From a virus, in IMG/VR virus record IMGVR_UViG_3300025146_000015, positions 1 to 60,672 of that record: a DNA stretch of 60,672 nt. One strand, 5' to 3'. Both the position numbers and the translations under genes were made by a program. Below are positions 1 to 60,672 of this stretch, piece after piece; within the stretch, counting starts at the first letter, position 1; the number at the start of each line of letters is the position of its first letter. Below the pieces are notes generated by a model. That model searched no databases. It was not told the origin of the DNA and saw only the letters and a list, made by a program, of their open reading frames with translations.

Positions 1-222
1 GAGCCACGAGGGATAGCCGACACCACAAGCGCACCCTGGCTCGTGAGCTTCGACGACGTCCAGGGCAACAGCTACCTGTTTGCGGTTTCTGAGGCCAGGC
101 CGGACCGATCGCTGGGCCTCGTCGTCTGCCTACTCGAGGCCTGTGAGGCAACCGGGGCGACACTCGTCACCTCCGGTGGGATCCCGGTGACATCCGCCGG
201 GGAGCGAGTGACCCATGGCTGA
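1..222 (+). CDS. C-terminal part of an unidentified virion-region protein
   Basis: An open frame runs in from the left edge and stops with TGA at 220-222, giving about 73 residues with no start in the window. Codon choice matches the late genes, and the stop overlaps the ATG of the next gene by 8 bases, the coupling typical of this operon. No motif is recognised. By position, before the fibre-like and neck proteins, it is probably a virion or morphogenesis protein. Confidence 0.55.
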   Translation, partial: EPRGIADTTSAPWLVSFDDVQGNSYLFAVSEARPDRSLGLVVCLLEACEATGATLVTSGGIPVTSAGERVTHG

Positions 223-823
223 GCTCGACCTGCTGCACCTACCCGTCACTGTCGTTGCCAACGACACCGCGCGGCTGGCCCTCACGGGCTTCACCGCGGC
301 CGACGTCGGGCGCCTGTACCGGCAGACGGACACCAGCGAGTACTGGGTCCTGACGGCATCCACACCGACGTGGGAGCGCCTGGGGCTGGGCCGCGCGGTC
401 GTGGGCATCGGCCACCTACAGCTCTCGGTGCCAGCGTTGACGGACCTCGAGCTGGACGTCTGGACCCGCATCGCGGGCACGTTCGCCGCCGGCGGCCTCC
501 TCTGGGGCTTCAGCGCGGGCGCATCCGGGGCGGCGCTGCAATACGACGGCGCCCGGACGGCGTCGGTGCACGCCGTAGCGAGCGGAACCCTCGTCCCTGC
601 CTCGGCGGCCAACACCTTCGGCCTGCGGTTCGCGATCGACGGGGTTCCGGTCGGGCAATCCGCACGGCTGACACCGGGCTCAACCGGCGACGCGCCGCTC
701 TGGCTTTCCGAGGGCGTGACGCTCTCGACCGGCGAGGAGCTGGAGCTCCTGCTCGCCAACCACACCGATACCACGGATGCGACGGTCTCGCAGCTGTCCC
801 TGATGCTCATCGCGATCGCCTGA
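215..823 (+). CDS. Fibre-like virion protein
   Basis: 202 residues. The first 60 contain the pattern of phage fibre and head-fibre proteins (ALTGFTAADVGRLYRQTD, then YWVLT...WERLG), a small module that usually precedes a receptor- or carbohydrate-binding domain. The rest is predicted beta-rich with no catalytic motif. The ATG at 215 lies inside the end of the previous gene. It probably decorates the capsid or the neck. The fibre-type module is clear, but the exact location on the virion is inferred from position only. Confidence 0.55.
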   Translation: MAELDLLHLPVTVVANDTARLALTGFTAADVGRLYRQTDTSEYWVLTASTPTWERLGLGRAVVGIGHLQLSVPALTDLELDVWTRIAGTFAAGGLLWGFSAGASGAALQYDGARTASVHAVASGTLVPASAANTFGLRFAIDGVPVGQSARLTPGSTGDAPLWLSEGVTLSTGEELELLLANHTDTTDATVSQLSLMLIAIA

Positions 824-826
824 ACC

Positions 827-1504
827 ATGGCTGGCCAGATCACGACTCGGATCACCGAGCTCAATCGGGTCCTCGTGCGGGACGCGATCGGGTCAATCAT
901 CCTCGAAGAGGCGGCCCTGCAGCAGCAGTTGGCGACCTCAGCGGGGGCATCCACGGATCCATACCGTCTGCGCGTCTTCACTGGCCGGACGAACCCGATC
1001 GCCGAATGGATAGATGCTCCCGACACGGGCTCGGCTTCATCGTTTCCGATCGTCAACGTCACATTCGTCAAGCAGGATTTCGACAAAGCGAAATCGAACG
1101 CCGTCAAGGACCGCCGAGGGGCTGCGGTGTTTTACGTGGACTGCTTCGGATACGGCAAGACGCAGGCGGCCGCTGGCGGGCAGATCCCTGGAGAGCTGTC
1201 GGCCGACACCCAGGCGAACTGGGCATCGACTCTCGCCGAGCAGTCCCTGATGGCCGCCCACTACACCTACCTCGGGCTGCGCGGTGTCGTGGCTTCTCGA
1301 TTCCTCACATCGATCGAGCGGCACCAGCCAGCAGAAAACGATCGACCGATACAGAACGTCATGGCGTATCGCCTGACGCTGGAAGTCGTCTTCGGCGAAG
1401 AGTCGCCTCAGGTCGAAGGTCAGATCATCGAACGGATCGTGACCGACGTGACCAGGGCGAGTGACGGACAGTTGTACCTGTCAGTCGACACACCAATCGA
1501 ATGA
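827..1504 (+). CDS. Probable neck / tail-terminator-type protein
   Basis: 225 residues starting ATG 3 bases after the previous stop. No diagnostic motif is visible. It lies immediately before the sheath gene, the place where Mu-like phages encode proteins that cap the tail or join it to the head, and its size fits. Function is inferred from synteny only. Confidence 0.45.
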   Translation: MAGQITTRITELNRVLVRDAIGSIILEEAALQQQLATSAGASTDPYRLRVFTGRTNPIAEWIDAPDTGSASSFPIVNVTFVKQDFDKAKSNAVKDRRGAAVFYVDCFGYGKTQAAAGGQIPGELSADTQANWASTLAEQSLMAAHYTYLGLRGVVASRFLTSIERHQPAENDRPIQNVMAYRLTLEVVFGEESPQVEGQIIERIVTDVTRASDGQLYLSVDTPIE

Positions 1505-1547
1505 CGCGGGCCTGTCCCGCGGGCAACCAAACCAAGGAGAAACGACC

Positions 1548-3074
1548 ATGGGCGTCGATGCGAGTGCTATTGCCCGCGTGCTGGGCATCACCACCGAATA
1601 CCAAGACACGCGAGGCGGATCGGTCAAGTACCTTCCGCAGAGGATCGCTGTCATTGCCCAGGGCGCGACCGCGTCTGCTGGGTACAGCCTCAACAAATGG
1701 ACCGCCACCTCGGCGAACGCCGGTGGCGCGCGGTACGGGTACGGCAGCCAGATCCACCTGATGTTGCGTGAGCTGTTGCCGGCGAACGGTGACGGAGTGG
1801 GCACCATTCCGATCGACGTTATTCCAATGAACGACGCTTCAGGCGGAGCGGCAGCGGTTGGCTCGGTGACCCCGAGCGGAACGGCGGCGGCAACCCAGAC
1901 CTACTACGCCCGCATCGGGGGAGTTCTCTCCGAGCCCTTCACGGTGGCAGCTGGCGCCGTGGTACCCGGTACCGTGGTGGACGCGATGGTTGTCGCAGTC
2001 GGCGGCGTCCCGCACATGCCGGTAACGGCAGCCGATGGTACGACAGATCTCGACCTCACATCGAAGTGGGAGGGCACATCGGCGAACGGGATCACGATTC
2101 AGATCCTGAACTCGGACGGTGAAGTGCTCACGTCGGGGACTGCGGACGCAAACGGCGTGATCTTCACCATCGTGGCGATGGCGAGCGGAGCGGCGAACCC
2201 GACGGTCGATACGCCTCTGACCAAGATCGGGAACGTTTGGAACACGATGCTGGTCAACGGTCTCGACCCCGAAGACGAGACCGCTATGACGGCATACGCC
2301 ACCTGGGGCGAGGGCCGCTGGGGCACGCTCTACCACAAGCCCGCTGTGGTGTTCACCGGGTGGACCGGCTTTGGCACACCGACGGTTGCCGAGGCAATCG
2401 CGATTTCGGAGACAAGGACGACCGACCGCGTGAACGCGCAAGTCGTGGCCCCTGGCTCGCCGAATATCCCGTGCGTAGTAGCAGCCCGACACGTGGCCAG
2501 GATCGCCAAGGTCGCGAACAACAATCCTCCGACGGACTACGGTGCCGAGCAAATCACCGGCATCGTCCCAGGCGACGACATCGACCAGTGGGACTACCCG
2601 AACCGCGACCTGGCACTCAAGGGCGGAAGCTCAACGGCCGAGGTCGTCGACAACATCCTGACGATCGGCGATACGGTCACCTTCTACGCACCGACCGGCG
2701 AAGAGCCCCCGGCGTATCGATACGTGGTCGACATCGTGCGGTTGCAGAACATCATCTACAACATCTCGTTGATCTTCGCGGCGAAGGAATGGGCCGGCGC
2801 GCCCCTGATTCCTGACCTACAGCCGACCGTGCGTCCGAATGCAAAGCGTCCGAAGGATGCAAAGGCGGTCGTTGCGGCGATGCTCGATTCGCTCGGGCTC
2901 GAAGCGATCATCAGCGATCCTGCGACTTCGAAGGCGCAGATCTACTGCGGCATCAACAGCCAGAACCCGAAGCGCCTCGACGTCGTGGTGCCAGTGACGC
3001 TCAGCGGAAACACGAACGTCAAGGACGTGACGCTGAGGTTCGGATTCTACTTCCCGGTGGCGCTGGCAGCCTGA
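1548..3074 (+). CDS. Tail sheath protein (Mu gpL-like)
   Basis: 508 residues. Start chosen at ATG 1548 behind an AAGGAG ribosome site, rather than an in-frame upstream start inside the previous gene. The N-terminus has the sheath pattern of small residues with QRIAVIAQG and a GYGSQIH box. The C-terminal third carries the conserved sheath core, with DYPNRDLALKGG, then a long helix and IYNISLIFAAKEWAGAP. Sheath subunits polymerise around the tube and contract on infection. The tube gene follows, as in other contractile-tailed phages. Confidence 0.85.
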   Translation: MGVDASAIARVLGITTEYQDTRGGSVKYLPQRIAVIAQGATASAGYSLNKWTATSANAGGARYGYGSQIHLMLRELLPANGDGVGTIPIDVIPMNDASGGAAAVGSVTPSGTAAATQTYYARIGGVLSEPFTVAAGAVVPGTVVDAMVVAVGGVPHMPVTAADGTTDLDLTSKWEGTSANGITIQILNSDGEVLTSGTADANGVIFTIVAMASGAANPTVDTPLTKIGNVWNTMLVNGLDPEDETAMTAYATWGEGRWGTLYHKPAVVFTGWTGFGTPTVAEAIAISETRTTDRVNAQVVAPGSPNIPCVVAARHVARIAKVANNNPPTDYGAEQITGIVPGDDIDQWDYPNRDLALKGGSSTAEVVDNILTIGDTVTFYAPTGEEPPAYRYVVDIVRLQNIIYNISLIFAAKEWAGAPLIPDLQPTVRPNAKRPKDAKAVVAAMLDSLGLEAIISDPATSKAQIYCGINSQNPKRLDVVVPVTLSGNTNVKDVTLRFGFYFPVALAA

Positions 3075-3122
3075 GCCTGACCGGTTCGGCGAACAAAACA
3101 ACGAGACGAAAACACTAGGGCC

Positions 3123-3153
3123 GAGCCTGGGCGCCGCGTGCGCGCCCGGGCTC
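3123..3153 (+). terminator. Strong 12-bp hairpin between sheath and tube genes
   Basis: In the 120-base gap between sheath and tube, 3123-3134 pairs with 3142-3153 (one G-U) around a 7-base loop. Only a weak T stretch follows (CTTGTTTG), so it may be an attenuator or mRNA-stabilising hairpin rather than a full terminator. Inference: it could tune sheath to tube stoichiometry. Confidence 0.5.
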
Positions 3154-3194
3154 GAGCCTTGTTTGCGCGCGGACTCGCGCGATGGAGCAAGCAC

Positions 3195-3578
3195 ATGACG
3201 GCAGTTGGTGGCAGCATCGAATCTCTCTCGCTCCGAGGTCGGATCTTCGCGGTACCCGCGGACACCGATGCAACTCGGAAGCTCGGCGGCTGGGTCAACG
3301 AGGTTGCGGCAAACGGGAACGGCACCGCCCGCATCATCAAGACTAGAGAACCGCTGATGATCGAAGGCCTCGAGATCGAGGTCGACGACACTCGGGCGGA
3401 CCAGGAGTTTCTGCAGGAGATCGCGGACGGCCAAGACTTCGTGGCATTCGCGGTCACCCTGGCGTCGGGTGTCACCTACCAGGGCAAATGCATCCTCACC
3501 GAGGCGCCGTCGTACAGCACACAGAAGTCGACGGCCAGCGTCAGTCTGTCTGGCCCCGGCAAGGCCGAGCAGCAGTAG
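3195..3578 (+). CDS. Tail tube protein (Mu gpM-like)
   Basis: 127 residues, start ATG 3195 preceded by GGAG. The sequence has the tube-protein features of short length, a beta-sandwich pattern with G(R/K)IF..PAD near the N-terminus, and DDTRADQEFLQEIADG in the middle. It follows the sheath, as in Mu and P2-like phages. It forms the inner tail tube through which DNA passes. Confidence 0.8.
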   Translation: MTAVGGSIESLSLRGRIFAVPADTDATRKLGGWVNEVAANGNGTARIIKTREPLMIEGLEIEVDDTRADQEFLQEIADGQDFVAFAVTLASGVTYQGKCILTEAPSYSTQKSTASVSLSGPGKAEQQ

Positions 3579-3602
3579 GCGCACCACGCGGAGCACGCAC
3601 GC

Positions 3603-4082
3603 ATGGCCAAACAGAACACCGGCCCCACCGAGGGTCGGCATAAAGCAACTCGCATGGAGCACGCACGCATGACCGAACAGAAGATTGCCACCGAGGTGGC
3701 AGAACAGGAGTTCCAACGATTCCTGGAGTCCATGGATCTCGACGTTAGCCCCGAGGGTATGGACGACGATGATCGTAAGAGCTTCGAACAAGCGAAGCGC
3801 CGTTTCCTGGCGGCCGTCTCAAGCGGAAACCTTGTCGTCAACGAGAAGGGGGAACCGGTGTTCACGCCGAGAGCGAGCGAACCGTCTACCCCGGTGACGT
3901 TCTACGAGCCGAAGGGAGCAACGCTCTTGGCCATGGACAAGGGTCAAAAGGGCCACGACATGGACAAGATGTTCAAGGTCATGGCCGAGTTGACCCGCGA
4001 GAATGCGCCGCGGTTCGCGAAGATGGCGGGGCGCGACATCAAGGTCTGCCTAGCGATCGTGGGCCTGTACCTGGGGGGATAG
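3603..4082 (+). CDS. Tail assembly chaperone, zero-frame product
   Basis: 159 residues, acidic and helical, in the conserved position between tube and tape-measure genes where gpG-type chaperones lie. It stops at TAG 4080-4082 directly after a slippery heptamer, so it is also the N-terminal part of a longer -1 frameshift product. The start region is duplicated: ATG 3603 and in-frame ATG 3669 each follow GGAGCACGCACGC and are each followed by a codon pair ending in AACAGAA, so either could be used. Confidence 0.75.
   Translation: MAKQNTGPTEGRHKATRMEHARMTEQKIATEVAEQEFQRFLESMDLDVSPEGMDDDDRKSFEQAKRRFLAAVSSGNLVVNEKGEPVFTPRASEPSTPVTFYEPKGATLLAMDKGQKGHDMDKMFKVMAELTRENAPRFAKMAGRDIKVCLAIVGLYLGG
4073..4079 (+). 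promoter_or_regulatory. -1 ribosomal frameshift slippery site G GGG GGA
   Basis: The zero frame reads CTG GGG GGA TAG. The heptamer G-GGG-GGA fits the X-XXY-YYZ rule in the right frame and abuts the stop codon. The -1 frame is open from 4079 through 4345 with no start codon better than an internal GTG. Tail chaperone genes of most long-tailed phages use exactly this arrangement. Confidence 0.8.
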
Positions 4083-4348
4083 CACCCGCTGGTCCGACCG
4101 GGGTCACTGTCGCGACGTCCCTTGTTCGCGACGGCGTGGACCAGCGGCTCCTCCGGGCCAGGCGCGAGGACGGTAAGACGCACGCGGCCCACACGCTCGT
4201 CAACGTCTACACCGAGATGCTGCGGCAGATCTGTAGGGACTACTCCGGGCTACCGGACTGCCGCACGCTGACGCTGGGCGAGATACGATTCTTCTACGAA
4301 GGTCTTCGACCAGAACTCAAAGCAGCCACTAAGCCAAGGAAGAAGTAG
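4079..4348 (+). CDS. Frameshift extension of the tail assembly chaperone (gpT-like)
   Basis: 89 codons in the -1 frame, giving a fusion of about 248 residues with the upstream frame. It has no ATG and no good ribosome site; the only start candidate is GTG 4136. The C-terminus (SGLPDCRTLTLGEIRFFYEGL, split here as the readable core LTLGEIRFFYEGL) is the pattern of chaperone C-terminal domains. It should bind tube subunits while the N-terminal part binds the tape measure. Confidence 0.75.
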   Translation: MAPAGPTGVTVATSLVRDGVDQRLLRARREDGKTHAAHTLVNVYTEMLRQICRDYSGLPDCRTLTLGEIRFFYEGLRPELKAATKPRKK

Positions 4349-4350
4349 CA

Positions 4351-6780
4351 GTGGCAGGAGGACGGTTTTCAGTAGACGCGGTCTTCAGGGCGGTGGATCG
4401 CTTCACGCAGCCATTGTCGAGGATGCGCCGCGGCGTGATTGGTCTGACCAGTAGCGCCAAGTTGGGCATGCGCGACGCTGACAAGGTCGCGTCTGGGTTT
4501 CTCAGAACTCTTGGCAGCATCGGAGCGAAGGCGGCAACTGCTGGCGCCGTCTTGGGGGCGGCGGGAGGCGCTGCCGCGTTTGCGATCGGGAAGGTCGGTG
4601 CCGACTTCGAGGAAGCTATCACGGCTGTCGGAGCGGTCTCACTGATGACGCGCGACCAGATCGCTGACCTCGAGAAGAAGGCTCTGCAGCTCGGATCGAC
4701 GACGAAGTTCACCGCAACCGAGGCGGCCAACGCGATGGAGCTCATGGGGCGCGCGGGCTTCACAAACGCCGAGATCATCAAAGGGATCGACGGTGTACTG
4801 AACGCGGCAGCGGCCGAGGGGGCAGGAATCGAGGAGGTAGCCGGCCACGTCTCGAACGTGCTCAAGGGCATGGGCCTGGCCGCGGATGAGGCAAACCGAG
4901 TCGCGGATGTCCTGACTCTAGCCTCCGCTCGAACCAACAGCTCGATCAGTAGCCTCGGCGAGTCGATGGCGAACGTCGCGTCAACAGCTAGGCAGCTGAA
5001 CGTCCCCCTGGAATCCGTCGTGGCAGCCGTCGCGGCTCTGCAGGACGTTGGTCTCGATGCGTCCGTCGCGGGTTCGGCGGTCAACACGATGCTGACGAAC
5101 ATCGCGAAGCCGACCGATGAAGTCGCGGCAAAGATGAAGAAGTGGGGGATCAGCTTCAAGGATGCCAAGGGAAACATGCTCCCGTTTTCCGAGGTCATCG
5201 GACAGATGTCCCAGGCTGCAAAGAAGTCGGGGGGCAACCTGGACCAGGTCGCGTTCTTCGCTGACCTCGTTGGACTGCGCGGCCAGAAGGCGGCCGCAAA
5301 TCTGAAGGACCTCTTCAACACTGGGAAGCTGCAAGCACTCACGAAGGAGCTCGACGGTGCGGCGGGTTCAGCGAAGAAGATGGCCGACCTTCGGATGCAA
5401 AACCTGAAGGGAGATCTGACGCTGCTCAAGTCGGCGACAGAGGGGCTCGAGGTCGCGTTGTTCAACACGGAGTCGGGACCGTTGCGTGGCGTTGTGCAGG
5501 GCATGACAAAATGGGTCACCGCGAACCAGCAACTGATCGTGTCCGGATTTCAGGAGTACCTAGGGAAGATCCGGGATGCGTTGCCGGACATCGTCAAATG
5601 GGGCAAGCGTGTTGCAATCATCGTCGGAATCTTCGCGTCGGTAGCGCTGGCGGTGAAAGCGGCGATGATCGTGGTCGCTGCGTTCAATGTCCTGGCTGCA
5701 ATGAACCCGTACGTCCTGATAGGTATGGCTATCGTAGCGGCCATTGCGCTCGTCGTGGCGTTCTGGCCCGAGATATCCGCGTTCTTCCTGAACCTCTGGA
5801 ACATCGCGAAGGAGACAGCGCAGAAGGTTGCCGACTGGTTCGTTGGGATTTGGAACAGCGTCGCTACCTGGTTCGGTGGCATCTGGGACAGCATCACCGC
5901 GTTCGCCGAACGGTCCGCAACCATCATGCGTCTCGGGTGGGCGACGGTCGTGACATTCTTCCAGGGAATCTGGGATGCGGTTGCCTCGGTCGTGAAAGGT
6001 GTCATCAAATTCATCGTCGGCCTGGTCGTTATTTGGTATGAGGAGCAGTGCCGCATCTTCGCTCCGGTGGTCGCGTTCTTCCAGGCAATCTGGGGCGGCG
6101 TGAAAGCCGCGTTCCTGTGGGCCTGGGGTCTGATCAGCGAGGCGGCCAGTGCCTACTTCGGAGTGCTGAGGGCGATCTGGACTCCGGTTCTCGGGGTGTT
6201 CGTCGCCATCTGGGATGCTGTCAAAGCGGCATTCGCTTGGGCGTTCGACGGGATCTCCGCATACGCGGCTGAGAAGCTGGAGACGGTCAAGTCTATCTGG
6301 GGCTCAGTCGTGGGAGTGTTCTCGACAATCTGGGGCAGCATCAAGCTCGCGTTCAGTGCTGTCTGGGATGCGATCGCCGATGATCTGCGGTCCAAGTACG
6401 ACCTATTCGTGTCCATCTTCTCCCCGATCGTCAGCTTCTTCTCCGGCCTGTGGCAGAGCGTCGCTGACACCTTCAACTCCGTGCTCGGTGGGCTGATGTC
6501 CCGCATCGAGCAGGTGATCGGGTTCGTGCAGGGCAAGGGTGGCACTGCCCTCGGGTGGGAGGGTGCAGGAACCGGGGACAGCCCCGGGGCGCCTCCGGGC
6601 TCGGGTCCGCAAATGGTCACCCCTCAGGATAGGACCGCGCGCACCATCAGCGAGAGCAACACGACGACGACAACCAAGGCCGAGGTCACGATCAAGGACG
6701 AAACAGGCAAGGCCAAGGTCACAAGGTCTCCGAAGGGCAGCGGAGTCGGGCTGCGCTTGGCCCATTCGGGGGCGTTCTGA
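4351..6780 (+). CDS. Tail tape measure protein
   Basis: 809 residues, start GTG 4351. Residues about 70-330 hold the TP901-1-type tape-measure core (ADFEEAITAVGAVSLMT, then STTKFTATEAANAMELMGRAGF and SVAGSAVNTMLTNI). About 430-480 is strongly hydrophobic, and 480-730 repeats Trp-rich units of the form FW..IW(D/G)S(I/V), followed by a low-complexity C-terminus. It sets tail length and is ejected ahead of DNA. It is translationally coupled to the next gene by TGATG. Confidence 0.9.
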   Translation: MAGGRFSVDAVFRAVDRFTQPLSRMRRGVIGLTSSAKLGMRDADKVASGFLRTLGSIGAKAATAGAVLGAAGGAAAFAIGKVGADFEEAITAVGAVSLMTRDQIADLEKKALQLGSTTKFTATEAANAMELMGRAGFTNAEIIKGIDGVLNAAAAEGAGIEEVAGHVSNVLKGMGLAADEANRVADVLTLASARTNSSISSLGESMANVASTARQLNVPLESVVAAVAALQDVGLDASVAGSAVNTMLTNIAKPTDEVAAKMKKWGISFKDAKGNMLPFSEVIGQMSQAAKKSGGNLDQVAFFADLVGLRGQKAAANLKDLFNTGKLQALTKELDGAAGSAKKMADLRMQNLKGDLTLLKSATEGLEVALFNTESGPLRGVVQGMTKWVTANQQLIVSGFQEYLGKIRDALPDIVKWGKRVAIIVGIFASVALAVKAAMIVVAAFNVLAAMNPYVLIGMAIVAAIALVVAFWPEISAFFLNLWNIAKETAQKVADWFVGIWNSVATWFGGIWDSITAFAERSATIMRLGWATVVTFFQGIWDAVASVVKGVIKFIVGLVVIWYEEQCRIFAPVVAFFQAIWGGVKAAFLWAWGLISEAASAYFGVLRAIWTPVLGVFVAIWDAVKAAFAWAFDGISAYAAEKLETVKSIWGSVVGVFSTIWGSIKLAFSAVWDAIADDLRSKYDLFVSIFSPIVSFFSGLWQSVADTFNSVLGGLMSRIEQVIGFVQGKGGTALGWEGAGTGDSPGAPPGSGPQMVTPQDRTARTISESNTTTTTKAEVTIKDETGKAKVTRSPKGSGVGLRLAHSGAF

Positions 6781-8195
6781 TGGCGACGTGGGAAGACAGA
6801 ATTCGTGAGGCGGCATACACCTCTCCAAAAAGCGGGACAAGGATCGTCTTTGACTACGAGGACGTAAGTCGAATTGTCGAGCTCAGAACCGCAGCGTTTG
6901 GGTTCCCGGGAGTTGACGGCGAGTACGTCCAGCAGAACGGCTATGGCTCAAGACGATACCCGATGCGCTGCATCTTCTGGGGATCGTTGCACGACATATC
7001 AGCCACTGTTTTCAATGAGTTGCTGCTGGAGCCCGGCATCGGGAAGCTGGAACACCCAATGTATGGGACGTTCAACGTTGTCCCGTTCGGAGAGATCACA
7101 CGGCGCGACGACTTGAAGACAGGCGCAAACCAAACAATCATCGAAGTTACGTTTTGGACAACGATCCGCGAGCTCTTTCCGCTGGCCTTGCAGGATCCTG
7201 GGAGCGTGATTGCCGCGGCCCTGCAAGCATTCACTCTGGCGTCAGCCCAGCAGTTCGCAGACGCTACAGACCTATCGGACGCAATATCGAAGGCGGCTGG
7301 CAAGGGTCTGATCCGCGCTCTGCTGAACATCGTCAGCGACACCCTGCAGCAGGTGTCCGACCTCGTGTCTGGGGTCAATCGCGACTTCCGTGACCTGCAG
7401 AGCACCATCAACTACGGGATGGACGTCCTCATCGGGCAGCCACTGCAGCTAGCCCAGCAGATCGCAAACCTCATCACGGCCCCTGCCCGTGCAATCGACG
7501 GACTCAAGTCGAGGCTAGATGCGTACGGGGAGCTCTTCGACAGCATCTTCGAGTCGGAGGCAGGGAGGCCCGGCGATGCGCTGGACTCGGTTCCTACGGC
7601 AACGGCTGGCCGCATCGGTGTGACGCGGCGGACTCAGCTGATCGCCAACGGGTTCCACGCGGCCGACCTGTTCGCTGCGCACGCAATGGCAGGCAGCGTC
7701 ACGAGCACGCTGGACTCAACGTTTCAGGCGCAGCAGACGATCGCGCTTGAGGATGCTCCGAGCGGGTACAGGCAGCCAGCTGGGAAGGCTGGAGTCTTTC
7801 TGGCGAAGCCGGACGCAATCGTCGCGGCCGAGACGCTTCTCGCGCAGATGGACGCATACACGGCCTGGCGGGAAGCGGGGTTCGTCGCGCTCGGGGCCGT
7901 GCCGAAGACAGGAACCTACCAGCTGGACGCCGGAGCCTCCTATGCCGAGCTGCATCGGGCGGTCTCGATAGCGGCTGGAAACCTCATTCAGATCTCATTC
8001 AACCTCGTCCCCGAGCGGCGACTGGTGCTCGATCGGGAAAGGACGATCGTCGACCTCGCATCTGAGTTCTATGGGCACGTCGATCCGGTCGATGGCTTCG
8101 ATCCGCTCGACTACCTGATCGAGACGAACAACCTCACCGGCTCTCAGATCCTCGAACTGCAGCGTGGGCAAACGGTGAAGTACTACCATGCCTGA
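6780..8195 (+). CDS. DNA circulation / baseplate-hub protein (Mu gpN-like)
   Basis: 471 residues, ATG 6780 overlapping the tape-measure stop by 1 base. Residues 1-110 match the DNA_circ_N pattern (YTSPKSGTRIVFDYEDV, GYGSRRYPMRCIFWG). The C-terminus (ERTIVDLASEFYG..D..DYLIETNNL) looks like a LysM-type fold that binds the hub. Its position after the tape measure is that of Mu gpN. Despite the family name its role is structural, in the hub. Confidence 0.8.
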   Translation: MATWEDRIREAAYTSPKSGTRIVFDYEDVSRIVELRTAAFGFPGVDGEYVQQNGYGSRRYPMRCIFWGSLHDISATVFNELLLEPGIGKLEHPMYGTFNVVPFGEITRRDDLKTGANQTIIEVTFWTTIRELFPLALQDPGSVIAAALQAFTLASAQQFADATDLSDAISKAAGKGLIRALLNIVSDTLQQVSDLVSGVNRDFRDLQSTINYGMDVLIGQPLQLAQQIANLITAPARAIDGLKSRLDAYGELFDSIFESEAGRPGDALDSVPTATAGRIGVTRRTQLIANGFHAADLFAAHAMAGSVTSTLDSTFQAQQTIALEDAPSGYRQPAGKAGVFLAKPDAIVAAETLLAQMDAYTAWREAGFVALGAVPKTGTYQLDAGASYAELHRAVSIAAGNLIQISFNLVPERRLVLDRERTIVDLASEFYGHVDPVDGFDPLDYLIETNNLTGSQILELQRGQTVKYYHA

Positions 8196-9276
8196 GCGGG
8201 TCGAGGTGCGTATCAGCGAGAAAGCGTTCGCACATTGGTCGAGTCTCGAGATCAACCTAGGTCTGGACACGATCGACACCATTGCGCTCTCGGCCCCGTT
8301 TGAGGCAGAGCGACGCGAGTTCCGGGAGCTTTTCCGGCCATTTGGGTTCCAGCCGATCGATGTGACGCTCGACGGTGTGGCTCTCTTCACCGGGACACTG
8401 GTCGAGGTCACTCCGAACGTCACGGAGGAGTCAAGCACGGTGGACGTTGCAGGCTACGCCATCCCTGGTGTCCTCGGGGACTGCAGCCCGCCGGCCTCTG
8501 CGCTCCCGCTCGAGTGGCACGGGGTAGGGCTTCGTGAAATCTGTGAGCTATTGTGCGCACACTTCGGAGTCGACGTCGACTTCGGACTTAGAGACAATGC
8601 TCCATTCGGTAAGGTCGCCCTCGACCCATTGAGCGAGAAGAGGGCAAACGAGTGGGACAAGAAAGCGATTCATGAGCAGACGCTGCCGTGGGCCTTTCTG
8701 ACGAAGCTGGCCCAGCAACGGAACGCACTGCTGACGAGTTCAACGCGCGGCAAGCTGAAGGTGTGGCGTGCCGAGACGTCAGGAACGCCCGTGGCTCAGC
8801 TCGAGGGAGGCCTACCACCGCTCGTCAAGGTGACACCGAGCTTCAGCCCTCAAGACTACTACTCGGAGATTACTGGGTTCGCTCCGGCCAAGCGCGGCCG
8901 CAAGGGCACCAAGTGGACCGAGAACAACCCCAGGCTCGGGTCAAGCGTGCGACCGCATTGTTTCAGTTGCGACGACTCCGAGGACGCCGACGCACCGATG
9001 GCCACGGCCGCGAAGCTGTCAAGGATGTTCGGAAATTCAATCAGCTACATGATCGAAGGTCTTCCAACTTGGCGAACACCGCAGGGTGACATCTGGAGGC
9101 CGAACACCTTCATCCGGCTGAAGGCGCCGAACGCCATGGTCTACGACTGGACAGACCTGCTGATTCGAAACGTCAGGCTGAGCCAGACAGAAGAAATGGA
9201 AACCGCAGACCTGAACGTCTGCCTGCCCGGATCGTTTGGTGGCGAAGTGCCGAAGAGGTTTCCGTGGGAGCTCTAG
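8188..9276 (+). CDS. Baseplate hub protein (Mu gpP / gp44-like)
   Basis: 362 residues, overlapping the previous gene by 8 bases. The family pattern is present: WSSLEINLGLDTID near residue 20, a repeated FTG beta barrel, and a C-terminal WRPNTFIRLKAPNAM..D. It forms the trimeric hub on which the spike sits, equivalent to T4 gp27 or P2 gpD. It ends in TAG, overlapping the spike gene start. Confidence 0.8.
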   Translation: MPERVEVRISEKAFAHWSSLEINLGLDTIDTIALSAPFEAERREFRELFRPFGFQPIDVTLDGVALFTGTLVEVTPNVTEESSTVDVAGYAIPGVLGDCSPPASALPLEWHGVGLREICELLCAHFGVDVDFGLRDNAPFGKVALDPLSEKRANEWDKKAIHEQTLPWAFLTKLAQQRNALLTSSTRGKLKVWRAETSGTPVAQLEGGLPPLVKVTPSFSPQDYYSEITGFAPAKRGRKGTKWTENNPRLGSSVRPHCFSCDDSEDADAPMATAAKLSRMFGNSISYMIEGLPTWRTPQGDIWRPNTFIRLKAPNAMVYDWTDLLIRNVRLSQTEEMETADLNVCLPGSFGGEVPKRFPWEL

Positions 9277-9857
9277 GCGAGGTCAAGGCAGCGAAGTCGA
9301 CCGACAGCGGACTCGACGTCGAGTTCGATCAGAGCGGCGGGCACATCCGGACCGCTGATCACTTCGACGGAGCGGGCACCGACGCGGTCCCGCTACCGGG
9401 CGACACGGTGGCCCAGCAGCCCTGCTCGGGCACGGGTTCGGTTCTGGCCGTTGGCTACTGCGACCCGATCGCCGCCAACCGGAAGGCCACCGCGGGTGAG
9501 CGCCGCATCTACAGCCGCAACCCACTGACCGGGGTGGCGGTGGCCGAGGTCTACTGCAAGGCCGACGGAACCATCGTGATCGCGTCGCTCAACGGGTCAC
9601 CCATCGAGCTCACGTCTACGGGCCGCGTGACGGTGAACGCCCCCGACGTTCGCCTTGGAGCAGGCGGTCGGCAGGTAGCGTGTGTGGGCGATTTCGTGGG
9701 TGGTTCGATCCGAGGGGTCACGCTGGTGGCCGGAGCTCCGGTTCCGCTCCTGCCTCTACCTCCCGCCACACCTAGCCCGACCGGCGGCGTCACCTTCGTG
9801 GGGCAAATCATCAGCGGTGTCTCGGGAGTATCGGCCGGTACTGGCACGGGTACCTAG
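9264..9857 (+). CDS. Baseplate spike / puncturing protein (Mu gp45 / gpV-like)
   Basis: 197 residues, probable GTG start at 9264 inside the hub gene. An OB-like N-terminal half with PLPGDTVAQQP is followed by beta-helix-like NGSPIELTSTGRVTVNAPDVRLG and a Gly/Thr-rich end. It lies between hub and wedge genes, as in Mu and P2. It should form the membrane-piercing tip. Confidence 0.75.
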   Translation: MGALGEVKAAKSTDSGLDVEFDQSGGHIRTADHFDGAGTDAVPLPGDTVAQQPCSGTGSVLAVGYCDPIAANRKATAGERRIYSRNPLTGVAVAEVYCKADGTIVIASLNGSPIELTSTGRVTVNAPDVRLGAGGRQVACVGDFVGGSIRGVTLVAGAPVPLLPLPPATPSPTGGVTFVGQIISGVSGVSAGTGTGT

Positions 9858-9860
9858 CCA

Positions 9861-10904
9861 GTGAGTATCGCGTTCCTGGGTGCGCTGCCTGTCAGCGCCG
9901 TCAACATCGGCCTGCAGGCCTCAATTGCTTGTCTGCAAGCGGAGATTACCAAGCTCGAGCTCGACATCACCGGTCTGACCCCCGCAATCGCCGCAAGCAT
10001 TGAAGTCGGCCTCGACTTCCCGCCGGTGGCTCTCTCCTACGCAGCAGAACTCGCGGCACGGCTGAATCTAGCCGAGATCACCGCGGGGCTCGACCCAACG
10101 ACGTGGGTGTCGGGGGCGATCGACGGCAATGTCGAACTGGCTCTTACGCTCGGACTCATCGACTTGAAGCTACAGGTCGTCTTGGCCATCACGGCCCCCC
10201 TTGAGCTCGGACTCGCGGTACCTGGCATCTCCGGTTGGAGCTACAGCGGGACGGCACACGGGTTTGGTGCCCTGCTCAGCACGGCAACAGCAAGCGGGTT
10301 CGGAAACACGCCGGCGCCCGCCCAGGTCCGCGCAACGATCATCGCGACCGAAAGCCCGGGGACCTGGCTCGGGTTCTCGCAGGGATTCAACACGGGAAGC
10401 TCGGCGGACGGTCTGCACTACCTCGGGCAACTCGGGGCCGCCGAATGGAGCACTGGCCTCGGGACTATCATGCTGCGGCTGCGGGCACTCCTGCTCGAAC
10501 TCGAGGGAATGAAGGCCAGCCTAGAAGCACAGCTTCAGATCTCACTGGGCCTGAACCTTCCCAACCCGCAAATCCTGCTGGACGTAGGCCTCGGTCTAGA
10601 CCTCGGCGTCATGCTCGAAAACATGGTCAACGTCCGGGCGGATATCACGGTCGCGATTGGCAACATTCAGCTTCGCATTGACGCCCTGCTCGACCTGATC
10701 ATCGCGCTTAACGCGCAGCTTTCAGGCGGAGGGCTTGCCTGCTGGACCTACGAGGGGCCGGCTTCGCTGCTCGGTGAGGAACTGCTGGGCCAGATCAAGA
10801 TGGGTGTTCCGGGCGGCAACGGGCCAACAGCTCAGATCTCTGGACTCGTGCTCGCGAGCACTCCGGCAAACATGAACACCTTCAGCAACATCTTTGCAGC
10901 ATGA
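9861..10904 (+). CDS. Unidentified baseplate-region protein with an internal duplication
   Basis: 347 residues, start GTG 9861. It is largely Leu/Ala-rich helix. A unit of about 53 residues occurs twice, near residues 123-176 (GWSYSGTAHGFGALL) and 293-345 (CWTYEGPASLLGEEL); each ends in a beta strand with (I/L)(I/V)LA(T/S)(E/T). Its place inside the baseplate block and its coupling to the gp46-like gene argue for a virion component. No function is recognised. Confidence 0.6.
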   Translation: MSIAFLGALPVSAVNIGLQASIACLQAEITKLELDITGLTPAIAASIEVGLDFPPVALSYAAELAARLNLAEITAGLDPTTWVSGAIDGNVELALTLGLIDLKLQVVLAITAPLELGLAVPGISGWSYSGTAHGFGALLSTATASGFGNTPAPAQVRATIIATESPGTWLGFSQGFNTGSSADGLHYLGQLGAAEWSTGLGTIMLRLRALLLELEGMKASLEAQLQISLGLNLPNPQILLDVGLGLDLGVMLENMVNVRADITVAIGNIQLRIDALLDLIIALNAQLSGGGLACWTYEGPASLLGEELLGQIKMGVPGGNGPTAQISGLVLASTPANMNTFSNIFAA

Positions 10905-11326
10905 CCGACGTCGTACTCGAGAACACGTCGGACGGCGGCGAGATCACCATCACGAACGGGCTGTTCACGATGGGCGACGGGCTTGGTGCAGCCGTCTACC
11001 TGTCGCTGTTTGGCGGTAACGTCGAGGACGGCGGAGCCGACGGAGACAAACCAGTCCAGTGGTGGGGCAACTGGTCCGAGACTGAAGCATCGCATCAGTA
11101 CCGGAGCGAAACTCAGCACCTGCTGAAGTCGCTCCCGCTCATCCCGGCATCGCTTCGCAGGATCGAGGACGCGGTGACGCGGGACACGGCGTGGATGGTG
11201 CCGACCCCGGCAAGCGCGATCGCCGTCGTGGTGACGATGCCAGCGCTGAACACCGTGAAGATTCAGATCGACGTGACGGTGAATGGCAAGGTGTTCCAGT
11301 TCATCTACGTCGAGACAGGAGTTTAG
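10901..11326 (+). CDS. Baseplate wedge protein (Mu gp46-like)
   Basis: 141 residues overlapping the previous stop by 4 bases. The GP46 pattern is clear: GLFTMGDGLGAAVYLSLFGG then WWGNWSET, and a C-terminal VTMPALNTVKIQIDV. These are lysozyme-like wedge proteins without catalytic residues, functionally equivalent to T4 gp25. It precedes the gp47-like gene, as in Mu. Confidence 0.8.
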   Translation: MTDVVLENTSDGGEITITNGLFTMGDGLGAAVYLSLFGGNVEDGGADGDKPVQWWGNWSETEASHQYRSETQHLLKSLPLIPASLRRIEDAVTRDTAWMVPTPASAIAVVVTMPALNTVKIQIDVTVNGKVFQFIYVETGV

Positions 11327-11328
11327 AC

Positions 11329-11622
11329 GTGGCGTACGCAGACGAGCAGTCCGTCCCATTCAAGGACCAGAACGTCATCGATTCGGCATCCCGCACGTGG
11401 GCAGCACTAACCCCGCACAACTCTACGAATTTCGCGTTCGTGCCGAGGGCCGTGCACTGCAATGCTTGCACTGACGCGGCGGGCGGCACGTTCGTAGCGG
11501 TAGGTGAGGACGATACGGTGGGGACGTTCTTTGCTCGCCCCGGGGATATCATCCCGATCCGTCCGAAGAGAATCAACACGACCGGGCTAGCTGCCGGAAT
11601 GGCGTTTACTGGGCTGAAGTAA
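11329..11622 (+). CDS. Small spike-base / decoration-type protein
   Basis: 97 residues, start GTG 11329 behind AGGAG. The sequence follows the pattern of the small beta-barrel family that includes gene-transfer-agent spike-base proteins: AALTPHNSTNF, RAVHCNA...GGTFVAVGED, then PGDIIPIRPKRINTTG. It lies between two wedge genes, unusual for Mu itself. Family membership is inferred from the pattern. Confidence 0.6.
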   Translation: MAYADEQSVPFKDQNVIDSASRTWAALTPHNSTNFAFVPRAVHCNACTDAAGGTFVAVGEDDTVGTFFARPGDIIPIRPKRINTTGLAAGMAFTGLK

Positions 11623-11624
11623 AA

Positions 11625-12815
11625 ATGGCGTTCCCCGTCCAGACAACCCAGCAGGTGAGCGACACGATCGTCGCGCAACTCGCGGCAAGTCTGTCGCAGA
11701 CGATCCCGTTGCTACCGAAGTCGTTCACGCGCGTCCTCGCGAAGTCGATGGCGGGTGTTTACGTCATGCTGTGGAGGTACGCGGGGTTCATTTTCCTGCA
11801 GATGTTCGTTCGGTACGCGACAGACGAACCAACTAAGATCGGCACGCTCATCATCAGACCACTTACCGAATGGGGACGGATCTCCGGGGTCGGAGAGCGT
11901 GGCCAGGGTGAGAGAGCGGAGTTGACGGTCGCTGTCACGGTGATGAACCAGACAGGGACGATGGCGGCTGGAAAGCAGCTGCTACGTGCCGCAACCGGAG
12001 TGATCTACCTCACACTGGAGGATGTCCTCCTGGATGCTCCGATCGTCAACGTCACGGTCCGGGCGGTTTCCGACCAGGATGGGAACTCGGGAGTCGGTGC
12101 GCTAGGGAACCTAGAGGCTGGCGATGTCGTAACGTTCCTGTCGCCAGTGCCGAACGTGGCGCGCGATGCGTCCGTCGTATCGCTAGACGTCACGGGGGCC
12201 GATGAGGAGACGGTCGACTCCTACAGACTTCGAATCATCCGCCGCTTTCAGACTCCGCCCCAGGGCGGAGCGTATGCTGACTACCAGCAATGGGGCGAGG
12301 GAGTCGCGGGGATCCTGCACGTGTACCCGTACACGGGCGATCCGGGCGAGATGGACATCTACGTCGAGGCTACAGTCGCAAGCTGCGGGGACCCGGACGG
12401 GATCCCTCTTCCGGCGCAGCTCGTCGCTGTCGAGGCAGCAATCACCTACGACGACGCGGGACTGGCCTCGAGGCGCCCCGCAGGAGTCGAGCTGATCAAC
12501 ACCTACGCGATCACCCGGACCGCGTACGACGTCGAGGTGACGGGGCTCGATCCCGACACGCCAGCGCTGCGCACCGGCATTCAGTCGGCGCTTGAAGAGT
12601 ACTTCCTGGACCGCGAACCGTTCATCCTCGGGCTCTCGCCATTGCCACGCAAAGAGCGCGTCACCGCAGGAGACATCTACGCGACCACGGCCGGCGTAGT
12701 GGCCGCACATGGGTCGTCGATAGGCGACGTCACGAGCCCGACGCTCGGCGGATTGGTCGTGGACATTCTTGGGCACGGGGAAAAGGCGAAGCTGGGAACT
12801 CTCACGTTCTCCTGA
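11625..12815 (+). CDS. Baseplate J-like protein (Mu gp47-like)
   Basis: 396 residues, ATG 11625. N-terminal FIFLQMFVRYATDEPT, the central beta domain, and the diagnostic DEETVDSYRLRIIRRFQTPPQGGAYADY mid-region (quoted here only as SYRLRI and PQGGAYADY) identify Baseplate_J. It forms the wedge ring joining hub and fibres. The fibre gene starts 6 bases after its stop. Confidence 0.85.
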   Translation: MAFPVQTTQQVSDTIVAQLAASLSQTIPLLPKSFTRVLAKSMAGVYVMLWRYAGFIFLQMFVRYATDEPTKIGTLIIRPLTEWGRISGVGERGQGERAELTVAVTVMNQTGTMAAGKQLLRAATGVIYLTLEDVLLDAPIVNVTVRAVSDQDGNSGVGALGNLEAGDVVTFLSPVPNVARDASVVSLDVTGADEETVDSYRLRIIRRFQTPPQGGAYADYQQWGEGVAGILHVYPYTGDPGEMDIYVEATVASCGDPDGIPLPAQLVAVEAAITYDDAGLASRRPAGVELINTYAITRTAYDVEVTGLDPDTPALRTGIQSALEEYFLDREPFILGLSPLPRKERVTAGDIYATTAGVVAAHGSSIGDVTSPTLGGLVVDILGHGEKAKLGTLTFS

Positions 12816-12821
12816 GGCATC

Positions 12822-13988
12822 ATGGCAATAGAGCTCTCCACTGAGTACCCGACGCAGGTGGACACGGACGCCGCGTACCCCTACGGGAAGCCGCGTAACC
12901 GCTCAACGCCGACCACCCAGGACGGAACTCCGTTCGAGGAGAAATGGGTGCAGGACCTGCACGGGTTCTTGCAGGCTATCCTGGTGACGGCAGGTACCAC
13001 ACCGAGTGGTACGCCGGACAGTGCGACAGTCAGCCAGCTGCTCGACTCAATGCGTGTAATTGCCCGCACGATTCTGTCGGGTCAGATCCTGAACATCAAT
13101 AGCGGCGGCTACCACTTCGTCTATGGAACGCTGGAGGTCAAAGGGGGTGGGGTGGCGAGGCTGCAAGCGACGTCCGAAATGGAAGTCGAGTCCGGCTCCG
13201 AGGTGAACGTGGAGTCCGGTGGAGAAATCAACGTCGAGTCCGGTGGCAACATCAATGTCAACTCCGGGGGCGACATCGAGATCGAGGACGGCGGAGAGAT
13301 CAACGTCCAGAACGGTGGAGAAATCAACCTCGCTGCTGGAGCCATCGTTGATGCAGTGAGCGGGGCGAATATCCACATTCGTACCGGTGCTCAGATCCAT
13401 GCCTACGCCGGATCGGAGGTCCAGATTGACGGGGTGCTTCAGGCCATCAGCGGGGCGGAGGTCAGGGTAGCGGACGGCGCGACCCTAACGATCGATGGTG
13501 GAGGCAACTGGCCCATCCTCTCCTCGCGTGGAGAATGGCTGCCGTGCAGGGGACACTTCTCATTCTCGACGCCAGCGCAATGGACCGATGCAGACGGAGC
13601 TGGTTTTTCATGCGCGCTCAACACTGCGTGTAAAATGTACTGTCGCGTGGGAGTGCCCGATCACTTCACGATCACCGAGGTGAATGTCAGGTGGAACGGG
13701 CCAACACATCCCACCTGGCCACCACAGAACCTCACAACATTTTCAGCCTACTGGGTGGATTCGACAGCTGGAGGCAAGACGCTACTCGTTGAGACTCCTG
13801 ACACCAGTGCGCAGGTGACGTACGAGGCTTTCCATGTGTTGAAACTCGAGGGGTTCTCGCAAGTTGGCTCGCCAGCGGGTTACCTACTCATCGAGATGCT
13901 GACCGAGAGCGGGACGAATGCGGTGCTCGGATCCATGTGGGTGTCGTGCGAGATGCTCGCGACCATGACTGAGCTTCGCAACGGGTAG
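12822..13988 (+). CDS. Tail fibre with 7-residue beta-solenoid repeats
   Basis: 388 residues. The N-terminus is a baseplate-attachment type (TTQDGTPFEEKWVQDL). Residues about 116-228 consist of heptad-length repeats such as SGGEINVE, SGGNINVN and DGGEINVQ, expected to coil into a thin beta-solenoid shaft. The last 150 residues form a globular head, probably receptor-binding. It is followed by a second, very different fibre gene. Confidence 0.75.
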   Translation: MAIELSTEYPTQVDTDAAYPYGKPRNRSTPTTQDGTPFEEKWVQDLHGFLQAILVTAGTTPSGTPDSATVSQLLDSMRVIARTILSGQILNINSGGYHFVYGTLEVKGGGVARLQATSEMEVESGSEVNVESGGEINVESGGNINVNSGGDIEIEDGGEINVQNGGEINLAAGAIVDAVSGANIHIRTGAQIHAYAGSEVQIDGVLQAISGAEVRVADGATLTIDGGGNWPILSSRGEWLPCRGHFSFSTPAQWTDADGAGFSCALNTACKMYCRVGVPDHFTITEVNVRWNGPTHPTWPPQNLTTFSAYWVDSTAGGKTLLVETPDTSAQVTYEAFHVLKLEGFSQVGSPAGYLLIEMLTESGTNAVLGSMWVSCEMLATMTELRNG

Positions 13989-13994
13989 CTGCAG

Positions 13995-15896
13995 ATGGCG
14001 TGTCTAGTCGGCGAAGTCACACTCGATAGGAGCTCGGATCAATACCGAGGCTCGGGACTCGCGTGGACGATCTTCCACCAAATCAGCTACTTCTGGAACG
14101 GCGATCGCGTCGCGCTCCGCGAGAAGTCTCCGGAGTTAGCCGCTCAGGCGAAGGGGCTGGCGACCGTACTCTGCGCGATGTTCGACGATGCCGAGGCAGC
14201 GTGGCAGCTCCCGATCGGAACGATCATCATTCTGGGCGTGGCAGATGACCCGGCTACGCTCTACGGCTACGGCACATGGGAAAAGGTAGCGACAGGTCGG
14301 GTGCTGGTCGGTCAGGACATCACCGACCCAGACTGGGATGTGCTCGGAGAGACGGGCGGGTCGAAGACGCACACGCACTACGTGGAGGCCCACGATCATG
14401 GGATGGCCCACACCCACGGCATCACCGCGCACGCTCACCCGATCGGCACGCACGTGCACTCGGTGGGTGGCCACATACATTGGTTTGGGCACAGCCATGC
14501 GTGTCCAGAACATCAGCACTATGGTCCAAGTCACGATCACACGTTGAGTGCGCACACGCACCTTGGCGCAAGCCACGCTCACACCCTCAGCGCGCACACG
14601 CACCTTGGCGCAAGCCACGCTCACACCCTCAGCGCGCACACGCATACGGGCGGCTCGCACACGCATTCGCTAGGCGCGCATACGCATGATGGCAGTTCGC
14701 ACACGCACGGCCTGAACGACCATACGCACAACGGACCGAGCCACGCGCACACGATAACGCACACGCACGCGGGTCCGAGTCATGACCACACGATAACGCA
14801 CACGCATGCGGGTCCGAGTCATGACCACACGCTAGGCAGTCACACGCACACGGGACCGTTGCATGCGCACAGCATGTCCCACAACCATGGAGAATCAGAC
14901 CACACACACGCGGGGCCGAGCCACGATCATTTGATGCCCCACACGCACCTGGGAGCGAGTCACGCGCACACGTTGAGTGCGCACACGCACACTGGTGGAC
15001 TGCACTCGCATACGCTGACTACGGCAGCCGTTGCCAGCGGGTCAGGGGCGGTGGGCTTGGGTTCGTCCACCACGGGGGCTGGCGGCGCGGTAGATTCTGG
15101 CGCGCCGAGCAACGACACGACGGGTAACGGTGGATACCTGGCGACAGGCTCTCCGAGCATTGCCCAAACAAGCCTCGGTGGGGCGAGCGCTACGAGCGGG
15201 CAGCTCGAAGGAGCTACCTACACGAGCCAGCCGCTACCCACCAACGTAACAACTGGTGACTCCGGTAGCGGTAACACAGGGAGCGCATCCGGAAACACTG
15301 GCTCAGGCGGCACGGGGAACACCGGCGCGTCCAGCGCGGCAAGTACCGGTCTAGGCGGTACCGGCAGCACCGGAGCGTCCAGCGCAGCAGACACCGGGAA
15401 TGCCGGAAATGGAGCGACAAGCGGACCCAGCGTGGCGAGCACTACCGCCGGAGGGACTGGAGCGACCGGTGCACCGAGCTTTGATCTGACGGGCGGCGGC
15501 GGAACAGTTCCGTCTAGCACGCCGGACTCTGACACGACAGGCAACGGCGGTGTGCTGGCGTCACAGGGACCCAGTACGGACACGACTGGCAACGGTGGCT
15601 ACCTGGCGACCGCAGCCCCAGACGTGGACCACACCGGGCTTGGTGGAGCCGATCCAACGAGCGAGCCCACAGTGAGCCCGCTCTATACGAGCGTGCCCAT
15701 AGACACACAATACACTGGCGCGAACGATGCGTTCAACACGAGCGCGGCGGCGTCTGGAAGCACCGGCAATAGCACCGAGATCGCGAGCGGCGCGTCGTCG
15801 GAGGCATCAACCGCCGAGGGCGGCGGAGAGAACACCGACGAGGCATCGAACGTGATGCCGTTCTACACGGTCGTGTTCTGGAAGCGGGTGGCATGA
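13995..15896 (+). CDS. Histidine-rich tail fibre (collar / gp12-like N-terminus)
   Basis: 633 residues. Residues 70-123 match phage tail-collar domains (LPIGTIIILGVADDP..LYGYGTWEKVATGRVLVGQD). Residues about 125-342 are a run of His motifs (HTH, HDH, HAH) with spacers such as LGAS, AGPS and TGGS; HxH motifs in T4 gp37 and gp12 bind metal along a trimeric needle. Residues 345-600 are Gly/Ser/Thr-rich repeats (TGNGGYLATG and variants). It ends VMPFYTVVFWKRVA, the usual C-terminus of such fibres. Confidence 0.8.
   Translation: MACLVGEVTLDRSSDQYRGSGLAWTIFHQISYFWNGDRVALREKSPELAAQAKGLATVLCAMFDDAEAAWQLPIGTIIILGVADDPATLYGYGTWEKVATGRVLVGQDITDPDWDVLGETGGSKTHTHYVEAHDHGMAHTHGITAHAHPIGTHVHSVGGHIHWFGHSHACPEHQHYGPSHDHTLSAHTHLGASHAHTLSAHTHLGASHAHTLSAHTHTGGSHTHSLGAHTHDGSSHTHGLNDHTHNGPSHAHTITHTHAGPSHDHTITHTHAGPSHDHTLGSHTHTGPLHAHSMSHNHGESDHTHAGPSHDHLMPHTHLGASHAHTLSAHTHTGGLHSHTLTTAAVASGSGAVGLGSSTTGAGGAVDSGAPSNDTTGNGGYLATGSPSIAQTSLGGASATSGQLEGATYTSQPLPTNVTTGDSGSGNTGSASGNTGSGGTGNTGASSAASTGLGGTGSTGASSAADTGNAGNGATSGPSVASTTAGGTGATGAPSFDLTGGGGTVPSSTPDSDTTGNGGVLASQGPSTDTTGNGGYLATAAPDVDHTGLGGADPTSEPTVSPLYTSVPIDTQYTGANDAFNTSAAASGSTGNSTEIASGASSEASTAEGGGENTDEASNVMPFYTVVFWKRVA
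14550..14633 (+). repeat. Exact 42-bp tandem repeat inside the His-rich fibre gene
   Basis: Two identical 42-bp units (14550-14591 and 14592-14633) each encode the 14 residues AHTHLGASHAHTLS. They show that the His-rich shaft grows and shrinks by in-frame duplication. Degenerate copies of the same unit extend to about 15,000. Confidence 0.85.
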
Positions 15897-16522
15897 TGAG
15901 AAACGAGAAAGCGGATATCTACTTCGCGGTTTCGAGTGGTAAAGGTGGCCCAGTCTGGCCATTCGTGTTTGGGTGCCTCGATGCGACGCACCGGTTCGGC
16001 GGGCGAGGTGGGGCTCCCGGGCTGATGCCGTTCGTTCAGACCGGTCTGTACGTTCCAGAGAACCGCGACATCCTGACGGCACGCTTCGTGGCTTCTGGCT
16101 GTCGCCACATGTTGATGGTTGACACAGACATAGGATTCTCAGCAGACGCGATACAGGATCTGTTGGACAGCGAGCGGGACGTCGTGAGCGGTACCTATCA
16201 CTACCAGGACGGTTCTGGTGTCGTGGTAGGGACGAGTACGGGAGAAATGGACGGGGCGTTTGAGAAATGCACCGTAGTACCTGCGGGATTCCTGCTCGTG
16301 ACGAGGGCGGCTGTCCTAAAGCTCATGGCAGCCATGCCGGAGGACGTCTACGTGGTTCCTGGCGTCGGACTTGTCCCGGCGTTGTGGACCGCTAGGTACC
16401 AGCCTGGTGTGCCGTGCGGCCGAGACGATACCGCATTCTCAAAGCACTGCGTGGATGTGGGGATACCGCTCTGGCGTCACACGGGCTTGGTGCTGTCCCA
16501 CCACGGGAGCGCGGTCTACTAG
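15893..16522 (+). CDS. Glycosyltransferase, GT-A fold
   Basis: 209 residues, start overlapping the fibre stop by 4 bases. It has VPENRDILTARF, then MLMVDTDIGFSADAI with a DTD metal/nucleotide-sugar motif at residues 77-79, and VVPAGFLLVTRAAV. This is the pattern of phage single-domain GT-A transferases. It could modify the fibres it is co-expressed with, or the host surface; the substrate cannot be read from sequence. Confidence 0.7.
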   Translation: MMRNEKADIYFAVSSGKGGPVWPFVFGCLDATHRFGGRGGAPGLMPFVQTGLYVPENRDILTARFVASGCRHMLMVDTDIGFSADAIQDLLDSERDVVSGTYHYQDGSGVVVGTSTGEMDGAFEKCTVVPAGFLLVTRAAVLKLMAAMPEDVYVVPGVGLVPALWTARYQPGVPCGRDDTAFSKHCVDVGIPLWRHTGLVLSHHGSAVY

Positions 16523-16863
16523 AGCGTTCTGCCTTCGCAGGTGATCTCGACTCGGCACCCGTCGATGTACGCCATCGACCGGTAGAATCCGGGCTCGCAG
16601 GCGGCGGCGAGGGTGAATTCAGAGTCCCCTCTCCAGCATCGGATCCAGCCCATGTATTGCTCCGGATCCACCGGAACGCACTGCCAGCCGTCGGAGACTT
16701 CGGCGACCTCGCCTCGCCCGATGAGACGGGCCTCCCCGTCGCATTCCACGATGGCCGACCAGACGTTGGGACCGATGGTCTGCAGCCCTTCGGTTTCGAT
16801 CCTCTGACACGATCCGACGCTCACGGCAACCACCGAGCCAATGACGAGAACGAGAGCCCTCAT
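16519..16863 (-). CDS. Small lipoprotein (moron candidate)
   Basis: 114 residues on the strand opposite the late operon. MRALVLVIGSVVAVSVGSC is a signal peptide with a lipobox ending at Cys19; the mature part has six further Cys and is acidic. A possible promoter, TTGACC (16893-16898 complement), 17 bp, ATCATG (16870-16875 complement), would start the message at about this ATG, so it may be leaderless. A self-contained gene in a late operon suggests expression in the lysogen, perhaps superinfection exclusion. Function is unknown. Confidence 0.6.
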   Translation of the reverse strand: MRALVLVIGSVVAVSVGSCQRIETEGLQTIGPNVWSAIVECDGEARLIGRGEVAEVSDGWQCVPVDPEQYMGWIRCWRGDSEFTLAAACEPGFYRSMAYIDGCRVEITCEGRTL

Positions 16864-16947
16864 GTCCCACATGATGACCGCTGCGGACGCTTGGTCAAGT
16901 AGCTGACGGGATCAACCGGGATCAACCACCTAAGCCCGCACCGTAAC

Positions 16948-17841
16948 ATGCCGTTCTTCCGTCAGATTCAGCATCTGCTCCCCCGCTCGACCGCCTGGTC
17001 GATCATCATCGACAAGGTGTTGAGGCGGTTCTTCGTCGGGCTGGCCGAGGGCGCTCCGACCAGCGCAAGGGCCGCGATAGATTCGGTCTGGACCCAACTC
17101 GATCCGACGACAACGACGGAGCTCGACGAGTGGGAGCACCAGCATGGGATCTGGTTCCCTGCTGCGACCACGGGAGACCGGCAGGACGCCATCGCTGCCG
17201 CGTGGCAGGCGCTCGGAGGGCAGTCCCCGAGGTACCTCCAGGACACGCTGCAGGCGGCAGGGTTCGACGTCTACTATCACGGGTGGCGCGACCCCGGGAC
17301 GGGCACCGTACTGGACCCGCACGACTACACGACCGAGCCACAGGTCGGTCTCTGGCAGTGCGGAAATGAGGAGGCTCTTTGCGGAGAGGCGTTGGAGCAA
17401 AACACTCCTCTGCTCGATGGGTTCCTCGCGAACGAAGTCTACTACCTCGTCAACGAGACGATGGACTTCATGCCACCCCCTATGATCCCGACGGATCCGG
17501 ACAAGTGGCGGTACTTCATTTACTTCCTCTTCGGCGACTCAGGCGGACTGGACCCGGCGCGGGAGCTGGAGCTCAAGCAACTACTCTTGAAGCTTTGTCC
17601 GGCGCACCTATGGATCGTCTACAACGACCCATGGCGCGTAACGATCGAGTCACCGCTGCTCGGAGCCGAGTTCGTTGTGGGTATAGCGACTGAGGTTTAC
17701 GGAACATCGAGCCTCGTTGGCGAGACGCTTGAGGCGTCGTTCGATGAGAACTTCGCGACGATCGTCGGAACCAGCGGGGTCATCCCTGCAGGCGGATCTT
17801 GGACAATAGACGTGACGGCTGCCCCGGGAGATGTTGACTGA
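16948..17841 (+). CDS. Baseplate wedge protein (Mu gp48-like) with an added C-terminal module
   Basis: 297 residues, start ATG 16948. Residues 1-230 follow the gp48/YmfQ pattern: LEEW-type DEWEHQHGIWFPA, RQDAIAAAWQALGGQSPRYLQD, an insert with QCGN/CGEAL, and AHLWIVY at the end. Residues about 240-297 are an extra small beta module also present in the next two genes. gp48 closes the wedge and connects to fibres. Confidence 0.75.
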   Translation: MPFFRQIQHLLPRSTAWSIIIDKVLRRFFVGLAEGAPTSARAAIDSVWTQLDPTTTTELDEWEHQHGIWFPAATTGDRQDAIAAAWQALGGQSPRYLQDTLQAAGFDVYYHGWRDPGTGTVLDPHDYTTEPQVGLWQCGNEEALCGEALEQNTPLLDGFLANEVYYLVNETMDFMPPPMIPTDPDKWRYFIYFLFGDSGGLDPARELELKQLLLKLCPAHLWIVYNDPWRVTIESPLLGAEFVVGIATEVYGTSSLVGETLEASFDENFATIVGTSGVIPAGGSWTIDVTAAPGDVD

Positions 17842-17899
17842 TCCAAGGGCAGACAAAACTCGAGTTTGGCACATGATTATAGAGCAAGGAAAGCTAGCC

Positions 17900-18169
17900 A
17901 TGGGACTAGGCATCGGCGTGGGATTGGGCGTCTGGAACACTCCTAGGAGAGTGGTGTCTGCGCTAGTGATCTCAGTGCCGCTTTCTGGGCACGAGTTTGT
18001 TGTTGGCGTACCCGATGAAGTGTCAGGGACGTCTACGGGACTTGTTGGCGCCACGCTACAGGCAGCGTTCACGCCGACGTTCGATGATATCGTCGGCACC
18101 AGCGGGGTCATCCCTGCAGGTGGAGCGTGGTCCATGGACGTCACGGCTGAGATAGGAGATGTGGGTTGA
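17900..18169 (+). CDS. Small protein with the shared tail module
   Basis: 89 residues from ATG 17900 (behind AAGGAAAG), with an in-frame alternative at 17831 overlapping the gp48 stop. It begins MGLGIGVGLGVW and then carries a copy of the 56-residue module found at the gp48 C-terminus (EFVVGVPDEV...SGVIPAGG). Lying between wedge and tailspike genes, it is probably an adaptor, but no function is recognised. Confidence 0.6.
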   Translation: MGLGIGVGLGVWNTPRRVVSALVISVPLSGHEFVVGVPDEVSGTSTGLVGATLQAAFTPTFDDIVGTSGVIPAGGAWSMDVTAEIGDVG

Positions 18170-19803
18170 TGGCAACTCTCTACATTCGCGAAGTCGGCGG
18201 CACGACGGCCCGGGCTACGCTGGCGTGCACGGTCACGTATATCGTGGTGTCATTCTCGTCTCCGTCTCCAGGGGCCGGATACATTATGGGCTTGGCGAGG
18301 ACAACCACGGGCACGTCGTCGCTAGACGTGCCGCTAGAGTTATCGTTCAGGTCTGATTTCAGTGTGATCGCCAGTCCACCCGGCGGAATCACGCCAGTAG
18401 GCGGAGCGTGGTCCGGACCAGTTACAGCGGTAGCTGGGGACGTCGGGCAGCCGAAACTCTATGTGCGCGAGGTCGGTGGGAGCACGTCACGAGATGATCT
18501 GGATGTTGTGACGACGGATTGGGAAGCCTGTTTTGCTGGGGCTACGCCCGTATTGATCTACGACATCAACCGAACTGATCTCGTGTCCGTCGTGGCGGGC
18601 GAGGTGATCTCGGTGACGCAAGTCACGGGCGGGACTGTGGCTGACGTTTTGGTGGGGCCATCCGGCAATCTAGCGTACGTGGCGAGCGATGCCGATTTTG
18701 GCGGGCTGCCTTCCGCTCGGAACGCCACCACCAAGTATCTGAAGAGCACCACGCCAGCGAGCGCTGCTTCGCAGGCACAACCTAATTACCGTGTGCTGCT
18801 AGCTACCGAGGCCGCAGCTGCCTCACAAATGTCTCTGGCCTGCGCAGACAACACGGATCGGCAAGAGCTGTGGTCCGAAGGCGCGATCACACCACCGTAT
18901 TGGGTGGGGTACGCCGGTGGACCGCTTCATCGCATCTATGCTGGAGAGACCGGGCGTACGAACATCATACCCAAGGAAATTGAGTCACTAGCGATCATCT
19001 ACTGCGACGGCGCGAACTCCTGGGTCCGCGTGAGGCGGTCTGATGGGCTGGTCGCGCAAGGCAAGGTGTGGTCAACGATAGGCACTCAGCAGATGCGAGG
19101 CGTGAGTTTGCTGGCACACAATTCCGGAGGAGTCAATGTCGTCGGCGCCGTTGCGGCCGAGGCCGATGTGACCGGGTTGACATCCGGTAACATTACGCTG
19201 CTCGATGGCTACGCCGATGCCATCTGGGGGACCACGAAGCACTATCGGACCATTGTTTCGTGTGTCGGAAACTCGCTCACGATTGGGGCGCCGCCAACGA
19301 TCGTCCCGTACCCCACGCCATTGCTGGCTCTATTGGGTGCAGATGATCAAGTCTGGAACTGGGGCCACAGTAGCTATGACACTGAGCAACTTACGGCGCT
19401 GCTGGCGACGGAGGGGGCAAAGCAATTCGACGGGATCAGCCACGCGCGCAACGTGATGATCCTGTGGGAGTCGGTCAACGATCACATCAACGATGGATGT
19501 ACCCCGGCGCAGTCGTACGCCCGGCACCAGGCATTTGTGACGGCTGCTCGTGCTGCGGGTTGGACCGGCTACATTCTGGTCACCGCGATCGGCCCGAACA
19601 ACGCCTGGTCTGAGGTGGAGCGGGCCGAATTCAATGCGTTGCTCGTGGCAGACAACGCCGGGGCTGACGGGACCGTGACCGCTATCTCTACCGACCCGGC
19701 GCTCGATCCGCCGGCGTATGACGGCCTGCACTACACGACGGCTCAGCACGTGCTCATTGCTGCCCACTTCCACGCGGCGATTGCCGCGCTGGCGTTCCCA
19801 TGA
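18169..19803 (+). CDS. Tailspike with C-terminal SGNH esterase domain
   Basis: 544 residues from ATG 18169 (TGATG overlap). Residues 37-93 are a third copy of the shared module. Residues 130-340 look like a LamG/concanavalin-type beta sandwich (SLAIIYCDGANSWVRVRR). Residues 360-544 form an SGNH hydrolase: block I GNSLTIG with Ser369, block III ESVND, block V DGLHYT with Asp518 and His521. The usual GDS is GNS here. Such domains deacetylate surface polysaccharide for receptor access. Confidence 0.75.
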   Translation: MATLYIREVGGTTARATLACTVTYIVVSFSSPSPGAGYIMGLARTTTGTSSLDVPLELSFRSDFSVIASPPGGITPVGGAWSGPVTAVAGDVGQPKLYVREVGGSTSRDDLDVVTTDWEACFAGATPVLIYDINRTDLVSVVAGEVISVTQVTGGTVADVLVGPSGNLAYVASDADFGGLPSARNATTKYLKSTTPASAASQAQPNYRVLLATEAAAASQMSLACADNTDRQELWSEGAITPPYWVGYAGGPLHRIYAGETGRTNIIPKEIESLAIIYCDGANSWVRVRRSDGLVAQGKVWSTIGTQQMRGVSLLAHNSGGVNVVGAVAAEADVTGLTSGNITLLDGYADAIWGTTKHYRTIVSCVGNSLTIGAPPTIVPYPTPLLALLGADDQVWNWGHSSYDTEQLTALLATEGAKQFDGISHARNVMILWESVNDHINDGCTPAQSYARHQAFVTAARAAGWTGYILVTAIGPNNAWSEVERAEFNALLVADNAGADGTVTAISTDPALDPPAYDGLHYTTAQHVLIAAHFHAAIAALAFP

Positions 19804-20054
19804 TCCGCCTATACTTTCTAGCCCTCGCCCTCCTCCTCCCCGCCTGCGCCCCAGTCGCACAGCGAGACGCCGCACTGGCCGCGGTCGTCGCAGGAGCTAC
19901 CGCTTCGGTCGCGTGTGGCATCGCCAACGGGCAGACTCGCCACCAGTTCGAGTTCGGCGCCTGCGCGATCGTGGGCGGGACCGTCGCGATCGGTGGCGGG
20001 GTCGTGCTGCACTCACAACTCGAGGCGGGGGACCGCCAGGAGACAACCAGATGA
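19800..20054 (+). CDS. Small lipoprotein in the lysis region
   Basis: 84 residues. MIRLYFLALALLLPACAP is a type II signal peptide with lipobox LPAC. The remainder is Ala/Gly-rich with a second hydrophobic segment (GACAIVGGTVAIGGGVVL). It overlaps both neighbours by 4 bases. Size, lipobox and place next to a membrane protein suit an outer-membrane spanin or another lysis accessory, but no motif proves this. Confidence 0.55.
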   Translation: MIRLYFLALALLLPACAPVAQRDAALAAVVAGATASVACGIANGQTRHQFEFGACAIVGGTVAIGGGVVLHSQLEAGDRQETTR

Positions 20055-20725
20055 CTCAAGTACTCGCGTTTCTCAATGCTCCAGGCGTCCAGCACTACGT
20101 TGTGCTTGCCGTAGTCGCTCTCTTGTTCGTGGCCCGCGTGCTCTCGAAGTCCGAGGCCCCGACGCTGTGGTCTCTCCTGCCGGCATGGTGCGATATCACG
20201 ACGTGGCCGCGACTCGCGCAGCCCATCGTGCCGTTCGTTCTCGCTGGAGGGCCGATCGTGGTGGCCGGGTTTGCGTCTGACGGAATCGATGCGTCGGAGC
20301 TTGCCGCGGCATTCTGGGCGGGCGTCGAAGCGACAGGTGTCTACCATCTGGCCAAGAAAGCGGTCCCGGCTCCGGCGGTGGCGGGCAAGATCGTGGCGGC
20401 GTCACTGCTGCTGATCGCGAGCGGATGCGCTGGTTCGTTCGAGGAAAGTCGTCTCGCCGGTCTCAACCCGCAGGCTCGTGCCTCCGCTCCTCCCCCGACG
20501 GAGCGATGCGTCTCCCTCGACAGCCAGCACCGAAACTGGGGCGGGGTCGCCAAGATCTCTGCAGTGCTCGCCGGCGGCAGTGGCCTCTCGACCATCCCGG
20601 CGGAGGACAAGACGCTTCGCATCGGGCTCGCCGCGGGGGCTGCAGCGACGGCGGCTCTGGCTGCGGGTGCGGGGTACCTGTCCGAGTCGGCAGCCACCAG
20701 TTGGGCGAGGGAGTGCTCGCAGTAG
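20051..20725 (+). CDS. Holin-like membrane protein, possibly with an embedded lipoprotein gene
   Basis: 224 residues. Two hydrophobic segments lie at about 14-33 (YVVLAVVALLFVARV) and 57-77. From GTG at about residue 110, the same frame reads AGKIVAASLLLIASGCAG, a perfect lipoprotein signal, followed by a Cys-containing domain (LAGGSGLSTIP). The simplest reading is two products, a holin-like protein and a lipoprotein from an internal start. It is unusual for a lipobox to be this deep in a protein. Confidence 0.55.
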   Translation: MTQVLAFLNAPGVQHYVVLAVVALLFVARVLSKSEAPTLWSLLPAWCDITTWPRLAQPIVPFVLAGGPIVVAGFASDGIDASELAAAFWAGVEATGVYHLAKKAVPAPAVAGKIVAASLLLIASGCAGSFEESRLAGLNPQARASAPPPTERCVSLDSQHRNWGGVAKISAVLAGGSGLSTIPAEDKTLRIGLAAGAAATAALAAGAGYLSESAATSWARECSQ

Positions 20726-20741
20726 GGCATGTGTCACGCGA

Positions 20742-21083
20742 CTCGGAATTGGCATCGGACTTGGTTTCGCTTGCGGGACTGCGGCACAGATATCGGTTCC
20801 AGAGCCCGAAGACTCTAGGTATGACGTGCTGATCAACGTCGCAACCGACACGACGCTCGACACGCGCAACACTTGCGTCGTGGTCACGGGAAACTCTGCC
20901 CCCGTTCTGGTGACACTTCCTGCAACTCCAGCGTTCGGGCAGCTCGTGACGGTGGTGGACGGGGACGGTCATTCGGCCGTCTACCCGATCACCGTCCTGG
21001 GAAACGGCATGCTCATCAACGTGGGTTGCGGCCGCCACAGGCCGAATGCTCGTCGGATTCGACGCGAGCCAGACCGAGTTTGA
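20742..21083 (+). pseudogene. Fibre-type domain without a usable start; reading frame broken
   Basis: The frame reads LGIGIGLGFACG, then a beta domain typical of phage fibres (VLVTLPATPAFGQLVTVVDG, PITVLGNGMLIN). No ATG is in frame; ATG 20729 is one base out of frame, and GTG 20826 would omit the first residues. At the 3' end, coding resemblance jumps to another frame, where TWVAAATGRMLVG begins before the next gene's ATG. The pattern suggests a fusion scar or indels in a fibre gene. Confidence 0.5.
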
Positions 21084-21636
21084 TACGATCCGCGAGACCG
21101 GGGGATCGAAGACGGTCACACCATCCGGAACCGTCAGCCAGCCGACGTTCGCGGGCTCGGCGCTGGGAACGCACAGCCACGGAGTCGGGACCTACGCAGC
21201 GGTCGCCGCCAGCGCCGGGACTCCCTCGGGCACGTGCACGGCCCCAACGTTTACCGGATCAGCCCTCGGAACTCACGCCCACGAGCTTCCGATCCAGCTT
21301 GTGAGCGGGACAAGCGGTCGTCACCTGGCGTCGACGGTGTTTGGGACGGGCACTAGCCGGGCCGCCCAGGGCCAATGGACCAAGACGGCCAACACGACGT
21401 CGGCAGCCGTAGCGCTGAGCCAAGCAATCACCGCTGGCACCCCGGCAGGGACATGCACAGCCCCGACATTCACCGGAAGCTCGTTGGGGACCCACGGTCA
21501 CTCGTGCTCCGGATCGAGCGAGTCTGTCAGCGCCGGCACGCCTGCCGGTACCGTCAGCACGCCGAGCTTCACTGGCGCCGAGCAGACGAATCTTCCGCCG
21601 TACCTTGTCGTGCACATGTGGGAAAGGACCTCCTGA
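21046..21636 (+). CDS. Small collar/fibre C-terminal protein
   Basis: 196 residues from ATG 21046, although similarity to collar domains starts a few codons upstream (ATGRMLVGFD). It contains three repeats of GTCTAPTFTGS.LGTH.H and ends LPPYLVVHMWERTS, the standard end of collar-type fibres. It resembles the 13,995 fibre but has a short shaft. It probably derives from a second, truncated receptor-binding protein. Confidence 0.6.
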   Translation: MLVGFDASQTEFDTIRETGGSKTVTPSGTVSQPTFAGSALGTHSHGVGTYAAVAASAGTPSGTCTAPTFTGSALGTHAHELPIQLVSGTSGRHLASTVFGTGTSRAAQGQWTKTANTTSAAVALSQAITAGTPAGTCTAPTFTGSSLGTHGHSCSGSSESVSAGTPAGTVSTPSFTGAEQTNLPPYLVVHMWERTS

Positions 21637-22091
21637 TGCAAGATTCCATGATGGCTCACGTGACGCGCGGATTCCTCGCGGGGTTCGCTCTCTGCTGCAT
21701 GGCTGCCCTTCCGGCTTCGAGCTGTGACGTCCCAGACCCTGTCCCCCCCGAGCCGCCGCCGGCGACGGGCGGCTACTGGCCGACACCACCCGTAACCGGA
21801 GGCTCGGTCGCCACCGGGGGAAGCGCGGGAACGGGCGGGACAGTGAGCACCGGGGGTCAACCGGCGCCCGTGGACGACTGCGAGGTTGCTGAGCGGCGCC
21901 TCCGGGAGCTCCAGTGCCGCTCCCCTGCTGGCCTCCCACGGTGGGAGACTCCCGCCGGGACCCCGCTCTCGGTTGTCTGCCGAGCTCGAGCGGCCGACGG
22001 AGACCCGATCTGTCCGCGATGCATAGCGTCGGTATCAACATGCTCCGAGGTCGATCTTTGCCGTCCACGCTCACCAGGAGTTTGCCCGTGA
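21636..22091 (+). CDS. Cys-rich lipoprotein with Thr-Gly-Gly linker
   Basis: 151 residues, TGATG-coupled to the previous gene. A signal region (FLAGFALCCMAALPASSC) leads to a lipobox Cys at residue 30. A Pro-rich stretch and a linker of TGG units follow, then an eight-Cys domain (CEVAERRLRELQC...CPRCIASVSTCSEVDLC). TGG-rich linkers after a lipobox are common in myxobacterial surface lipoproteins. Its place before the peptidase and endolysin suggests a lysis or envelope role. Confidence 0.6.
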   Translation: MQDSMMAHVTRGFLAGFALCCMAALPASSCDVPDPVPPEPPPATGGYWPTPPVTGGSVATGGSAGTGGTVSTGGQPAPVDDCEVAERRLRELQCRSPAGLPRWETPAGTPLSVVCRARAADGDPICPRCIASVSTCSEVDLCRPRSPGVCP

Positions 22092-22888
22092 CCATCATCG
22101 TCAGAGCCACCGGTCTTCGACGCGCGACCGAGCGCCAGCAGAGGAGCGCTACGCGCTACGTGGGCGCGAGCGCTACCCGCGCCGTGTCCTACCCGGTGCA
22201 GCAGCCCATCGCGCGCATCATCGACCAAGGCAACCTAGGGGCATGCGTGGGATGCGCCATGTGCGCGGGAGCCGAGGCGGTACTCGGCATTCCTCCCCGG
22301 ATCTCCTGGGTGCGCCTGTGGACGGACGCCCGCAGACGGGACGGCAACATCACTGGCAACGAGGACGGGACGTGGTTCGCCTCGGCGATTCAATCCGCCA
22401 TGATCCGAGGGTTCGACCCCGAGGAGACCGGCGAGTGGAATGACGTCACCGAGCAAACCGAGCCCGATGACCTGGACTCAGAGCTCGCGGCGTACGACAC
22501 CCGCCAGACCGACTCCGAGCACTGGCGATGCGACGACGGGAACCTGGAGGCTGTCGACGACGCTCTGGAGCGGGGCTTCGCGGTTGGGATTGCGACCGGC
22601 GTCCGGGACCCGTACTTCGATTTCTTCTCAGCCGAGCGTTCTCCCCTACTTGCCGACCTCGTCCTGGGAACGGCCGCCATGGGCGGCAGCAGCAACGGAC
22701 ACGAGCAACGGGTCGTCGCCGTCGAGTACATCGCCGGAGTGCGTCAGTACGTGATTCAGAACTCGTGGGGGCTCAACGGCGGCTGCCACCTTCCAGATGG
22801 CAATTTCCAACTCGGCTGCGCCAAAGTCTCCGAGGCCGTCATTCGAGACGCATGGGACGTCGACTGCCTTTACATTCGGCGGAGGTAG
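22088..22888 (+). CDS. Papain-like (C1) cysteine peptidase
   Basis: 266 residues, start GTG 22088 overlapping the lipoprotein stop. The papain triad is visible: Gln47 and Cys53 in DQGNLGACVG, His205 in SNGHEQRVVAVEY, Asn225 in IQNSWG. Between lysis lipoproteins and the endolysin it may help breach the envelope or trim virion proteins. No signal peptide is seen. Phage C1 peptidases are known but uncommon. Confidence 0.75.
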   Translation: MTIIVRATGLRRATERQQRSATRYVGASATRAVSYPVQQPIARIIDQGNLGACVGCAMCAGAEAVLGIPPRISWVRLWTDARRRDGNITGNEDGTWFASAIQSAMIRGFDPEETGEWNDVTEQTEPDDLDSELAAYDTRQTDSEHWRCDDGNLEAVDDALERGFAVGIATGVRDPYFDFFSAERSPLLADLVLGTAAMGGSSNGHEQRVVAVEYIAGVRQYVIQNSWGLNGGCHLPDGNFQLGCAKVSEAVIRDAWDVDCLYIRRR

Positions 22889-23529
22889 CCTCTAGGACCG
22901 GCATCAACATGTTTCCAGGTTTTCCCCTTCCAGATGAAAACGATCGCGCTCGCGGAAACGCCGAACCTCGTTCCGATGTCACGGTAGGCAACGCCGGATC
23001 TCCTGAGTGTGCAGATGGAGATTATGTCACAATTGCTCAGCTTCGACCGTGCATTGTCCTCCCCGCGCTTCAACCTTTCAGGATGGAGTCGAGACCCATT
23101 CGAGTCTCCGCGTGCTGCCCGTTCAGGATGGAGATGAAGCCCAGCACGGTCCCCTCGGCAGATGCTTTCCGGATGCATAGCCGCTCCGTGTCTTTTTTTG
23201 GTGACCATGTCTCGAGAGTTGTCCCTCGGGGTCCCCTCCCACAGGTGCCCAGGGTTGCAACACGACGGGTTGTCGCAACGATGCAGACAGAACGGGAATG
23301 CCCATCTATCGTGCGCAAGATAGAACGAGACCCAGTGGGCCAACAGGCGATAGACCTTACCAGTCCGGGAAACCGTGAAGTTCCCGTACCCAGCAGGAAG
23401 ACACCCATATCGCCACACCCAGCACGGGCCCAACTCGGGGCAATGTGGCGGGGTCGGCCCGTTCTTGTTGACCTTCGACCAGAACCGCTCGACATCCTTC
23501 GCGGTCAAGGTCAGAATCAGTTTGCTCAT
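22870..23529 (-). CDS. HNH homing-type endonuclease
   Basis: 219 residues on the minus strand, overlapping the peptidase 3' end by 19 bases. LLAHWVSFYL..., LHRCDNPSCCNPGHLWEGT and DNSRDMVTKKRHG form the HNH fold with its zinc-binding Cys. After LHPE repeats, the C-terminus (ARSKLSNCDII...VSASAIVFIWKGKTW) is a DNA-binding helix repeat. AGGAAAGTAGG precedes the ATG. Insertion between lysis genes fits a free-standing homing endonuclease. Confidence 0.8.
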   Translation of the reverse strand: MSKLILTLTAKDVERFWSKVNKNGPTPPHCPELGPCWVWRYGCLPAGYGNFTVSRTGKVYRLLAHWVSFYLAHDRWAFPFCLHRCDNPSCCNPGHLWEGTPRDNSRDMVTKKRHGAAMHPESICRGDRAGLHLHPERAARGDSNGSRLHPERLKRGEDNARSKLSNCDIISICTLRRSGVAYRDIGTRFGVSASAIVFIWKGKTWKHVDAGPRGYLRRM

Positions 23530-23554
23530 GGGAACCTACTTTCCTGTGGCCAAG

Positions 23555-23583
23555 CCCCGGGTCGCGCAAACGATGCCGGGGCA
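23555..23583. promoter_or_regulatory. Inverted repeat between divergent HNH and endolysin genes
   Basis: GCCCCGG and CCGGGGC pair around a 15-base loop in the 90-base divergent gap. It precedes the ribosome site of the HNH gene on the minus strand and the endolysin start on the plus strand. It could insulate the two genes. Confidence 0.4.
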
Positions 23584-23618
23584 ACTCGATTTGTAGCAGA
23601 AACACACGGGGGGTTCCA

Positions 23619-24380
23619 GTGGTGATCGGAGGTCACGTGGCAAGCATCCACGACGAAGCCCGAATCTTCGCATGCAACGCGGTGGGAACGCTCACTGGAC
23701 AGGACCCACACTTCAATGCTACCCGCCACCTTGCCGGTATCGGTCATCTCGAAACCAGCTACGGGCGCGGGTGGAAGGGGGCCGGCGTTGGATCGTGGAA
23801 CATCGGGGCGATTCAAGCCGGCGCATCGTGGAACGGCTACGTGTTCGTCTACACGGACACCCACCCGGAAGCAGACGGTAGCTCGACGCCATACCAGGTC
23901 GCGTTCCGCAAGTACCCGACTCCGCAGGCGGGATGGGATGACCTGGCCAGGGTGATGTTCGGAGGACGGCGACGTGATGTGCTCGTCGCGGCCTCCGCCG
24001 GTTGCACGTACACCGTGAGCCAGCGGATGCGAGAGACGGGGTACTATGAGGGTTTCGGCCCCACGCAAACCGACCGAATCAGAAACCACTTCCTGGCGCT
24101 ACGCAAGGGGATTTGGATCGCCGATGGAGCGCAGGGCATCGAGGTTCCGAATGGAGCTCCGGTGGGCATACCGAAGACCGTGCGTCGCAGAGATCACGGC
24201 GACGCGGTGAAGACGCTTCAGCGAGAATTGCAACTGGCTGCCGACGGGATTTTCGGAGTAATCACCGAGCGCTATGTCCGCGACTACCAGGGTGCCAACG
24301 GTCTACTGTCCGATGGCATCGTCGGCCCTGCAACGTGGAGCGCGCTGTTCAGCGACTCCTACACGCCGGAACCGGCATGA
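23619..24380 (+). CDS. Endolysin: muramidase-like domain plus peptidoglycan-binding domain
   Basis: 253 residues, start GTG 23619 (another in-frame GTG is 21 bases downstream). Residues 25-160 have a lysozyme-like pattern with GIGHLETSYGRG (Glu45 as likely acid) and SWNIGAIQAG. Residues 190-245 are a PG_binding_1 domain (RRRDHGDAVKTLQREL, DGIFGVIT, DGIVGPATWSAL). No signal peptide, so a holin is needed. It degrades the host wall at lysis. Confidence 0.8.
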   Translation: MVIGGHVASIHDEARIFACNAVGTLTGQDPHFNATRHLAGIGHLETSYGRGWKGAGVGSWNIGAIQAGASWNGYVFVYTDTHPEADGSSTPYQVAFRKYPTPQAGWDDLARVMFGGRRRDVLVAASAGCTYTVSQRMRETGYYEGFGPTQTDRIRNHFLALRKGIWIADGAQGIEVPNGAPVGIPKTVRRRDHGDAVKTLQRELQLAADGIFGVITERYVRDYQGANGLLSDGIVGPATWSALFSDSYTPEPA

Positions 24381-24442
24381 CGATCAACCCCTCGCCAACT
24401 TGGGGAACCATTTCCTGCTACGTGGAGAACGACAACCCATGA
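24377..24442 (+). CDS. 21-codon ORF bridging endolysin and next gene
   Basis: ATGA overlaps the endolysin stop, and its own TGA (24440-24442) overlaps the ATG of the next gene at 24439. It encodes MTINPSPTWGTISCYVENDNP. The double overlap suggests real translation, perhaps only to carry ribosomes across the gap. No function is recognised. Confidence 0.35.
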   Translation: MTINPSPTWGTISCYVENDNP

Positions 24443-24810
24443 ACGCTGAACGACCACCGCCCAACGAGAGTTCCGTGCCCGATCCAATCGGGCAGATCCC
24501 CCGGGCGCCTCCCGTCGCCCACGTTGACGACACCATTCCGGCAGGCCCTGACGCGATCCGTGACCTGGTCCAATCGGTGGCCGAACTGCGACACGACATC
24601 CGGGAATACCGAGACGAGGTCTGCCGGATGGGACGCCGACAGGAAGAGCTGCACCGGGCAGTGCTTCGCATCGGGGAATCGCAGGCTGAGATCTTGACCC
24701 TGCTTCGCTCGTACACCGACCGGCTCGACCGGATCGAAGGGCAGTGCGTGGCGACCCACGGGCGCCGGCCGGCACTTGCTGTCGTGGACGGTCGGGAGCC
24801 GGGTCCGTGA
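24439..24810 (+). CDS. Unidentified coiled-coil protein
   Basis: 123 residues. A Pro-rich N-terminus is followed by a continuous charged helix (residues 40-105, SVAELRHDIREYRDEVCRM and on), likely a coiled coil. No signal or membrane segment. It is coupled to the next gene, a membrane protein with its own coiled coil, so the two may interact. It could be a cytoplasmic lysis partner. Confidence 0.5.
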   Translation: MNAERPPPNESSVPDPIGQIPRAPPVAHVDDTIPAGPDAIRDLVQSVAELRHDIREYRDEVCRMGRRQEELHRAVLRIGESQAEILTLLRSYTDRLDRIEGQCVATHGRRPALAVVDGREPGP

Positions 24811-25487
24811 CCAAGTGGACTCCTGGTCTGCCGGGGGTTCCGCTGCCTCCGCCGAGCCCGGTCCACCCGAGACGCGCCCCGACTCCACCGCTCGGAGCTC
24901 TCACCCTCCAGGCTGTCGAACGTGTGCATCCGATTCATCCGCTCGTTCCTCCGTCGCTTCCGCAGATAGCCAACGAGCTGACTCCGGTGGACGGTGGCTA
25001 CGAGGCCCTGATCCGTCGGATCTACGAGAGCGTCCGGGCCATCCACACCTCGTCCCGAGCCCAGGCGCAGACGATCGAGTCCGTCTCGGTCCGAGTAGAC
25101 TCCCTGGACGACGCCAACCGGGAGCGTGCCGCGGCGAAGGCGCGACTGGTCCGGGTGATGGCCTGGGGAGTGATCCCAGTGCTGACGTCCATCGTGGGCT
25201 CGGCAATGTGGGTCGGAGGGGCTGTCCGGGATTCGATGGCCGCGCAGAACCGAGAGCAGGCCGCCGCAGTCGCCCGGGCCGTGGCCGGGGAGCTCGCGTC
25301 ACAGCTGTCCGAGCTCCGACGTCAGGACCTCGAGCAGAGGGCCGCCATCGCAGCGGTGGACAAGGATCTGTCGGCCAAGATTGCGGCCCGCCCCCTGCCA
25401 CGCGCCACCGATACCGTCAGGAGAGCGTCGACGCCGCCGGCGCCCGTCCACCAAGATCTCGAAAGGCCCAACGACTACGGGTTTTGA
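24807..25487 (+). CDS. Membrane protein with one central TM helix and coiled coils
   Basis: 226 residues, GTG 24807 overlapping the previous TGA. Pro-rich residues 1-60 precede a helical segment. One TM helix lies at about 117-140 (VMAWGVIPVLTSIVGSAMWVGG), then a long Ala/Arg/Gln helix. The layout, close to the endolysin, is compatible with an inner-membrane spanin-like or holin-accessory protein, but the TM is not N-terminal. Unproven. Confidence 0.5.
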   Translation: MTKWTPGLPGVPLPPPSPVHPRRAPTPPLGALTLQAVERVHPIHPLVPPSLPQIANELTPVDGGYEALIRRIYESVRAIHTSSRAQAQTIESVSVRVDSLDDANRERAAAKARLVRVMAWGVIPVLTSIVGSAMWVGGAVRDSMAAQNREQAAAVARAVAGELASQLSELRRQDLEQRAAIAAVDKDLSAKIAARPLPRATDTVRRASTPPAPVHQDLERPNDYGF

Positions 25488-25553
25488 CGTGCTACACTCG
25501 ACATCCAACCATCCACACGGGGCCCATTGGGTTTCCCGATTTGGAGGAAGCAA

Positions 25554-25937
25554 ATGTCCAATCAATTCGCGTACACGGTCAAGGCCTACACGTTCGACGA
25601 CGGCAGCCAGGGATTCTTCGCGTCGCTGTTGTCCAGGCCCGAAGATGGATCTACGGGGACAACGCAGGAGGACGCCGTAGCTGGCTTGATCCAGTTCGTG
25701 GCTCAACTGGCCTACGACAGAGAGCTGCTACCTGACTGCCCGGAAGCAGAGGTCAAGTCCGACTCGATCCAGCGCGCCATGTTCCTGCTAGCAACCGACC
25801 TTCGACGAGAAGTAAACTCCCGCGAACAGGCGATGAACTTCGGCGATCTGGACGCTTCAGCGATCCAGCGCAGGTCCGAGCGCATCGGAAACCTCGGGAC
25901 GGCCATTGCGGCACTGTCCCGCGTCAAGCCCGACTGA
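25554..25937 (+). CDS. Unidentified small protein, last gene of the late operon
   Basis: 127 residues from ATG 25554, with GGAGG 7 bases upstream. It begins with a beta-hairpin pattern (AYTVKAYTFDDGSQGFFASLLSRPED), resembling HicB-like or small domain folds, then two helices. It lies after the lysis genes and before a hairpin terminator. No function assigned. Confidence 0.5.
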   Translation: MSNQFAYTVKAYTFDDGSQGFFASLLSRPEDGSTGTTQEDAVAGLIQFVAQLAYDRELLPDCPEAEVKSDSIQRAMFLLATDLRREVNSREQAMNFGDLDASAIQRRSERIGNLGTAIAALSRVKPD

Positions 25938-25961
25938 TCACCAGCCCGCCGGTACCACGAT

Positions 25962-25992
25962 GCCCCGCTGCCCTCACGGGTGGCGGGGCGTT
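25962..25992 (+). terminator. Probable Rho-independent terminator of the late operon
   Basis: 25962-25973 pairs with 25978-25989 as a 12-bp GC-rich stem (two G-U) with loop TCAC, followed by GTTTCT. It lies 25 bases after the last late gene and before the convergent minus-strand operon. Confidence 0.65.
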
Positions 25993-26083
25993 TCTGCGTC
26001 AGGCCGACTGGCATGAGCATGATTCGCACATCAGGTGGCATCCTGAGAGCGGTTGTCCATGACGGAATCAGCACCAAAAAGTT

Positions 26084-26112
26084 GGCCCCGGGGTTGGACG
26101 ACGCCCGGGGCC
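26084..26112. repeat. 9-bp perfect inverted repeat
   Basis: GGCCCCGGG (26084-26092) and CCCGGGGCC (26104-26112) face each other across 11 bases in the gap between the convergent operons. It is followed by GTGTTACCC, not T-rich. It may be a second bidirectional terminator or an operator for the small gene that follows. Confidence 0.45.
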
Positions 26113-26128
26113 TGTGTTACCCTTGCGG

Positions 26129-26365
26129 GTGGACGATGATACGGAGATCTTCCCATTCAAAACCGACGACGTCAAGTACGTTTCGGTCGAAGCGCTCCCG
26201 GTGGCGCACAATTGGACCTGCGTCCAGGGTCTACGGCGGAAGCCGAAATGGCCGGACAGTAGCGCGGTTACCGAAAAAACCAGGAGGGAAACCACCCTGG
26301 CCTCGGGATTTCCGGTGTTCGCCGGGGACCGAGCGGCGCACTTTGCCAACGGAGTCTGGAAATAA
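26129..26365 (+). CDS. Small hypothetical protein
   Basis: 78 residues from GTG 26129, no clear ribosome site. Codons are rich in G/C at position 3 and the composition is protein-like (TEIFPFKTDDVKYVSVEALPV). It follows the inverted repeat above and stands alone between convergent operons. No similarity recognised. The next 184 bases to 26,549 hold nothing I can support. Confidence 0.4.
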   Translation: MDDDTEIFPFKTDDVKYVSVEALPVAHNWTCVQGLRRKPKWPDSSAVTEKTRRETTLASGFPVFAGDRAAHFANGVWK

Positions 26366-26549
26366 CGGGGGTCATCCTGCTCGGAGGGCGGTCGTGCCTA
26401 GCCGTGCTGCCTCGTTGAGTTCCAGGCTTCGTCAACCCACCACCGGTGCTGGGGCCGCGTCCTGCTGTACAGGAGACATCCAAAAGGGTCGTCGAGTGCT
26501 ATTCCCTGGGCAGGGGTCTCGACCCGAATGCCGCGCGGCGGAGATGTCT

Positions 26550-26744
26550 CTACCTTCGGACAAGAAGAGCTAAGTCACCGGAGAGATCCGGGTCGGAGCA
26601 CGGACCCTGGTGGTGGTTTGTCTCAGGTGAAATCTCGACCTGCTCTCCGTCGATCGTGGTCCGGCCGTCGTGCTCTGGGAGCTCGGACGGGTCGCGGCGG
26701 AGCATCAGGGCGAGGCGGGCGCGGTCGAGCGTGCTGAGGTCCAT
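26550..26744 (-). CDS. Small acidic hypothetical protein, last gene of the leftward operon
   Basis: 64 residues on the minus strand. It starts MDLSTLDRARLALMLRRDPSELPEHDG, a helix-turn-helix-like amphipathic start, then an acidic tail. The codon pattern supports coding. No ribosome site is evident. The start is 31 bases after the zinc-finger gene. Confidence 0.45.
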   Translation of the reverse strand: MDLSTLDRARLALMLRRDPSELPEHDGRTTIDGEQVEISPETNHHQGPCSDPDLSGDLALLVRR

Positions 26745-26774
26745 GGTTGGTGTACGGTACGGTCGTGTGGCCGG

Positions 26775-26960
26775 TTAAGGGTTGGGACGGACATGATCGT
26801 AGAAACAGACCCCGGACCTACGGCCCCGCATGTTCGTCCAGCGCTGTAGGTGCCGGGCCCATTCGAGCGTGCATCGCCAGCAGACGAGGAAGGTCGGGGT
26901 GTAGACGCAGCCCGTCGCCGGGTGCGCGGCACCACCGCAGATTCGGCAGGGAGAGGTCAC
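26775..26960 (-). CDS. Small zinc-finger protein
   Basis: 61 residues, start GTG 26960 overlapping the upstream TGA (GTGA). Two knuckles, CRICG near the N-terminus and CWRC 21 residues later, form a likely zinc site; a short C-terminus ends CFYDHVRPNP. Such small treble-clef or ribbon proteins are frequent in phage early operons, often as transcription or translation modulators. Confidence 0.6.
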   Translation of the reverse strand: MTSPCRICGGAAHPATGCVYTPTFLVCWRCTLEWARHLQRWTNMRGRRSGVCFYDHVRPNP

Positions 26961-27205
26961 GCGACCCGCCGCTTCCACTCGGGCCAGGCCGCTACGCGTT
27001 CGGAAGCCCGCTCAGCCCCGGCCAGGACCTCGGAGAGGGAAGGCTCCCGGGGCACGTGCCGGAGGCCCACGGCGAGCTCCACGTCAGCCGCCAGGCGCTC
27101 CAGCTCCGCTGCTCCCAGGACTGCCTCGGCCACGTCCAGGGCGCCGTGGAGGCGCTGCAATGCCCTAGTTCGGGTCGTGGTGTCGGATTCGGTCGGGCGG
27201 GCCAT
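26957..27205 (-). CDS. Small helical protein
   Basis: 82 residues, Ala/Glu/Arg/Leu-rich, entirely helical by pattern (LHGALDVAEAVLGAAELERL). The start at 27205 has AGGAG 6 bases upstream, and just before that a perfect 6-bp stem-loop (27218-27236). Coupled to the zinc-finger gene downstream. Function unknown. Confidence 0.5.
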   Translation of the reverse strand: MARPTESDTTTRTRALQRLHGALDVAEAVLGAAELERLAADVELAVGLRHVPREPSLSEVLAGAERASERVAAWPEWKRRVA

Positions 27206-27217
27206 GGCTTGCTCCTA

Positions 27218-27236
27218 GGCCCCTTCTGTCGGGGCC
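27218..27236 (-). promoter_or_regulatory. Leader stem-loop next to ribosome site
   Basis: GGCCCC, 7-base loop, GGGGCC directly upstream of AGGAG for the 27,205 gene. It belongs to a set of such leader hairpins in this operon (others before the genes starting at 27,461/27,527, 30,178, 30,452, 31,452 and 32,353). Confidence 0.5.
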
Positions 27237-27286
27237 GGCTAGCGGGTGTGCATGATCCGTAGTGTGCGCCCAGTTAGGTCGGCGGG

Positions 27287-27527
27287 TCAAGCGTCGCGCA
27301 ACGCTCCGCGATGCAATAGCTCGCACAGCACCGGGCCTTCGCCGTCGTAGTCCCTCGGCGCGGCAGTCGCCGGGTGAGACTCCTCCGTCAGTCCAATACT
27401 CGATTTCCTGGGTCTGTCGACGTGTCAGTAACCAGCCGTTGGTAGTCTCGCGGGTATTCATGACCCCGAAAGCCCGGGGCTCGTGGCCTACCGGGCTGGG
27501 GTGCCGGGCTTTCCCCGGCTGGTGCAT
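27287..27527 (-). CDS. Unresolved small coding region, frame uncertain
   Basis: ATG 27527 has an ideal AGGAGG, with a second in-frame ATG at 27461 behind a CCCCG/CGGGG stem-loop. This frame reads MNTRETTNGWLLTRRQ and stays open to 27165. However, the 3' part is more convincing in another frame, which ends RDYDGEGPVLCELLHRGALRDA at a TGA at 27287. One frameshift or a small indel would join them. No homology recognised. Confidence 0.35.
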
Positions 27528-27619
27528 GGCTACCTCCTAGGTCTGGGACCTGTGGTCCATCGACGTCCCTAGCCCCCGGGCTCATTCGCGAGCGCGGGGG
27601 CGGGACGGGGGAGGGTGGA

Positions 27620-28219
27620 CTAGTCGGTGAACCCGATTTCCCAGGCCTCAGAAAACTCTCGGTCTGCAAACAACTCGGCCAGCCCGGTAATCTGCTTGAG
27701 CCTCAACACCTCGTCTGCGTCCATCCCGAGCTCCTTGGAGATCTTGGCATCGCTCCAGTTGCGCTTTGCGAGGTCGGCAACGATGTCGCTCATGGCGTCG
27801 ACCTGGTGTTTGCCTCGAGCTCGATTGTGGCGAATTGTCGCCGCTACGCGGTCGTTGTGGTCCTCACGGGCAGCGTTGATCCGTGTGATCGGAAGGTACC
27901 CGTGAACCCGCTCACGGACAGCTTTGCATTCCTTGCCGACCCGGTTCCTGTGGAAACCGTCGACGACTTCGTACCCGGCGCCGATCTGGTGGGCGACGAT
28001 CGGTTGGGTATATCCGTCGCTGCAGATCGAGTGCTCAAGAAGACGCATCTCCGGGGGCGCCACGTGGTTCGGGTTGTAATCGTTGGCTGTGACGTTGTCA
28101 GCCGGCACCCATTCGACGAAGTCCACGGGTTCGTCCGAGAACGGACTGACGGCATGCAGAGCGCTCCGGGCCTGGTTGATCGCGGCCACGCGCTCGGATA
28201 GCGGCATCGAACCGATCAT
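27620..28219 (-). CDS. ParB-like DNA-binding protein (IbrB-like)
   Basis: 199 residues. The ParB/sulfiredoxin-fold pattern is clear: PVDFVEWVPADNVTANDYNPN, then LLEHSICSDGYTQPIVA and DGFHRNRVG, followed by RGKHQVDAMSDIV and an HTH-like segment. It follows the PAPS-reductase-like gene, the usual IbrA-IbrB order. Start set at ATG 28219; two GTGs lie just upstream. IbrB-type proteins act with IbrA, first described as regulators of immunoglobulin-binding proteins; their biochemical role is unclear. Confidence 0.7.
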   Translation of the reverse strand: MIGSMPLSERVAAINQARSALHAVSPFSDEPVDFVEWVPADNVTANDYNPNHVAPPEMRLLEHSICSDGYTQPIVAHQIGAGYEVVDGFHRNRVGKECKAVRERVHGYLPITRINAAREDHNDRVAATIRHNRARGKHQVDAMSDIVADLAKRNWSDAKISKELGMDADEVLRLKQITGLAELFADREFSEAWEIGFTD

Positions 28220-28233
28220 CGCCACGATCACGA

Positions 28234-29433
28234 TCAGTAGATCCCCCAGAGAGCCCGCCTCTTCTTCATGATGCGCCTGTACTTCTCGTATGCTTGGCTC
28301 TTGTGCTGGGTAAAGCTCAATCCCTTCATCCACCAGTCGTTTCGCAGAAGTGCCTTTGCGATTCTTTGCCATGACGGAGTGTCCTTGCTGTTTGGGGGGC
28401 CAGCGTCTGGAATACCACTCTGGTAGCCGCGATCCGCGTACCAGTGGAGGAACACCGCAATCTTGTCCCTGTAGTGCTCGGCCGTAGACGGCGGAAGCGT
28501 CGCCAACAGCAGTTCGGAGTAGCTCTGCCAGTTGTGCCCTGGGGGCAAAGCCATCGTGATCCGACCCAGTATGTTGCCGGACTCTCGAGCGTATAGGGCT
28601 CCACCGTTTGCCCCGTTGACCCGAGCGACAACCCTGCCCCAGGTCTCCGGCTCGATCACATGGTACAGCCACAGACCCTTCCGTTGGTCATCGCCGTACG
28701 GCTGGCAGATCCTCTGCTGGTGGATCGAAAGTCCAGCCTTGTGCATGCGGTCATACAGTCGGTTGTGGGGATTTCCTGTCCGTGCATGGTACGTCCAAAT
28801 GTCCTCGGTGCGCCAGTCGTAAATCGGGTAGGCGTTGAAGACGGTCCCTCCCTTCCACGTAGTCCACCGGTGGCCGTCGTAGCGTGATTTCTCAGCCATG
28901 AGCGTCCGAAATCTATTCAGTGATTCGTCGGACCGTATTCCGACGAGGCACATGGTCGGTTCTCCCCCACTGTACCACTCGCCAAAGTGCTCGATGAACT
29001 CCTCGAACTCCTGGTCCCGATGAAAGAACGGGAACGTGCTCGGGTCCGTAATGCTCATCGGATCGGGCTGACGAACCCAAAGATCACGAGCATCGGGATC
29101 CCAACATTGCCACTTTGGCTGGTAGTTGCTGACGGCGTTGCGGAGCGCCATCGGGAGCGCCACCCAGTACGGATCGACGTGGTTCCGATAGAGGCCGAAC
29201 ATCTCGCGTACGTGTTCGATCGTGAGCCGATACTGCGCTTCCAGGTCGACGAACAGGACTCCGATCTTTCGCCCGCGAGCAATGGCCTGCTCCATGACTA
29301 GGTGGAGCATGACGGTGGAGTCCTTGCCGCCGCTGAAACTCACGTATACTCGGCTGAAGTCGTCGAGTACCCGTGCTATCCGGGAGCGCGCAGCCGAGAG
29401 GACGTTGACGCCAAGTCCTTGCTTGAGACCCAT
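28234..29433 (-). CDS. PAPS-reductase-like ATP pyrophosphatase (IbrA-like)
   Basis: 399 residues. The PP-loop SGGKDST sits at residues 34-40, with VLFVDLEAQY and a C-terminal half typical of the large IbrA/DUF3440 type (NAYPIYDWRTEDIWTYHA, QQRICQPYGDDQRKGLWLYHV). It lies with the ParB-like gene (14 bases downstream) and a third small gene overlapping its start. The domain activates substrates by adenylation. A link to DNA modification or defence is suspected for phage copies but not shown here. Confidence 0.75.
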   Translation of the reverse strand: MGLKQGLGVNVLSAARSRIARVLDDFSRVYVSFSGGKDSTVMLHLVMEQAIARGRKIGVLFVDLEAQYRLTIEHVREMFGLYRNHVDPYWVALPMALRNAVSNYQPKWQCWDPDARDLWVRQPDPMSITDPSTFPFFHRDQEFEEFIEHFGEWYSGGEPTMCLVGIRSDESLNRFRTLMAEKSRYDGHRWTTWKGGTVFNAYPIYDWRTEDIWTYHARTGNPHNRLYDRMHKAGLSIHQQRICQPYGDDQRKGLWLYHVIEPETWGRVVARVNGANGGALYARESGNILGRITMALPPGHNWQSYSELLLATLPPSTAEHYRDKIAVFLHWYADRGYQSGIPDAGPPNSKDTPSWQRIAKALLRNDWWMKGLSFTQHKSQAYEKYRRIMKKRRALWGIY

Positions 29434-29792
29434 TCCGAGACCTCCTCCTTGGAGACTCTGGTCAACGTGTTCCCGTCGATCCGAAAGAAGTACCTGTCTG
29501 AACTCCTCCAGGAGAGGCGTTGGTATGCCTCGTACAACCCTGGCTTGAGAAAGTAGACTGCGTGAACTCCACGGTTGCCTGTTCCGTTGGCATCCTCATA
29601 GTCGACCATGGGCTTGCAGAATTCTCGCGCCATCCCGTGCTTTGGATCGGCCCCCTTGATTCTCGCGACCCAACCGCAGCTCGGGATCTTCCCAATGAAG
29701 TCCGGGGCGCTGATCTCGCGACATACGGAAGACGCCAGTTGCAGGTAAGCGCGGTTGGTGTGCCCGATGAGCTCAAGTCGTAATACATACAT
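29376..29792 (-). CDS. Uncharacterised partner of the IbrA-like gene
   Basis: 138 residues overlapping the next gene's start by 58 bases. It has a beta-rich N-terminus (MYVLRLELIGHTNRAYLQLASSVCREI), then GNRGVHAVYFLKPGLYEAYQRLSWRSSDRYFF (core YFLKPGLYEA). The pattern resembles small proteins frequently co-encoded with PAPS-reductase-like phage genes. The large overlap suggests coupled expression. No catalytic motif seen. Confidence 0.55.
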   Translation of the reverse strand: MYVLRLELIGHTNRAYLQLASSVCREISAPDFIGKIPSCGWVARIKGADPKHGMAREFCKPMVDYEDANGTGNRGVHAVYFLKPGLYEAYQRLSWRSSDRYFFRIDGNTLTRVSKEEVSEWVSSKDLASTSSRLRAPG

Positions 29793-30178
29793 CAGATGCC
29801 GGCCAGCTCGCGGAGCTCGGAGACGCGATGCGCGACGGCACGCTCTTGGTCGTCCGCCGCTTCGCGGGGCGTGTAGAAGCGGTCGAACTTCGCGATCTCC
29901 AGAAGCTCGGAATCATCCTTCGCCGGCCTGCGACCAGTTAGCGCGTCCCACAGTCCCGTGCTCGCCATGGTCTTGGTAGTTTGGTACCCAGGGGGAGTGG
30001 TCCAGCCGGTCGCGTCTGGCTCGACGACCACCGCGGACCCATCGGGACACTCATAGATCGCGGGATTGCTGGGCCCGCGCGTCCCACACACCGAGTGCGC
30101 ACACCAGAGGGCGCCGTCGAGGGGGCGGACGACGGTCGATGTGCCGTGGAACGTGTTGGTGAGCGTGATGTGTGCCAT
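29792..30178 (-). CDS. Hypothetical protein
   Basis: 128 residues, ATG 30178 with GGAG upstream. A short beta-rich N-terminus contains CAHSVCGTRG and AIYECPDGS, two Cys pairs that might bind metal; the C-terminus is helical. The stop abuts the next gene. Not recognised. Confidence 0.5.
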   Translation of the reverse strand: MAHITLTNTFHGTSTVVRPLDGALWCAHSVCGTRGPSNPAIYECPDGSAVVVEPDATGWTTPPGYQTTKTMASTGLWDALTGRRPAKDDSELLEIAKFDRFYTPREAADDQERAVAHRVSELRELAGI

Positions 30179-30272
30179 TGTCGTTTCTCCTGCCGGCTCC
30201 TCGCCGGGTTGCCGCCCGGGTCCTCCCCGGGTGGGCTTCTGGGGTTCTAGTGTTGCAATCGGCGTGCCGGTG

Positions 30273-30452
30273 TCAGTACTGCGGCCACAGAATGTCGTTG
30301 ACGACTGAGAGTGCTCGACATCCGACTATCTCGTCACAGTCGTCAATCGACGCGCAGGTGTGCTCGTGTGTTTCGATCGATACGTCGTCGAACTCGAGAG
30401 CGAGCGCGGCAAGTTTCGCCGCTGAAGTGTTTTCGGGTACGTAGATGATCAT
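30273..30452 (-). CDS. Small acidic hypothetical protein
   Basis: 59 residues, ATG 30452 with GGAG at proper spacing. It begins MIIYVPENTSAAKLAALALEF and contains a Cys/Asp cluster. The first gene downstream of the TATAAT promoter at 30,626, with a 170-base GC-rich, hairpin-bearing leader between them. Function unknown. Confidence 0.5.
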   Translation of the reverse strand: MIIYVPENTSAAKLAALALEFDDVSIETHEHTCASIDDCDEIVGCRALSVVNDILWPQY

Positions 30453-30625
30453 GATGTGCTCCTACGATCCCAGGCCCGCGACCCTTCGGTGGCGAGCCCT
30501 GGGGCGGCCCTGATTCCCCGGTGTGCCCCCCGGGCTCTCTTCCCCTTCCGGGGACGATGGGGGTAGTTGCATGGGCTGTGCCAGAGTCGGGCTGCTCTAG
30601 GACGTGGGGTTTTTGCGTGTATGAC

Positions 30626-30683
30626 ATTATACTACCCGGACAAGTGTCCGCTAGGCGGACAGGTGTCCGCGGACATGTGTCCG
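30626..30683 (-). promoter_or_regulatory. Leftward promoter with three palindromic operators
   Basis: The minus strand reads TATAAT at 30626-30631. Three near-identical 14-bp palindromes CGGACA-NN-TGTCCG lie at 30637-30650, 30656-30669 and 30670-30683, the first in the -10/-35 spacer. No good -35 is seen, consistent with activator dependence or a tightly repressed promoter. All three operators lie inside the 3' end of the upstream gene. The regulator is not identified. Confidence 0.6.
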
Positions 30684-30895
30684 GGGCAGGCGGCCAGTAG
30701 GAGACAGGCCCGGACCACGAGCTCGGCCGACTCGGGCGCTCCGACTGCCACGAGCTCGGCGTAGGCCGCGTCCACGGCACCTGGGAGCTCCGCCAGCGCG
30801 TCGCGGCGGACCGTGGGGTCCGTGGTACCGGAGGCTGCTGAGGCGAGATCCAGGGCTCGAGACGTGGCGGTCATGGTAGTAGCGGAAGGTATCAT
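30632..30895 (-). CDS. Small helical protein whose 3' end carries the operators
   Basis: 87 residues from ATG 30895 (alternative ATG 30874). It is helical and Ala-rich (AELPGAVDAAYAELVAVG), ending CPGHMSADTCPPSGHLSG, residues dictated by the three palindromic operators. Function unknown. The tail composition suggests that the DNA sites, not the protein sequence, are under selection there. Confidence 0.5.
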   Translation of the reverse strand: MIPSATTMTATSRALDLASAASGTTDPTVRRDALAELPGAVDAAYAELVAVGAPESAELVVRACLLLAACPGHMSADTCPPSGHLSG

Positions 30896-30960
30896 GGAGA
30901 TCTCATCGGAGATACGGGTGTGCAATCCGCGGGCCAAGGCTCAGGACGCGGCCGCGTGAG

Positions 30961-31452
30961 TCACCGGGGCGGCGGGGCATCAAGCGGCCCCGTCTGGCAG
31001 ATCCTTCCTGCTTCGGACCGGCATTCGGCCAACATCGCGTGTTCGCGCTGAGCCCTCCGGAGCGACTTCTGGAGTTCGTTGGCCACACCAGCCGAGAACA
31101 GGTCCCGCATCTCGGAGGTACGCGCTTGGATCGAATCGAATTCCGTGCGGTCAATCCTTCCACGGGCCCTGGCAATCCTGGCCTGCTTCGCGATGAGATG
31201 ACACTGTTGAGCCCACAGGTACTCGTCGGCTTCTGGATCGGTCAAGATCCGAATCCCGAGACCCTCGACTTTCGCCACCAGTTCCTCGCAGTTGTCCCAT
31301 ATGGCTCCACGAAGCCGCATGAGTTCGAGCTGGAAGCGTCTCGGGTTCTCCGACGCCTTGAACCCGACGATGTCCTCGGCGTCGCTCTGGTTGATGAACT
31401 GTCCCTTCTGGAGGGTCGAGTAATCGAGAGGATGTAGTTTCGAAACGTCCAT
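30961..31452 (-). CDS. Hypothetical helical protein
   Basis: 163 residues, ATG 31452 preceded by AGGAG and a 5-bp stem-loop (31471-31483). It starts MDVSKLHPLDYSTLQKGQFIN and continues as charged helices (IDRTEFDSIQARTSEMRDLF), suggesting a DNA- or protein-binding helical bundle. A longer in-frame reading upstream is repeat DNA and was not used. Function unknown. Confidence 0.55.
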   Translation of the reverse strand: MDVSKLHPLDYSTLQKGQFINQSDAEDIVGFKASENPRRFQLELMRLRGAIWDNCEELVAKVEGLGIRILTDPEADEYLWAQQCHLIAKQARIARARGRIDRTEFDSIQARTSEMRDLFSAGVANELQKSLRRAQREHAMLAECRSEAGRICQTGPLDAPPPR

Positions 31453-31548
31453 CGTGTGTCTCCTATTGATGCCCCAAAGGGGCCCCTGCCTTGCCATGCC
31501 CAGCCCGGCCATCCACACCTCGACGCGCGTTGGCCCGCCTAGCCTCGG

Positions 31549-31591
31549 GCCCTCCCGCTGGAATCGAACCAGCGTGCAACCATTGGAGGGC
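31549..31591 (-). ncRNA. 43-nt tRNA-minihelix-like RNA element A
   Basis: On the minus strand, GCCCTCC (31591-31585) pairs with GGAGGGC (31555-31549). A 10-nt linker AATGGTTGCA follows the first strand, then a 6-bp hairpin with the T-loop sequence TTCGATT. This equals a tRNA acceptor stem stacked on a T-arm with the D and anticodon arms replaced by the linker. There is no CCA and no anticodon. Element B has the same length, loop and linker. Confidence 0.6.
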
Positions 31592-31672
31592 TTGTCCAAA
31601 CCTTGCCTTGCCCTTCCGCGCCGGGACTTGCCATGCACTGCCGAACCGAGAATGTACCGAGCCCAGCCATGG

Positions 31673-31715
31673 GCACGCCGCCGGGAATCGAACCCGGCGT
31701 ACGACCATCGCGTGC
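31673..31715 (-). ncRNA. 43-nt tRNA-minihelix-like RNA element B
   Basis: GCACGC (31715-31710) pairs with GCGTGC (31678-31673). Linker GATGGTCGTA (10 nt) then leads to a 7-bp hairpin closing the same loop, TTCGATT. Relative to element A the outer helix is one bp shorter and the hairpin one longer, so both have 13 bp and 43 nt. Nearly every stem pair differs yet pairing is kept, which supports a selected RNA structure. Confidence 0.6.
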
Positions 31716-31789
31716 TGTTCATCCAAGCCATGCCCTGCCGAGCCTCGCCTCGCCTGGCCCCGTATGGCCTCGGCTCACCATGCCATGCC

Positions 31790-32353
31790 TCACTCGACCG
31801 TGAACCTTCCGTATCGCGGTCGAAAATCTCCAACGCCAACCCTGGACCCCGCCGCGATCATCGCCTCGCGGGCTTGCTCCGGGTTGAGAATCTCCTCATC
31901 CACCTGCAGCGTCACCTTGCATGACCACGACCGGAAGATTGGTCGAGCTCGCATGATGCGCTGCCTCTGTTGCGCGACCGTTCGGTAGTCACAGAATCGA
32001 CCGTCGGCGTACAACTTCTTGATGTCCTTAGGACCGTCGTACTCGAGAGGAAAGAACGCCTGGTCACAGTAGACGGCGGCGCTCGCTTCCTTCCCGAGCT
32101 TCGCCTTGCGAGCTCCCTGAACGATGGTGGCCAGAATGACGTCGGCCGGAAGGGAAGGGTGGCCCTGTTCGTCGACGTAGAGCCCGCCACGCCATTCTAG
32201 TTCCTTGATCGCCATCAACGTCTCTTCGGTCTTGTTCTTGCCCTTCGCGATCTTCGACTTTTCCCGAGTGATTGGATCCGTCGGGTCAGCGAGACGCGCG
32301 TTGTGCATGAGAAGAGGCGCTACGCCTGTTAGCTTCAGATTGACTGTCTTCAT
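31790..32353 (-). CDS. Conserved phage protein of unknown function, RAMP-like features
   Basis: 187 residues, ATG 32353 with AAGGAG upstream. It begins VNLKLTGVAPLLMHNARLADP, has a KTEETLMAIKELEW..GLYVDEQGHPSLPADV middle (core GLYVDEQGH), and ends RARPIFRSW...GVGDFRPRYGRFTVE. The Gly-rich C-terminal motif and the opening beta strand recall Cas7/RAMP-like RNA-binding folds, but that is only a pattern impression. It lies between two structured non-coding stretches. Confidence 0.55.
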   Translation of the reverse strand: MKTVNLKLTGVAPLLMHNARLADPTDPITREKSKIAKGKNKTEETLMAIKELEWRGGLYVDEQGHPSLPADVILATIVQGARKAKLGKEASAAVYCDQAFFPLEYDGPKDIKKLYADGRFCDYRTVAQQRQRIMRARPIFRSWSCKVTLQVDEEILNPEQAREAMIAAGSRVGVGDFRPRYGRFTVE

Positions 32354-32363
32354 GATGTTCTCC

Positions 32364-32379
32364 TTCCCCCGAAGGGGAA
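32364..32379 (-). promoter_or_regulatory. UUCG-tetraloop leader hairpin
   Basis: On the minus strand TTCCCC, TTCG, GGGGAA forms a very stable C(UUCG)G-closed hairpin, followed at once by GGAGAACATC and the ATG at 32353. It could protect the 5' end of a processed message or control ribosome access. Confidence 0.6.
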
Positions 32380-32442
32380 TCCTTGCCTCGCCCAATCCGG
32401 CCTCGCTCGAACCGCTCTGCCTGCCAGTTGGGGGTTTCCTAA

Positions 32443-32509
32443 CCTCGCCATGCCATGCCATGCCTCGCCGAGCCGTGCCCTGACCAACCCGGCCGCGCCG
32501 CGCCCAGCC
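32443..32509 (-). repeat. GGCNN pentamer array
   Basis: Seven consecutive pentamers (minus strand GGCAC GGCTC GGCGA GGCAT GGCAT GGCAT GGCGA) at 32443-32480, with a further short run at 32490-32509. The surrounding 32,354-32,582 contains no gene. Same repeat type as at 31,483-31,791. Confidence 0.6.
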
Positions 32510-32575
32510 TTGAAGCGGGCGCCGTTGGTGCGACTGTCATGGCGTTCACAAATCAGCGACGCCCGCTTCAAGGCT
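32506..32575. repeat. 16-bp perfect inverted repeat with 38-nt loop
   Basis: 32506-32521 (AGCCTTGAAGCGGGCG) is the exact complement of 32560-32575. The loop of 38 bases is mixed-composition. It starts just after the stop of the zinc-ribbon gene. No T-run follows on either strand, so it is not a plain terminator. It may be a structured RNA or a protein-binding site. Confidence 0.6.
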
Positions 32576-32582
32576 ACGTCAT

Positions 32583-32847
32583 TCACGGAAAGAGCACTTC
32601 CCCGCTTCCAGGCCATCGGCGCTCGGCCTCGGCGCGTAGACGCTCCTCGGAGGCGTCTCCGTAAAATCGAAGCGTCACGAACATTCGGATCAGTTGCCCC
32701 CTCGCCTCGTCGCGCTCCATCACCGCCTTGAGCGCACACGTTGGGCAGAGGATGGGGGACGAGCGCCGCCGAGTCCACGTCGCTAGGCAGAATCACATCG
32801 CATCCGCAGCCGTCGCACTCCACGTACTGGTACGTCGTCTCAGTCAT
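32583..32847 (-). pseudogene. Zinc-ribbon protein gene with a frame break at a C5 run
   Basis: From ATG 32847 (GGGAGG upstream) the frame reads MTETTYQYVECDGCGCDVILP, then after GTC CCC CAT loses sense. Removing one C of the CCCCC run (32754-32758 complement) restores VPILCPTCALKAVMERDEARG and a clean end VLFP with stop at 32583. The joined 87-residue protein has CxxC/CPTC knuckles. It may be an indel, an assembly error or +1 recoding. Confidence 0.55.
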
Positions 32848-33553
32848 AGTTGATCCTCCCTGGCAATTCCAGCCTCCATCGCTTCCTGTCCTCTGGGCAA
32901 ATCAACATGATGGCCCCGTCTGGACGGTCTCGCCAATTCTCTCCATCGTAGTAGCGCAGTCGATACACTGGACCGTACGCCGTGGTGTCGAGGCAGAGAT
33001 GGTTTCCGACGATGGGAGGGCCGTCCTCGGGAGCTGGCCATGCCTGTCTTACCTCGTCGCGCTCCCGTCGGGCAGCGTCACGCTCAGCCGCTACCCTTGG
33101 TAGCTCCACTCGAGCCAACTGCCAGTTTCCATCGAGCAGGTCTCTGATGGTGACGATGGCCTCGGTGCGCTTCGACTCAAGCATAGCGATTCTGTGCTCG
33201 AGTTGCTCCGCGTAGTCGCGCAGCGGGAGGTAGTCACCATCCTCTGCACCTTCGAGCCAGAGTTCTGCTGCTCGGGTCATTGTACCCTGTAGTGCCGTCT
33301 CCAGTCGAGCGTACTGCTCCTTGCGCAGTTCGCACCTTGATTCACACTCGCGACACGGCTTCTCGTCTTCCGGATCAGTTGGATCGCTGGAAGGCTCGGC
33401 TCCGATGGGTTGGTCCTTGGACTCCAGGGCAGCGACGCGCGCGCCGAGTTCATCCAGCACGCCACCGAGCGCTGTGACATTGATCGTTGCAGACCTGATC
33501 AGTTCTCCGCGTACGAACACGTTGGGCTCGATGCATCGTTCGCTCGGTTTCAT
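32840..33553 (-). CDS. Hypothetical coiled-coil protein
   Basis: 237 residues, ATG 33553 behind GGAGGG. Contains CRECESRCELRKEQY (possible metal site) and long coiled-coil helices (LEHRIAMLESKRTEAIVTIRD, then RVAAERDAARRERDEVRQ), ending in a small beta domain (VYRLRYYDGENWRDRPDG). No function recognised. It overlaps its downstream neighbour by 8 bases. Confidence 0.5.
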   Translation of the reverse strand: MKPSERCIEPNVFVRGELIRSATINVTALGGVLDELGARVAALESKDQPIGAEPSSDPTDPEDEKPCRECESRCELRKEQYARLETALQGTMTRAAELWLEGAEDGDYLPLRDYAEQLEHRIAMLESKRTEAIVTIRDLLDGNWQLARVELPRVAAERDAARRERDEVRQAWPAPEDGPPIVGNHLCLDTTAYGPVYRLRYYDGENWRDRPDGAIMLICPEDRKRWRLELPGRINYD

Positions 33554-33735
33554 CGTCCCTCCGGCCAAGTACGTCCTTCGGGGATTGGAAACCCTAGCTT
33601 TTCCAGCAGTGGCGCGATGACGTCCCGCTCCACTTCTGCCATCGTCCAGTACGCGAAGGTAGCCAGTAGCTGGGCCTCGTAGCGGGTCAGTGTCACGGCA
33701 GGATCAGGGTGTTGGATCTCGTTCTCTGTCTTCAT
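33550..33735 (-). CDS. Small hypothetical protein
   Basis: 61 residues: VTLTRYEAQLLATFAYWTMAEVERDVIAPLLEK, two helices with aromatic residues. Overlaps both neighbours by 4 bases. No known family. Confidence 0.45.
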   Translation of the reverse strand: MKTENEIQHPDPAVTLTRYEAQLLATFAYWTMAEVERDVIAPLLEKLGFPIPEGRTWPEGR

Positions 33736-33968
33736 CGTTCCTCGATTCCGCAGGCGCGGAGTAGGGCAATGGGCAGCATCATGTAGGCGGAGCCCAGTTG
33801 TTCGGTTTCGAAGCTGTCGCTACCCGCCCGTGCATGGACCCAAATGCTGATGAGTTTGACGATCGCCGGAGGTGTAAACCCTGCGTCCGCGTACCGCGCG
33901 AGCTGATGTCGAAGCTCCTCGACCGTGAATTGGTAGACGACGATCGGGCCCTGCTGGTCCCGGGTCAC
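33732..33968 (-). CDS. Small hypothetical protein
   Basis: 78 residues: FTVEELRHQLARYADAGFTPPAIVKLISIWVHA, helical; the first helices resemble a ribbon-helix or HTH scaffold but no firm match. Coupled to neighbours by 4-base overlaps. Confidence 0.45.
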   Translation of the reverse strand: MTRDQQGPIVVYQFTVEELRHQLARYADAGFTPPAIVKLISIWVHARAGSDSFETEQLGSAYMMLPIALLRACGIEER

Positions 33969-34408
33969 AGGGTCACCGTTCCACTCTCAGGATCCACCAC
34001 ATGGTCTCCAGGCTCGAAGGGCTGTGACAATCGGTATCCGTTCGTAGTTGTGATCACGCGGTCATATCCGTTGCATCGCATATTGCTGAGCAGAATACTT
34101 TCCTTCGGGTCGTGTCTGGCCTCGACGTCAGCAATGGTTTCGACCACACCCCCGAGATAGTACATCCCGGAGCGCTCGACGGTCTTGGGCTCCACGTCTA
34201 GGGTGCCACCCTCACCATCTGGAATTGGGCCCGCCACGACCCTGGTCTCGAACCTGAAGCCGTACGGGATAGCTCCGTGTCTCTCGGTAATGGACTTGGC
34301 CACAGATGTGGCGGTTTCAGTCGACCACGATTCAATGGGTCTGACGCTCGATTCGGCTATGAACGTTCCCGGGCTGTAGAATACCACGTAGTGTTTGCGT
34401 TTCGTCAC
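33965..34408 (-). CDS. Hypothetical protein
   Basis: 147 residues, start GTG 34408; AGGAGGAC lies upstream. The ATG two bases earlier would hit an immediate TGA. It begins TKRKHYVVFYSPGTFIAESS with an alternating beta pattern, suggesting a compact beta sheet domain, and is followed by a Gly-rich loop (PIPDGEGGTLDV). Upstream, GTGGTC-CAT-GACCAC (34420-34434) forms a small palindrome overlapping the ribosome site. Confidence 0.45.
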   Translation of the reverse strand: MTKRKHYVVFYSPGTFIAESSVRPIESWSTETATSVAKSITERHGAIPYGFRFETRVVAGPIPDGEGGTLDVEPKTVERSGMYYLGGVVETIADVEARHDPKESILLSNMRCNGYDRVITTTNGYRLSQPFEPGDHVVDPESGTVTL

Positions 34409-34543
34409 ATTGTCCTCCTGTGGTCCATGACCACGAGCAGAGCTATCAACGGGCACGGTCGCGGGGGAGGACGCCCGGTGCTCTCGCTGCTAGCTCTGCG
34501 CGCAGGTCATGGCTCCCCCGCAGAGTCAGAGCACCAAGCACAG

Positions 34544-34603
34544 CCGGAGATGCGGGCTGGAGGCTCAGGTGCCCCGGAGATGCGGGCTGGAGGCTCAGGT
34601 GCC
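34544..34603. repeat. Exact 30-bp tandem duplication
   Basis: 34544-34573 and 34574-34603 are identical. The 227-base gap between genes (34,409-34,635) otherwise shows nothing gene-like; the repeat sits in the 5' untranslated part of the downstream gene. Confidence 0.7.
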
Positions 34604-34635
34604 CTGGGTCCACGGGGGAGGGACATGGTGGTGGA

Positions 34636-35454
34636 TCAGCCTTCCTGGCCCGGCTCTCTTTCCACCACAGGTTGCGCCTGCGCCTGGGCAGTGGGATTCC
34701 CGAGCTTGATGCGGCGACCGTCCTGCTCGGGATCTGTAGGAGCCGGTGACGCTTCCGTGTTCACCGAGACCCCTTCCGCCGTGATCACCTCTCCGACTTC
34801 GCCATCCTCGATGGTCAGGACTGACCCGCTCAGCATGTCGTAGATCGACTTCAGCATCTTCCGGGTTGCCTTCCCGATCACGGCGTCAACGCCCATCCCG
34901 GAGTTGACCTTGACCGGTATCCGGCTGTCGTGCACGGTCCCGTCGGCGGTCTTGGTGACATCGCGGATCATGGTGTACGGTTTACCTGAGACCATCCACG
35001 TCGCGCGCATCGGCACGATCGCTCCGCCGTCTTTCATCACGGGGACGCCGGGTGTGATGATCAGATCGGACAACCCCTCGAACTCTCGCACCTTCCGAGC
35101 GAACCCGTTCTTGGCCCCGTACATCCTACCAGCGATGATGTTGATCTCGTTTCCGACCGGATAGAACCCGTGGATCAGCGCTTCGACGACGACGTTACGC
35201 ACGGTCGGCAGGTCATAGCCTCCGTCGCGATCCTTGTCGGTCACGAACCCGAGCGCAGACCCCTGCAACGGCATGAACACAGAGCGCATGATGTCGTCGG
35301 TCAGGCAGCGACGGATCTGCGTTACGCCGGTGGCCAGGATGACCGCTTGACGGAGCACTGGCATTTCGCGCAGCGCCGCCGCGTTGCACTGCTCGAGCAC
35401 GACCTCGATGTCTTTGGTCGCTTGGTCTACGGTCGATAGCTTTTCGGTTGCCAT
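34636..35454 (-). CDS. Probable single-strand annealing recombinase (RecT-like)
   Basis: 272 residues. SVFMPLQGSALGFVTDKDRDGGYD and VGNEINIIAGRMYGAKNGF form the core of a phage annealing-protein family, with a Gln/Pro-rich C-terminal tail. It lies directly downstream of a RecB-like exonuclease, the usual two-gene recombination module. It should anneal resected strands during phage recombination. The family call is from pattern, not a search. Confidence 0.6.
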   Translation of the reverse strand: MATEKLSTVDQATKDIEVVLEQCNAAALREMPVLRQAVILATGVTQIRRCLTDDIMRSVFMPLQGSALGFVTDKDRDGGYDLPTVRNVVVEALIHGFYPVGNEINIIAGRMYGAKNGFARKVREFEGLSDLIITPGVPVMKDGGAIVPMRATWMVSGKPYTMIRDVTKTADGTVHDSRIPVKVNSGMGVDAVIGKATRKMLKSIYDMLSGSVLTIEDGEVGEVITAEGVSVNTEASPAPTDPEQDGRRIKLGNPTAQAQAQPVVEREPGQEG

Positions 35455-36555
35455 TCACTGTCCTCCTGAGACTCGCTTGCTGACGAGTCGGTAGCTGGTC
35501 TTCCTGGTCACGGCGCCCGCGGTGTCGAGCGCCGCGTCAAGCTCTCGGACGGACGCCGCTCCTTGCCCTCTGGATGCCCGCTTCCGCACGATGTCCTCGG
35601 CTTTACTGAGACTGACGTCCACGCATTGCGCGAACTCCTTGTCGCCGAACCCATGTGATTCTAGCACTGGGAACGCCTTCAGGGGATCGAGTTCTCGCGG
35701 ATGCGTACCCTCGAGGGTGAGTCGGTGGTCGGATCCCACGACGTCGCCGGTGGCAACGACAAGGTCTCGGACCACTTGCTGCGCAGCCTTCGCGTACCGC
35801 TCGACCAACTTGGCCGTGTCGAGCAGGGAGATCACCTGATCGGGTGTCATGGCGGCGAGCTGATCCGCGGCGTTGCCAGGCACGAAGGCCTCGACGGAGC
35901 GACGCACCATCGCTCGCGCGGCCGGGCACGACGCCGTGCGCTGGCACCATTGGCAGTGCGATCCGGTGGTGTAGACTCCGTTCCAGTCGACGACCACCGA
36001 CGCCAGATCGTCAAGCCATTCGTGGGCCCCGCGCTGGCCCATCGTGTAGCTCTCGATCTCCTGGTCGCGGACCCACAGGAGCGTGCTGGTGACCTGCGTC
36101 AGTTCGGGGTGCTGGTATAGGACGAGGGACGCATACGTCTTCAGTTGCGCGGAGTAGTCGGAGTCTTTGCGGCCAAACTTCCAATCGCCTACGCGGGCGA
36201 TCGACCCACCGATCGACAGGATGTCGGCGTGCCCGGTGACGACGATGCCGCCGGTCTCGTAGCGCAGAGGGACCTCGGTCATCGCGTTCGGAAAGCTCTC
36301 CTCGACCTGTCGCCAAAGCTTGGTTGCAAGCGCGCAGAGAGTCCGGAGCTCCTTGTCTTCGGGCAAGGTGTCCCACGGGATGCTGCCGGTTTGGACGAGC
36401 ACTGCCGCTGCCGCGTGCGCCGCGGTGCCCATGTCGGCCGCGTTGCTGTCCTGGTCGATCAGTAGCTCGCTGGGCTCCGGGTAGAGGCTGCCGGCGCAGC
36501 GCATGATCTGCGGAGTCGCCGAGGCGCGAATGTGGATGGTGCGTGGTGTTTCCAT
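35455..36555 (-). CDS. PD-(D/E)XK exonuclease (RecB/DUF2800-like)
   Basis: 366 residues. The nuclease core is present: VVTGHADILSIGGSIARVGDWKFG (Asp and the DxK-type pair), then AQLKTYASLVL with the Gln motif. A C-terminal CQWC...CPAA cluster suggests an Fe-S type knuckle as in Cas4/AddB families. With the annealing protein next door it should resect double-strand ends. Confidence 0.75.
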   Translation of the reverse strand: METPRTIHIRASATPQIMRCAGSLYPEPSELLIDQDSNAADMGTAAHAAAAVLVQTGSIPWDTLPEDKELRTLCALATKLWRQVEESFPNAMTEVPLRYETGGIVVTGHADILSIGGSIARVGDWKFGRKDSDYSAQLKTYASLVLYQHPELTQVTSTLLWVRDQEIESYTMGQRGAHEWLDDLASVVVDWNGVYTTGSHCQWCQRTASCPAARAMVRRSVEAFVPGNAADQLAAMTPDQVISLLDTAKLVERYAKAAQQVVRDLVVATGDVVGSDHRLTLEGTHPRELDPLKAFPVLESHGFGDKEFAQCVDVSLSKAEDIVRKRASRGQGAASVRELDAALDTAGAVTRKTSYRLVSKRVSGGQ

Positions 36556-36579
36556 GCTTTCCCTCCTGTCCCTCCGACT

Positions 36580-36879
36580 TCACACCGGCGTGGTGTTCGT
36601 CGGATACGGATTCTCGCGACGGTGTTCAAACTGAAACAGCAGCAGCTCGGCCTCGCGAGTTCGCTCGAGTAGCTCCTCGACGCCGTCTTGGATGCCGCGC
36701 CTCCTGAGTTCGACGAGAGCGCCCATCAGCCCGGACTGCACGAGCAAGACGTCCGTCTTGATGTCGTCGTCGGTCTTGCGCTCGATCAGCCGCATTGCCC
36801 ACGGGCAGCCTGGGAGCGTGACGCTGCACCGAAGCGCCCAGTTGCGCGCACGTTGGGCCCAGGTCAGTTGAGTCGTCAT
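36580..36879 (-). CDS. Hypothetical helical protein
   Basis: 99 residues from ATG 36879. It starts MTTQLTWAQRARNWALRCSV and has two long helices (VELRRRGIQDGVEELLERT). It lies upstream of the exonuclease in the operon. Not recognised. Confidence 0.5.
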   Translation of the reverse strand: MTTQLTWAQRARNWALRCSVTLPGCPWAMRLIERKTDDDIKTDVLLVQSGLMGALVELRRRGIQDGVEELLERTREAELLLFQFEHRRENPYPTNTTPV

Positions 36880-37169
36880 TTGGCGGCCCCCCGAATCTTG
36901 CTGCGTAGCGGCATTGCTGCCAACGCTTGCTCTAACTTCTGCCTGACCACCGACAGAGCCTCCCGCTTCGCAGCGGTGACTTCTCTGGATGAGAGACGAC
37001 AATCTCCAATGCCGATGCCGTGAGCATTAAGAACCCAAACGTCCGGAGGATAATCTGGACTACGAGTGACGACGACTCTGAGCCAGGCGAACACAGCTTC
37101 CCACGACCGTGGGGTGCGCGGTTGGGGCTCTGAGCGCATATAACACGTGATGTCGGCCCAGATTTTCAC
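36876..37169 (-). CDS. Hypothetical protein
   Basis: 97 residues, start GTG 37169 overlapping the upstream TGA. KIWADITCYMRSEPQPRTP opens a small beta-alpha domain; the C-terminus is a basic helix (REVTAAKREALSVVRQKL). Not recognised. Confidence 0.45.
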   Translation of the reverse strand: MKIWADITCYMRSEPQPRTPRSWEAVFAWLRVVVTRSPDYPPDVWVLNAHGIGIGDCRLSSREVTAAKREALSVVRQKLEQALAAMPLRSKIRGAAK

Positions 37170-37390
37170 TTGTCCGCCCCGGGTTCGACATACGAATTCC
37201 GCGGCCACTGTGTGCTCAGGATGCTCGACCGCTTGATCGACTGGAGCTTCGTGAGACCATCCTGCGCCCGCGCGACGTCCAGAGGAGCGGACCACACGAA
37301 GTGATACAAGCTCTTCCCCTGGCGCTTGGCCTCGACCTCGAGCTCAGCGTGCTGCTCGTCGGTGTAGTGGAGCGTGATGGTTGGCATCAT
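37166..37390 (-). CDS. Small ribbon-helix-helix-like protein
   Basis: 74 residues. MPTITLHYTDEQHAELEVEAKRQGKSLYHFV has the strand-helix spacing of RHH DNA-binding proteins. It overlaps the next gene by 4 bases. It may be a small transcriptional regulator; inferred only. Confidence 0.45.
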   Translation of the reverse strand: MMPTITLHYTDEQHAELEVEAKRQGKSLYHFVWSAPLDVARAQDGLTKLQSIKRSSILSTQWPRNSYVEPGADK

Positions 37391-37408
37391 GCCTCACTCA
37401 CGTAGTAG

Positions 37409-37582
37409 TCAGCCATCGGTCAGATCCTCCTGCATGAGTTGCACAGCGAAGGCGACACACAGACCACCGAGCGTCGGGTTGCCGACCGCGTACCACCATC
37501 CGGCGGCGTGACACCGCTGTTCGATGTCCTCGCGGACTCGGTCCAAGAGTGACAGCGGTTCGGTCCAACGGAGACGGAACAT
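37409..37582 (-). CDS. Small hypothetical protein
   Basis: 57 residues from ATG 37582, which overlaps the TGA of the upstream gene (TGATG). MFRLRWTEPLSLLDRVREDIEQRCHAAGWW resembles the short, Trp-containing proteins of phage early operons. Unknown function. Confidence 0.45.
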   Translation of the reverse strand: MFRLRWTEPLSLLDRVREDIEQRCHAAGWWYAVGNPTLGGLCVAFAVQLMQEDLTDG

Positions 37583-37824
37583 CAGACGTCCCCTTCCTCG
37601 AGCTGGTAGATGGCCGCCCGAAGACAGCACTCTACACAGTCGCATCCGGGTGAACAGTCGACACGAGTTCCGATGAACTGCTCCGCCATCCGCGCGACGG
37701 TCTGGAGTCGAAGCAACCGCTGGGCGTTGCGGGCAGTCTCCACGTTCTGGGCGCGCACGCGTGCGATCGCCGCGTCGCGCTCTGCCTCGAGTTGCCGGGC
37801 GGCCTCGGAGAGGTAGCGGCTCAT
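37582..37824 (-). CDS. Small Cys-containing protein
   Basis: 80 residues. A long helix (SEAARQLEAERDAAIARVRAQ) leads to CSPGCDCVECCL, a dense Cys cluster able to bind metal. Coupled to both neighbours. Unknown function. Confidence 0.45.
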   Translation of the reverse strand: MSRYLSEAARQLEAERDAAIARVRAQNVETARNAQRLLRLQTVARMAEQFIGTRVDCSPGCDCVECCLRAAIYQLEEGDV

Positions 37825-38090
37825 AACTCACCTCGGTCCAGCAGCTCGTTGACGGTCGGGTCGATGTCGTCCGGATCATCATCGTCGTTGGGGTCGTCGG
37901 GAGGGTCGCCGGTGAGCATGTTCGCGAGCATCTTGCCGATCGCGTCGTGAAGATGCATCGCTTGCTCCATCGTCGCGAACACCCGCAGGTCGTCGTCGAG
38001 GTCTAGGATCACGCCGTCCACCGGGTCTGCCCAGGCCTGCGGCTCCTGCTCCGGCGAGATGGTGACCTGGAGGCCTCCGGGGATCAGCAC
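37821..38090 (-). CDS. Small protein with acidic tail
   Basis: 89 residues from GTG 38090, just inside the previous gene's stop. A beta-rich start (QVTISPEQEPQAWADPVDGVI) is followed by a helix and a C-terminus with 14 Asp/Glu in 30 residues, a feature of DNA-mimic and small inhibitor proteins. Inferred only. Confidence 0.45.
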   Translation of the reverse strand: MLIPGGLQVTISPEQEPQAWADPVDGVILDLDDDLRVFATMEQAMHLHDAIGKMLANMLTGDPPDDPNDDDDPDDIDPTVNELLDRGEL

Positions 38091-38287
38091 GACTCCGTCT
38101 CCCACGGTGGCGGGCACCGGTCGGTGTCTCGGGTGTCGCGCTCGGATGAGAGAATCGGTTGGTGGACGCCGTCGATCGTTGTCAGGCCTTGGCTCTCCTG
38201 CGGCCACGACTCGACCGTCTCGAGCGGGACTCCGAGGCGGGCGGCGACCGTCAGGACCTGGAGGCGGGCTGCCTGGGTGGCGGTCAC
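38084..38287 (-). CDS. Small hypothetical protein
   Basis: 67 residues from GTG 38287 (GTGA overlap with the upstream stop). TATQAARLQVLTVAARLGVPLETVESWP resembles an HTH start; the rest is unstructured. Unknown function. Confidence 0.4.
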   Translation of the reverse strand: MTATQAARLQVLTVAARLGVPLETVESWPQESQGLTTIDGVHQPILSSERDTRDTDRCPPPWETESC

Positions 38288-38577
38288 AGCACCCCCCGGA
38301 GAGCACTCAGCCCCCGTTCCGCGCCCAGCATCCGGACCACGTCCAGTCGCACTTGCAGGCACGCTACGAGCTCGCGCGGCTCATGGTGAGGGCGCTCGCC
38401 GGCAACGTACCGAGCGACCGCTAATGCGGCGCCAGGGTTCTCGGCAACCCAAGCGTTGAGCCCGGGATCTTCCTCGCAGGCGTAGGCCAGCGCGGAGGCG
38501 GCGCGGATGTCGTCGTTTCGGACAGCGCTCCGCTTCGCGGGGCGGCAGGGGACGGGCTCGGGTGCTGCGTGGCTCAT
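38284..38577 (-). CDS. Small hypothetical protein
   Basis: 97 residues. It contains NDDIRAASALAYACEEDPGLNAW and helices (ELVACLQVRLDVVRMLGAE). Coupled at both ends. Not recognised. Confidence 0.4.
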   Translation of the reverse strand: MSHAAPEPVPCRPAKRSAVRNDDIRAASALAYACEEDPGLNAWVAENPGAALAVARYVAGERPHHEPRELVACLQVRLDVVRMLGAERGLSALRGVL

Positions 38578-38690
38578 CGGATGTGCCTCCCTTGGCTGTC
38601 TCGCTTGGCCGTGCCTTCAACGCGTTCGCGGGCCCGGCGCTGGCGGCGCGCCCGCTTCGACTCGTGCTTGTCGGTCGGGGTGAGTCTCAT
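38574..38690 (-). CDS. Very small basic protein
   Basis: 38 residues from ATG 38690, which overlaps the upstream TGA. MRLTPTDKHESKRARRQRRARERV is highly basic, suiting nucleic-acid contact. Double coupling is the main evidence that it is translated. Confidence 0.4.
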   Translation of the reverse strand: MRLTPTDKHESKRARRQRRARERVEGTAKRDSQGRHIR

Positions 38691-38947
38691 CGAGAGATCT
38701 CCGACCAGTGCAGGTCGACGAAATCCTTGGCTGCGCCTACGTCCGCCAGGTAACCGGAGTGATTGTCCGGATCTTTGGCGTATTCGCGAACGGCCTTGGC
38801 TGCCTCCAGGTCCTTGCCGGACCATTTGCCGCTCGTCAGACCCGCGATCCGGAGGGCATCCGTCGGATTGGCCTCGACCCAGATCTTAGGGTCGACGCAC
38901 ACGGATTTCAGGGCTTCAGCGGCGGTGGTCGCAGTAGCGGTGGTCAC
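38687..38947 (-). CDS. Small hypothetical protein
   Basis: 86 residues from GTG 38947 (GTGA overlap). Helical: AAEALKSVCVDPKIWVEANP then GKDLEAAKAVREYAKDPDN. Not recognised. Confidence 0.4.
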   Translation of the reverse strand: MTTATATTAAEALKSVCVDPKIWVEANPTDALRIAGLTSGKWSGKDLEAAKAVREYAKDPDNHSGYLADVGAAKDFVDLHWSEISR

Positions 38948-39126
38948 GCTGGCACCACTTCCCACTTCTGCTTGGCGCCGAACGTCAGGTTGTCCGTCGC
39001 GTCCCGGCTGGTGCCCTGTGCCCGCGAGTTCTTGCGGTCACCGATGCGCATCTTGCGGTAGGCCTCGGCCTCTGCAAGGCTCATCAGCATCGTGTAGCGT
39101 ATGCCATTGCACGTCACGATGTACAT
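38944..39126 (-). CDS. Small hypothetical protein
   Basis: 60 residues: MYIVTCNGIRYTMLMSLAEAEAYRKMRIGDRK, a short beta hairpin and helix. Ribosome site AGGGTG. Not recognised. Confidence 0.45.
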   Translation of the reverse strand: MYIVTCNGIRYTMLMSLAEAEAYRKMRIGDRKNSRAQGTSRDATDNLTFGAKQKWEVVPA

Positions 39127-39129
39127 GGA

Positions 39130-39270
39130 TCACCCTGCGAAATGCTGGACCAGTCGAATGACTGCCCAGATGACTACGCCGGTCAGGGCCAGGCCCAGAA
39201 CGGTGCTGATTAGTGCGCCGATCCACGCGAGCGTAGCGACGCGGTTGAAGTCACGATCGAACTTGTCCAC
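39130..39270 (-). CDS. 46-residue single-TM membrane protein
   Basis: GTG 39270 with a perfect AGGAGGG upstream. MDKFDRDFNRVATLAWIGAL then a hydrophobic stretch (STVLGLALTGVVIWAVIRLV) forms one transmembrane helix. It stops 3 bases before the next gene. Small early membrane proteins often act in superinfection exclusion or host takeover; unproven. Confidence 0.5.
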   Translation of the reverse strand: MDKFDRDFNRVATLAWIGALISTVLGLALTGVVIWAVIRLVQHFAG

Positions 39271-39291
39271 TGTGCCCTCCTAGTTGTTGGC

Positions 39292-39462
39292 TTACGCCGC
39301 TCGCTGAACGAGCGGGAACTGGTAAATCCTCGCCCCCCGCGGGGTCGGGTCGGGTAGCTGCGGGGGCTCACTCTCTCGTCCCTGCGGTCCCTGATACTGT
39401 TCGACAGTGACGGTCTCGATCATGATGATCGCGACTCGCACCGTCGTCTTGGTGCGCGACAT
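39292..39462 (-). CDS. Small protein, first gene of the leftward operon
   Basis: 56 residues from ATG 39462, which has AGGAGG at ideal spacing. It starts MSRTKTTVRVAIIMIETVTVEQYQ. An in-frame ATG at 39606 lies 5 bases past the PL -10 and could give a leaderless 104-residue form, but its extra part is Pro/Ala-rich and less protein-like. Function unknown. Confidence 0.45.
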   Translation of the reverse strand: MSRTKTTVRVAIIMIETVTVEQYQGPQGRESEPPQLPDPTPRGARIYQFPLVQRAA

Positions 39463-39610
39463 CTGGTCCTCCTGTTGGTGGTATGGTGTGGGCCCCTCGA
39501 CCGCTCGAGCCGCCGCGTCCTGGCGCTGGTGCCAGCCAGCCGGTATCGGCGAGTCCCCAGGCATGGCGGTGGCGCTGGGTGAGCTCTGCGGGGTGCGGGG
39601 TGCCATCGCT

Positions 39611-39640
39611 TAAGTATGCGCGGCCGCATGTTTGCGGCAA
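39611..39640 (-). promoter_or_regulatory. Leftward early promoter (PL) with operator
   Basis: Minus strand TTGCCG (39635-39640), 18 bp, TACTTA (39611-39616). The spacer and -35 contain the perfect inverted repeat GCCGCA-TGTT-TGCGGC (39623-39638). The same 16-mer, with 14 of 16 matches, overlaps the divergent PR, so one repressor should control both. Confidence 0.65.
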
Positions 39641-39693
39641 CGCAAAAACGACACGGCACCAAACTTAGGCCGCCAGACCGGACCTACACCGTC

Positions 39694-39707
39694 TTTTCAC
39701 GTGAAAA
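39694..39707. promoter_or_regulatory. 14-bp perfect palindrome TTTTCACGTGAAAA
   Basis: Lies between the repressor stop (39717) and PL. It is AT-rich at both ends, unlike its surroundings. It may be another operator or a binding site for a host factor; no match to a named site is claimed. Confidence 0.45.
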
Positions 39708-39716
39708 TTCGTGGGG

Positions 39717-40064
39717 CTATTCGTCGGGCGGATTGCTCGACCTGGGCCTCGTCTCGGATTGCGGCTCCTCGTCATCGACGAAGGGAACCGGATCTGAGCT
39801 CGTGAGCCACCCGGGACGAACCCTCAAGGCTCGCTCGATGCTGATCAGGGTGGTGACGCGCATCCGTTCTAGACCGATGTACGAGAGGAGCCTCGACACG
39901 GTTGATTGCGCCAGTCCTGCGCGTTTCGCGAGGATCTCTTGGGACAGCTTGCGTCTGCGGCCAGCTTCGGCGACCCGTCGCGGCAGTGCCCAGAGCTCGT
40001 CCGGGATTCCTGGGGGCCGGCGTTTTGGTTCCAGCGCTGTGAGCTCTCTCGGTCTCGCGGGCAA
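39717..40064 (-). CDS. Phage repressor-type HTH protein
   Basis: 115 residues, start TTG 40064 preceded by GAGGGAG; no ATG or GTG fits. RRRKLSQEILAKRAGLAQSTVSRLLSYIGLERMRV is an XRE-like HTH (core SQEILAKRAGLAQSTVSRLL). A short acidic tail follows, with no protease-like C-terminal domain. It lies between the two operator-bearing early promoters, transcribed leftward, as a lambda cI equivalent would. The repressor role is inferred from position. Confidence 0.65.
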   Translation of the reverse strand: MPARPRELTALEPKRRPPGIPDELWALPRRVAEAGRRRKLSQEILAKRAGLAQSTVSRLLSYIGLERMRVTTLISIERALRVRPGWLTSSDPVPFVDDEEPQSETRPRSSNPPDE

Positions 40065-40106
40065 GTCGGGCTCCCTCTCGGTGGTTCTAGGCGATCCTGT
40101 TTTTGC

Positions 40107-40135
40107 TTGCGCGCATGTTTGCGGCGGCGCATAGT
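40107..40135 (+). promoter_or_regulatory. Rightward early promoter (PR) with operator
   Basis: TTGCGC (40107-40112), 17 bp, CATAGT (40130-40135). The operator copy is 40110-40125, matching the PL operator at 14 of 16 positions. The first gene begins at 40143, so its message would be leaderless or nearly so, matching the geometry at PL. Confidence 0.6.
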
Positions 40136-40142
40136 CCAGGCG

Positions 40143-40373
40143 ATGGACGAAAACAGAGGATCGCGCGCCCTGCGCTTGGCCTGCGCTGGCTGGGGCGCTC
40201 AGAAGCGCGTGTCAGAGCAGACCGGTATTCCCCAGAGCACGCTGAGCAAAATCATCAGCGGCCAACAGCCAGGCAGAAGGCATGCCGTATCGCTACAAGA
40301 GGAGCTGGCGATTGACCTCGCGTGGTGGGACGAGCCCGCCGAGTCGGAGAGTCCCGCAGGGGACGCCGCGTGA
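40143..40373 (+). CDS. Cro-like HTH protein
   Basis: 76 residues from ATG 40143, the first gene from PR. GAQKRVSEQTGIPQSTLSKIISGQQPGRR is an XRE-type helix-turn-helix (core GIPQSTLSKIISG). Divergent from the repressor gene, as cro is from cI. It should bind the shared operators and favour lytic growth. Confidence 0.65.
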   Translation: MDENRGSRALRLACAGWGAQKRVSEQTGIPQSTLSKIISGQQPGRRHAVSLQEELAIDLAWWDEPAESESPAGDAA

Positions 40374-40981
40374 CGCACCCGGTCGTCTCCTACGCTATTT
40401 TCGACGCCGCTGTAGTTGACTGGTGTTCCGCGCGGTCGATTCTGGTCCTTCCGATCCGACGGGTGGGGACGCCAACGAATCTGTACTGCGCGACGTCGAG
40501 CGGTGGGCTCGTCAAGTTCGGCGTGTCCAGGGACCCGGCGAAGCGCATCCTGGATCTGTCGAAGTCCACGCTGGGGGTAATCACCATTGCCTTCGTGGTA
40601 AGTGACGTTTTCGACGCCATAGAGCGCGATGTGCACGCGATGCTGGCGCCATGGAGAGAGAGCGGTGAATGGTACCGAGCGGTCCCCGCCGTCCAAGAAC
40701 TCGTTGAGCTTGTCCAGGGGAGAGCGGCTGGACAGAGGGAAATCAAGGCCCCTGCCGGTAGGTCTCGTGGATCTGTGGCCCTCGAACGGTTCCTGTCCGA
40801 CCACTCCTCCCATGAGGCGTGCCTTCGTGGAGTGGTGCACCGAACCCAGCTGTGGCGATACCTGAAGGGCAAAAGTCCCACGGTAGAACTGGCGGCACGG
40901 ATTCAGGATGCCACCGGAGGTGTCCTCCAGGCCAGTTGGTGGGGCCAGCCCGCCGACCTCGCCAACGGAGGCTCTCCGTGA
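40370..40981 (+). CDS. GIY-YIG-like (T5orf172/MUG113) domain fused to an HTH
   Basis: 203 residues, GTG 40370 overlapping the previous stop. Residues 35-115 hold a T5orf172/MUG113-like pattern: LYCATSSGGLVKFGVSRDPAKR, ERDVHAMLAPWRESGEWYR. Residues 140-200 hold a C-terminal HTH resembling the Cro-like gene upstream (LRGVVHRTQLWRYLKGKSPTVEL). A nuclease-like fold tethered to a DNA-reader beside the switch is unusual. Function unknown. Confidence 0.6.
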   Translation: MTHPVVSYAIFDAAVVDWCSARSILVLPIRRVGTPTNLYCATSSGGLVKFGVSRDPAKRILDLSKSTLGVITIAFVVSDVFDAIERDVHAMLAPWRESGEWYRAVPAVQELVELVQGRAAGQREIKAPAGRSRGSVALERFLSDHSSHEACLRGVVHRTQLWRYLKGKSPTVELAARIQDATGGVLQASWWGQPADLANGGSP

Positions 40982-41166
40982 CCCCGCTATCCGTCCCATC
41001 CGTCCTCGTCCTGACCTCGACGCACGACGCTTTGCTGACCGAGTTCGCCGAGGCCCGCGCGGCCCGGACCGGCGAGGATGTCGAGCGTGCACGCCGGGGC
41101 GTGGAACTCGACGCGCTGCGGGCTGGAATCGAGGAGCTGCAGGAGCTCGAAAGGCGAGAGTCATGA
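40978..41166 (+). CDS. Small helical protein
   Basis: 62 residues, GTG 40978 overlapping the previous TGA. Ends in a charged helix (RTGEDVERARRGVELDALRAG). Not recognised; translation is supported by coupling at both ends. Confidence 0.45.
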   Translation: MTPLSVPSVLVLTSTHDALLTEFAEARAARTGEDVERARRGVELDALRAGIEELQELERRES

Positions 41167-41348
41167 AACGAACCATCCCACAGGCGTTCGACGAATGGAT
41201 GCGCAGATACATCGAGGAACCCGAGCGATTTGCGCGAGAGTTCCAGGCTGTGCAGGAGTTCGTCGCGCAAGGCGGGATCGACGGAAGGGAGACGACCTAC
41301 GGCGCCGAGTGCGCCGCGTTACTCGATCAGTTGGTGAAGGGCGGTTGA
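41163..41348 (+). CDS. Small hypothetical protein
   Basis: 61 residues from ATG 41163. MKRTIPQAFDEWMRRYIEEPERFAREF is an amphipathic helical start. It overlaps the previous stop by 4 bases. Not recognised. Confidence 0.45.
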   Translation: MKRTIPQAFDEWMRRYIEEPERFAREFQAVQEFVAQGGIDGRETTYGAECAALLDQLVKGG

Positions 41349-41350
41349 GC

Positions 41351-41581
41351 ATGCTCGGCAAGCTGCGTCTCCTCCCGCCCCCGTCCACTGTCGATCGTCG
41401 GAGTCTCGAGGCTCAGGCCCGGGTGTCGTTCCGCCGCTGGCGCTGCACGGCCGGGCTCTCTCAGGAGCAAGCGGCGGCGTGGCTCGGGGTGTCGTCGGAC
41501 TCCGTCTCGGCATGGGAGCGGGGAGTCAAACGGCTGCCAGCGTGGGTGCTGGTGGCGATTCGATTGGAGGTGGCGGCGTGA
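41351..41581 (+). CDS. XRE-family HTH protein
   Basis: 76 residues. FRRWRCTAGLSQEQAAAWLGVSSDSVSAWERGVKRLP is a complete XRE HTH (core GLSQEQAAAWLGVSSDSVSA). It probably modulates early transcription. It overlaps the RhuM-like gene by 4 bases. Confidence 0.65.
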   Translation: MLGKLRLLPPPSTVDRRSLEAQARVSFRRWRCTAGLSQEQAAAWLGVSSDSVSAWERGVKRLPAWVLVAIRLEVAA

Positions 41582-42270
41582 GCGACATCGTACGGTACCA
41601 AGAGCACGGCCTCGACCTGGCGTGCCGACTCGAGGACGGGCAAGCGTGGGTCACGATCGCCCAGCTGGCCGAGCTGTTCGGCGTCCACACAAGGACGGTC
41701 CGAGAGCACGTGGAGAACATCCTCAAGGACATGGAGCTGCCCGAGGCAGTTGTGAAGGATTTCCTCACCACTGCTTCTGACGGGAAAAACTACCAGATGC
41801 GCCACGTGACCCAGGACATGGCCTTGCACGTCGGCTACCGAGTCAGGTCAGAGCGCGGGGCCGACTTCCGGCGGTGGGCCACCGCGATCGTGAAGGGCGA
41901 GGCCCCGTCGCTGGCAATGCAGCCGGCCTCAGCAGCCCAGCAGGCCCTCGCCATGGCGCAAGCGCTGGTGGACATCGAGCAGCGCCAGCTGGCCCAGGAC
42001 AGTCGCCTCGTGCTGGTCGAACGGGCCCTGGAACAGCGGGGCATCCAGGACGCCGGGTTCGGCTACTACAGCGTGCTCGGCTGGTCGAAGCGCCGAGGGC
42101 TGAAGCTCGATGCGGTGAAGGCGACGAAGGTCGGAAAGCGCGCAACCGCGGTCTGCAAGGCGAACGGGTGGCACATCGGGAGCGTGGCGGATGCTCGATT
42201 CGGAAGCGTCCACACCTACCCTGAGGAGGCTTTGGACCTAGCCTGGTCGGAAATCGGGCGGTCAGCATGA
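41578..42270 (+). CDS. RhuM-like (virulence RhuM family) protein
   Basis: 230 residues from GTG 41578. The RhuM pattern: WVTIAQLAELFGVHTRTVREHVENI, MELPEAVVKDFLTTASDGKNY, then MALHVGYRVRSERGADFRRWAT (core GYRVRSERGADFRRWAT). The C-terminal 90 residues differ from the family and look helical. In phages RhuM domains occur beside antirepressors. Role not established. Confidence 0.65.
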   Translation: MSDIVRYQEHGLDLACRLEDGQAWVTIAQLAELFGVHTRTVREHVENILKDMELPEAVVKDFLTTASDGKNYQMRHVTQDMALHVGYRVRSERGADFRRWATAIVKGEAPSLAMQPASAAQQALAMAQALVDIEQRQLAQDSRLVLVERALEQRGIQDAGFGYYSVLGWSKRRGLKLDAVKATKVGKRATAVCKANGWHIGSVADARFGSVHTYPEEALDLAWSEIGRSA

Positions 42271-42307
42271 CTCAGGCGTGGGTGCTGGTGGCGACGAGGG
42301 AGGCGGC

Positions 42308-42511
42308 ATGAACCGTTCGGAACGTAGATCAGCGATGGAACGCCGAGTTGGACTCGCTCCCCCAGAGGAATGCGAGGAGAGGGCATTCCTCCGGACGTTA
42401 CTCGAAGCAAGCGCATGCGGGCTACTGAAGGGCGGCGCCGAGCGTGAGTATCTCGAAGACATCCGCGACATGATCAACCTGCGGCTCGCGTTCATCGGTG
42501 AGAAATCATGA
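42308..42511 (+). CDS. Small hypothetical protein
   Basis: 67 residues from ATG 42308, GAGGGAGG upstream. Contains LAPPEECEERAFLRTLLEASACG and a C-terminal helix. Its stop overlaps ATG 42508 by 4 bases, which opens the frame of the ParB-like gene. Confidence 0.45.
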   Translation: MNRSERRSAMERRVGLAPPEECEERAFLRTLLEASACGLLKGGAEREYLEDIRDMINLRLAFIGEKS

Positions 42512-42583
42512 ACATGAGGCCGGACGTGTCGATGTGCCCGCTGTTCGCGACGCTGCAGGTCGTGGCCGGGCTGAAGCAACCAG

Positions 42584-42612
42584 AAAAAAGCCGCCGGGAG
42601 TCAGCCGGCGGC
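42584..42612 (-). terminator. Terminator-shaped hairpin read on the minus strand
   Basis: GCCGCCGG (42590-42597) pairs with CCGGCGGC (42605-42612); six A residues (42584-42589) precede it on the plus strand, so the minus-strand RNA has an 8-bp stem followed by TTTTTT. No minus-strand gene is near. On the plus strand the hairpin sits just before the AGGAAGG ribosome site of the ParB-like gene. Confidence 0.55.
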
Positions 42613-42627
42613 AGGAAGGTAACCGAG

Positions 42628-43368
42628 ATGAGCAAGAGCATAGCACAGGACCGAGAGAACATCGTCGAGATTCAGGTCGATCGGCTGAAGGCGTGCAGAA
42701 TTCAGCCGAAGTCGCGCATGGACGAGCGGAGAATCATCGCGCTCCGGAAGAACATCGAGGGGGCAGGAAAGATCTACCAGACGCTCGTCGTCGTACCGTC
42801 AGGAACGAACACGTGGACCATCGCCGACGGCCACCGGCGCTGGGTGATAGCGAAGGCGCTTGGTTGGACCGCGGTGCCCTGTCGAGTGATCGACAATGGC
42901 ATTGCTGTTGAGACGCTCTTCATTCTGCTCAACGCCGACACGGCGCGTGTGACCGGAGCAGATTGGCTGACGGGATGGGCTCTAGCGAACAAGGCTGTTC
43001 GAGAGGAGCTTTTTGAGAAATATCCGAGGCGGGCGTCGACTATCAATCGGGCGATCGACGTCTATGGTGAACAGCGGCTGGTCGAACTTGGGAAGGGAAA
43101 CTGCAAGCTGGTCGACGGAGCCAGCATCCTGAAGAGCTATGATCCAGCGAGGGCATCGTGGGCGCTGAAGTTGCACTCGCGACTGAAGGAGTGGGCGACG
43201 GTGAAGGTCCCAACTCCTCGAGGTATCGGCGAAGTGTTGTTGCTGCCAAAGATGACAGGACTTGCGCAGGATTGGCTCAAGAATGTCACGCCGACGCAGA
43301 AGCGGGCCGACAAGATCGCCAACGCTTTGCGACGCAACTCCTTCCCAGTAGCGGACAAGTGGAGCTGA
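42628..43368 (+). CDS. ParB-like protein 1
   Basis: 246 residues from ATG 42628 (AGGAAGG upstream); the same frame is open from ATG 42508, which would add 40 unremarkable residues. ParB core: IVEIQVDRLKACRIQPKSRM, NIEGAGKIYQTLVV, ADGHRRWVIAKALG. The C-terminal half is helical and family-unspecific. A ParB-fold nuclease or DNA-binding protein. It is followed directly by a second ParB-like gene. Confidence 0.7.
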   Translation: MSKSIAQDRENIVEIQVDRLKACRIQPKSRMDERRIIALRKNIEGAGKIYQTLVVVPSGTNTWTIADGHRRWVIAKALGWTAVPCRVIDNGIAVETLFILLNADTARVTGADWLTGWALANKAVREELFEKYPRRASTINRAIDVYGEQRLVELGKGNCKLVDGASILKSYDPARASWALKLHSRLKEWATVKVPTPRGIGEVLLLPKMTGLAQDWLKNVTPTQKRADKIANALRRNSFPVADKWS

Positions 43369-43372
43369 CCCC

Positions 43373-44191
43373 GTGACGAGCTTCGAGATCACGAAAATCA
43401 GGGTCGATGAATCGCATCGACCTCTCGACGAGGCCACTCTTGAGGCGCTCGTGGACAGCATTCGTGAACTCGGCTTGCTCCACCCCATCGTCGTCGAGGC
43501 GGATGGCGGGAACGTGGTGCTCGTTGCCGGCAGGCACAGGCTCGAAGCCTGCCGGCGCCTGGGCCACAGGGCGATCGACGCGGTCAACATCTACGCCATG
43601 ATCTTGGATGACGACCCGTCAGAGGCCGAATGCCTCCGGCCGATCGTTGAAATTGAAGAGAACCTATGTCGGCTGAACGTCAAGGACCGCAAGGCAGCCA
43701 CGAAGCGTCTGCTTCAGGCGAAGCGGGCCCTGAAGTCCTACCGGGAGAAGAGGGCCGCCGCGAAGGCTTCCGAGCAAGCACAGGCCGAACCGCAGGTGGA
43801 GATTATCGAGACACCATGTCCGGAAACTCGCGGCCGCCCAACCAAGAAGTCCAGGAAGACACGGGAGTTTCCTGCCGCTTCAAAGGGCCGCCCCCGCAAC
43901 GCGGCCAAGGACGAGGTCGCCAAGACCATTGGCGTCACCCGGCGCACCGTCGACAGGGCGCTGCAGGAGGAGCCGGAGGCTCCGGAAGAACCGTCACTCC
44001 CGAAACGGTCGGCTCCAAAGCCTCCGAAGGCCAACCCAACCACGTCGCCTCCGAAGTCTCGTCTCATCGTCGAGACCTGCCAGCAGTCATGGCTACTGCT
44101 TCACCCGAAGGAACGTGAGAACTTCCGGATGGCCTACAAGATGATGACACGCGAAGAGCGCGCCGCGTTCTGGGCATGGGTGGCAGCGTGA
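43373..44191 (+). CDS. ParB-like protein 2 with AT-hook-like motifs
   Basis: 272 residues from GTG 43373. TLEALVDSIRELGLLHPIVV and VLVAGRHRLEACRRLGH are the ParB motifs, then a helix (EIEENLCRLNVKDRKAATKRL). Basic segments TRGRPTKKSRK and SKGRPRNAA resemble AT-hooks, and an HTH-like KTIGVTRRTVDRAL follows. The C-terminus ends in a Trp-rich helix. Together with protein 1 it makes an unusual tandem. Confidence 0.7.
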   Translation: MTSFEITKIRVDESHRPLDEATLEALVDSIRELGLLHPIVVEADGGNVVLVAGRHRLEACRRLGHRAIDAVNIYAMILDDDPSEAECLRPIVEIEENLCRLNVKDRKAATKRLLQAKRALKSYREKRAAAKASEQAQAEPQVEIIETPCPETRGRPTKKSRKTREFPAASKGRPRNAAKDEVAKTIGVTRRTVDRALQEEPEAPEEPSLPKRSAPKPPKANPTTSPPKSRLIVETCQQSWLLLHPKERENFRMAYKMMTREERAAFWAWVAA

Positions 44192-44403
44192 CCCCCTTCC
44201 GCCGCCGCCCCGAGTCCGAGCAGGCCTGCTCCCACGAGCACTACCGCATCGTGGCGGTCCATACGGGTCAGGTCCCGCTCGAGGTCCACCGGTGCACCCA
44301 CCGACCCGGCTGCAAACACACCTGGCTGGTCGTCGGTGAGCAGCCGCCACGGTACCAGATCGCGATGATGGTGCGGCACGTTCTCAGGGCGAGGTGCGCA
44401 TGA
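44188..44403 (+). CDS. Small Cys/His protein
   Basis: 71 residues from GTG 44188. CSHEHYRIVAVHTGQVP and CTHRPGCKHTW give a four-ligand Cys/His set likely to bind zinc. Overlaps both neighbours. Unknown function. Confidence 0.45.
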   Translation: MTPFRRRPESEQACSHEHYRIVAVHTGQVPLEVHRCTHRPGCKHTWLVVGEQPPRYQIAMMVRHVLRARCA

Positions 44404-44450
44404 CGTTTTTTCTGTGGTGCACCGAGGCTCTGGCGAAGAGGCGCTCATGA
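44400..44450 (+). CDS. 16-codon ORF bridging two genes
   Basis: ATGA overlaps the previous stop at 44401-44403, and its TGA (44448-44450) overlaps ATG 44447 of the next gene. It encodes MTFFLWCTEALAKRRS. The same device occurs at 24377-24442. It may serve only to keep ribosomes on the message. Confidence 0.35.
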   Translation: MTFFLWCTEALAKRRS

Positions 44451-44956
44451 CGGACCCCGAGGTCTACGACGTCGACGACGTGGCGCGCGCTCCGGACATG
44501 CTTGACGCGATTGTGAACATGACGCCTGACGATGCCGCCCAATACCTGAGATGCTCAAAGGGAGACGCCAAAGCTGGCATTCGCGAAGCTCGCAAGGCGG
44601 TTGGGCTGCCGATTGGTTTCCAGGGAATGACGCCTCCGCGCATCTGCATGGAGATCCTGGAGAGGGCGAAGCGTGGCCACATGAACAGGAGATCGGATCG
44701 GGTCTACGTTGTCCAGTGCGCCGCCAATGACCTGGGTCCAGTGAAGATAGGGTACTCAATGTACCAGATGGGGGAGCGCCTCAGATCAATGCAGACCGGG
44801 TGCCCCTACCCACTGGTAGCAATTCGCGAGCTTCCGGCAGACCGCGAGACAGAAGCGGATCTCCACGAACGGTTCGCCGAGTATCGCATGCATGGAGAAT
44901 GGTTCAGATGCGAGGAAGACGTGGCCTGGTTCGTATCGATCCTGAGGGACATGTGA
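44447..44956 (+). CDS. GIY-YIG-like (T5orf172) domain protein
   Basis: 169 residues. The N-terminal 90 residues are helical (DDAAQYLRCSKGDAKAGIREA). The C-terminus has the T5orf172 pattern: RVYVVQCAANDLGPVKIGYS, TEADLHERFAEYRMHGEWFR. The second such domain in this operon, but with a different N-terminus. Probably DNA-binding or nuclease-like; not proven. Confidence 0.6.
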   Translation: MTDPEVYDVDDVARAPDMLDAIVNMTPDDAAQYLRCSKGDAKAGIREARKAVGLPIGFQGMTPPRICMEILERAKRGHMNRRSDRVYVVQCAANDLGPVKIGYSMYQMGERLRSMQTGCPYPLVAIRELPADRETEADLHERFAEYRMHGEWFRCEEDVAWFVSILRDM

Positions 44957-45342
44957 TGCCCGAGTCCCTCTCCCCTCTCCGCACCCGTGGTGAAGCGGCA
45001 GCTTTTCTGCACGTCCACCCGTCGACCTTCGACCGGCGCATCCGTTCAGCTATCCAGCCTGTGCGGATCGGTGGCAGGGTCTTCTTTCACCAGGAAGACC
45101 TACAGGCATGGCTCGACCGACAGAGGGCTGGAAGCTCAGATGGAAAGGCGACCGCCCTGCGACTGTGCGGTTCACGGTCGACGGTCGAGAGCGCGAAGTC
45201 TCTACCGGTGAGCGGGAGCCTGCGCGAGCTGCGGAGGAAGCTGAGCGCATCTACGCCGCTGCGGTCTCCGGGAGGCTCCAGCGACGCCGGCGGGCGGCAC
45301 ATGGCGGGGTCAGCCTCGAGGGGGTCTTCACGTCATGGCTGA
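44956..45342 (+). CDS. Excisionase / MerR-like HTH protein overlapping integrase
   Basis: 128 residues, ATG 44956 (TGATG). RTRGEAAAFLHVHPSTFDRRIRS then RIGGRVFFHQEDLQAWLD is the HTH_17 excisionase fold (residues 8-55). The frame then continues 235 bases inside the integrase gene in a different phase, encoding a Ser/Gly-rich tail of no recognised fold. It should steer integrase toward excision. Confidence 0.65.
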   Translation: MPESLSPLRTRGEAAAFLHVHPSTFDRRIRSAIQPVRIGGRVFFHQEDLQAWLDRQRAGSSDGKATALRLCGSRSTVESAKSLPVSGSLRELRRKLSASTPLRSPGGSSDAGGRHMAGSASRGSSRHG

Positions 45343-46163
45343 CCGAGGCTCCGATCGACCCGAGAACGGCGTCCATCTACGCGCTCTATGGAGAAGCCCA
45401 CCTGATTCCAGCGTTCGATACGCTTGGGGAAGTTACGCCGGAGTCGGTCGCACGCTACATCCGGGCCAGGTTGCGGGTGGTCCAGGCCGGAACCGTGCGG
45501 AAGGAGCTCTCCGCCCTCAGGGGCGCCGTCGCCTGGGCTGTGGAGCAGGGGTTCCTGTCGGAGGCCCCGCTGCTACCAGGTGTTCCGAAACGTGCCCCAG
45601 GTACTCGCTACCAGCGGCCCAGCAGGCAGCGCGCGGATCAGCTCAGCCCGGCGGAGGTACAGGCAATCATAGGGGCCCTGCCCGAGCGTGCGCCGCGGGG
45701 AGGCTACCCAGTACGCGCTCGGTTTATCGTGGCCTACGAGGCGGGTCTGAGGCCATCGGTGCTCGACGTCCTGTCTGTTCCCGAGCACTACGAGCGGGAG
45801 CGGCCCCTGCTGGTCATCCCGTTCGAGCACGACAAGGACTCTCGGGAGCGCCGGCTGCCACTGACACCACGAGCCGCCGGGGCACTCGACTCGGTTGCCC
45901 CGGAAACCGGGCTGATATTCGGAGCGCACCGGTACACGACACACGTGAAGTCGGCAGCCCGAGAGGTGCTCGGACAGCAGAGGGGCGACCGGTTCTCTGG
46001 GGCACACCTGAGGTCTGCCCGGATCACGCACTGGCTCGAGGAGCCATCTTCGACCCTGGCGGGGGCTCAGTGGCTGGCCTGCCACTCCCGCGCCTCGACG
46101 ACGGACGGATACGTGCGGGCGAGCGAGCGGGCCGCGCGGAGAATGTTGGGGCTGGACGAGTAG
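45108..46163 (+). CDS. int: Tyrosine recombinase (integrase)
   Basis: 351 residues from ATG 45108. An N-terminal arm-binding part is followed by a core-binding SAM-like segment (TSWLTEAPIDPRTASIYALY) and the catalytic domain with Arg215 (AGLRPS), Lys243, His300/Arg302, His326 (LACHSRAS) and nucleophile Tyr335 (DGYVRAS). The gene ends 37 bases from the tRNA-like attP core, the standard arrangement. Confidence 0.85.
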   Translation: MARPTEGWKLRWKGDRPATVRFTVDGREREVSTGEREPARAAEEAERIYAAAVSGRLQRRRRAAHGGVSLEGVFTSWLTEAPIDPRTASIYALYGEAHLIPAFDTLGEVTPESVARYIRARLRVVQAGTVRKELSALRGAVAWAVEQGFLSEAPLLPGVPKRAPGTRYQRPSRQRADQLSPAEVQAIIGALPERAPRGGYPVRARFIVAYEAGLRPSVLDVLSVPEHYERERPLLVIPFEHDKDSRERRLPLTPRAAGALDSVAPETGLIFGAHRYTTHVKSAAREVLGQQRGDRFSGAHLRSARITHWLEEPSSTLAGAQWLACHSRASTTDGYVRASERAARRMLGLDE

Positions 46164-46199
46164 ATTTCCGGGGCAATCCCGGGGCAACGATCTCTGGCG

Positions 46200-46255
46200 T
46201 GGTGCGAAGGGCGGGACTTGAACCCGCACGGACTATCCGTCCACTAGAACCTGAA
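46200..46255 (-). other. attP core: 3' part of a tRNA-Leu (CAG) gene
   Basis: On the minus strand the 56 bases read from the anticodon loop (TTCAGGT) through a 5-bp class II variable arm, the T-arm GCGGG-TTCAAGT-CCCGC, acceptor strand CCTTCGC, A and CCA. The 5' half of the tRNA is absent, and the bases upstream break the anticodon stem, so it is not a working tRNA. It marks the host attB as a tRNA-Leu gene. TTCCGGGGCA direct repeats at about 46167 and 46339 may be arm sites. Confidence 0.85.
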
Positions 46256-46386
46256 AGTAGCGAAACACGGGTAATCTGGCCAACGGCTGAGGCTGGGGGT
46301 TCGCAGTTCTCAGCTGGATTCTGCAGTGGGCAGCAGGGTTTCCGGGGCAGCCCCAGAAACTCCGAGTGGGCCCTCTCCTCAGCGGC

Positions 46387-46763
46387 CCACCGGATGGCGG
46401 TGCTCCCATGAGCGAGGTCCGAGAAGCGCTGAAGGTCTTGCTCGGTCTGACCGACGAGGCAATCGACGAGATAGGGCACAACGCGGAAGCCACTTGCGGA
46501 GGAATCAACGAGCCCGGACTGTCGATCGACTTCTATGGGCCATGCCCGGTGCAGGGGACCGGGGAGGCCGATGGCCACCCGATCTACTACCGAGCTAGGG
46601 ACGGTGGATCGCTGGAGGTCTACGCTCCGGGCACTGATGTCTCGTCGAGCGAACCCATATGGTCCACGGAGTTCGACGCCGACGGGTGGGACGAGGCGGA
46701 GGTCACCAAGGAGAACATTCGAGGTGCCGTAGCTCTCTGGCGCAACCACCGGATGGCGGTGCT
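46387..46763 (+). repeat. 18-bp direct repeats flanking the next gene
   Basis: CCACCGGATGGCGGTGCT occurs at 46387-46404 and 46746-46763. The right copy encodes the C-terminal HRMAVL of gene 46,408; the left encodes HRMAVLP followed by a stop. So the 3' end of an older copy of the gene seems to remain to its left, as if the gene was duplicated or replaced beside attP. The gap 46,256-46,386 holds no gene. Confidence 0.65.
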
Positions 46764-46770
46764 GGCGTGA
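46408..46770 (+). CDS. Hypothetical protein next to attP
   Basis: 120 residues from ATG 46408. It begins MSEVREALKVLLGLTDEAIDEIG, then a Cys-containing beta part. Located just past attP and flanked by direct repeats, it behaves like a recently acquired or duplicated cassette. Not recognised. Confidence 0.5.
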   Translation: MSEVREALKVLLGLTDEAIDEIGHNAEATCGGINEPGLSIDFYGPCPVQGTGEADGHPIYYRARDGGSLEVYAPGTDVSSSEPIWSTEFDADGWDEAEVTKENIRGAVALWRNHRMAVLA

Positions 46771-46874
46771 CCGACCCCACCTACCTCGCCACGTACCTGC
46801 TCGGGTGCGCCTCCGGCGTGTCGCTCACTGTCATCATGCTGTCCTTGTGGCGAGTAGTGCAAGGGACGCGATGA
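46767..46874 (+). CDS. 35-residue membrane protein
   Basis: GTG 46767 overlaps the previous TGA; its own TGA overlaps ATG 46871. TYLATYLLGCASGVSLTVIM then LSLWRVV is one TM helix. Small and membrane-bound; function unknown. Confidence 0.45.
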   Translation: MTDPTYLATYLLGCASGVSLTVIMLSLWRVVQGTR

Positions 46875-47368
46875 CGCACGAACAGCTCGTCCGCCACGCC
46901 TGCGCCTGGCTCCGCCGCACGGAACGGTGTTGCATCGTCCTGAAGGAAGCCTCCCACCTCGGTCTCTCGGAGATCCCGGACGCGATCGGGTGGCGCTCCA
47001 TCTGGAGAGGCGCTCACGTAGACACGGGTTGCACCGTGGTCGAGGTCAAGGTCTCTCGGTCAGACGTCGTCGCCAACCACCGCAAACCTCCGCAGACCCT
47101 CGGTCGCCACCGGTACTTGCTGACGCTCGATGGTCTAGCAACTGCGGCGGACCTGCCTGACGGCTGGGGCCTGCTCATCTGGTCAGGCAGCCGAGCCAAG
47201 CGCGTCGTCAAAGCTGGGTGGAATTGGTCTCGTGATGAGCGACACGAGCAGGTGCTGCTGGTCGCGGAGATGAGGAGGATTGGCGGAGTGCTCACGATAT
47301 CTCGCCGGCTTGCTGAGCGCAAAAACGGGCTGGTTGAAGCCGACTATGCAGAGGAGGAGACGCAGTGA
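46871..47368 (+). CDS. Putative PD-(D/E)XK nuclease (MmcB-like)
   Basis: 165 residues. EIPDAIGW, then TVVEVKVSRSDVVANHRKPPQ gives the Asp and the E-x-K pair of restriction-like nucleases, with GRHRYLLTLDG and PDGWGLLIW after. This layout matches MmcB-type repair proteins found in phages. Cuts or processes DNA; target unknown. Confidence 0.6.
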   Translation: MTHEQLVRHACAWLRRTERCCIVLKEASHLGLSEIPDAIGWRSIWRGAHVDTGCTVVEVKVSRSDVVANHRKPPQTLGRHRYLLTLDGLATAADLPDGWGLLIWSGSRAKRVVKAGWNWSRDERHEQVLLVAEMRRIGGVLTISRRLAERKNGLVEADYAEEETQ

Positions 47369-47395
47369 CCGAAAGACCCTTGATGGAGGCGGAGC

Positions 47396-47812
47396 ATGGC
47401 TGACTTGGCGGTGACCGTGCCGAAAAATCTGTGGCTATCATGGGTGCTTGAAGGTGATGCGGCCGGAGAAGTCGAGTCGGGCGAGGAATGGGGGTTCTAC
47501 CTCGGAGGGGGCAGACCACCAATCGCGCCCGGCGAGCGACTCTACGTCGTGGCTTACGGCTTGCTCCGCGGGTACGCGCCAGTTACGCGATTCGAGCGGA
47601 CCGCTCGGGGATGGTGCATCGTCAGACGCGGAGCAGCGGTTGCTTGCACCATCGACGAGCCGATTCCGGGATTCCGTGGCTGGCGGCTGGTGTGGTGGGA
47701 ACGAGCCGCTGAGCACCCGTTCCCTGACTGGATGACGGCTGGGCTACCCGAGAAACTCACCCGAGATCAGCAGGCAGATCTGGGGGTGATCGAGAGGGTT
47801 TACCATGCCTGA
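47396..47812 (+). CDS. Conserved phage protein, possible ASCH-like RNA-binding fold
   Basis: 138 residues from ATG 47396. WGFYLGGGRPPIAPGERLYVVAYG then RGYAPVTRFERT and WRLVWWERAAEHPFPDW. The family occurs widely in phages and has a beta-barrel look like ASCH/PUA domains. A 12-codon ORF (47365-47403) bridges the gap from the upstream gene. Function unknown. Confidence 0.55.
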   Translation: MADLAVTVPKNLWLSWVLEGDAAGEVESGEEWGFYLGGGRPPIAPGERLYVVAYGLLRGYAPVTRFERTARGWCIVRRGAAVACTIDEPIPGFRGWRLVWWERAAEHPFPDWMTAGLPEKLTRDQQADLGVIERVYHA

Positions 47813-47954
47813 TCTGGACCTCGACACCCTGTCGATCGCGTGCGCCGTCGCGCTCTACATCGTGCTGATCGGCTGGCTGTTGCCGGCGCGAAGGCCTGAC
47901 CCGCGGACACCTTGGTGCGAGCGGGGGAAGTACTGGAGGAAACGTGGACACTAG
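47805..47954 (+). CDS. 49-residue membrane protein
   Basis: MPDLDLDTLSIACAVALYIV then LIGWLLPAR: one TM helix with a basic C-terminus. Overlaps both neighbours (ATG 47805, stop 47952-47954). Function unknown. Confidence 0.5.
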   Translation: MPDLDLDTLSIACAVALYIVLIGWLLPARRPDPRTPWCERGKYWRKRGH

Positions 47955-48183
47955 GACTGGACACATTCGGGAACTCGAAAGTGGACAATTCGTGGCCGAG
48001 GCGAAGGTCGTGCTGACGAGAGAACAGGCCGAGAGGCTTCGGCCGCTGCTTCCCAAGAACCGATTAGACCTGTTCTGCGACATGATTCACGTGTCGGCGC
48101 GGCCGCACGGTTTGACCGACTGCGAGTGGAAAGCTCAGAAGAACGCGGCGAAGAGGATTCGAAGCGCGAGGAGAGTCCGATGA
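47944..48183 (+). CDS. Small hypothetical protein
   Basis: 79 residues from GTG 47944, GGAGGAAAC upstream. RELESGQFVAEAKVVLTREQAERLRPLL and a basic end (KRIRSARRVR). Not recognised. Confidence 0.45.
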   Translation: MDTRTGHIRELESGQFVAEAKVVLTREQAERLRPLLPKNRLDLFCDMIHVSARPHGLTDCEWKAQKNAAKRIRSARRVR

Positions 48184-48515
48184 ACCGAGAGACAGCAACC
48201 CATTACCTGACCCGCAAGGTGGCGCAGATCATCCACGACACGGTCGAGTGGTGCACCGAAGAGCCGCGCGCAGAAACCGACTGGCTCACGGCTGAGCGCA
48301 TCGTGCGCGAGCGGTTCGCGTGGATGATCGGGCGGATGATTGGTGAGCCTGTCGACGCCGATGTGTTGAGCAAGCTCTATCCAGACTGGAGGATGGCGGA
48401 TTCTGCCACATTCGAGGACTTTGACCGTCAACTCGGGCACTCCATCTGGAGCAATACCCAAGGCGAGCGCCGCCACCTACCACGTCCCCCCTACGGGCAG
48501 ATCACTTTCTCATGA
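48180..48515 (+). CDS. Hypothetical protein
   Basis: 111 residues from ATG 48180, GAGGAGAG upstream. Helical, acidic: MNRETATHYLTRKVAQIIHD, then RFAWMIGRMIGEPVDADVLSKLY. Overlaps the next gene by 4 bases. Not recognised. Confidence 0.45.
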   Translation: MNRETATHYLTRKVAQIIHDTVEWCTEEPRAETDWLTAERIVRERFAWMIGRMIGEPVDADVLSKLYPDWRMADSATFEDFDRQLGHSIWSNTQGERRHLPRPPYGQITFS

Positions 48516-49000
48516 TCTGCCCCTCGATCATCCTCTCCGCCTGGGCCCTCCTGCCGACGTGGTATCAGGACCGAGACGAGACCCCGGAGGCCCGCGACGC
48601 GCTCCGCCTGCCGGTGGCCGAGGCCATCTGCAGGGCGACGAAGGACCCGCGCGAGCGCCGGTTCCTGGCCGCGCAGGCGTACGCGGAGACGAAGCTCGCC
48701 CGGGCAGTCATCGAGGAAAGATGCCAGGACATGCCTGAGGGCGTTCGGTGCGATGAGGGGCGCGCCCGGGGGCCCTGGCAGGTGCACGGGCACTGCCGCG
48801 CCGCATGGGATGCCACGACGCTAGGTGCTCGTCTCGCGGCCGGGGCACTCTGTGCGCTCCGCAACTGGCGCTACGGAGTTGCCAGGTGCAAGACCGACGC
48901 TGGGGGCTTCGCCAGTCAGGCGGGGGGAATTCCAAGGTGCAACGCCGCGTGGGCCCGGCGACGTGTCGCGCTCATGCAGAGGATTGGAGGACGGTTATGA
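48512..49000 (+). CDS. Secreted lytic-transglycosylase-like protein
   Basis: 162 residues. A short hydrophobic N-terminus (MICPSIILSAWALLP) could be a signal or signal-anchor. FLAAQAYAETKLA with Glu59 and DEGRARGPWQVHGHC fit the active-site region of lysozyme-fold enzymes; three Cys pairs support export. It lies in the early/replication operon, not with the endolysin. Confidence 0.5.
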   Translation: MICPSIILSAWALLPTWYQDRDETPEARDALRLPVAEAICRATKDPRERRFLAAQAYAETKLARAVIEERCQDMPEGVRCDEGRARGPWQVHGHCRAAWDATTLGARLAAGALCALRNWRYGVARCKTDAGGFASQAGGIPRCNAAWARRRVALMQRIGGRL

Positions 49001-49647
49001 GTTCGGAAGACGGGGAGTTGCACGATGCTGTCACCCGCGATGAATCGAAGTTCACGGTGGGCATTCCACAGGCCGTTGTTGTCTCGCTCCCCGTGTGCTG
49101 GGGATGCGAGTGCGGAGTGCCGATTGTTGACGGACGGCACGTGGAAGAGTGCGACGACCAAAGTCTCGAGTACGCGTACCAGTGCACGAGGATCTCCAAT
49201 GCCGACAACCTTTACCATCTCCACTCTACCATCGATGCTGACGCCAGAAATTCTACGAGCCTGCGGAATCGAACAGGATCCGAATCGATGAACAACTACT
49301 CCGGCAACCCCACCGCGGCAGCAAACCGCCAAGCGCGCCAAACCTGCGGACGCTACATCCGCAAGGCGCAAGCCGACATCGCGATCCTGTCCCAAGTCGT
49401 GACCGAGCACCCGGGCCTCGCGCTGAAGGAGCTCGCCCCGCTGCTCGCTGGCCGATGCTCCTGGACCAACCCGGTGGCGACGATCCAGAACCAGATCCGA
49501 AGCGGGCTGAACCGGCTCGGGAAGGCCGGAATTCGGGTCGAGCAAGGGCGCGACGGGAAGCCTACGCGGCTTTGGCCGGATTCGGGCGCTGACGGGGACG
49601 GATGGATGACCTCGATCGCCGACGTCCTCGAGGTCAGGTCGACATGA
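48997..49647 (+). CDS. ORF of two parts; C-terminal winged-helix protein
   Basis: 216 residues if read through. The first 97 contain CWGCECG (zinc-like). From ATG 49288 the frame reads MNNYSGNPTAAANRQARQTCG and a winged-helix pattern (LSQVVTEHPGLALKELAPLL, then GLNRLGKAGIRVEQGRDG). A small ORF in another frame (49199-49291) overlaps ATG 49288, so the natural unit is probably two or three separate genes. Confidence 0.45.
   Translation: MSSEDGELHDAVTRDESKFTVGIPQAVVVSLPVCWGCECGVPIVDGRHVEECDDQSLEYAYQCTRISNADNLYHLHSTIDADARNSTSLRNRTGSESMNNYSGNPTAAANRQARQTCGRYIRKAQADIAILSQVVTEHPGLALKELAPLLAGRCSWTNPVATIQNQIRSGLNRLGKAGIRVEQGRDGKPTRLWPDSGADGDGWMTSIADVLEVRST
49199..49291 (+). CDS. 30-codon ORF inside the previous reading frame
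   Basis: AGGATCTCC precedes ATG 49199. It encodes MPTTFTISTLPSMLTPEILR then ACGIEQDPNR, and its TGA overlaps ATG 49288. Codon choice is better than in the alternative frame. May be the true gene here, or a bridging ORF. Confidence 0.35.
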   Translation: MPTTFTISTLPSMLTPEILRACGIEQDPNR

Positions 49648-50129
49648 GCCCCCGGCAGAAGCCCCACCGAAGCAACCAGGCGTACTGCACGCCAGAGGAC
49701 TTCCTGCACGCCATCCGGGCAACCTTCGGCATCATCGCGATCGACCTAGCAGCGTCGGGCCCGAACGTCTGCGATCGCTGGCTAGGCCCTGGCTCTGCGC
49801 TGGCCGAGGACGCATTGTCCGTCGACTGGTTCCCTCACGTGCCGATGGGAGGAAAACACCTGGGTTGGGTGAACCCTCCCTTTGGTGACATCGCGCCATG
49901 GGCTAGGAAGTGCGTGGCAGAGGGTGAGCGTTGCAAGATCGTGATGCTCACGCCGTCGAGCCTTGGCGCAAACTGGTACTGCGACATCGTGCAGGGGCAC
50001 GCCCTAACGCTGATCGTGAGGCCGCGGCTGACGTTCGTTGGGGAGTCGGCTCCGTACCCGAAGGACCTTGCGATCCACGTGTTCGGCGCCGGAATGGTCG
50101 GGCTCGGGACGTGGAGGTGGAGACAGTGA
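49644..50129 (+). CDS. DNA N6-adenine methyltransferase (phage Dam-like)
   Basis: 161 residues from ATG 49644. RSNQAYCTPEDFLHAIRATF and IDLAASGPNVC, then LGWVNPPFGDI with catalytic NPPF at residues 77-80, and IVMLTPSSLGANWY. This is the Dam_2 (phage N6-adenine methylase) family. Methylation could protect phage DNA or mark replication. It overlaps the AAA ATPase start. Confidence 0.75.
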   Translation: MSPRQKPHRSNQAYCTPEDFLHAIRATFGIIAIDLAASGPNVCDRWLGPGSALAEDALSVDWFPHVPMGGKHLGWVNPPFGDIAPWARKCVAEGERCKIVMLTPSSLGANWYCDIVQGHALTLIVRPRLTFVGESAPYPKDLAIHVFGAGMVGLGTWRWRQ

Positions 50130-51058
50130 GCGCCTCCAGTTCCGTGATCCAATTGGTACGCGCCCACTACGGCGGCGACGAGCGGCAGTTCGCGAGCTCG
50201 GCCCTCTCTCTCGCCGCGGGCTCGAAGGTCTGGAGCGTGCGGCGCAACATCGAGGATGCGGTGCGTGCCGGGGTCCAGCGGTCAGTCAACAAGCCTCGTC
50301 AGCTCCAGGAGCTGCGCCCGGTGAAGCTGCTCGCTGGGGGCATGCTCGAGGAGCTCGAGCCTGTGACGCTGGCGGAGCTGCAGCTACCGGAGTCCTTGGC
50401 TACCAGCATCGAAGCCATCACGACCGAGCTCGAGTACCGCGAGGAGCTCGGGGAACGGGGACTCAGGCCTCGGAATCGCATTCTGCTTTGGGGGCCCCCC
50501 GGATGCGGCAAGACCTCAGTCGCCCGTGCCATCGGCTCCGCTCTGGACGTCCCGGCTTACGGCGTGAGCTTGCCGAGGGTCATCGACAAGTACATCGGCG
50601 CGACTGGGCAGAACCTCGGCGAGCTCTTCGCCCACATTCAGGACAACACGCTGGTAGTGCTCGACGAGATCGACGCGCTCGGGGCCACTCGTGGGGGCGT
50701 CGAGCAGTCGGCGGGCAAGGAATTCAACGGAATCGTCAACACGATGCTGACCCTGCTCGACCGGTGCCACCGAGGCATCATCGTCGCGACGACGAATCGA
50801 CCCGATATTGTCGACCCGGCGTTGCTTCGTCGCTTCGACGAACAGTTTGAAGTGCCAGAGCCAACCACCGAGCAGATGACGGCGCTAGCCGCGCGACTCT
50901 GCGACGGATTCAAGATTCCAGCGGTTCCCGTTGATGGGTGCCGCAACTACGACGAAGTCACCAAGCAAGTGCAGCGCGAGGCCCGCCGGATCGTCATGGC
51001 GGAGATCTTGGCTGCCGAGGAGCTGAGCGAAGATGGCGAAGAAAAAGCCGCAGAATGA
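50126..51058 (+). CDS. AAA ATPase
   Basis: 310 residues from GTG 50126. Walker A GPPGCGKT (123-130), Walker B LVVLDEID (Asp180, Glu181), sensor 1 ATTNRP, Arg finger RRFD (235-238). Closest in pattern to FtsH/SpoVK-like AAA proteins, with no membrane segment or protease domain. Coupled to a coiled-coil gene, a likely partner. It may act as a remodeller in replication or packaging. Confidence 0.7.
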   Translation: MSASSSVIQLVRAHYGGDERQFASSALSLAAGSKVWSVRRNIEDAVRAGVQRSVNKPRQLQELRPVKLLAGGMLEELEPVTLAELQLPESLATSIEAITTELEYREELGERGLRPRNRILLWGPPGCGKTSVARAIGSALDVPAYGVSLPRVIDKYIGATGQNLGELFAHIQDNTLVVLDEIDALGATRGGVEQSAGKEFNGIVNTMLTLLDRCHRGIIVATTNRPDIVDPALLRRFDEQFEVPEPTTEQMTALAARLCDGFKIPAVPVDGCRNYDEVTKQVQREARRIVMAEILAAEELSEDGEEKAAE

Positions 51059-51452
51059 GGAATCCAAGGGTCAAGAGCATGTGCGCAAGGAACCATTCTC
51101 ACGGCAGCTCAGCTGCCAGCTGACGCGCGAAGAGGTCGAGGAGCGGGCGCGCGAGTCCGCGCAGCTGCTCGAGCGACGCGACCAGTTCGACGACGAATTG
51201 AAGTCCGCGCAGAAGTCCGGCAAGGCCCGCCTGACAGAGATGGAGGCCGAGCTCCGCCGGCTCGCCACCGAGGTGCGTGACCGAGCGGTGCTCCGCCTCA
51301 CGCAGTGCGAGAGGCGACTCGACTACGACGCGGGGACTGTATCGGAGGTGAGAGGAGACACGGGCGAGTTCATCCAGACGCGCAAGATGACCGAGGAGGA
51401 GAAGCAGCGGGAGCTCGACCTCGGGGGCGATGTCGACAAGGAGTTTGGCTAA
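51033..51452 (+). CDS. Coiled-coil protein, likely AAA partner
   Basis: 139 residues overlapping the ATPase by 26 bases in another frame. Almost all charged helix: QLTREEVEERARESAQLLER, then RLTEMEAELRRLATEVRDRA. No catalytic motif. Close coupling suggests it binds the ATPase. Confidence 0.5.
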   Translation: MAKKKPQNEESKGQEHVRKEPFSRQLSCQLTREEVEERARESAQLLERRDQFDDELKSAQKSGKARLTEMEAELRRLATEVRDRAVLRLTQCERRLDYDAGTVSEVRGDTGEFIQTRKMTEEEKQRELDLGGDVDKEFG

Positions 51453-51465
51453 GGGGTCGATCACC

Positions 51466-51789
51466 ATGCACGAGTCGGTTCTCCAGCGCGGGATCCTCGA
51501 TGCCATCACAGCATCAGGTTACTGGGCCATGCGGCTCAACAGCGGGACCACGGTGCTCGGTGAGGGCCCATCGAAGCGAGTCATCAAGATGGCCCCCGCC
51601 GGGACCCCTGACATCCTGGTGCTCGTCCCATACGGCTTTCTTGAGGTGAAAACCGATCGTGGGAAGCTGAGCCCAGCGCAGTGGGTCTGGCACTGCAAGG
51701 CCTCAGAGAAAGGGATTCGCGTGCGCACAGTGAGGTCGATTCGAGAGGCTCTGGATGCGGTGAAGGCTTGGTGTTCTGATGGTCGCTAG
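51466..51789 (+). CDS. VRR-NUC nuclease
   Basis: 107 residues from ATG 51466. ESVLQRGILDAITASGYWAMRL, then APAGTPDILVLVPYGFLEVKTDRGKLSPAQ (core GTPDILVL and EVKTDRGKLS) is the VRR-NUC fold with Asp, Glu-x-Lys. A Holliday-junction- or flap-type nuclease by family. Follows the ATPase pair. Confidence 0.75.
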   Translation: MHESVLQRGILDAITASGYWAMRLNSGTTVLGEGPSKRVIKMAPAGTPDILVLVPYGFLEVKTDRGKLSPAQWVWHCKASEKGIRVRTVRSIREALDAVKAWCSDGR

Positions 51790-51982
51790 AGCCGACAACG
51801 CTTGGCAGGGTCTCCCGCGGGTGAACATGGATCCACCCGGACGCCTCAGGGCCAGAAACACACGAAGCCAGAGCGTCACACCGGTTCAGTCGTGCCGGGC
51901 CGACTTGGAGCTGGGTCGCGCCGAGTTGGGTGTCGGCGGTGCCCACTGGTCGGATCCGGACGAAGACGGTGGTGGAGGATGA
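51779..51982 (+). CDS. Weak small ORF between nuclease and replication initiator
   Basis: 67 residues, ATG 51779 overlapping the nuclease stop, ending at TGA overlapping ATG 51979. Low complexity at the C-terminus. Coupling on both sides and an otherwise empty 189 bases are the only support. Confidence 0.35.
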   Translation: MVARADNAWQGLPRVNMDPPGRLRARNTRSQSVTPVQSCRADLELGRAELGVGGAHWSDPDEDGGGG

Positions 51983-52914
51983 TCACGATCAAAGAGGAGT
52001 TCATCCGCTGCGACAAGCTTCGTCGAGCGGTCAAGCTTGGTGGTCCAGCCGTGGGGTTGGTCTGGTTGGCCCTGAAGACCTACGTGTCCGAACACCTGAC
52101 CGACGGATTCGTTCCTGTAGACGATGTAGACGGTCTTGTAGACGGTCTTGTAGACGCAAGGTGTAGACGCCGATGCATCGACGCTCTGGTCTCATGTGGT
52201 CGTCTGCTTGCCGACGGTGGGCGCGGATCTGGTCTCGTGGACCGCGTCGAGCATGGCCTACGGCTCCATGATTACCTCGAACATGCAGACGATGCTGAGT
52301 ACGAGCTGAACAGAAGAAGACTCCGATCAGAGCGCCAGAAGAAGTGGCGCAGGGCCAAACAGCAAAGAGAGATTGATGCGTCAAACAAGCTTGGCCAACA
52401 ACCAAATGTAGACGATGTAGACGCGTCTACAGTAGACGATGTAGACGCGTCTCCCTCGTGCGCGCGTACGGGGGCGCCCGCGTCCCCAGCCCAGCCCAGC
52501 CCAGCCCAGCCCAGCCAAACCGAGTTAGATCTAGATCAGGATCCCCCCTATGGTCCCCCAGTGGGGGACGCTCCAGCCAAGGTCCGGCCACGGAAGAGCC
52601 CGAGGTCCAAACTCCCCGAGGGGTGGCAACCGAACGAGGGACACCGATCGCTAGCCACCGAAGTTGGTGTCGAGCTAGCGGCCGAGGTTCCCAAGTTCGT
52701 GGATCATGCGGCAGCCACCGACCGACGGATGGCTGATTGGGATGCTGCGTTTCGGACATGGCTCCGCAACGCGAAGGATTTTCACCGAGGTGGGTTGCTA
52801 CCCTCTGGGGCGAGGGATTCGAGGGCGGACGCGCAGATGCGACGACAGCTCGCGCACATCGAAGACTTGAGACGACAGGAGGCAAGAGAACGTGACCAAG
52901 CTGCAAGCAAGTGA
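51979..52914 (+). CDS. Replication initiator (lambda O-like)
   Basis: 311 residues from ATG 51979 (GGAGG upstream). The N-terminus is a winged-helix type (EEFIRCDKLRRAVKLGGPAV, LRLHDYLEHADDAEY). A linker holds the iteron-encoded VDDVD/VDGLVDG repeats and a Pro/Ala tract, and the C-terminus (LPEGWQPNEGHRSLATEVG, DWDAAFRTWLRNA) is the helicase-loader-binding domain. The origin lies inside the gene, as in lambda O. Confidence 0.7.
   Translation: MITIKEEFIRCDKLRRAVKLGGPAVGLVWLALKTYVSEHLTDGFVPVDDVDGLVDGLVDARCRRRCIDALVSCGRLLADGGRGSGLVDRVEHGLRLHDYLEHADDAEYELNRRRLRSERQKKWRRAKQQREIDASNKLGQQPNVDDVDASTVDDVDASPSCARTGAPASPAQPSPAQPSQTELDLDQDPPYGPPVGDAPAKVRPRKSPRSKLPEGWQPNEGHRSLATEVGVELAAEVPKFVDHAAATDRRMADWDAAFRTWLRNAKDFHRGGLLPSGARDSRADAQMRRQLAHIEDLRRQEARERDQAASK
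52117..52447 (+). other. Probable replication origin with GTAGACG iterons
   Basis: GTAGACG occurs at 52117, 52126, 52138, 52150 and 52163, then at 52408, 52417, 52432 and 52441, with the inverse CGTCTAC at 52424. Spacing of 9 to 13 bp within the first cluster suggests side-by-side protein binding. An AT-richer stretch (about 52520-52540) and six CCAGC units (52486-52515) follow. All lie inside the initiator gene. Confidence 0.6.
52486..52515 (+). repeat. Six tandem CCAGC pentamers
   Basis: Six perfect copies encode the Pro-Ala-Gln-Pro-Ser tract of the initiator linker. Next to the iterons, it may help unwinding or only space the two protein domains. Confidence 0.6.
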
Positions 52915-53494
52915 GTTGGTGGCAACGCTGATGGCAGCATTCCCGCAGTCGCAGGTCAGCGAGGCGACTACGGGGGTGTACGAGGAGGACTTGGCTGAAC
53001 TCGACTTTGCCATCGGCATCAAGGCGTGCACGAGACTTCGGCGCACATGCAAGTTCCTCCCGAGCGTCGCCGAGATTCTCTCGGCCGTGGCCGACATCGA
53101 GTATGGCCCGCAACGTCCCGGCGGCGAGGCGTGGTGTGACGTGCTCGAGCAGAGCCGCCGCGTCGGTTACTGCGGCACCCCGCGGTTCGAGGACCCGATC
53201 GTCACGGAGATCGTGCGCCGAACCGGGTGGCGAGAGATGTGCCTGAGCCAGGACGGAGCCCCGGACCGGGCCCGGTTCATCGAGCTGTACGACCAACTGG
53301 CGCGGCAGGCGCGCCTGGACCTGGTGTCTGGCGTCCCGCTCACCAGGCGGCTCCCTGGAGCCTCGTCGACGCCGAAGTCCCTCACCCACGCAGTGGGTCC
53401 CAAAGACGCAGCCACGGGGCAGCCAGATGGCAGCAATGGCCCATCCAGCATGGCTCGGCTACTCGAGAGGGTCCCGGGTGGCCGCCGTGCGTGA
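52892..53494 (+). CDS. Helicase-loader-like protein
   Basis: 200 residues from GTG 52892. LVATLMAAFPQSQVSEATTGVYEEDLAEL and KFLPSVAEILSAVADIE (core FLPSVAEILSAV) match the N-terminal helical domain of phage replication proteins of the G39P/P type. Position after the O-like gene is the lambda O-P order. It should load host or phage helicase. Confidence 0.6.
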   Translation: MTKLQASELVATLMAAFPQSQVSEATTGVYEEDLAELDFAIGIKACTRLRRTCKFLPSVAEILSAVADIEYGPQRPGGEAWCDVLEQSRRVGYCGTPRFEDPIVTEIVRRTGWREMCLSQDGAPDRARFIELYDQLARQARLDLVSGVPLTRRLPGASSTPKSLTHAVGPKDAATGQPDGSNGPSSMARLLERVPGGRRA

Positions 53495-53669
53495 CGACGA
53501 GGTCCCGGACGACATTCAGGGACCGGACCGCTTGGCGATTCTGAGGCTCGATCCGATCTTGAGGCCGGCCGCTGTCAAGATCACGCGAAACGTGCGGGAG
53601 CGGGAGAGACTCCGGAGGCCGACGGGAGAGCCGCCCGACCCAGATGGCATCGACGGGAGGTACCCATGA
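53487..53669 (+). CDS. Small acidic-basic protein
   Basis: 60 residues from GTG 53487. EVPDDIQGPDRLAILRLDPI, then a basic helix and the C-terminus DGIDGRYP. The same last residues end the next gene. Unknown function. Confidence 0.45.
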   Translation: MRDDEVPDDIQGPDRLAILRLDPILRPAAVKITRNVRERERLRRPTGEPPDPDGIDGRYP

Positions 53670-53803
53670 CCATGAACGACCAAGCGGAAGGCCATGGCAC
53701 AGTACGCCCCGCTCATGGTCGCTCCCGGGGACGGCGACACGACCTCGACGCACCGCCACCGAACTACGTGGATCACGACGCCATTGATGGGAGGTATCCA
53801 TGA
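53666..53803 (+). CDS. 45-residue protein ending in the same motif
   Basis: ATG 53666 overlaps the previous stop; its own stop overlaps ATG 53800. Arg/His-rich, ends HDAIDGRYP. The DNA at both gene ends is a near repeat (GAYGGGAGGTAYCCATGA), acting as coding sequence, ribosome site and restart together. Confidence 0.45.
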   Translation: MTMNDQAEGHGTVRPAHGRSRGRRHDLDAPPPNYVDHDAIDGRYP

Positions 53804-53997
53804 GCCGCAGCGCTGAAGCGAAGAGACGTCGACGCGAGAAGCGGGACGCGGAGCGTGTTCGTGTCTGGCGATCCGATCCGGATGACGTCAGAACGCGCAA
53901 GCATCTCAACGCGCTCCCACCATGCTCCGCGACCATCGGTGAGCACACGGGAATGGGAGAAGAAGACTTGGACAACACGAAGGAAGGTGAGGCATGA
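53800..53997 (+). CDS. Small basic protein
   Basis: 65 residues: SRSAEAKRRRREKRDAERVRV is strongly basic; the second half is acidic. Starts from the duplicated restart site. Unknown function. Confidence 0.45.
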   Translation: MSRSAEAKRRRREKRDAERVRVWRSDPDDVRTRKHLNALPPCSATIGEHTGMGEEDLDNTKEGEA

Positions 53998-54350
53998 AGC
54001 GCTACGAACCGACACTCCAGTGGAGGCAAGGCCATGGCCAGATGACAGACTTCTGCAAACCCACCGTGATGCTGGTCGAGAGTGAGACCGGCAGCGTCGT
54101 GAGGTGGGAGGAGGCTGCAGAGCACGCGAAGGACATCCCAATTCTCCAGCGGACAGTTCGCCGTCTCGATGACGAGATCGATAGGCTCCGTGGTGAGCTT
54201 CTGAGCGCTGAGTCCGAGCTCTGCATGCGGGTGGCCCGACCCCGAGCCATCGAAGGCGATGACGTGGGGGGCGGCGCTCGATGCAATGCGCGCAGGCAAG
54301 AGCGTGGCCTGGTACCACTGGCACGGTACCAGCGTCAGCCTGTGCCATGA
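53994..54350 (+). CDS. Coiled-coil hypothetical protein
   Basis: 118 residues from ATG 53994, AGGAAGGTGAGG upstream. KPTVMLVESETGSVVRWEEA, then a coiled coil (RTVRRLDDEIDRLRGELLSAE). The last 30 residues overlap the next gene and look non-structured. Unknown function. Confidence 0.5.
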   Translation: MKRYEPTLQWRQGHGQMTDFCKPTVMLVESETGSVVRWEEAAEHAKDIPILQRTVRRLDDEIDRLRGELLSAESELCMRVARPRAIEGDDVGGGARCNARRQERGLVPLARYQRQPVP

Positions 54351-54531
54351 CGGCGTCATCCGCTTCGATGGTCCAGTGGATCAGCGTCGTCCATTCGAGT
54401 TCCGTCTCGAATACGCCGAGAAGGCACATTGGCGCGTGGTCGAACCGGCATGCGCGGAGGTAGTTCCGGACCGTCACGAGACGGCCAATTACGCAGCGTT
54501 GATGGCGTCACTTGGAGACGAGGAATACTGA
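54259..54531 (+). CDS. Tad2-like (DUF2829) small protein
   Basis: 90 residues from ATG 54259. MTWGAALDAMRAGKSVAWYHWHG then a beta half (VSLCHDGVIRFDG) and AHWRVVE match the DUF2829 pattern, typically ~80-90 residues. Members such as Tad2 sequester the Thoeris signalling molecule. The second position usually has Arg (VARxxW); here VAWYHW. The assignment is a hypothesis. Confidence 0.55.
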   Translation: MTWGAALDAMRAGKSVAWYHWHGTSVSLCHDGVIRFDGPVDQRRPFEFRLEYAEKAHWRVVEPACAEVVPDRHETANYAALMASLGDEEY

Positions 54532-54551
54532 AGCGAAAGGAAACGAACCAC

Positions 54552-55058
54552 ATGGCGGCTGAACAACGAGCAGGAATCAACCTGCAGGAACTCGCGACTC
54601 GCCTCAAGAACGCTGTCACGACAGGAGCAACGGCTCCGCTCGTCGTTGCGGGAGACGTCGCTCGGCTTGCCGAGAACTGGGCGGCGTATCGAGAGGAGGC
54701 CGGAGGGGTAGCTTGCACGACGTGGATCCAGGGCGTGTGTGGAGGGGGCCGAAACCTCGCCTGGTGGATGAGCCGACACGAGGCCGTTGAGAAGTTAGGG
54801 GAGTCAACGCGCCGCACTACCGATCACCATGTCGCCGTCTGGTTGGCGAACAAGATCCCCGAGACGGAGCACGACCGCGTTGCCCTCATCATGAGGCGCG
54901 AACAGAAGCAAAACCACGGCGTGCCGATCAGCATGCCGATGGCGAAACGTGTGCTGCGTGCCGAGGGCCTGATCGACGGCTCACAGAGCAAAAAGTGTCG
55001 GCGTTGCGAGCAACTTGAGCAACTGCTCGAGGATCATGACATCGCAGTGCCGGAGTGA
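54552..55058 (+). CDS. Hypothetical protein before the repeat array
   Basis: 168 residues from ATG 54552, GAAAGG upstream. Cys/Trp-containing middle (CTTWIQGVCGGGRNLAWWM), helical end with CRRCEQLEQLLEDHD. It ends 4 bases before the CAACGA repeat array. Unknown function. Confidence 0.5.
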   Translation: MAAEQRAGINLQELATRLKNAVTTGATAPLVVAGDVARLAENWAAYREEAGGVACTTWIQGVCGGGRNLAWWMSRHEAVEKLGESTRRTTDHHVAVWLANKIPETEHDRVALIMRREQKQNHGVPISMPMAKRVLRAEGLIDGSQSKKCRRCEQLEQLLEDHDIAVPE

Positions 55059-55062
55059 GAGC

Positions 55063-55340
55063 TGGGCAACGAAAAGCGAGAAGAACAACGAGCGGGCTAG
55101 GGTCAACGAAGTGATGACGCGTCAGCGAGCGAGCGCAATCCAACGAAAGCGGGCACGACGAAACGAGGGGCCGCCAGCGAGCGACAAGCGTCCAGCGAAG
55201 CGAGCGAATGCCACTGAGCGACCGAGGCTCAACGAAGCGAACCACCGGCAACGAGCGAGGGTCCAACAACGAAGTGACAGCTGTCGAGCGAGCGCAACGA
55301 AAAGCGGAAAGAAGAATAGACAACGAAGCGATCCGGAGCG
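55063..55340 (+). repeat. Array of degenerate CAACGAAGCGA / GAGCGA repeats
   Basis: Within the 301-base gap (55,059-55,359) about twelve copies of a motif close to YCAACGAAGYGA recur every 13-40 bases, interleaved with GAGCGA. Examples start near 55068, 55084, 55103, 55141, 55192, 55229, 55249, 55266, 55295 and 55321. The frame is open into the next gene, but the residues are low-complexity Arg/Asn/Glu, so the start at 55360 was preferred. Confidence 0.7.
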
Positions 55341-55359
55341 ACTGAAAGGAACCTCATCA

Positions 55360-56406
55360 ATGAAACGACAGACGAGCACTGAAAGCACCACGACACTGAA
55401 AAAGGTCGAACGCAAACTGAAGGGCAAGCGGGTCGCCGTGCCCGTGTACGACGACCCAAGGACAGAGCTCCGGCGCCTCGTCAAGGTTCACAAGTCTTTG
55501 ACGAAGGCGTCGGTCGCGCTGCACCACATGGCCAGTGACCGACAGCGCCCACCGAACCTACCGAACGACATGGACACGGTCCGCTCTGAGGCTGCGTCGA
55601 GAGGGTCGATGGCAGACACGAAGTCGATTGACGCCGTGCTTGCGGGGACCGCCACAGCGGCGCAGAAGGTGCGCGCCGAATACCTGCAGAAGAACGTCGT
55701 CTGTCTGCTCCCGAAGGATGACCAAGAGGATCTGCTATCAGCGTCAAAGAGGCGCAGCGCCTCAGCTGCAAAGCTCGAGTCAGCGATGGTGAAGGAGCTC
55801 CGGAAGCTGGACGTCTACAAGCTCTTCATGGTCAACGTCTTCGGGCTCGGCCCCGTGGTATCCGGATACCTGGGTGCCATGGTCGACATTCAGAAGGCGG
55901 AGAAGCCGAGCCAGCTGATCCGGTATTGCGGGTATGCCTGCATCGACGGCAAGGCCGAGCGGCGCCGGGAAGGGTTCGCGCCACGCACAGGGATCACTGG
56001 CAACGCCGAGGCGAAGGGCACGTTCAACCTCGAACTGAAGACCCGCATTTGGCAGGCCATGGCAGCAATGTGGAAGAACGGGGCGAAGTCGAACTGCACG
56101 ACCAAGTACCTCACGCGGTGGCGGCAGGAGAAAGATCGGCGGCTCCTCCAGGGACAGACGAAGGGCAAGGCACACGATGCGGGCCGACGTGCAGCGACGG
56201 ACCTCCTGCTGTACGACCTGTACCTGGTCTGGCGCGCCATCGAGGGCCTGCCGTCATGGGTGACGTGGTACGACTGGACGAGGGGCTACGAGCACGGACG
56301 CGGCCCCCTGCCCCGAGAGAACGCGCCAAGAATGCTGACGGTCGACGAGGCACTGGCCATCGTCGGCAACGTCGGGAAGGACATCGTCGCAATTGCGGCG
56401 GAGTGA
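55360..56406 (+). CDS. IS110-type C-terminal (Tnp_20) domain protein
   Basis: 348 residues from ATG 55360 (AAGGAAC upstream). Residues about 175-290 match the IS110/IS116/IS902 C-terminal domain: VNVFGLGPVVSGYLGAMVDI (helix-hairpin-helix), LIRYCGYACIDG, TGITGNAEAKGTFNLELK. No DEDD RuvC-like catalytic domain is seen upstream; residues 1-170 are a basic helical region. Repeats flank it on both sides. It may bind the repeats or an RNA; function unknown. Confidence 0.6.
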   Translation: MKRQTSTESTTTLKKVERKLKGKRVAVPVYDDPRTELRRLVKVHKSLTKASVALHHMASDRQRPPNLPNDMDTVRSEAASRGSMADTKSIDAVLAGTATAAQKVRAEYLQKNVVCLLPKDDQEDLLSASKRRSASAAKLESAMVKELRKLDVYKLFMVNVFGLGPVVSGYLGAMVDIQKAEKPSQLIRYCGYACIDGKAERRREGFAPRTGITGNAEAKGTFNLELKTRIWQAMAAMWKNGAKSNCTTKYLTRWRQEKDRRLLQGQTKGKAHDAGRRAATDLLLYDLYLVWRAIEGLPSWVTWYDWTRGYEHGRGPLPRENAPRMLTVDEALAIVGNVGKDIVAIAAE

Positions 56407-56410
56407 GTGA

Positions 56411-56515
56411 GGTTCAACGAAGCGAACCATGCTATTGAGCGAACGATGAATCAACGAAGCGAAGGCCCGACATCGAGCGAAACACGGCCAACGAAGCAAA
56501 TGACATCCAACGAAA
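56411..56515 (+). repeat. Second CAACGAAGCGA repeat array
   Basis: Four clear copies start near 56414, 56452, 56489 and 56508 (CAACGAAGCGA twice, CAACGAAGCAA, CAACGAAAAGC), with GAGCGA between the first three. The period is 19-38 bases. Same unit as before the IS110-type gene, so the gene is bracketed. Confidence 0.7.
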
Positions 56516-56526
56516 AGCGAGACCAA

Positions 56527-56583
56527 ATGAAACACCTATGCATACTGATCACGGCAACCCTCCTGGCCTGCAACACCGTCTGA
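56527..56583 (+). CDS. 18-codon lipopeptide candidate
   Basis: MKHLCILITATLLACNTV: a minimal signal peptide with lipobox LLAC, leaving a four-residue lipidated peptide. GAG lies 5 bases upstream. It overlaps ORF 56538 in another frame. If real, it resembles small lysis/entericidin-type lipoproteins. Confidence 0.35.
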   Translation: MKHLCILITATLLACNTV

Positions 56584-56678
56584 AGTTCGGACTGACGACG
56601 AGCCACGTCCGGGTTCTCGAAGGAGCGTACCAGGGGCGCGCCGGATGGCTTGTCAACGAATGGACAATGGGAAGGTGA
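56538..56678 (+). CDS. 46-residue KOW-like protein
   Basis: From ATG 56538: after a linker, LTTSHVRVLEGAYQGRAGWL resembles a KOW beta-hairpin motif (V.V..G.Y.G..G). It precedes another protein of similar type. No ribosome site, and it overlaps the lipopeptide ORF, so only one of the two may be real. Confidence 0.4.
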   Translation: MHTDHGNPPGLQHRLKFGLTTSHVRVLEGAYQGRAGWLVNEWTMGR

Positions 56679-56683
56679 AAACC

Positions 56684-56950
56684 ATGGCTAAGAAGATAGG
56701 ATTAGGCGACAAGGTCAAGGATCGAATCACGGGCTTCGACGGCATCGTGGTGTGCCGAGCCGAGTGGCTGAACGGCTGCGTGCGATTCACGGTGCAGCCG
56801 ACCAAGCTCAAGGACGGCAGGGCGATCGACACGGATTGCTTCGATGAGAATCAACTCGTGTTGCTGAAAGCAGGGGCCTACCAAGACTCCGCCGCGCCTA
56901 GCGGAGGGCCACGGCCTAAACAGCGCATGCCACCGAATCCGAGCAGGTGA
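56684..56950 (+). CDS. Small SH3/KOW-like protein
   Basis: 88 residues from ATG 56684 (GGAAGG upstream). LGDKVKDRITGFDGIVVCRAEWLNGCVRF (core KDRITGFDGIVV) is typical of the small beta-barrel family adjoining phage structural genes. RNA-binding or chaperone-like; unproven. Confidence 0.55.
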   Translation: MAKKIGLGDKVKDRITGFDGIVVCRAEWLNGCVRFTVQPTKLKDGRAIDTDCFDENQLVLLKAGAYQDSAAPSGGPRPKQRMPPNPSR

Positions 56951-56960
56951 GCCCCAAAGA

Positions 56961-56998
56961 AAAACCCCGGCGAGTCTTTTGGGTGAGAGTCGCCGGGG
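56961..56998 (-). terminator. Terminator-shaped hairpin read on the minus strand
   Basis: CCCCGGCGA (56965-56973) pairs with TCGCCGGGG (56990-56998), with AAAAA just upstream on the plus strand, giving a minus-strand stem followed by TTTTT. As at 42,584 it lies before a plus-strand gene and there is no minus-strand gene nearby. Confidence 0.5.
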
Positions 56999-57041
56999 GG
57001 CTTAGAGAGATCGAGCGGCTAGCCTGGAGAAAGGCTACCGC

Positions 57042-58163
57042 ATGCATACCGTCCAGGCAACCGAACGACACATCCGAATCGACCCTCACCGCAGGCGCGC
57101 CCAACAGCTGCCGTTCTCGGCAGAGCTCGAGTGGCTGCTGAACGTTGCTGAGACTGTGCTCGGGGAACGGAGCAGCGCGGGGGCTCAGCTGGCGACTATC
57201 GAGTTCGGGCCAGGTCCCCATGGAGACCCCGCCCAGTGCGAGCCAGGGGGCAGGGCCTACGCGCTGGGCGTCGGCACGCGCCAAGTCGCCTACCTGCGGC
57301 GCTGGTGGACGCTAGAGTCGCGGCACCGCCCACCGCTCCTCGCCTACTACGGCCGGTTCCGCGCGGCGGCCGTGCTGGTGAGGTCACCTGGTAGTCACCG
57401 GCGTCGACCCGTCCTCGACTCCCTCGCTCCCATCGTGCGCAGAATCTCCCAGGACGCAGGCCAGACCGAGATCGAAGATCTATCGGGCGCGAAGGGTCGC
57501 GAAGAGGCTGCATGGATCGCCCGGGACCCAGAGGAGGCCACGAGGCTACGCCGGGAGACGCGGCGCTCACAGGACGACCAGGAGCGGGCCCGAGACGCCG
57601 ATACGCGAGCCAACGCCTCCTCCAGGCGCCTGGCGGGGGCCATGGCGTGGTGGTCCTCCACCGAGGAGGCCGAAGCCAGACTGGCAAGGGTCACCGACCA
57701 GCTCATCATCGCGGACCAGGAGGTCGGTGCGGCCAGGGAGTCGGCAGCGCAGTTGATACCCGATGCCATTGCCCGCCTCCTTGACACCCGCAGGAGGCTG
57801 GTAGCCGGGCTCCACGGGGAGGCGCCGCTCTGCCTCCAGGCTGCCCGCCTCGCTGCGCTAGAGGCTCGTCTGTGTGTATTCGGGTCACCCGGGACGAAAC
57901 GAGCTCTGAGGGCCCTTTCTGTGGCACTGGCGAGGGTCGCAGATCTGGAGGCGCTCTGCCACGAGTGGCTAGTCGACGACGATTGGCGGCCACTGGTCCG
58001 GCTGGTGGAGGCCCATGGCGGAGGTCCGGGGACGAGCGGTCCAGCCTACCGCGAGCTCGGGCAGCTCAAGCGGCGCGCCGAGGGCATTGTCCGGGAGGCT
58101 CACCGAGCCTGGGCGGACACGGCGCCGCAGGAATCCGAGTCCACGGTGGAGGTGATCCAGTGA
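57042..58163 (+). CDS. Hypothetical large helical protein
   Basis: 373 residues from ATG 57042 (GGAGAAAGG upstream). A beta-containing N-terminus with LEWLLNVAETVLGERSSAG, RRWWTLESRHRPPLLAYYG, then coiled coil and Arg-rich helices. No domain recognised. Position before the packaging-like gene suggests a DNA-metabolism or regulatory role. Confidence 0.45.
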   Translation: MHTVQATERHIRIDPHRRRAQQLPFSAELEWLLNVAETVLGERSSAGAQLATIEFGPGPHGDPAQCEPGGRAYALGVGTRQVAYLRRWWTLESRHRPPLLAYYGRFRAAAVLVRSPGSHRRRPVLDSLAPIVRRISQDAGQTEIEDLSGAKGREEAAWIARDPEEATRLRRETRRSQDDQERARDADTRANASSRRLAGAMAWWSSTEEAEARLARVTDQLIIADQEVGAARESAAQLIPDAIARLLDTRRRLVAGLHGEAPLCLQAARLAALEARLCVFGSPGTKRALRALSVALARVADLEALCHEWLVDDDWRPLVRLVEAHGGGPGTSGPAYRELGQLKRRAEGIVREAHRAWADTAPQESESTVEVIQ

Positions 58164-58624
58164 CCAGGGTAGCGAGGTGTACACCTCCAAACCCTGAGGC
58201 CGCGGCCCTCACAGACCTCATGAGCATTCGCCAGGCCGTGGAGGCCGTGGGGGAGTCACCGACCCCGGAGGCTTGCCAGCGGATGAGGCGACGCATGGAG
58301 CTTATCGACGCCCGCGCTGGTGGGAAGATCCTGCGAACCCTCGAGGGGAGGCGGCAGAGCGGCTGCAAGCTCTGGATCTCCAAGGCAGCCCTGATGTGTG
58401 AACTTCGCACCGACTACGCTCGGCACGACACCGAGCTGTCGGGACTACGATGCCAGCTCGAAGGGGTCGAGCGGAGGCTCTCAGGACTGGGCCGAGCACA
58501 CCGCAAGCTCGGGCGGCGCGTGACAGATTTTCAGGATCGCCAGGAAAAGATCAACCACCTCAGTACCGCAGCAATACAGGCAGTTGAGACACTCGCCCAC
58601 ACTGTCGCGGAACGTCAAACCTAG
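58160..58624 (+). CDS. Hypothetical DNA-binding protein, possible small terminase
   Basis: 154 residues from GTG 58160 (overlaps the previous TGA). SIRQAVEAVGESPTPEACQRM, then RRQSGCKLWISKAALMCEL resembles an HTH, and a coiled coil follows. Just before virion genes, a place where small terminase subunits occur. Inferred only. Confidence 0.4.
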   Translation: MTRVARCTPPNPEAAALTDLMSIRQAVEAVGESPTPEACQRMRRRMELIDARAGGKILRTLEGRRQSGCKLWISKAALMCELRTDYARHDTELSGLRCQLEGVERRLSGLGRAHRKLGRRVTDFQDRQEKINHLSTAAIQAVETLAHTVAERQT

Positions 58625-58663
58625 TCAAACCTGGCTTTGCCTCGCGCGGTACAGGGTAGCAGC

Positions 58664-58864
58664 ATGCGAGAGCGGCCAATCGCGGGCATGACCCGCAGGC
58701 CCCGAGTCATCGACGCCACCCAATAGGCCTCGCTGAGCAACCGTGAGAGGGCGAAACGGGCCATCAGGGTCGAGCCCCGACCGATGTTGACCGCCACCCT
58801 GGCGGAAGCCTGCATCGCACGGCAGATCGCACGACTCACCCAGGCCCCCGAGGACACGACCTGA
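58664..58864 (+). pseudogene. Small gene interrupted by an in-frame amber codon
   Basis: ATG 58664 (AGGG upstream) reads MRERPIAGMTRRPRVIDATQ, then TAG (58724-58726), then ASLSNRERAKRAIRVEPRP and on to TGA overlapping ATG 58864. The codon pattern after the TAG is as good as before. It may be a nonsense mutation, a sequencing error, or a read-through or suppressed codon. Function unknown. Confidence 0.5.
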
Positions 58865-59556
58865 TGTTCGTCATCGACGACCGCCAGATTCGCCACCTGG
58901 CAGCCCGCCTGAAGGACTCACCCAAGGCCGTCGGCTACGCGGCTCGCAACACACTCAACCGCCAGGCTTTCGACGCTCGGAAGGCGTGGCAGGGCGAGAT
59001 GCGGTCGACGTTCACGCTGCGCAACACTTGGACGATGGGCAGCATCCGGGTCGAAAAGGCGAGCGGCTACTCGCTCCAGACCATGCAGTCCCGGGTGGGC
59101 AGCGGCCTCAACTACCTCGAGACTCAGGAGGAGGGCGGGGCGAAGCCGGGCGGCGGCGCCTACGGGCAGCCCATCCCGACCAGCGTCGCATCCGGTGAGG
59201 GCCGAGGCGCGAGGCCCCGCAAGCGGACGGTACGGGCTAGGTATAAGCTCGGTGCCATCACGCTGCAGCAACGCCCGGGCGGGAGCCGCAAGCAGCGCAA
59301 CGCGGCAGCCATCCAGCAGGCGCGGCGCAAGGGCACCAAGTACGCGTTCCTCGAGCTCGGAAAGGGCACTGGAATCGCGCAGATCCCGAAGGGTAAGCGG
59401 GGTAAGATCCAGCTGATCTGGAGCCTGGCGCATTCCGGCGTGAAGGTGCCCCCGCACCCGACTCTCGGACCGGCAGTTGCGAAGGTCCAGAGGCGCTTCC
59501 CACGATACGCGGCGGCCGAGCTCCTCCGACAACTCAAGCGGGCAAAGCTCGCGTAG
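58864..59556 (+). CDS. Virion morphogenesis / tail completion-like protein
   Basis: 230 residues from ATG 58864. AARNTLNRQAFDARKAWQGEM, RNTWTMGSIRVEK, YLETQEEGG, PTSVASGEG and a basic C-terminus follow a pattern shared by phage tail-completion or minor tail proteins. Its return of virion-type genes after the replication block marks the start of the next late region. Confidence 0.6.
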   Translation: MFVIDDRQIRHLAARLKDSPKAVGYAARNTLNRQAFDARKAWQGEMRSTFTLRNTWTMGSIRVEKASGYSLQTMQSRVGSGLNYLETQEEGGAKPGGGAYGQPIPTSVASGEGRGARPRKRTVRARYKLGAITLQQRPGGSRKQRNAAAIQQARRKGTKYAFLELGKGTGIAQIPKGKRGKIQLIWSLAHSGVKVPPHPTLGPAVAKVQRRFPRYAAAELLRQLKRAKLA

Positions 59557-59569
59557 GACGACAACCACC

Positions 59570-59758
59570 ATGGCAAACGAAGGCCTCCTTGGGGTCCAGC
59601 ACTGTCTTTCACCGGACCCGGCCGGGAACGCAGATCTGGCGAAGATCGTCCGAATCCTATCGGGTCGGTACGCGGGATACTTCGCGACCACCACGCTTCT
59701 GGCGGCACTCCTCGCCGACCTTCCGATCTGCCTTCGACGGCTTCCCGGCGCCGGTTGA
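59570..59758 (+). CDS. Small hypothetical protein
   Basis: 62 residues from ATG 59570. MANEGLLGVQHCLSPDPAGN, then helices with hydrophobic segment FATTTLLAALLADLPICL. Stops TGA 59756-59758, 3 bases before ATG 59762. Probably a short virion or membrane protein. Confidence 0.45.
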   Translation: MANEGLLGVQHCLSPDPAGNADLAKIVRILSGRYAGYFATTTLLAALLADLPICLRRLPGAG

Positions 59759-59761
59759 GCC

Positions 59762-59992
59762 ATGGAAGAATCGTTCACCATGGCCGATTCGTCTGAAACG
59801 GGGCAATCGCTCCCCGAGTAGATCTTCTACGTGAACCCCGTGATCGCGCTGCTCGGCTATCGCTTTTACCTGGGAAAGGCCAGTGACGAATCGAGAATCT
59901 TGGTCCTGTCGAAGGAGCCGCTGGGCTCGGGCACCGCTACGATCGTCGAGCTTTCGTCCTCTGTGTGGATTCACGTGTCTTCTTCGAACTGA
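59762..59992 (+). pseudogene. Gene interrupted by an in-frame amber codon
   Basis: ATG 59762 reads MEESFTMADSSETGQSLPE, then TAG (59819-59821), then IFYVNPVIALLGYRFYLGK and so on to TGA 59990-59992. The part after TAG is well-formed and hydrophobic; a GTG start lies 9 bases after the TAG. The joined frame of 76 codons suits one small protein. Same question as at 58,664. Confidence 0.5.
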
Positions 59993-60016
59993 CCTCGTAC
60001 ACGGACACTCGAGGCG

Positions 60017-60439
60017 GTGCTCGGAGAGCTCGGCCCCTACCGCGTCAAGGTCGCGAGCCTGGCATTCGGCTTCGCCCAGGTGGCTGCCATCGGGGCTGTG
60101 ACCGACGGGGCCATCGACTTCGCGGCCGCTCTACCCGTAGGTGCAGTGCGGCTCGGCGGGTACGCGGACGTCACGGCCGTGTTCGACAACGCGGGAAACA
60201 CGGCGTCCCTGTCGTTTGACCTCGGGGTAGCTTCCCCGGGGGACACGGACGGTTGGCTCGACGGCGGCGCACTCGATGCGGTGGCCAAGGTGTCCAGCCC
60301 CCTCGGCGTCGTCGTCCCCAACTTCGCAGGCGGATCGCTGCCGAGCGTCATGATTCACTCGGATGTCAACTGCGACACCATCACCAAGGGTGCGGCGGTT
60401 GCGTACATCCCGTACTTCGAGCAGTTTAAGCCAGCGTGA
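60017..60439 (+). CDS. Virion structural protein
   Basis: 140 residues from GTG 60017 (no strong ribosome site; open upstream to the TGA at 59990). It is all-beta: VKVASLAFGFAQVAAIGAVT, then LPVGAVRLGGYADVTAVFDN and SFDLGVASPGDTDGWLDGGA (split cores). Pattern of phage decoration or tail proteins with a TGA 2 bases before the AT-rich region. Exact role unknown. Confidence 0.55.
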   Translation: MLGELGPYRVKVASLAFGFAQVAAIGAVTDGAIDFAAALPVGAVRLGGYADVTAVFDNAGNTASLSFDLGVASPGDTDGWLDGGALDAVAKVSSPLGVVVPNFAGGSLPSVMIHSDVNCDTITKGAAVAYIPYFEQFKPA

Positions 60440-60672
60440 CCGATGCTGGCCGGCCAGAGGCTCAGTTACGCCACAGACAAGTCAGCATCACAAAACAGCA
60501 TGTTTCTTGCTGATTTGTCATCCGGCCATCATGAACACACGTAAAAGTAGCCGTGTTTCTGTTCGGTTGCTAAAACAGCACAAAACAAGGCAGTTTATGC
60601 AACGCGAAAACAGCATAAAACATGCTGGGTCCTGTGGCCGGGGCCCCACGCCACGCGGGTTTGAGTCAGGCC
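60440..60672. repeat. AT-rich tail end with AAAACAGCA repeats
   Basis: From about 60,470 base composition turns AT-rich. AAAACAGCA recurs at 60492, 60572 and 60607; CAGCA..TGCTG and CAGCAT-AAAAC-ATGCTG form small inverted repeats. A frame from ATG 60531 stays open to the edge but is not supported. The sequence may be a regulatory region, a genome junction, or an unrelated joined segment. Confidence 0.45.

Follow-up and report, generated by a model that had tools for sequence, protein, structure and literature searches.

Plant mitochondrial t-elements are tRNA-like structures inside messages, thought to set mRNA ends via tRNA-processing enzymes, and a protein RNase P, PRORP1, cuts them (PMC4125048). 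Minimal hairpins of acceptor stem, T-stem and T-loop suffice for RNase P cleavage in vitro, which confirms what an earlier note on this DNA had said of such substrates (PMC11143913), and RNase P measures the acceptor/T stack from the elbow (PMC4919913). The C4 precursor of P1/P7 is a processed phage RNA cited in PMC11143913. The mascRNA / MEN-beta tRNA-like RNA (RF01684) likewise has an acceptor stem, a T-arm and a shrunken D-like part with no normal anticodon arm. The SAS and ESAS of Cluster K mycobacteriophages, and start-associated repeats like them, are repeated, oriented, and located in short gaps just upstream of starts; as to RNA pairing by ESAS, the authors saw little to support it (PMC3203893, PMC7302621). 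Here we compare these systems with two phage elements, A and B, which are members of a widespread and so far unnamed phage RNA family.

The window analysed spans an entire IMG/VR virus record (60,672 bp). A and B share a 337-nt gap whose flanking genes, 31790-32353 and 30961-31452, are both on the minus strand; 74 nt separate B from the stop and 97 nt separate A from the start, and both elements lie within a repeat array. On re-reading the sequence, the coordinates, minus strand, 43-nt length, TTCGATT loop and 13 bp of both elements were as the earlier note gave them. A reads GCCCTCC AATGGTTGCA CGCTGG TTCGATT CCAGCG GGAGGGC (7 + 6 bp, 13 bp in total), and B reads GCACGC GATGGTCGTA CGCCGGG TTCGATT CCCGGCG GCGTGC (6 + 7 bp, 13 bp in total). 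Their parts and immediate surroundings are as follows.

31549-31591, minus strand: element A, whole 43-nt tRNA-like element (sequence; model R1, 56.9 bits)
31585-31591, pairing with 31549-31555, minus strand: outer (acceptor-like) helix of A, 5′ strand GCCCTCC (sequence; 7 covarying pairs in the family)
31575-31584, minus strand: linker of A, AATGGTTGCA, a D-loop-like micro-hairpin with A1-T7 and A2-T6 around TGG (N1-N7 covariation)
31556-31574, minus strand: T-arm of A, stem CGCTGG/CCAGCG, loop TTCGATT at 31562-31568 (sequence, family alignment)
31673-31715, minus strand: element B, whole 43-nt tRNA-like element (sequence; model R1, 40.3 bits)
31700-31709, minus strand: linker of B, GATGGTCGTA, the G1-C7 version of the micro-hairpin (linker pair counts)
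31679-31699, minus strand: T-arm of B, stem CGCCGGG/CCCGGCG, loop TTCGATT at 31686-31692 (sequence, alignment A2)
31670-31672, minus strand: CCA directly 3′ of the helix of B (sequence; NCCA is rare in the family, 9/226)
31471-31483, minus strand: hairpin GCCCC-TTT-GGGGC, 3′ of A and ahead of the next ribosome-binding site (sequence)
31460-31464, minus strand: ribosome-binding site AGGAG of the gene downstream of A (sequence)
30961-31452, minus strand: gene downstream of A, no assigned function (ORF, AGGAG before ATG)

A descriptor specifying a T-loop, a T-stem of 5-7 bp, 12 contiguous bp and a linker of 8-14 matches twice in the 60.7-kb window against 0.03 expected per first-order Markov shuffle, and model R1 found no further copies there, matching A and B and nothing else at E < 1. 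Minimum free energies are −21.9 kcal/mol for A and −22.3 kcal/mol for B, with mean pair probabilities in a 360-nt context of 0.93 and 0.60, respectively. The earlier note had both elements lacking D arm, anticodon and CCA; there is indeed no anticodon arm or D-stem, only the 10-nt linker, although B does carry CCA (31672-31670). Directly after the 13-bp helix B has CCA (C-CCA) and A has CCG (C-CCG), and the CCA of B is placed as it would be after a tRNA-His-like G-1:C73 end.

Over the window ARAGORN called 0 tRNA genes, the Rfam tRNA model was likewise unmatched, and an Rfam 15 scan returned no family at gathering threshold. With relaxed thresholds, mascRNA-menRNA was the only match of sensible shape on the right strand; it was rejected, B scoring 20.4 bits against a gathering threshold of 42.5, as was Plastid-ycf2 (25.4 bits against a 65.7-bit threshold, on the opposite strand). 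Megablast of the central 24 kb revealed no near relative among the phages compared, and the gene downstream of A had no family match at E 0.001. Elsewhere in the window, ~46190-46260 on the minus strand resembles the 3′ part of a tRNA-Leu gene with no 5′ half (T-arm GCGGG TTCAAGT CCCGC, end CCTTCGCACCA), possibly a phage attachment site core.

A search pattern built from the linker and T-loop of A and B, ATGGTYGYA N(3-7) GGTTCGATTCC, matched 112 stretches in viral contigs but only 22 sites in 257 Gb of bacterial and archaeal genomes, both raw counts, with no correction for how large the viral collection is. Because these scans were for exact patterns, the family size is a lower bound. The working set comprises 226 elements made non-redundant by sequence rather than by phylogeny, none of them in Rfam 15, and we found no description of such phage elements in the open-licence literature or Rfam 15. 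Of the models built from family alignments (R1 and R2), R1 retrieves additional divergent copies on a single strand, as many as 10 in one contig; copies keep to one strand at about one per gap and cluster along the gene strand, with a single detectable copy in many contigs. Carriers include the Mycobacterium phages Fowlmouth (8 copies), Cuke (7), SWU2 and LittleE, Gordonia phages, and prophages. Six of the bacterial and archaeal loci were checked for neighbours: three are Lactobacillus loci where phage genes adjoin the element (terminase, portal, HNH), the Dysgonomonas element adjoins a phage-type transposase, the Lachnospiraceae element is near a replication initiator, and the neighbour-gene search at the Actinomadura locus gave no match. 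In Dysgonomonas sp. 216 (L130, 2967-3014, minus strand) the element is immediately upstream of the transposase gene (882-2951), and the family thus seems to reach transposable phages too.

Nearly all viral copies have an outer helix and T-stem that sum to 11-13 bp, with unrelated stem sequences. Covariation was assessed in two ungapped alignments (A1 and A2) against shuffles and slid partners. In A1, 95% of cells are paired, with 262 two-sided changes against 73 in shuffles (score 1.008 against 0.18), bearing out the remark that stem bases differ while pairing is kept; A2 has 89 two-sided changes against 26. The first alignments were fixed at the linker, the T-loop and the two adjoining GC pairs, and covariation in the remaining pairs is independent of that choice. 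G-U pairs occur in family stems, and the orthologous elements of Fowlmouth and Cuke differ by compensatory changes. Among the 226 elements a 12th pair is present in 70% (30% are without it) and a 13th in 39%, so that the 13-bp total reported for A and B is correct for these two while its outermost pair is not general. The stack ends near 12 bp across the 226 elements; ~12 bp is also the acceptor/T stack length of tRNA, and of the tRNA features tested both the T-loop and this ~12-bp stack are present. Covariation and copies outside this genome, whose absence the earlier note had listed among its refuting conditions, were both found.

The 10-nt linker is a 2-bp micro-hairpin and not an unstructured spacer. 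Pairs were counted in 149 elements from a scan without any linker-sequence requirement: positions 1 and 7 of RATGGTY are AT in 101, GC in 20, CG in 9 and TA in 5 (135/149, against 14 others), and at positions 2 and 6, 135/149 have A-T or T-A. By exact pattern, the structured GATGGTC and AATGGTT are common, while GATGGTT occurs 0 times and AATGGTC once. The length given earlier for the linker stands; its reading as a plain linker gives way to a structured, D-loop-like micro-hairpin whose bases 1 and 7 covary across the family. The GG in its loop is invariant. In tRNA, G18-G19 of the D-loop dock on the T-loop, and by analogy the micro-hairpin GG could dock in the same way. Longer elements, in which an additional arm separates micro-hairpin and T-arm, lie in gaps of Fowlmouth (L117: 36857-36978, 37932-38133 and 41027-41209) and Cuke (L118: 34526-34724 and 37973-38095); there are few copies, some ending ACCA, and they are intermediates between the minimal element and tRNA.

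Across the 226 non-redundant elements the helix is followed by N-C-(A/T/G)-A. The base two past the helix, C74, is unpaired (the base opposite is G in 3/140), as if it must stay free in the manner of RNase P substrates. The family has the acceptor, T-stem and T-loop domain of bacterial RNase P substrates and generally lacks their 3′ RCCA, NCCA being found in 9/226 elements. Bacterial RNase P favours RCCA. Neither U-1 nor G+1 is enriched at the elements, a mild argument against RNase P as the sole enzyme. RNase Z also uses the acceptor/T part of tRNA and is hindered by CCA, in keeping with the missing second C in the family.

With a crude gene caller, on which the tight spacing figures partly rest, elements sit a median of 10 nt after the upstream stop and 36 nt before the next Shine-Dalgarno start, and both neighbouring genes are on the same strand in 94/139 cases. 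In annotated Mycobacterium phage SWU2 an element fills a 94-nt gap. Most gaps in the small-gene region of Fowlmouth and Cuke have the order stop, element, second hairpin, Shine-Dalgarno sequence, ATG; the descriptor finds an element in 19/27 of their gaps of 70-260 nt, and 14/19 elements begin 5-10 nt after the stop. The window has the same order of element, hairpin, Shine-Dalgarno sequence and ATG downstream of A. These are tRNA-like folds in untranslated gaps on the message strand, as expected of a t-element-like structure. A few annotated coding starts fall inside tRNA-like elements, namely those of Gordonia phage Trine gp40 (L142, 3590-3866) and of gp47 (35844-35891) and gp56 (39462-39480) in the Fowlmouth record; because they begin inside elements, the true starts probably lie further downstream. 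For Trine gp40, no part of the protein before residue 111 is covered by the family match.

We lean towards reading the elements as cis-acting tRNA mimics that would serve as punctuation in polycistronic phage mRNA, recognised by RNase P and/or RNase Z and analogous to t-elements. With an 11-13 bp stack, canonical T-loop, GG micro-hairpin and no anticodon arm, they imitate the elbow-to-acceptor half of a tRNA. Host RNase P may cut the 5′ end and/or RNase Z the 3′ end. Such cutting would separate messages so that each ends shortly after its stop codon and the following one begins ahead of its own ribosome-binding site, and it would leave structured, exonuclease-resistant ends. Starting from the observed structure, covariation, copy number, gene-strand intergenic place and free C, we infer the cis role and the cleavage because hairpins suffice for RNase P, RNase P measures the stack, t-elements are cut, and the missing second C fits RNase Z. 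Against punctuation stand the rarity of RCCA (9/226), the 30% of elements without a 12th pair, the looser placement of A and B, which are not tightly at a stop, and the frequent absence of an element from relatives of phrog_4652, the family of the gene upstream of B. Of the options raised earlier (tRNA mimic, mRNA processing signal or decoy), the acceptor/T-arm reading and the processing signal are well supported by covariation, copies elsewhere and the stop-to-ribosome-binding-site location, with cleavage putative.

The position between stop and ribosome-binding site would also suit an uncut leader or spacer, a folded mimic that blocks exonucleases, insulates translation of neighbouring genes or acts as an operator for a tRNA-binding protein. 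We judge this somewhat unlikely: the stacks are very stable and a second hairpin comes next in Fowlmouth and Cuke, yet a plain hairpin would be enough for blocking, leaving the elbow-like T-loop, micro-hairpin and free C unneeded. Trans-acting decoys, in which released RNAs of ~43 nt would tie up tRNA-binding proteins of the host or antiphage tRNA nucleases, are more doubtful. Elbow mimicry is complete and some phages have several copies per genome, but anticodon nucleases would find no anticodon to act on, only one copy is detectable in many contigs, and strict intergenic placement with one copy per gap suggests a cis role. A terminator was rejected, no U-run following the elements.

The earlier note overlooked the micro-hairpin, the CCA of B, a pentamer-phased array around the elements and a Cas7-like neighbour. 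The last two are located as follows.

31790-32353, minus strand: phrog_4652 gene upstream of B (PHROGs, E 1.2e-50; predicted Cas7/Csm3-like (RAMP) fold)
31485-31545, minus strand: pentamer-phased (GGCNN, minus strand) array segment after A (period-5 scan)
31592-31660, minus strand: pentamer-phased array segment between B and A (period-5 scan)
31716-31800, minus strand: pentamer-phased array segment before B (period-5 scan)
32415-32525, minus strand: pentamer-phased array segment upstream of the phrog_4652 gene (period-5 scan)

By wider bounds the array regions are 31453-31800 and 32354-32525. An AlphaFold model of phrog_4652 (pLDDT 93.9), computed from an alignment made only of proteins of the window and of further loci, is predicted to resemble Csm3/Cas7 backbone proteins; among the PDB matches listed are backbone proteins of the CRISPR Csm, Cmr and type VII systems, the others being related RAMP proteins (best E 8.2e-5, but TM-scores of only ~0.44-0.55 and ~10% identity). 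There was no match to phrog_4652 in Pfam or PADLOC. All 12 of the intergenic segments tested near the gene (12/12) have excess identity at lag 5. Among 80 phrog_4652 loci gathered with an alignment-based search of viral contigs, 72 have pentamer-phased arrays, G-rich on the gene strand in 150/154, with strand-biased GGCNN, GGTNN or AGTNN motifs (window; L406-L485; L141-L146; L122; L058; L089). Ten of the 80 also have tRNA-like elements; every one is on the gene strand, and almost every one adjoins an array segment. The association of array, element and phrog_4652 is recurrent, and phrog_5926 often follows phrog_4652.

Relatives of phrog_4652 with nearby elements occur in L122, L058, LittleE, Trine, MakoManhole and others; in Felixounavirus wV8 and Pseudomonas phage Medea1 phrog_4652 is present and no element was found. 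In Escherichia phage wV8 (L141), annotated 58-bp repeats DR_4 (2759-2816 and 4152-4209) flank the phrog_4652 gene pair and adjoin pentamer-phased arrays, and no tRNA-like element was found in that repeat region. L122, a contig from a ‘Bathyarchaeota’ genome bin, is probably a phage contig, perhaps wrongly binned, because it carries phrog_4652, four tRNA-like elements, phrog_5926 and Sak4-like and nuclease-like ORFs. Two kinds of pentamer match were set aside: 52460-52540 of the window is a coding Pro-Ala-Gln-type repeat, and matches at loci lacking phrog_4652, mostly short and AT-rich, resemble background.

In the window, the order array, B, array, A, array suggests that the elements may also serve to cut up an array transcript. 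An improbable extension, drawn from the arrays at 72/80 loci, their G-rich gene strand (150/154) and the elements beside arrays at 10/80, is that in this phage and its relatives the elements would be maturation signals of a non-coding RNA array, its transcript alternating GGCNN pentamer-phased segments with elements and host tRNA enzymes cutting out units that the Cas7/Csm3-like phrog_4652 protein, often with phrog_5926, may bind as a phage-borne RNA-loaded filament system unlike CRISPR. The palindromic DNA and, in the window, the unusual repeat array around A and B might instead mark a cruciform, recombination or replication site, which we consider very improbable, as clustered copies keep to the gene strand, the conservation of loop and linker is asymmetric and tRNA-specific, and stems contain G-U pairs. 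Decayed tRNA genes or attachment-site remnants are scarcely credible: T-arm and acceptor do resemble a tRNA 3′ half, but covariation and multicopy clusters rule this out, pairing is intact despite divergent sequences, the linker hairpin is not found in tRNA, and the real tRNA-Leu-like 3′ piece of the window looks quite different.

Punctuation of messages by tRNAs is textbook knowledge for mitochondria, and we found no description of it as a general phage device in the open-licence literature. If the elements are cut as proposed, many phages would use host tRNA-processing enzymes to organise their messages. The elements would then also give studies of RNase P, RNase Z and tRNA-modifying enzymes a set of very small natural tRNA-elbow mimics, and they could serve as a marker when annotators label phage gaps that are at present blank or wrongly called as coding. 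Hosts include Mycobacterium smegmatis, which is easy to handle in the laboratory (Fowlmouth, Cuke, SWU2, LittleE), making direct testing possible.

Among known systems, the likeness to CRISPR type III Csm/Cmr concerns the predicted neighbour protein only: at the phrog_4652 locus no other cas genes were recognised, and the array has a pentamer phase in place of identical repeats and unique spacers. A CRISPR array was likewise rejected for the elements themselves, with no identical direct repeats, A and B differing, and degenerate pentamer-phased GGCNN stretches between them. SAS and ESAS are conserved DNA sequence motifs with no T-loop described (PMC3203893, PMC7302621); their conserved 13-bp or 17-bp repeats are absent here, and stem sequences of the phage elements vary freely. 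The mascRNA-menRNA structures belong to the 3′ ends of animal lncRNAs and have no position or conserved linker in common with the phage family. RNase P model substrates and the C4 precursor are synthetic or single phage RNAs and not a repeated intergenic family. The t-elements, to which the proposed punctuation is likened, are mitochondrial tRNA-like folds, whereas the phage family is uniform at ~43 nt, its cleavage is putative, and its micro-hairpin replaces the D and anticodon arms.
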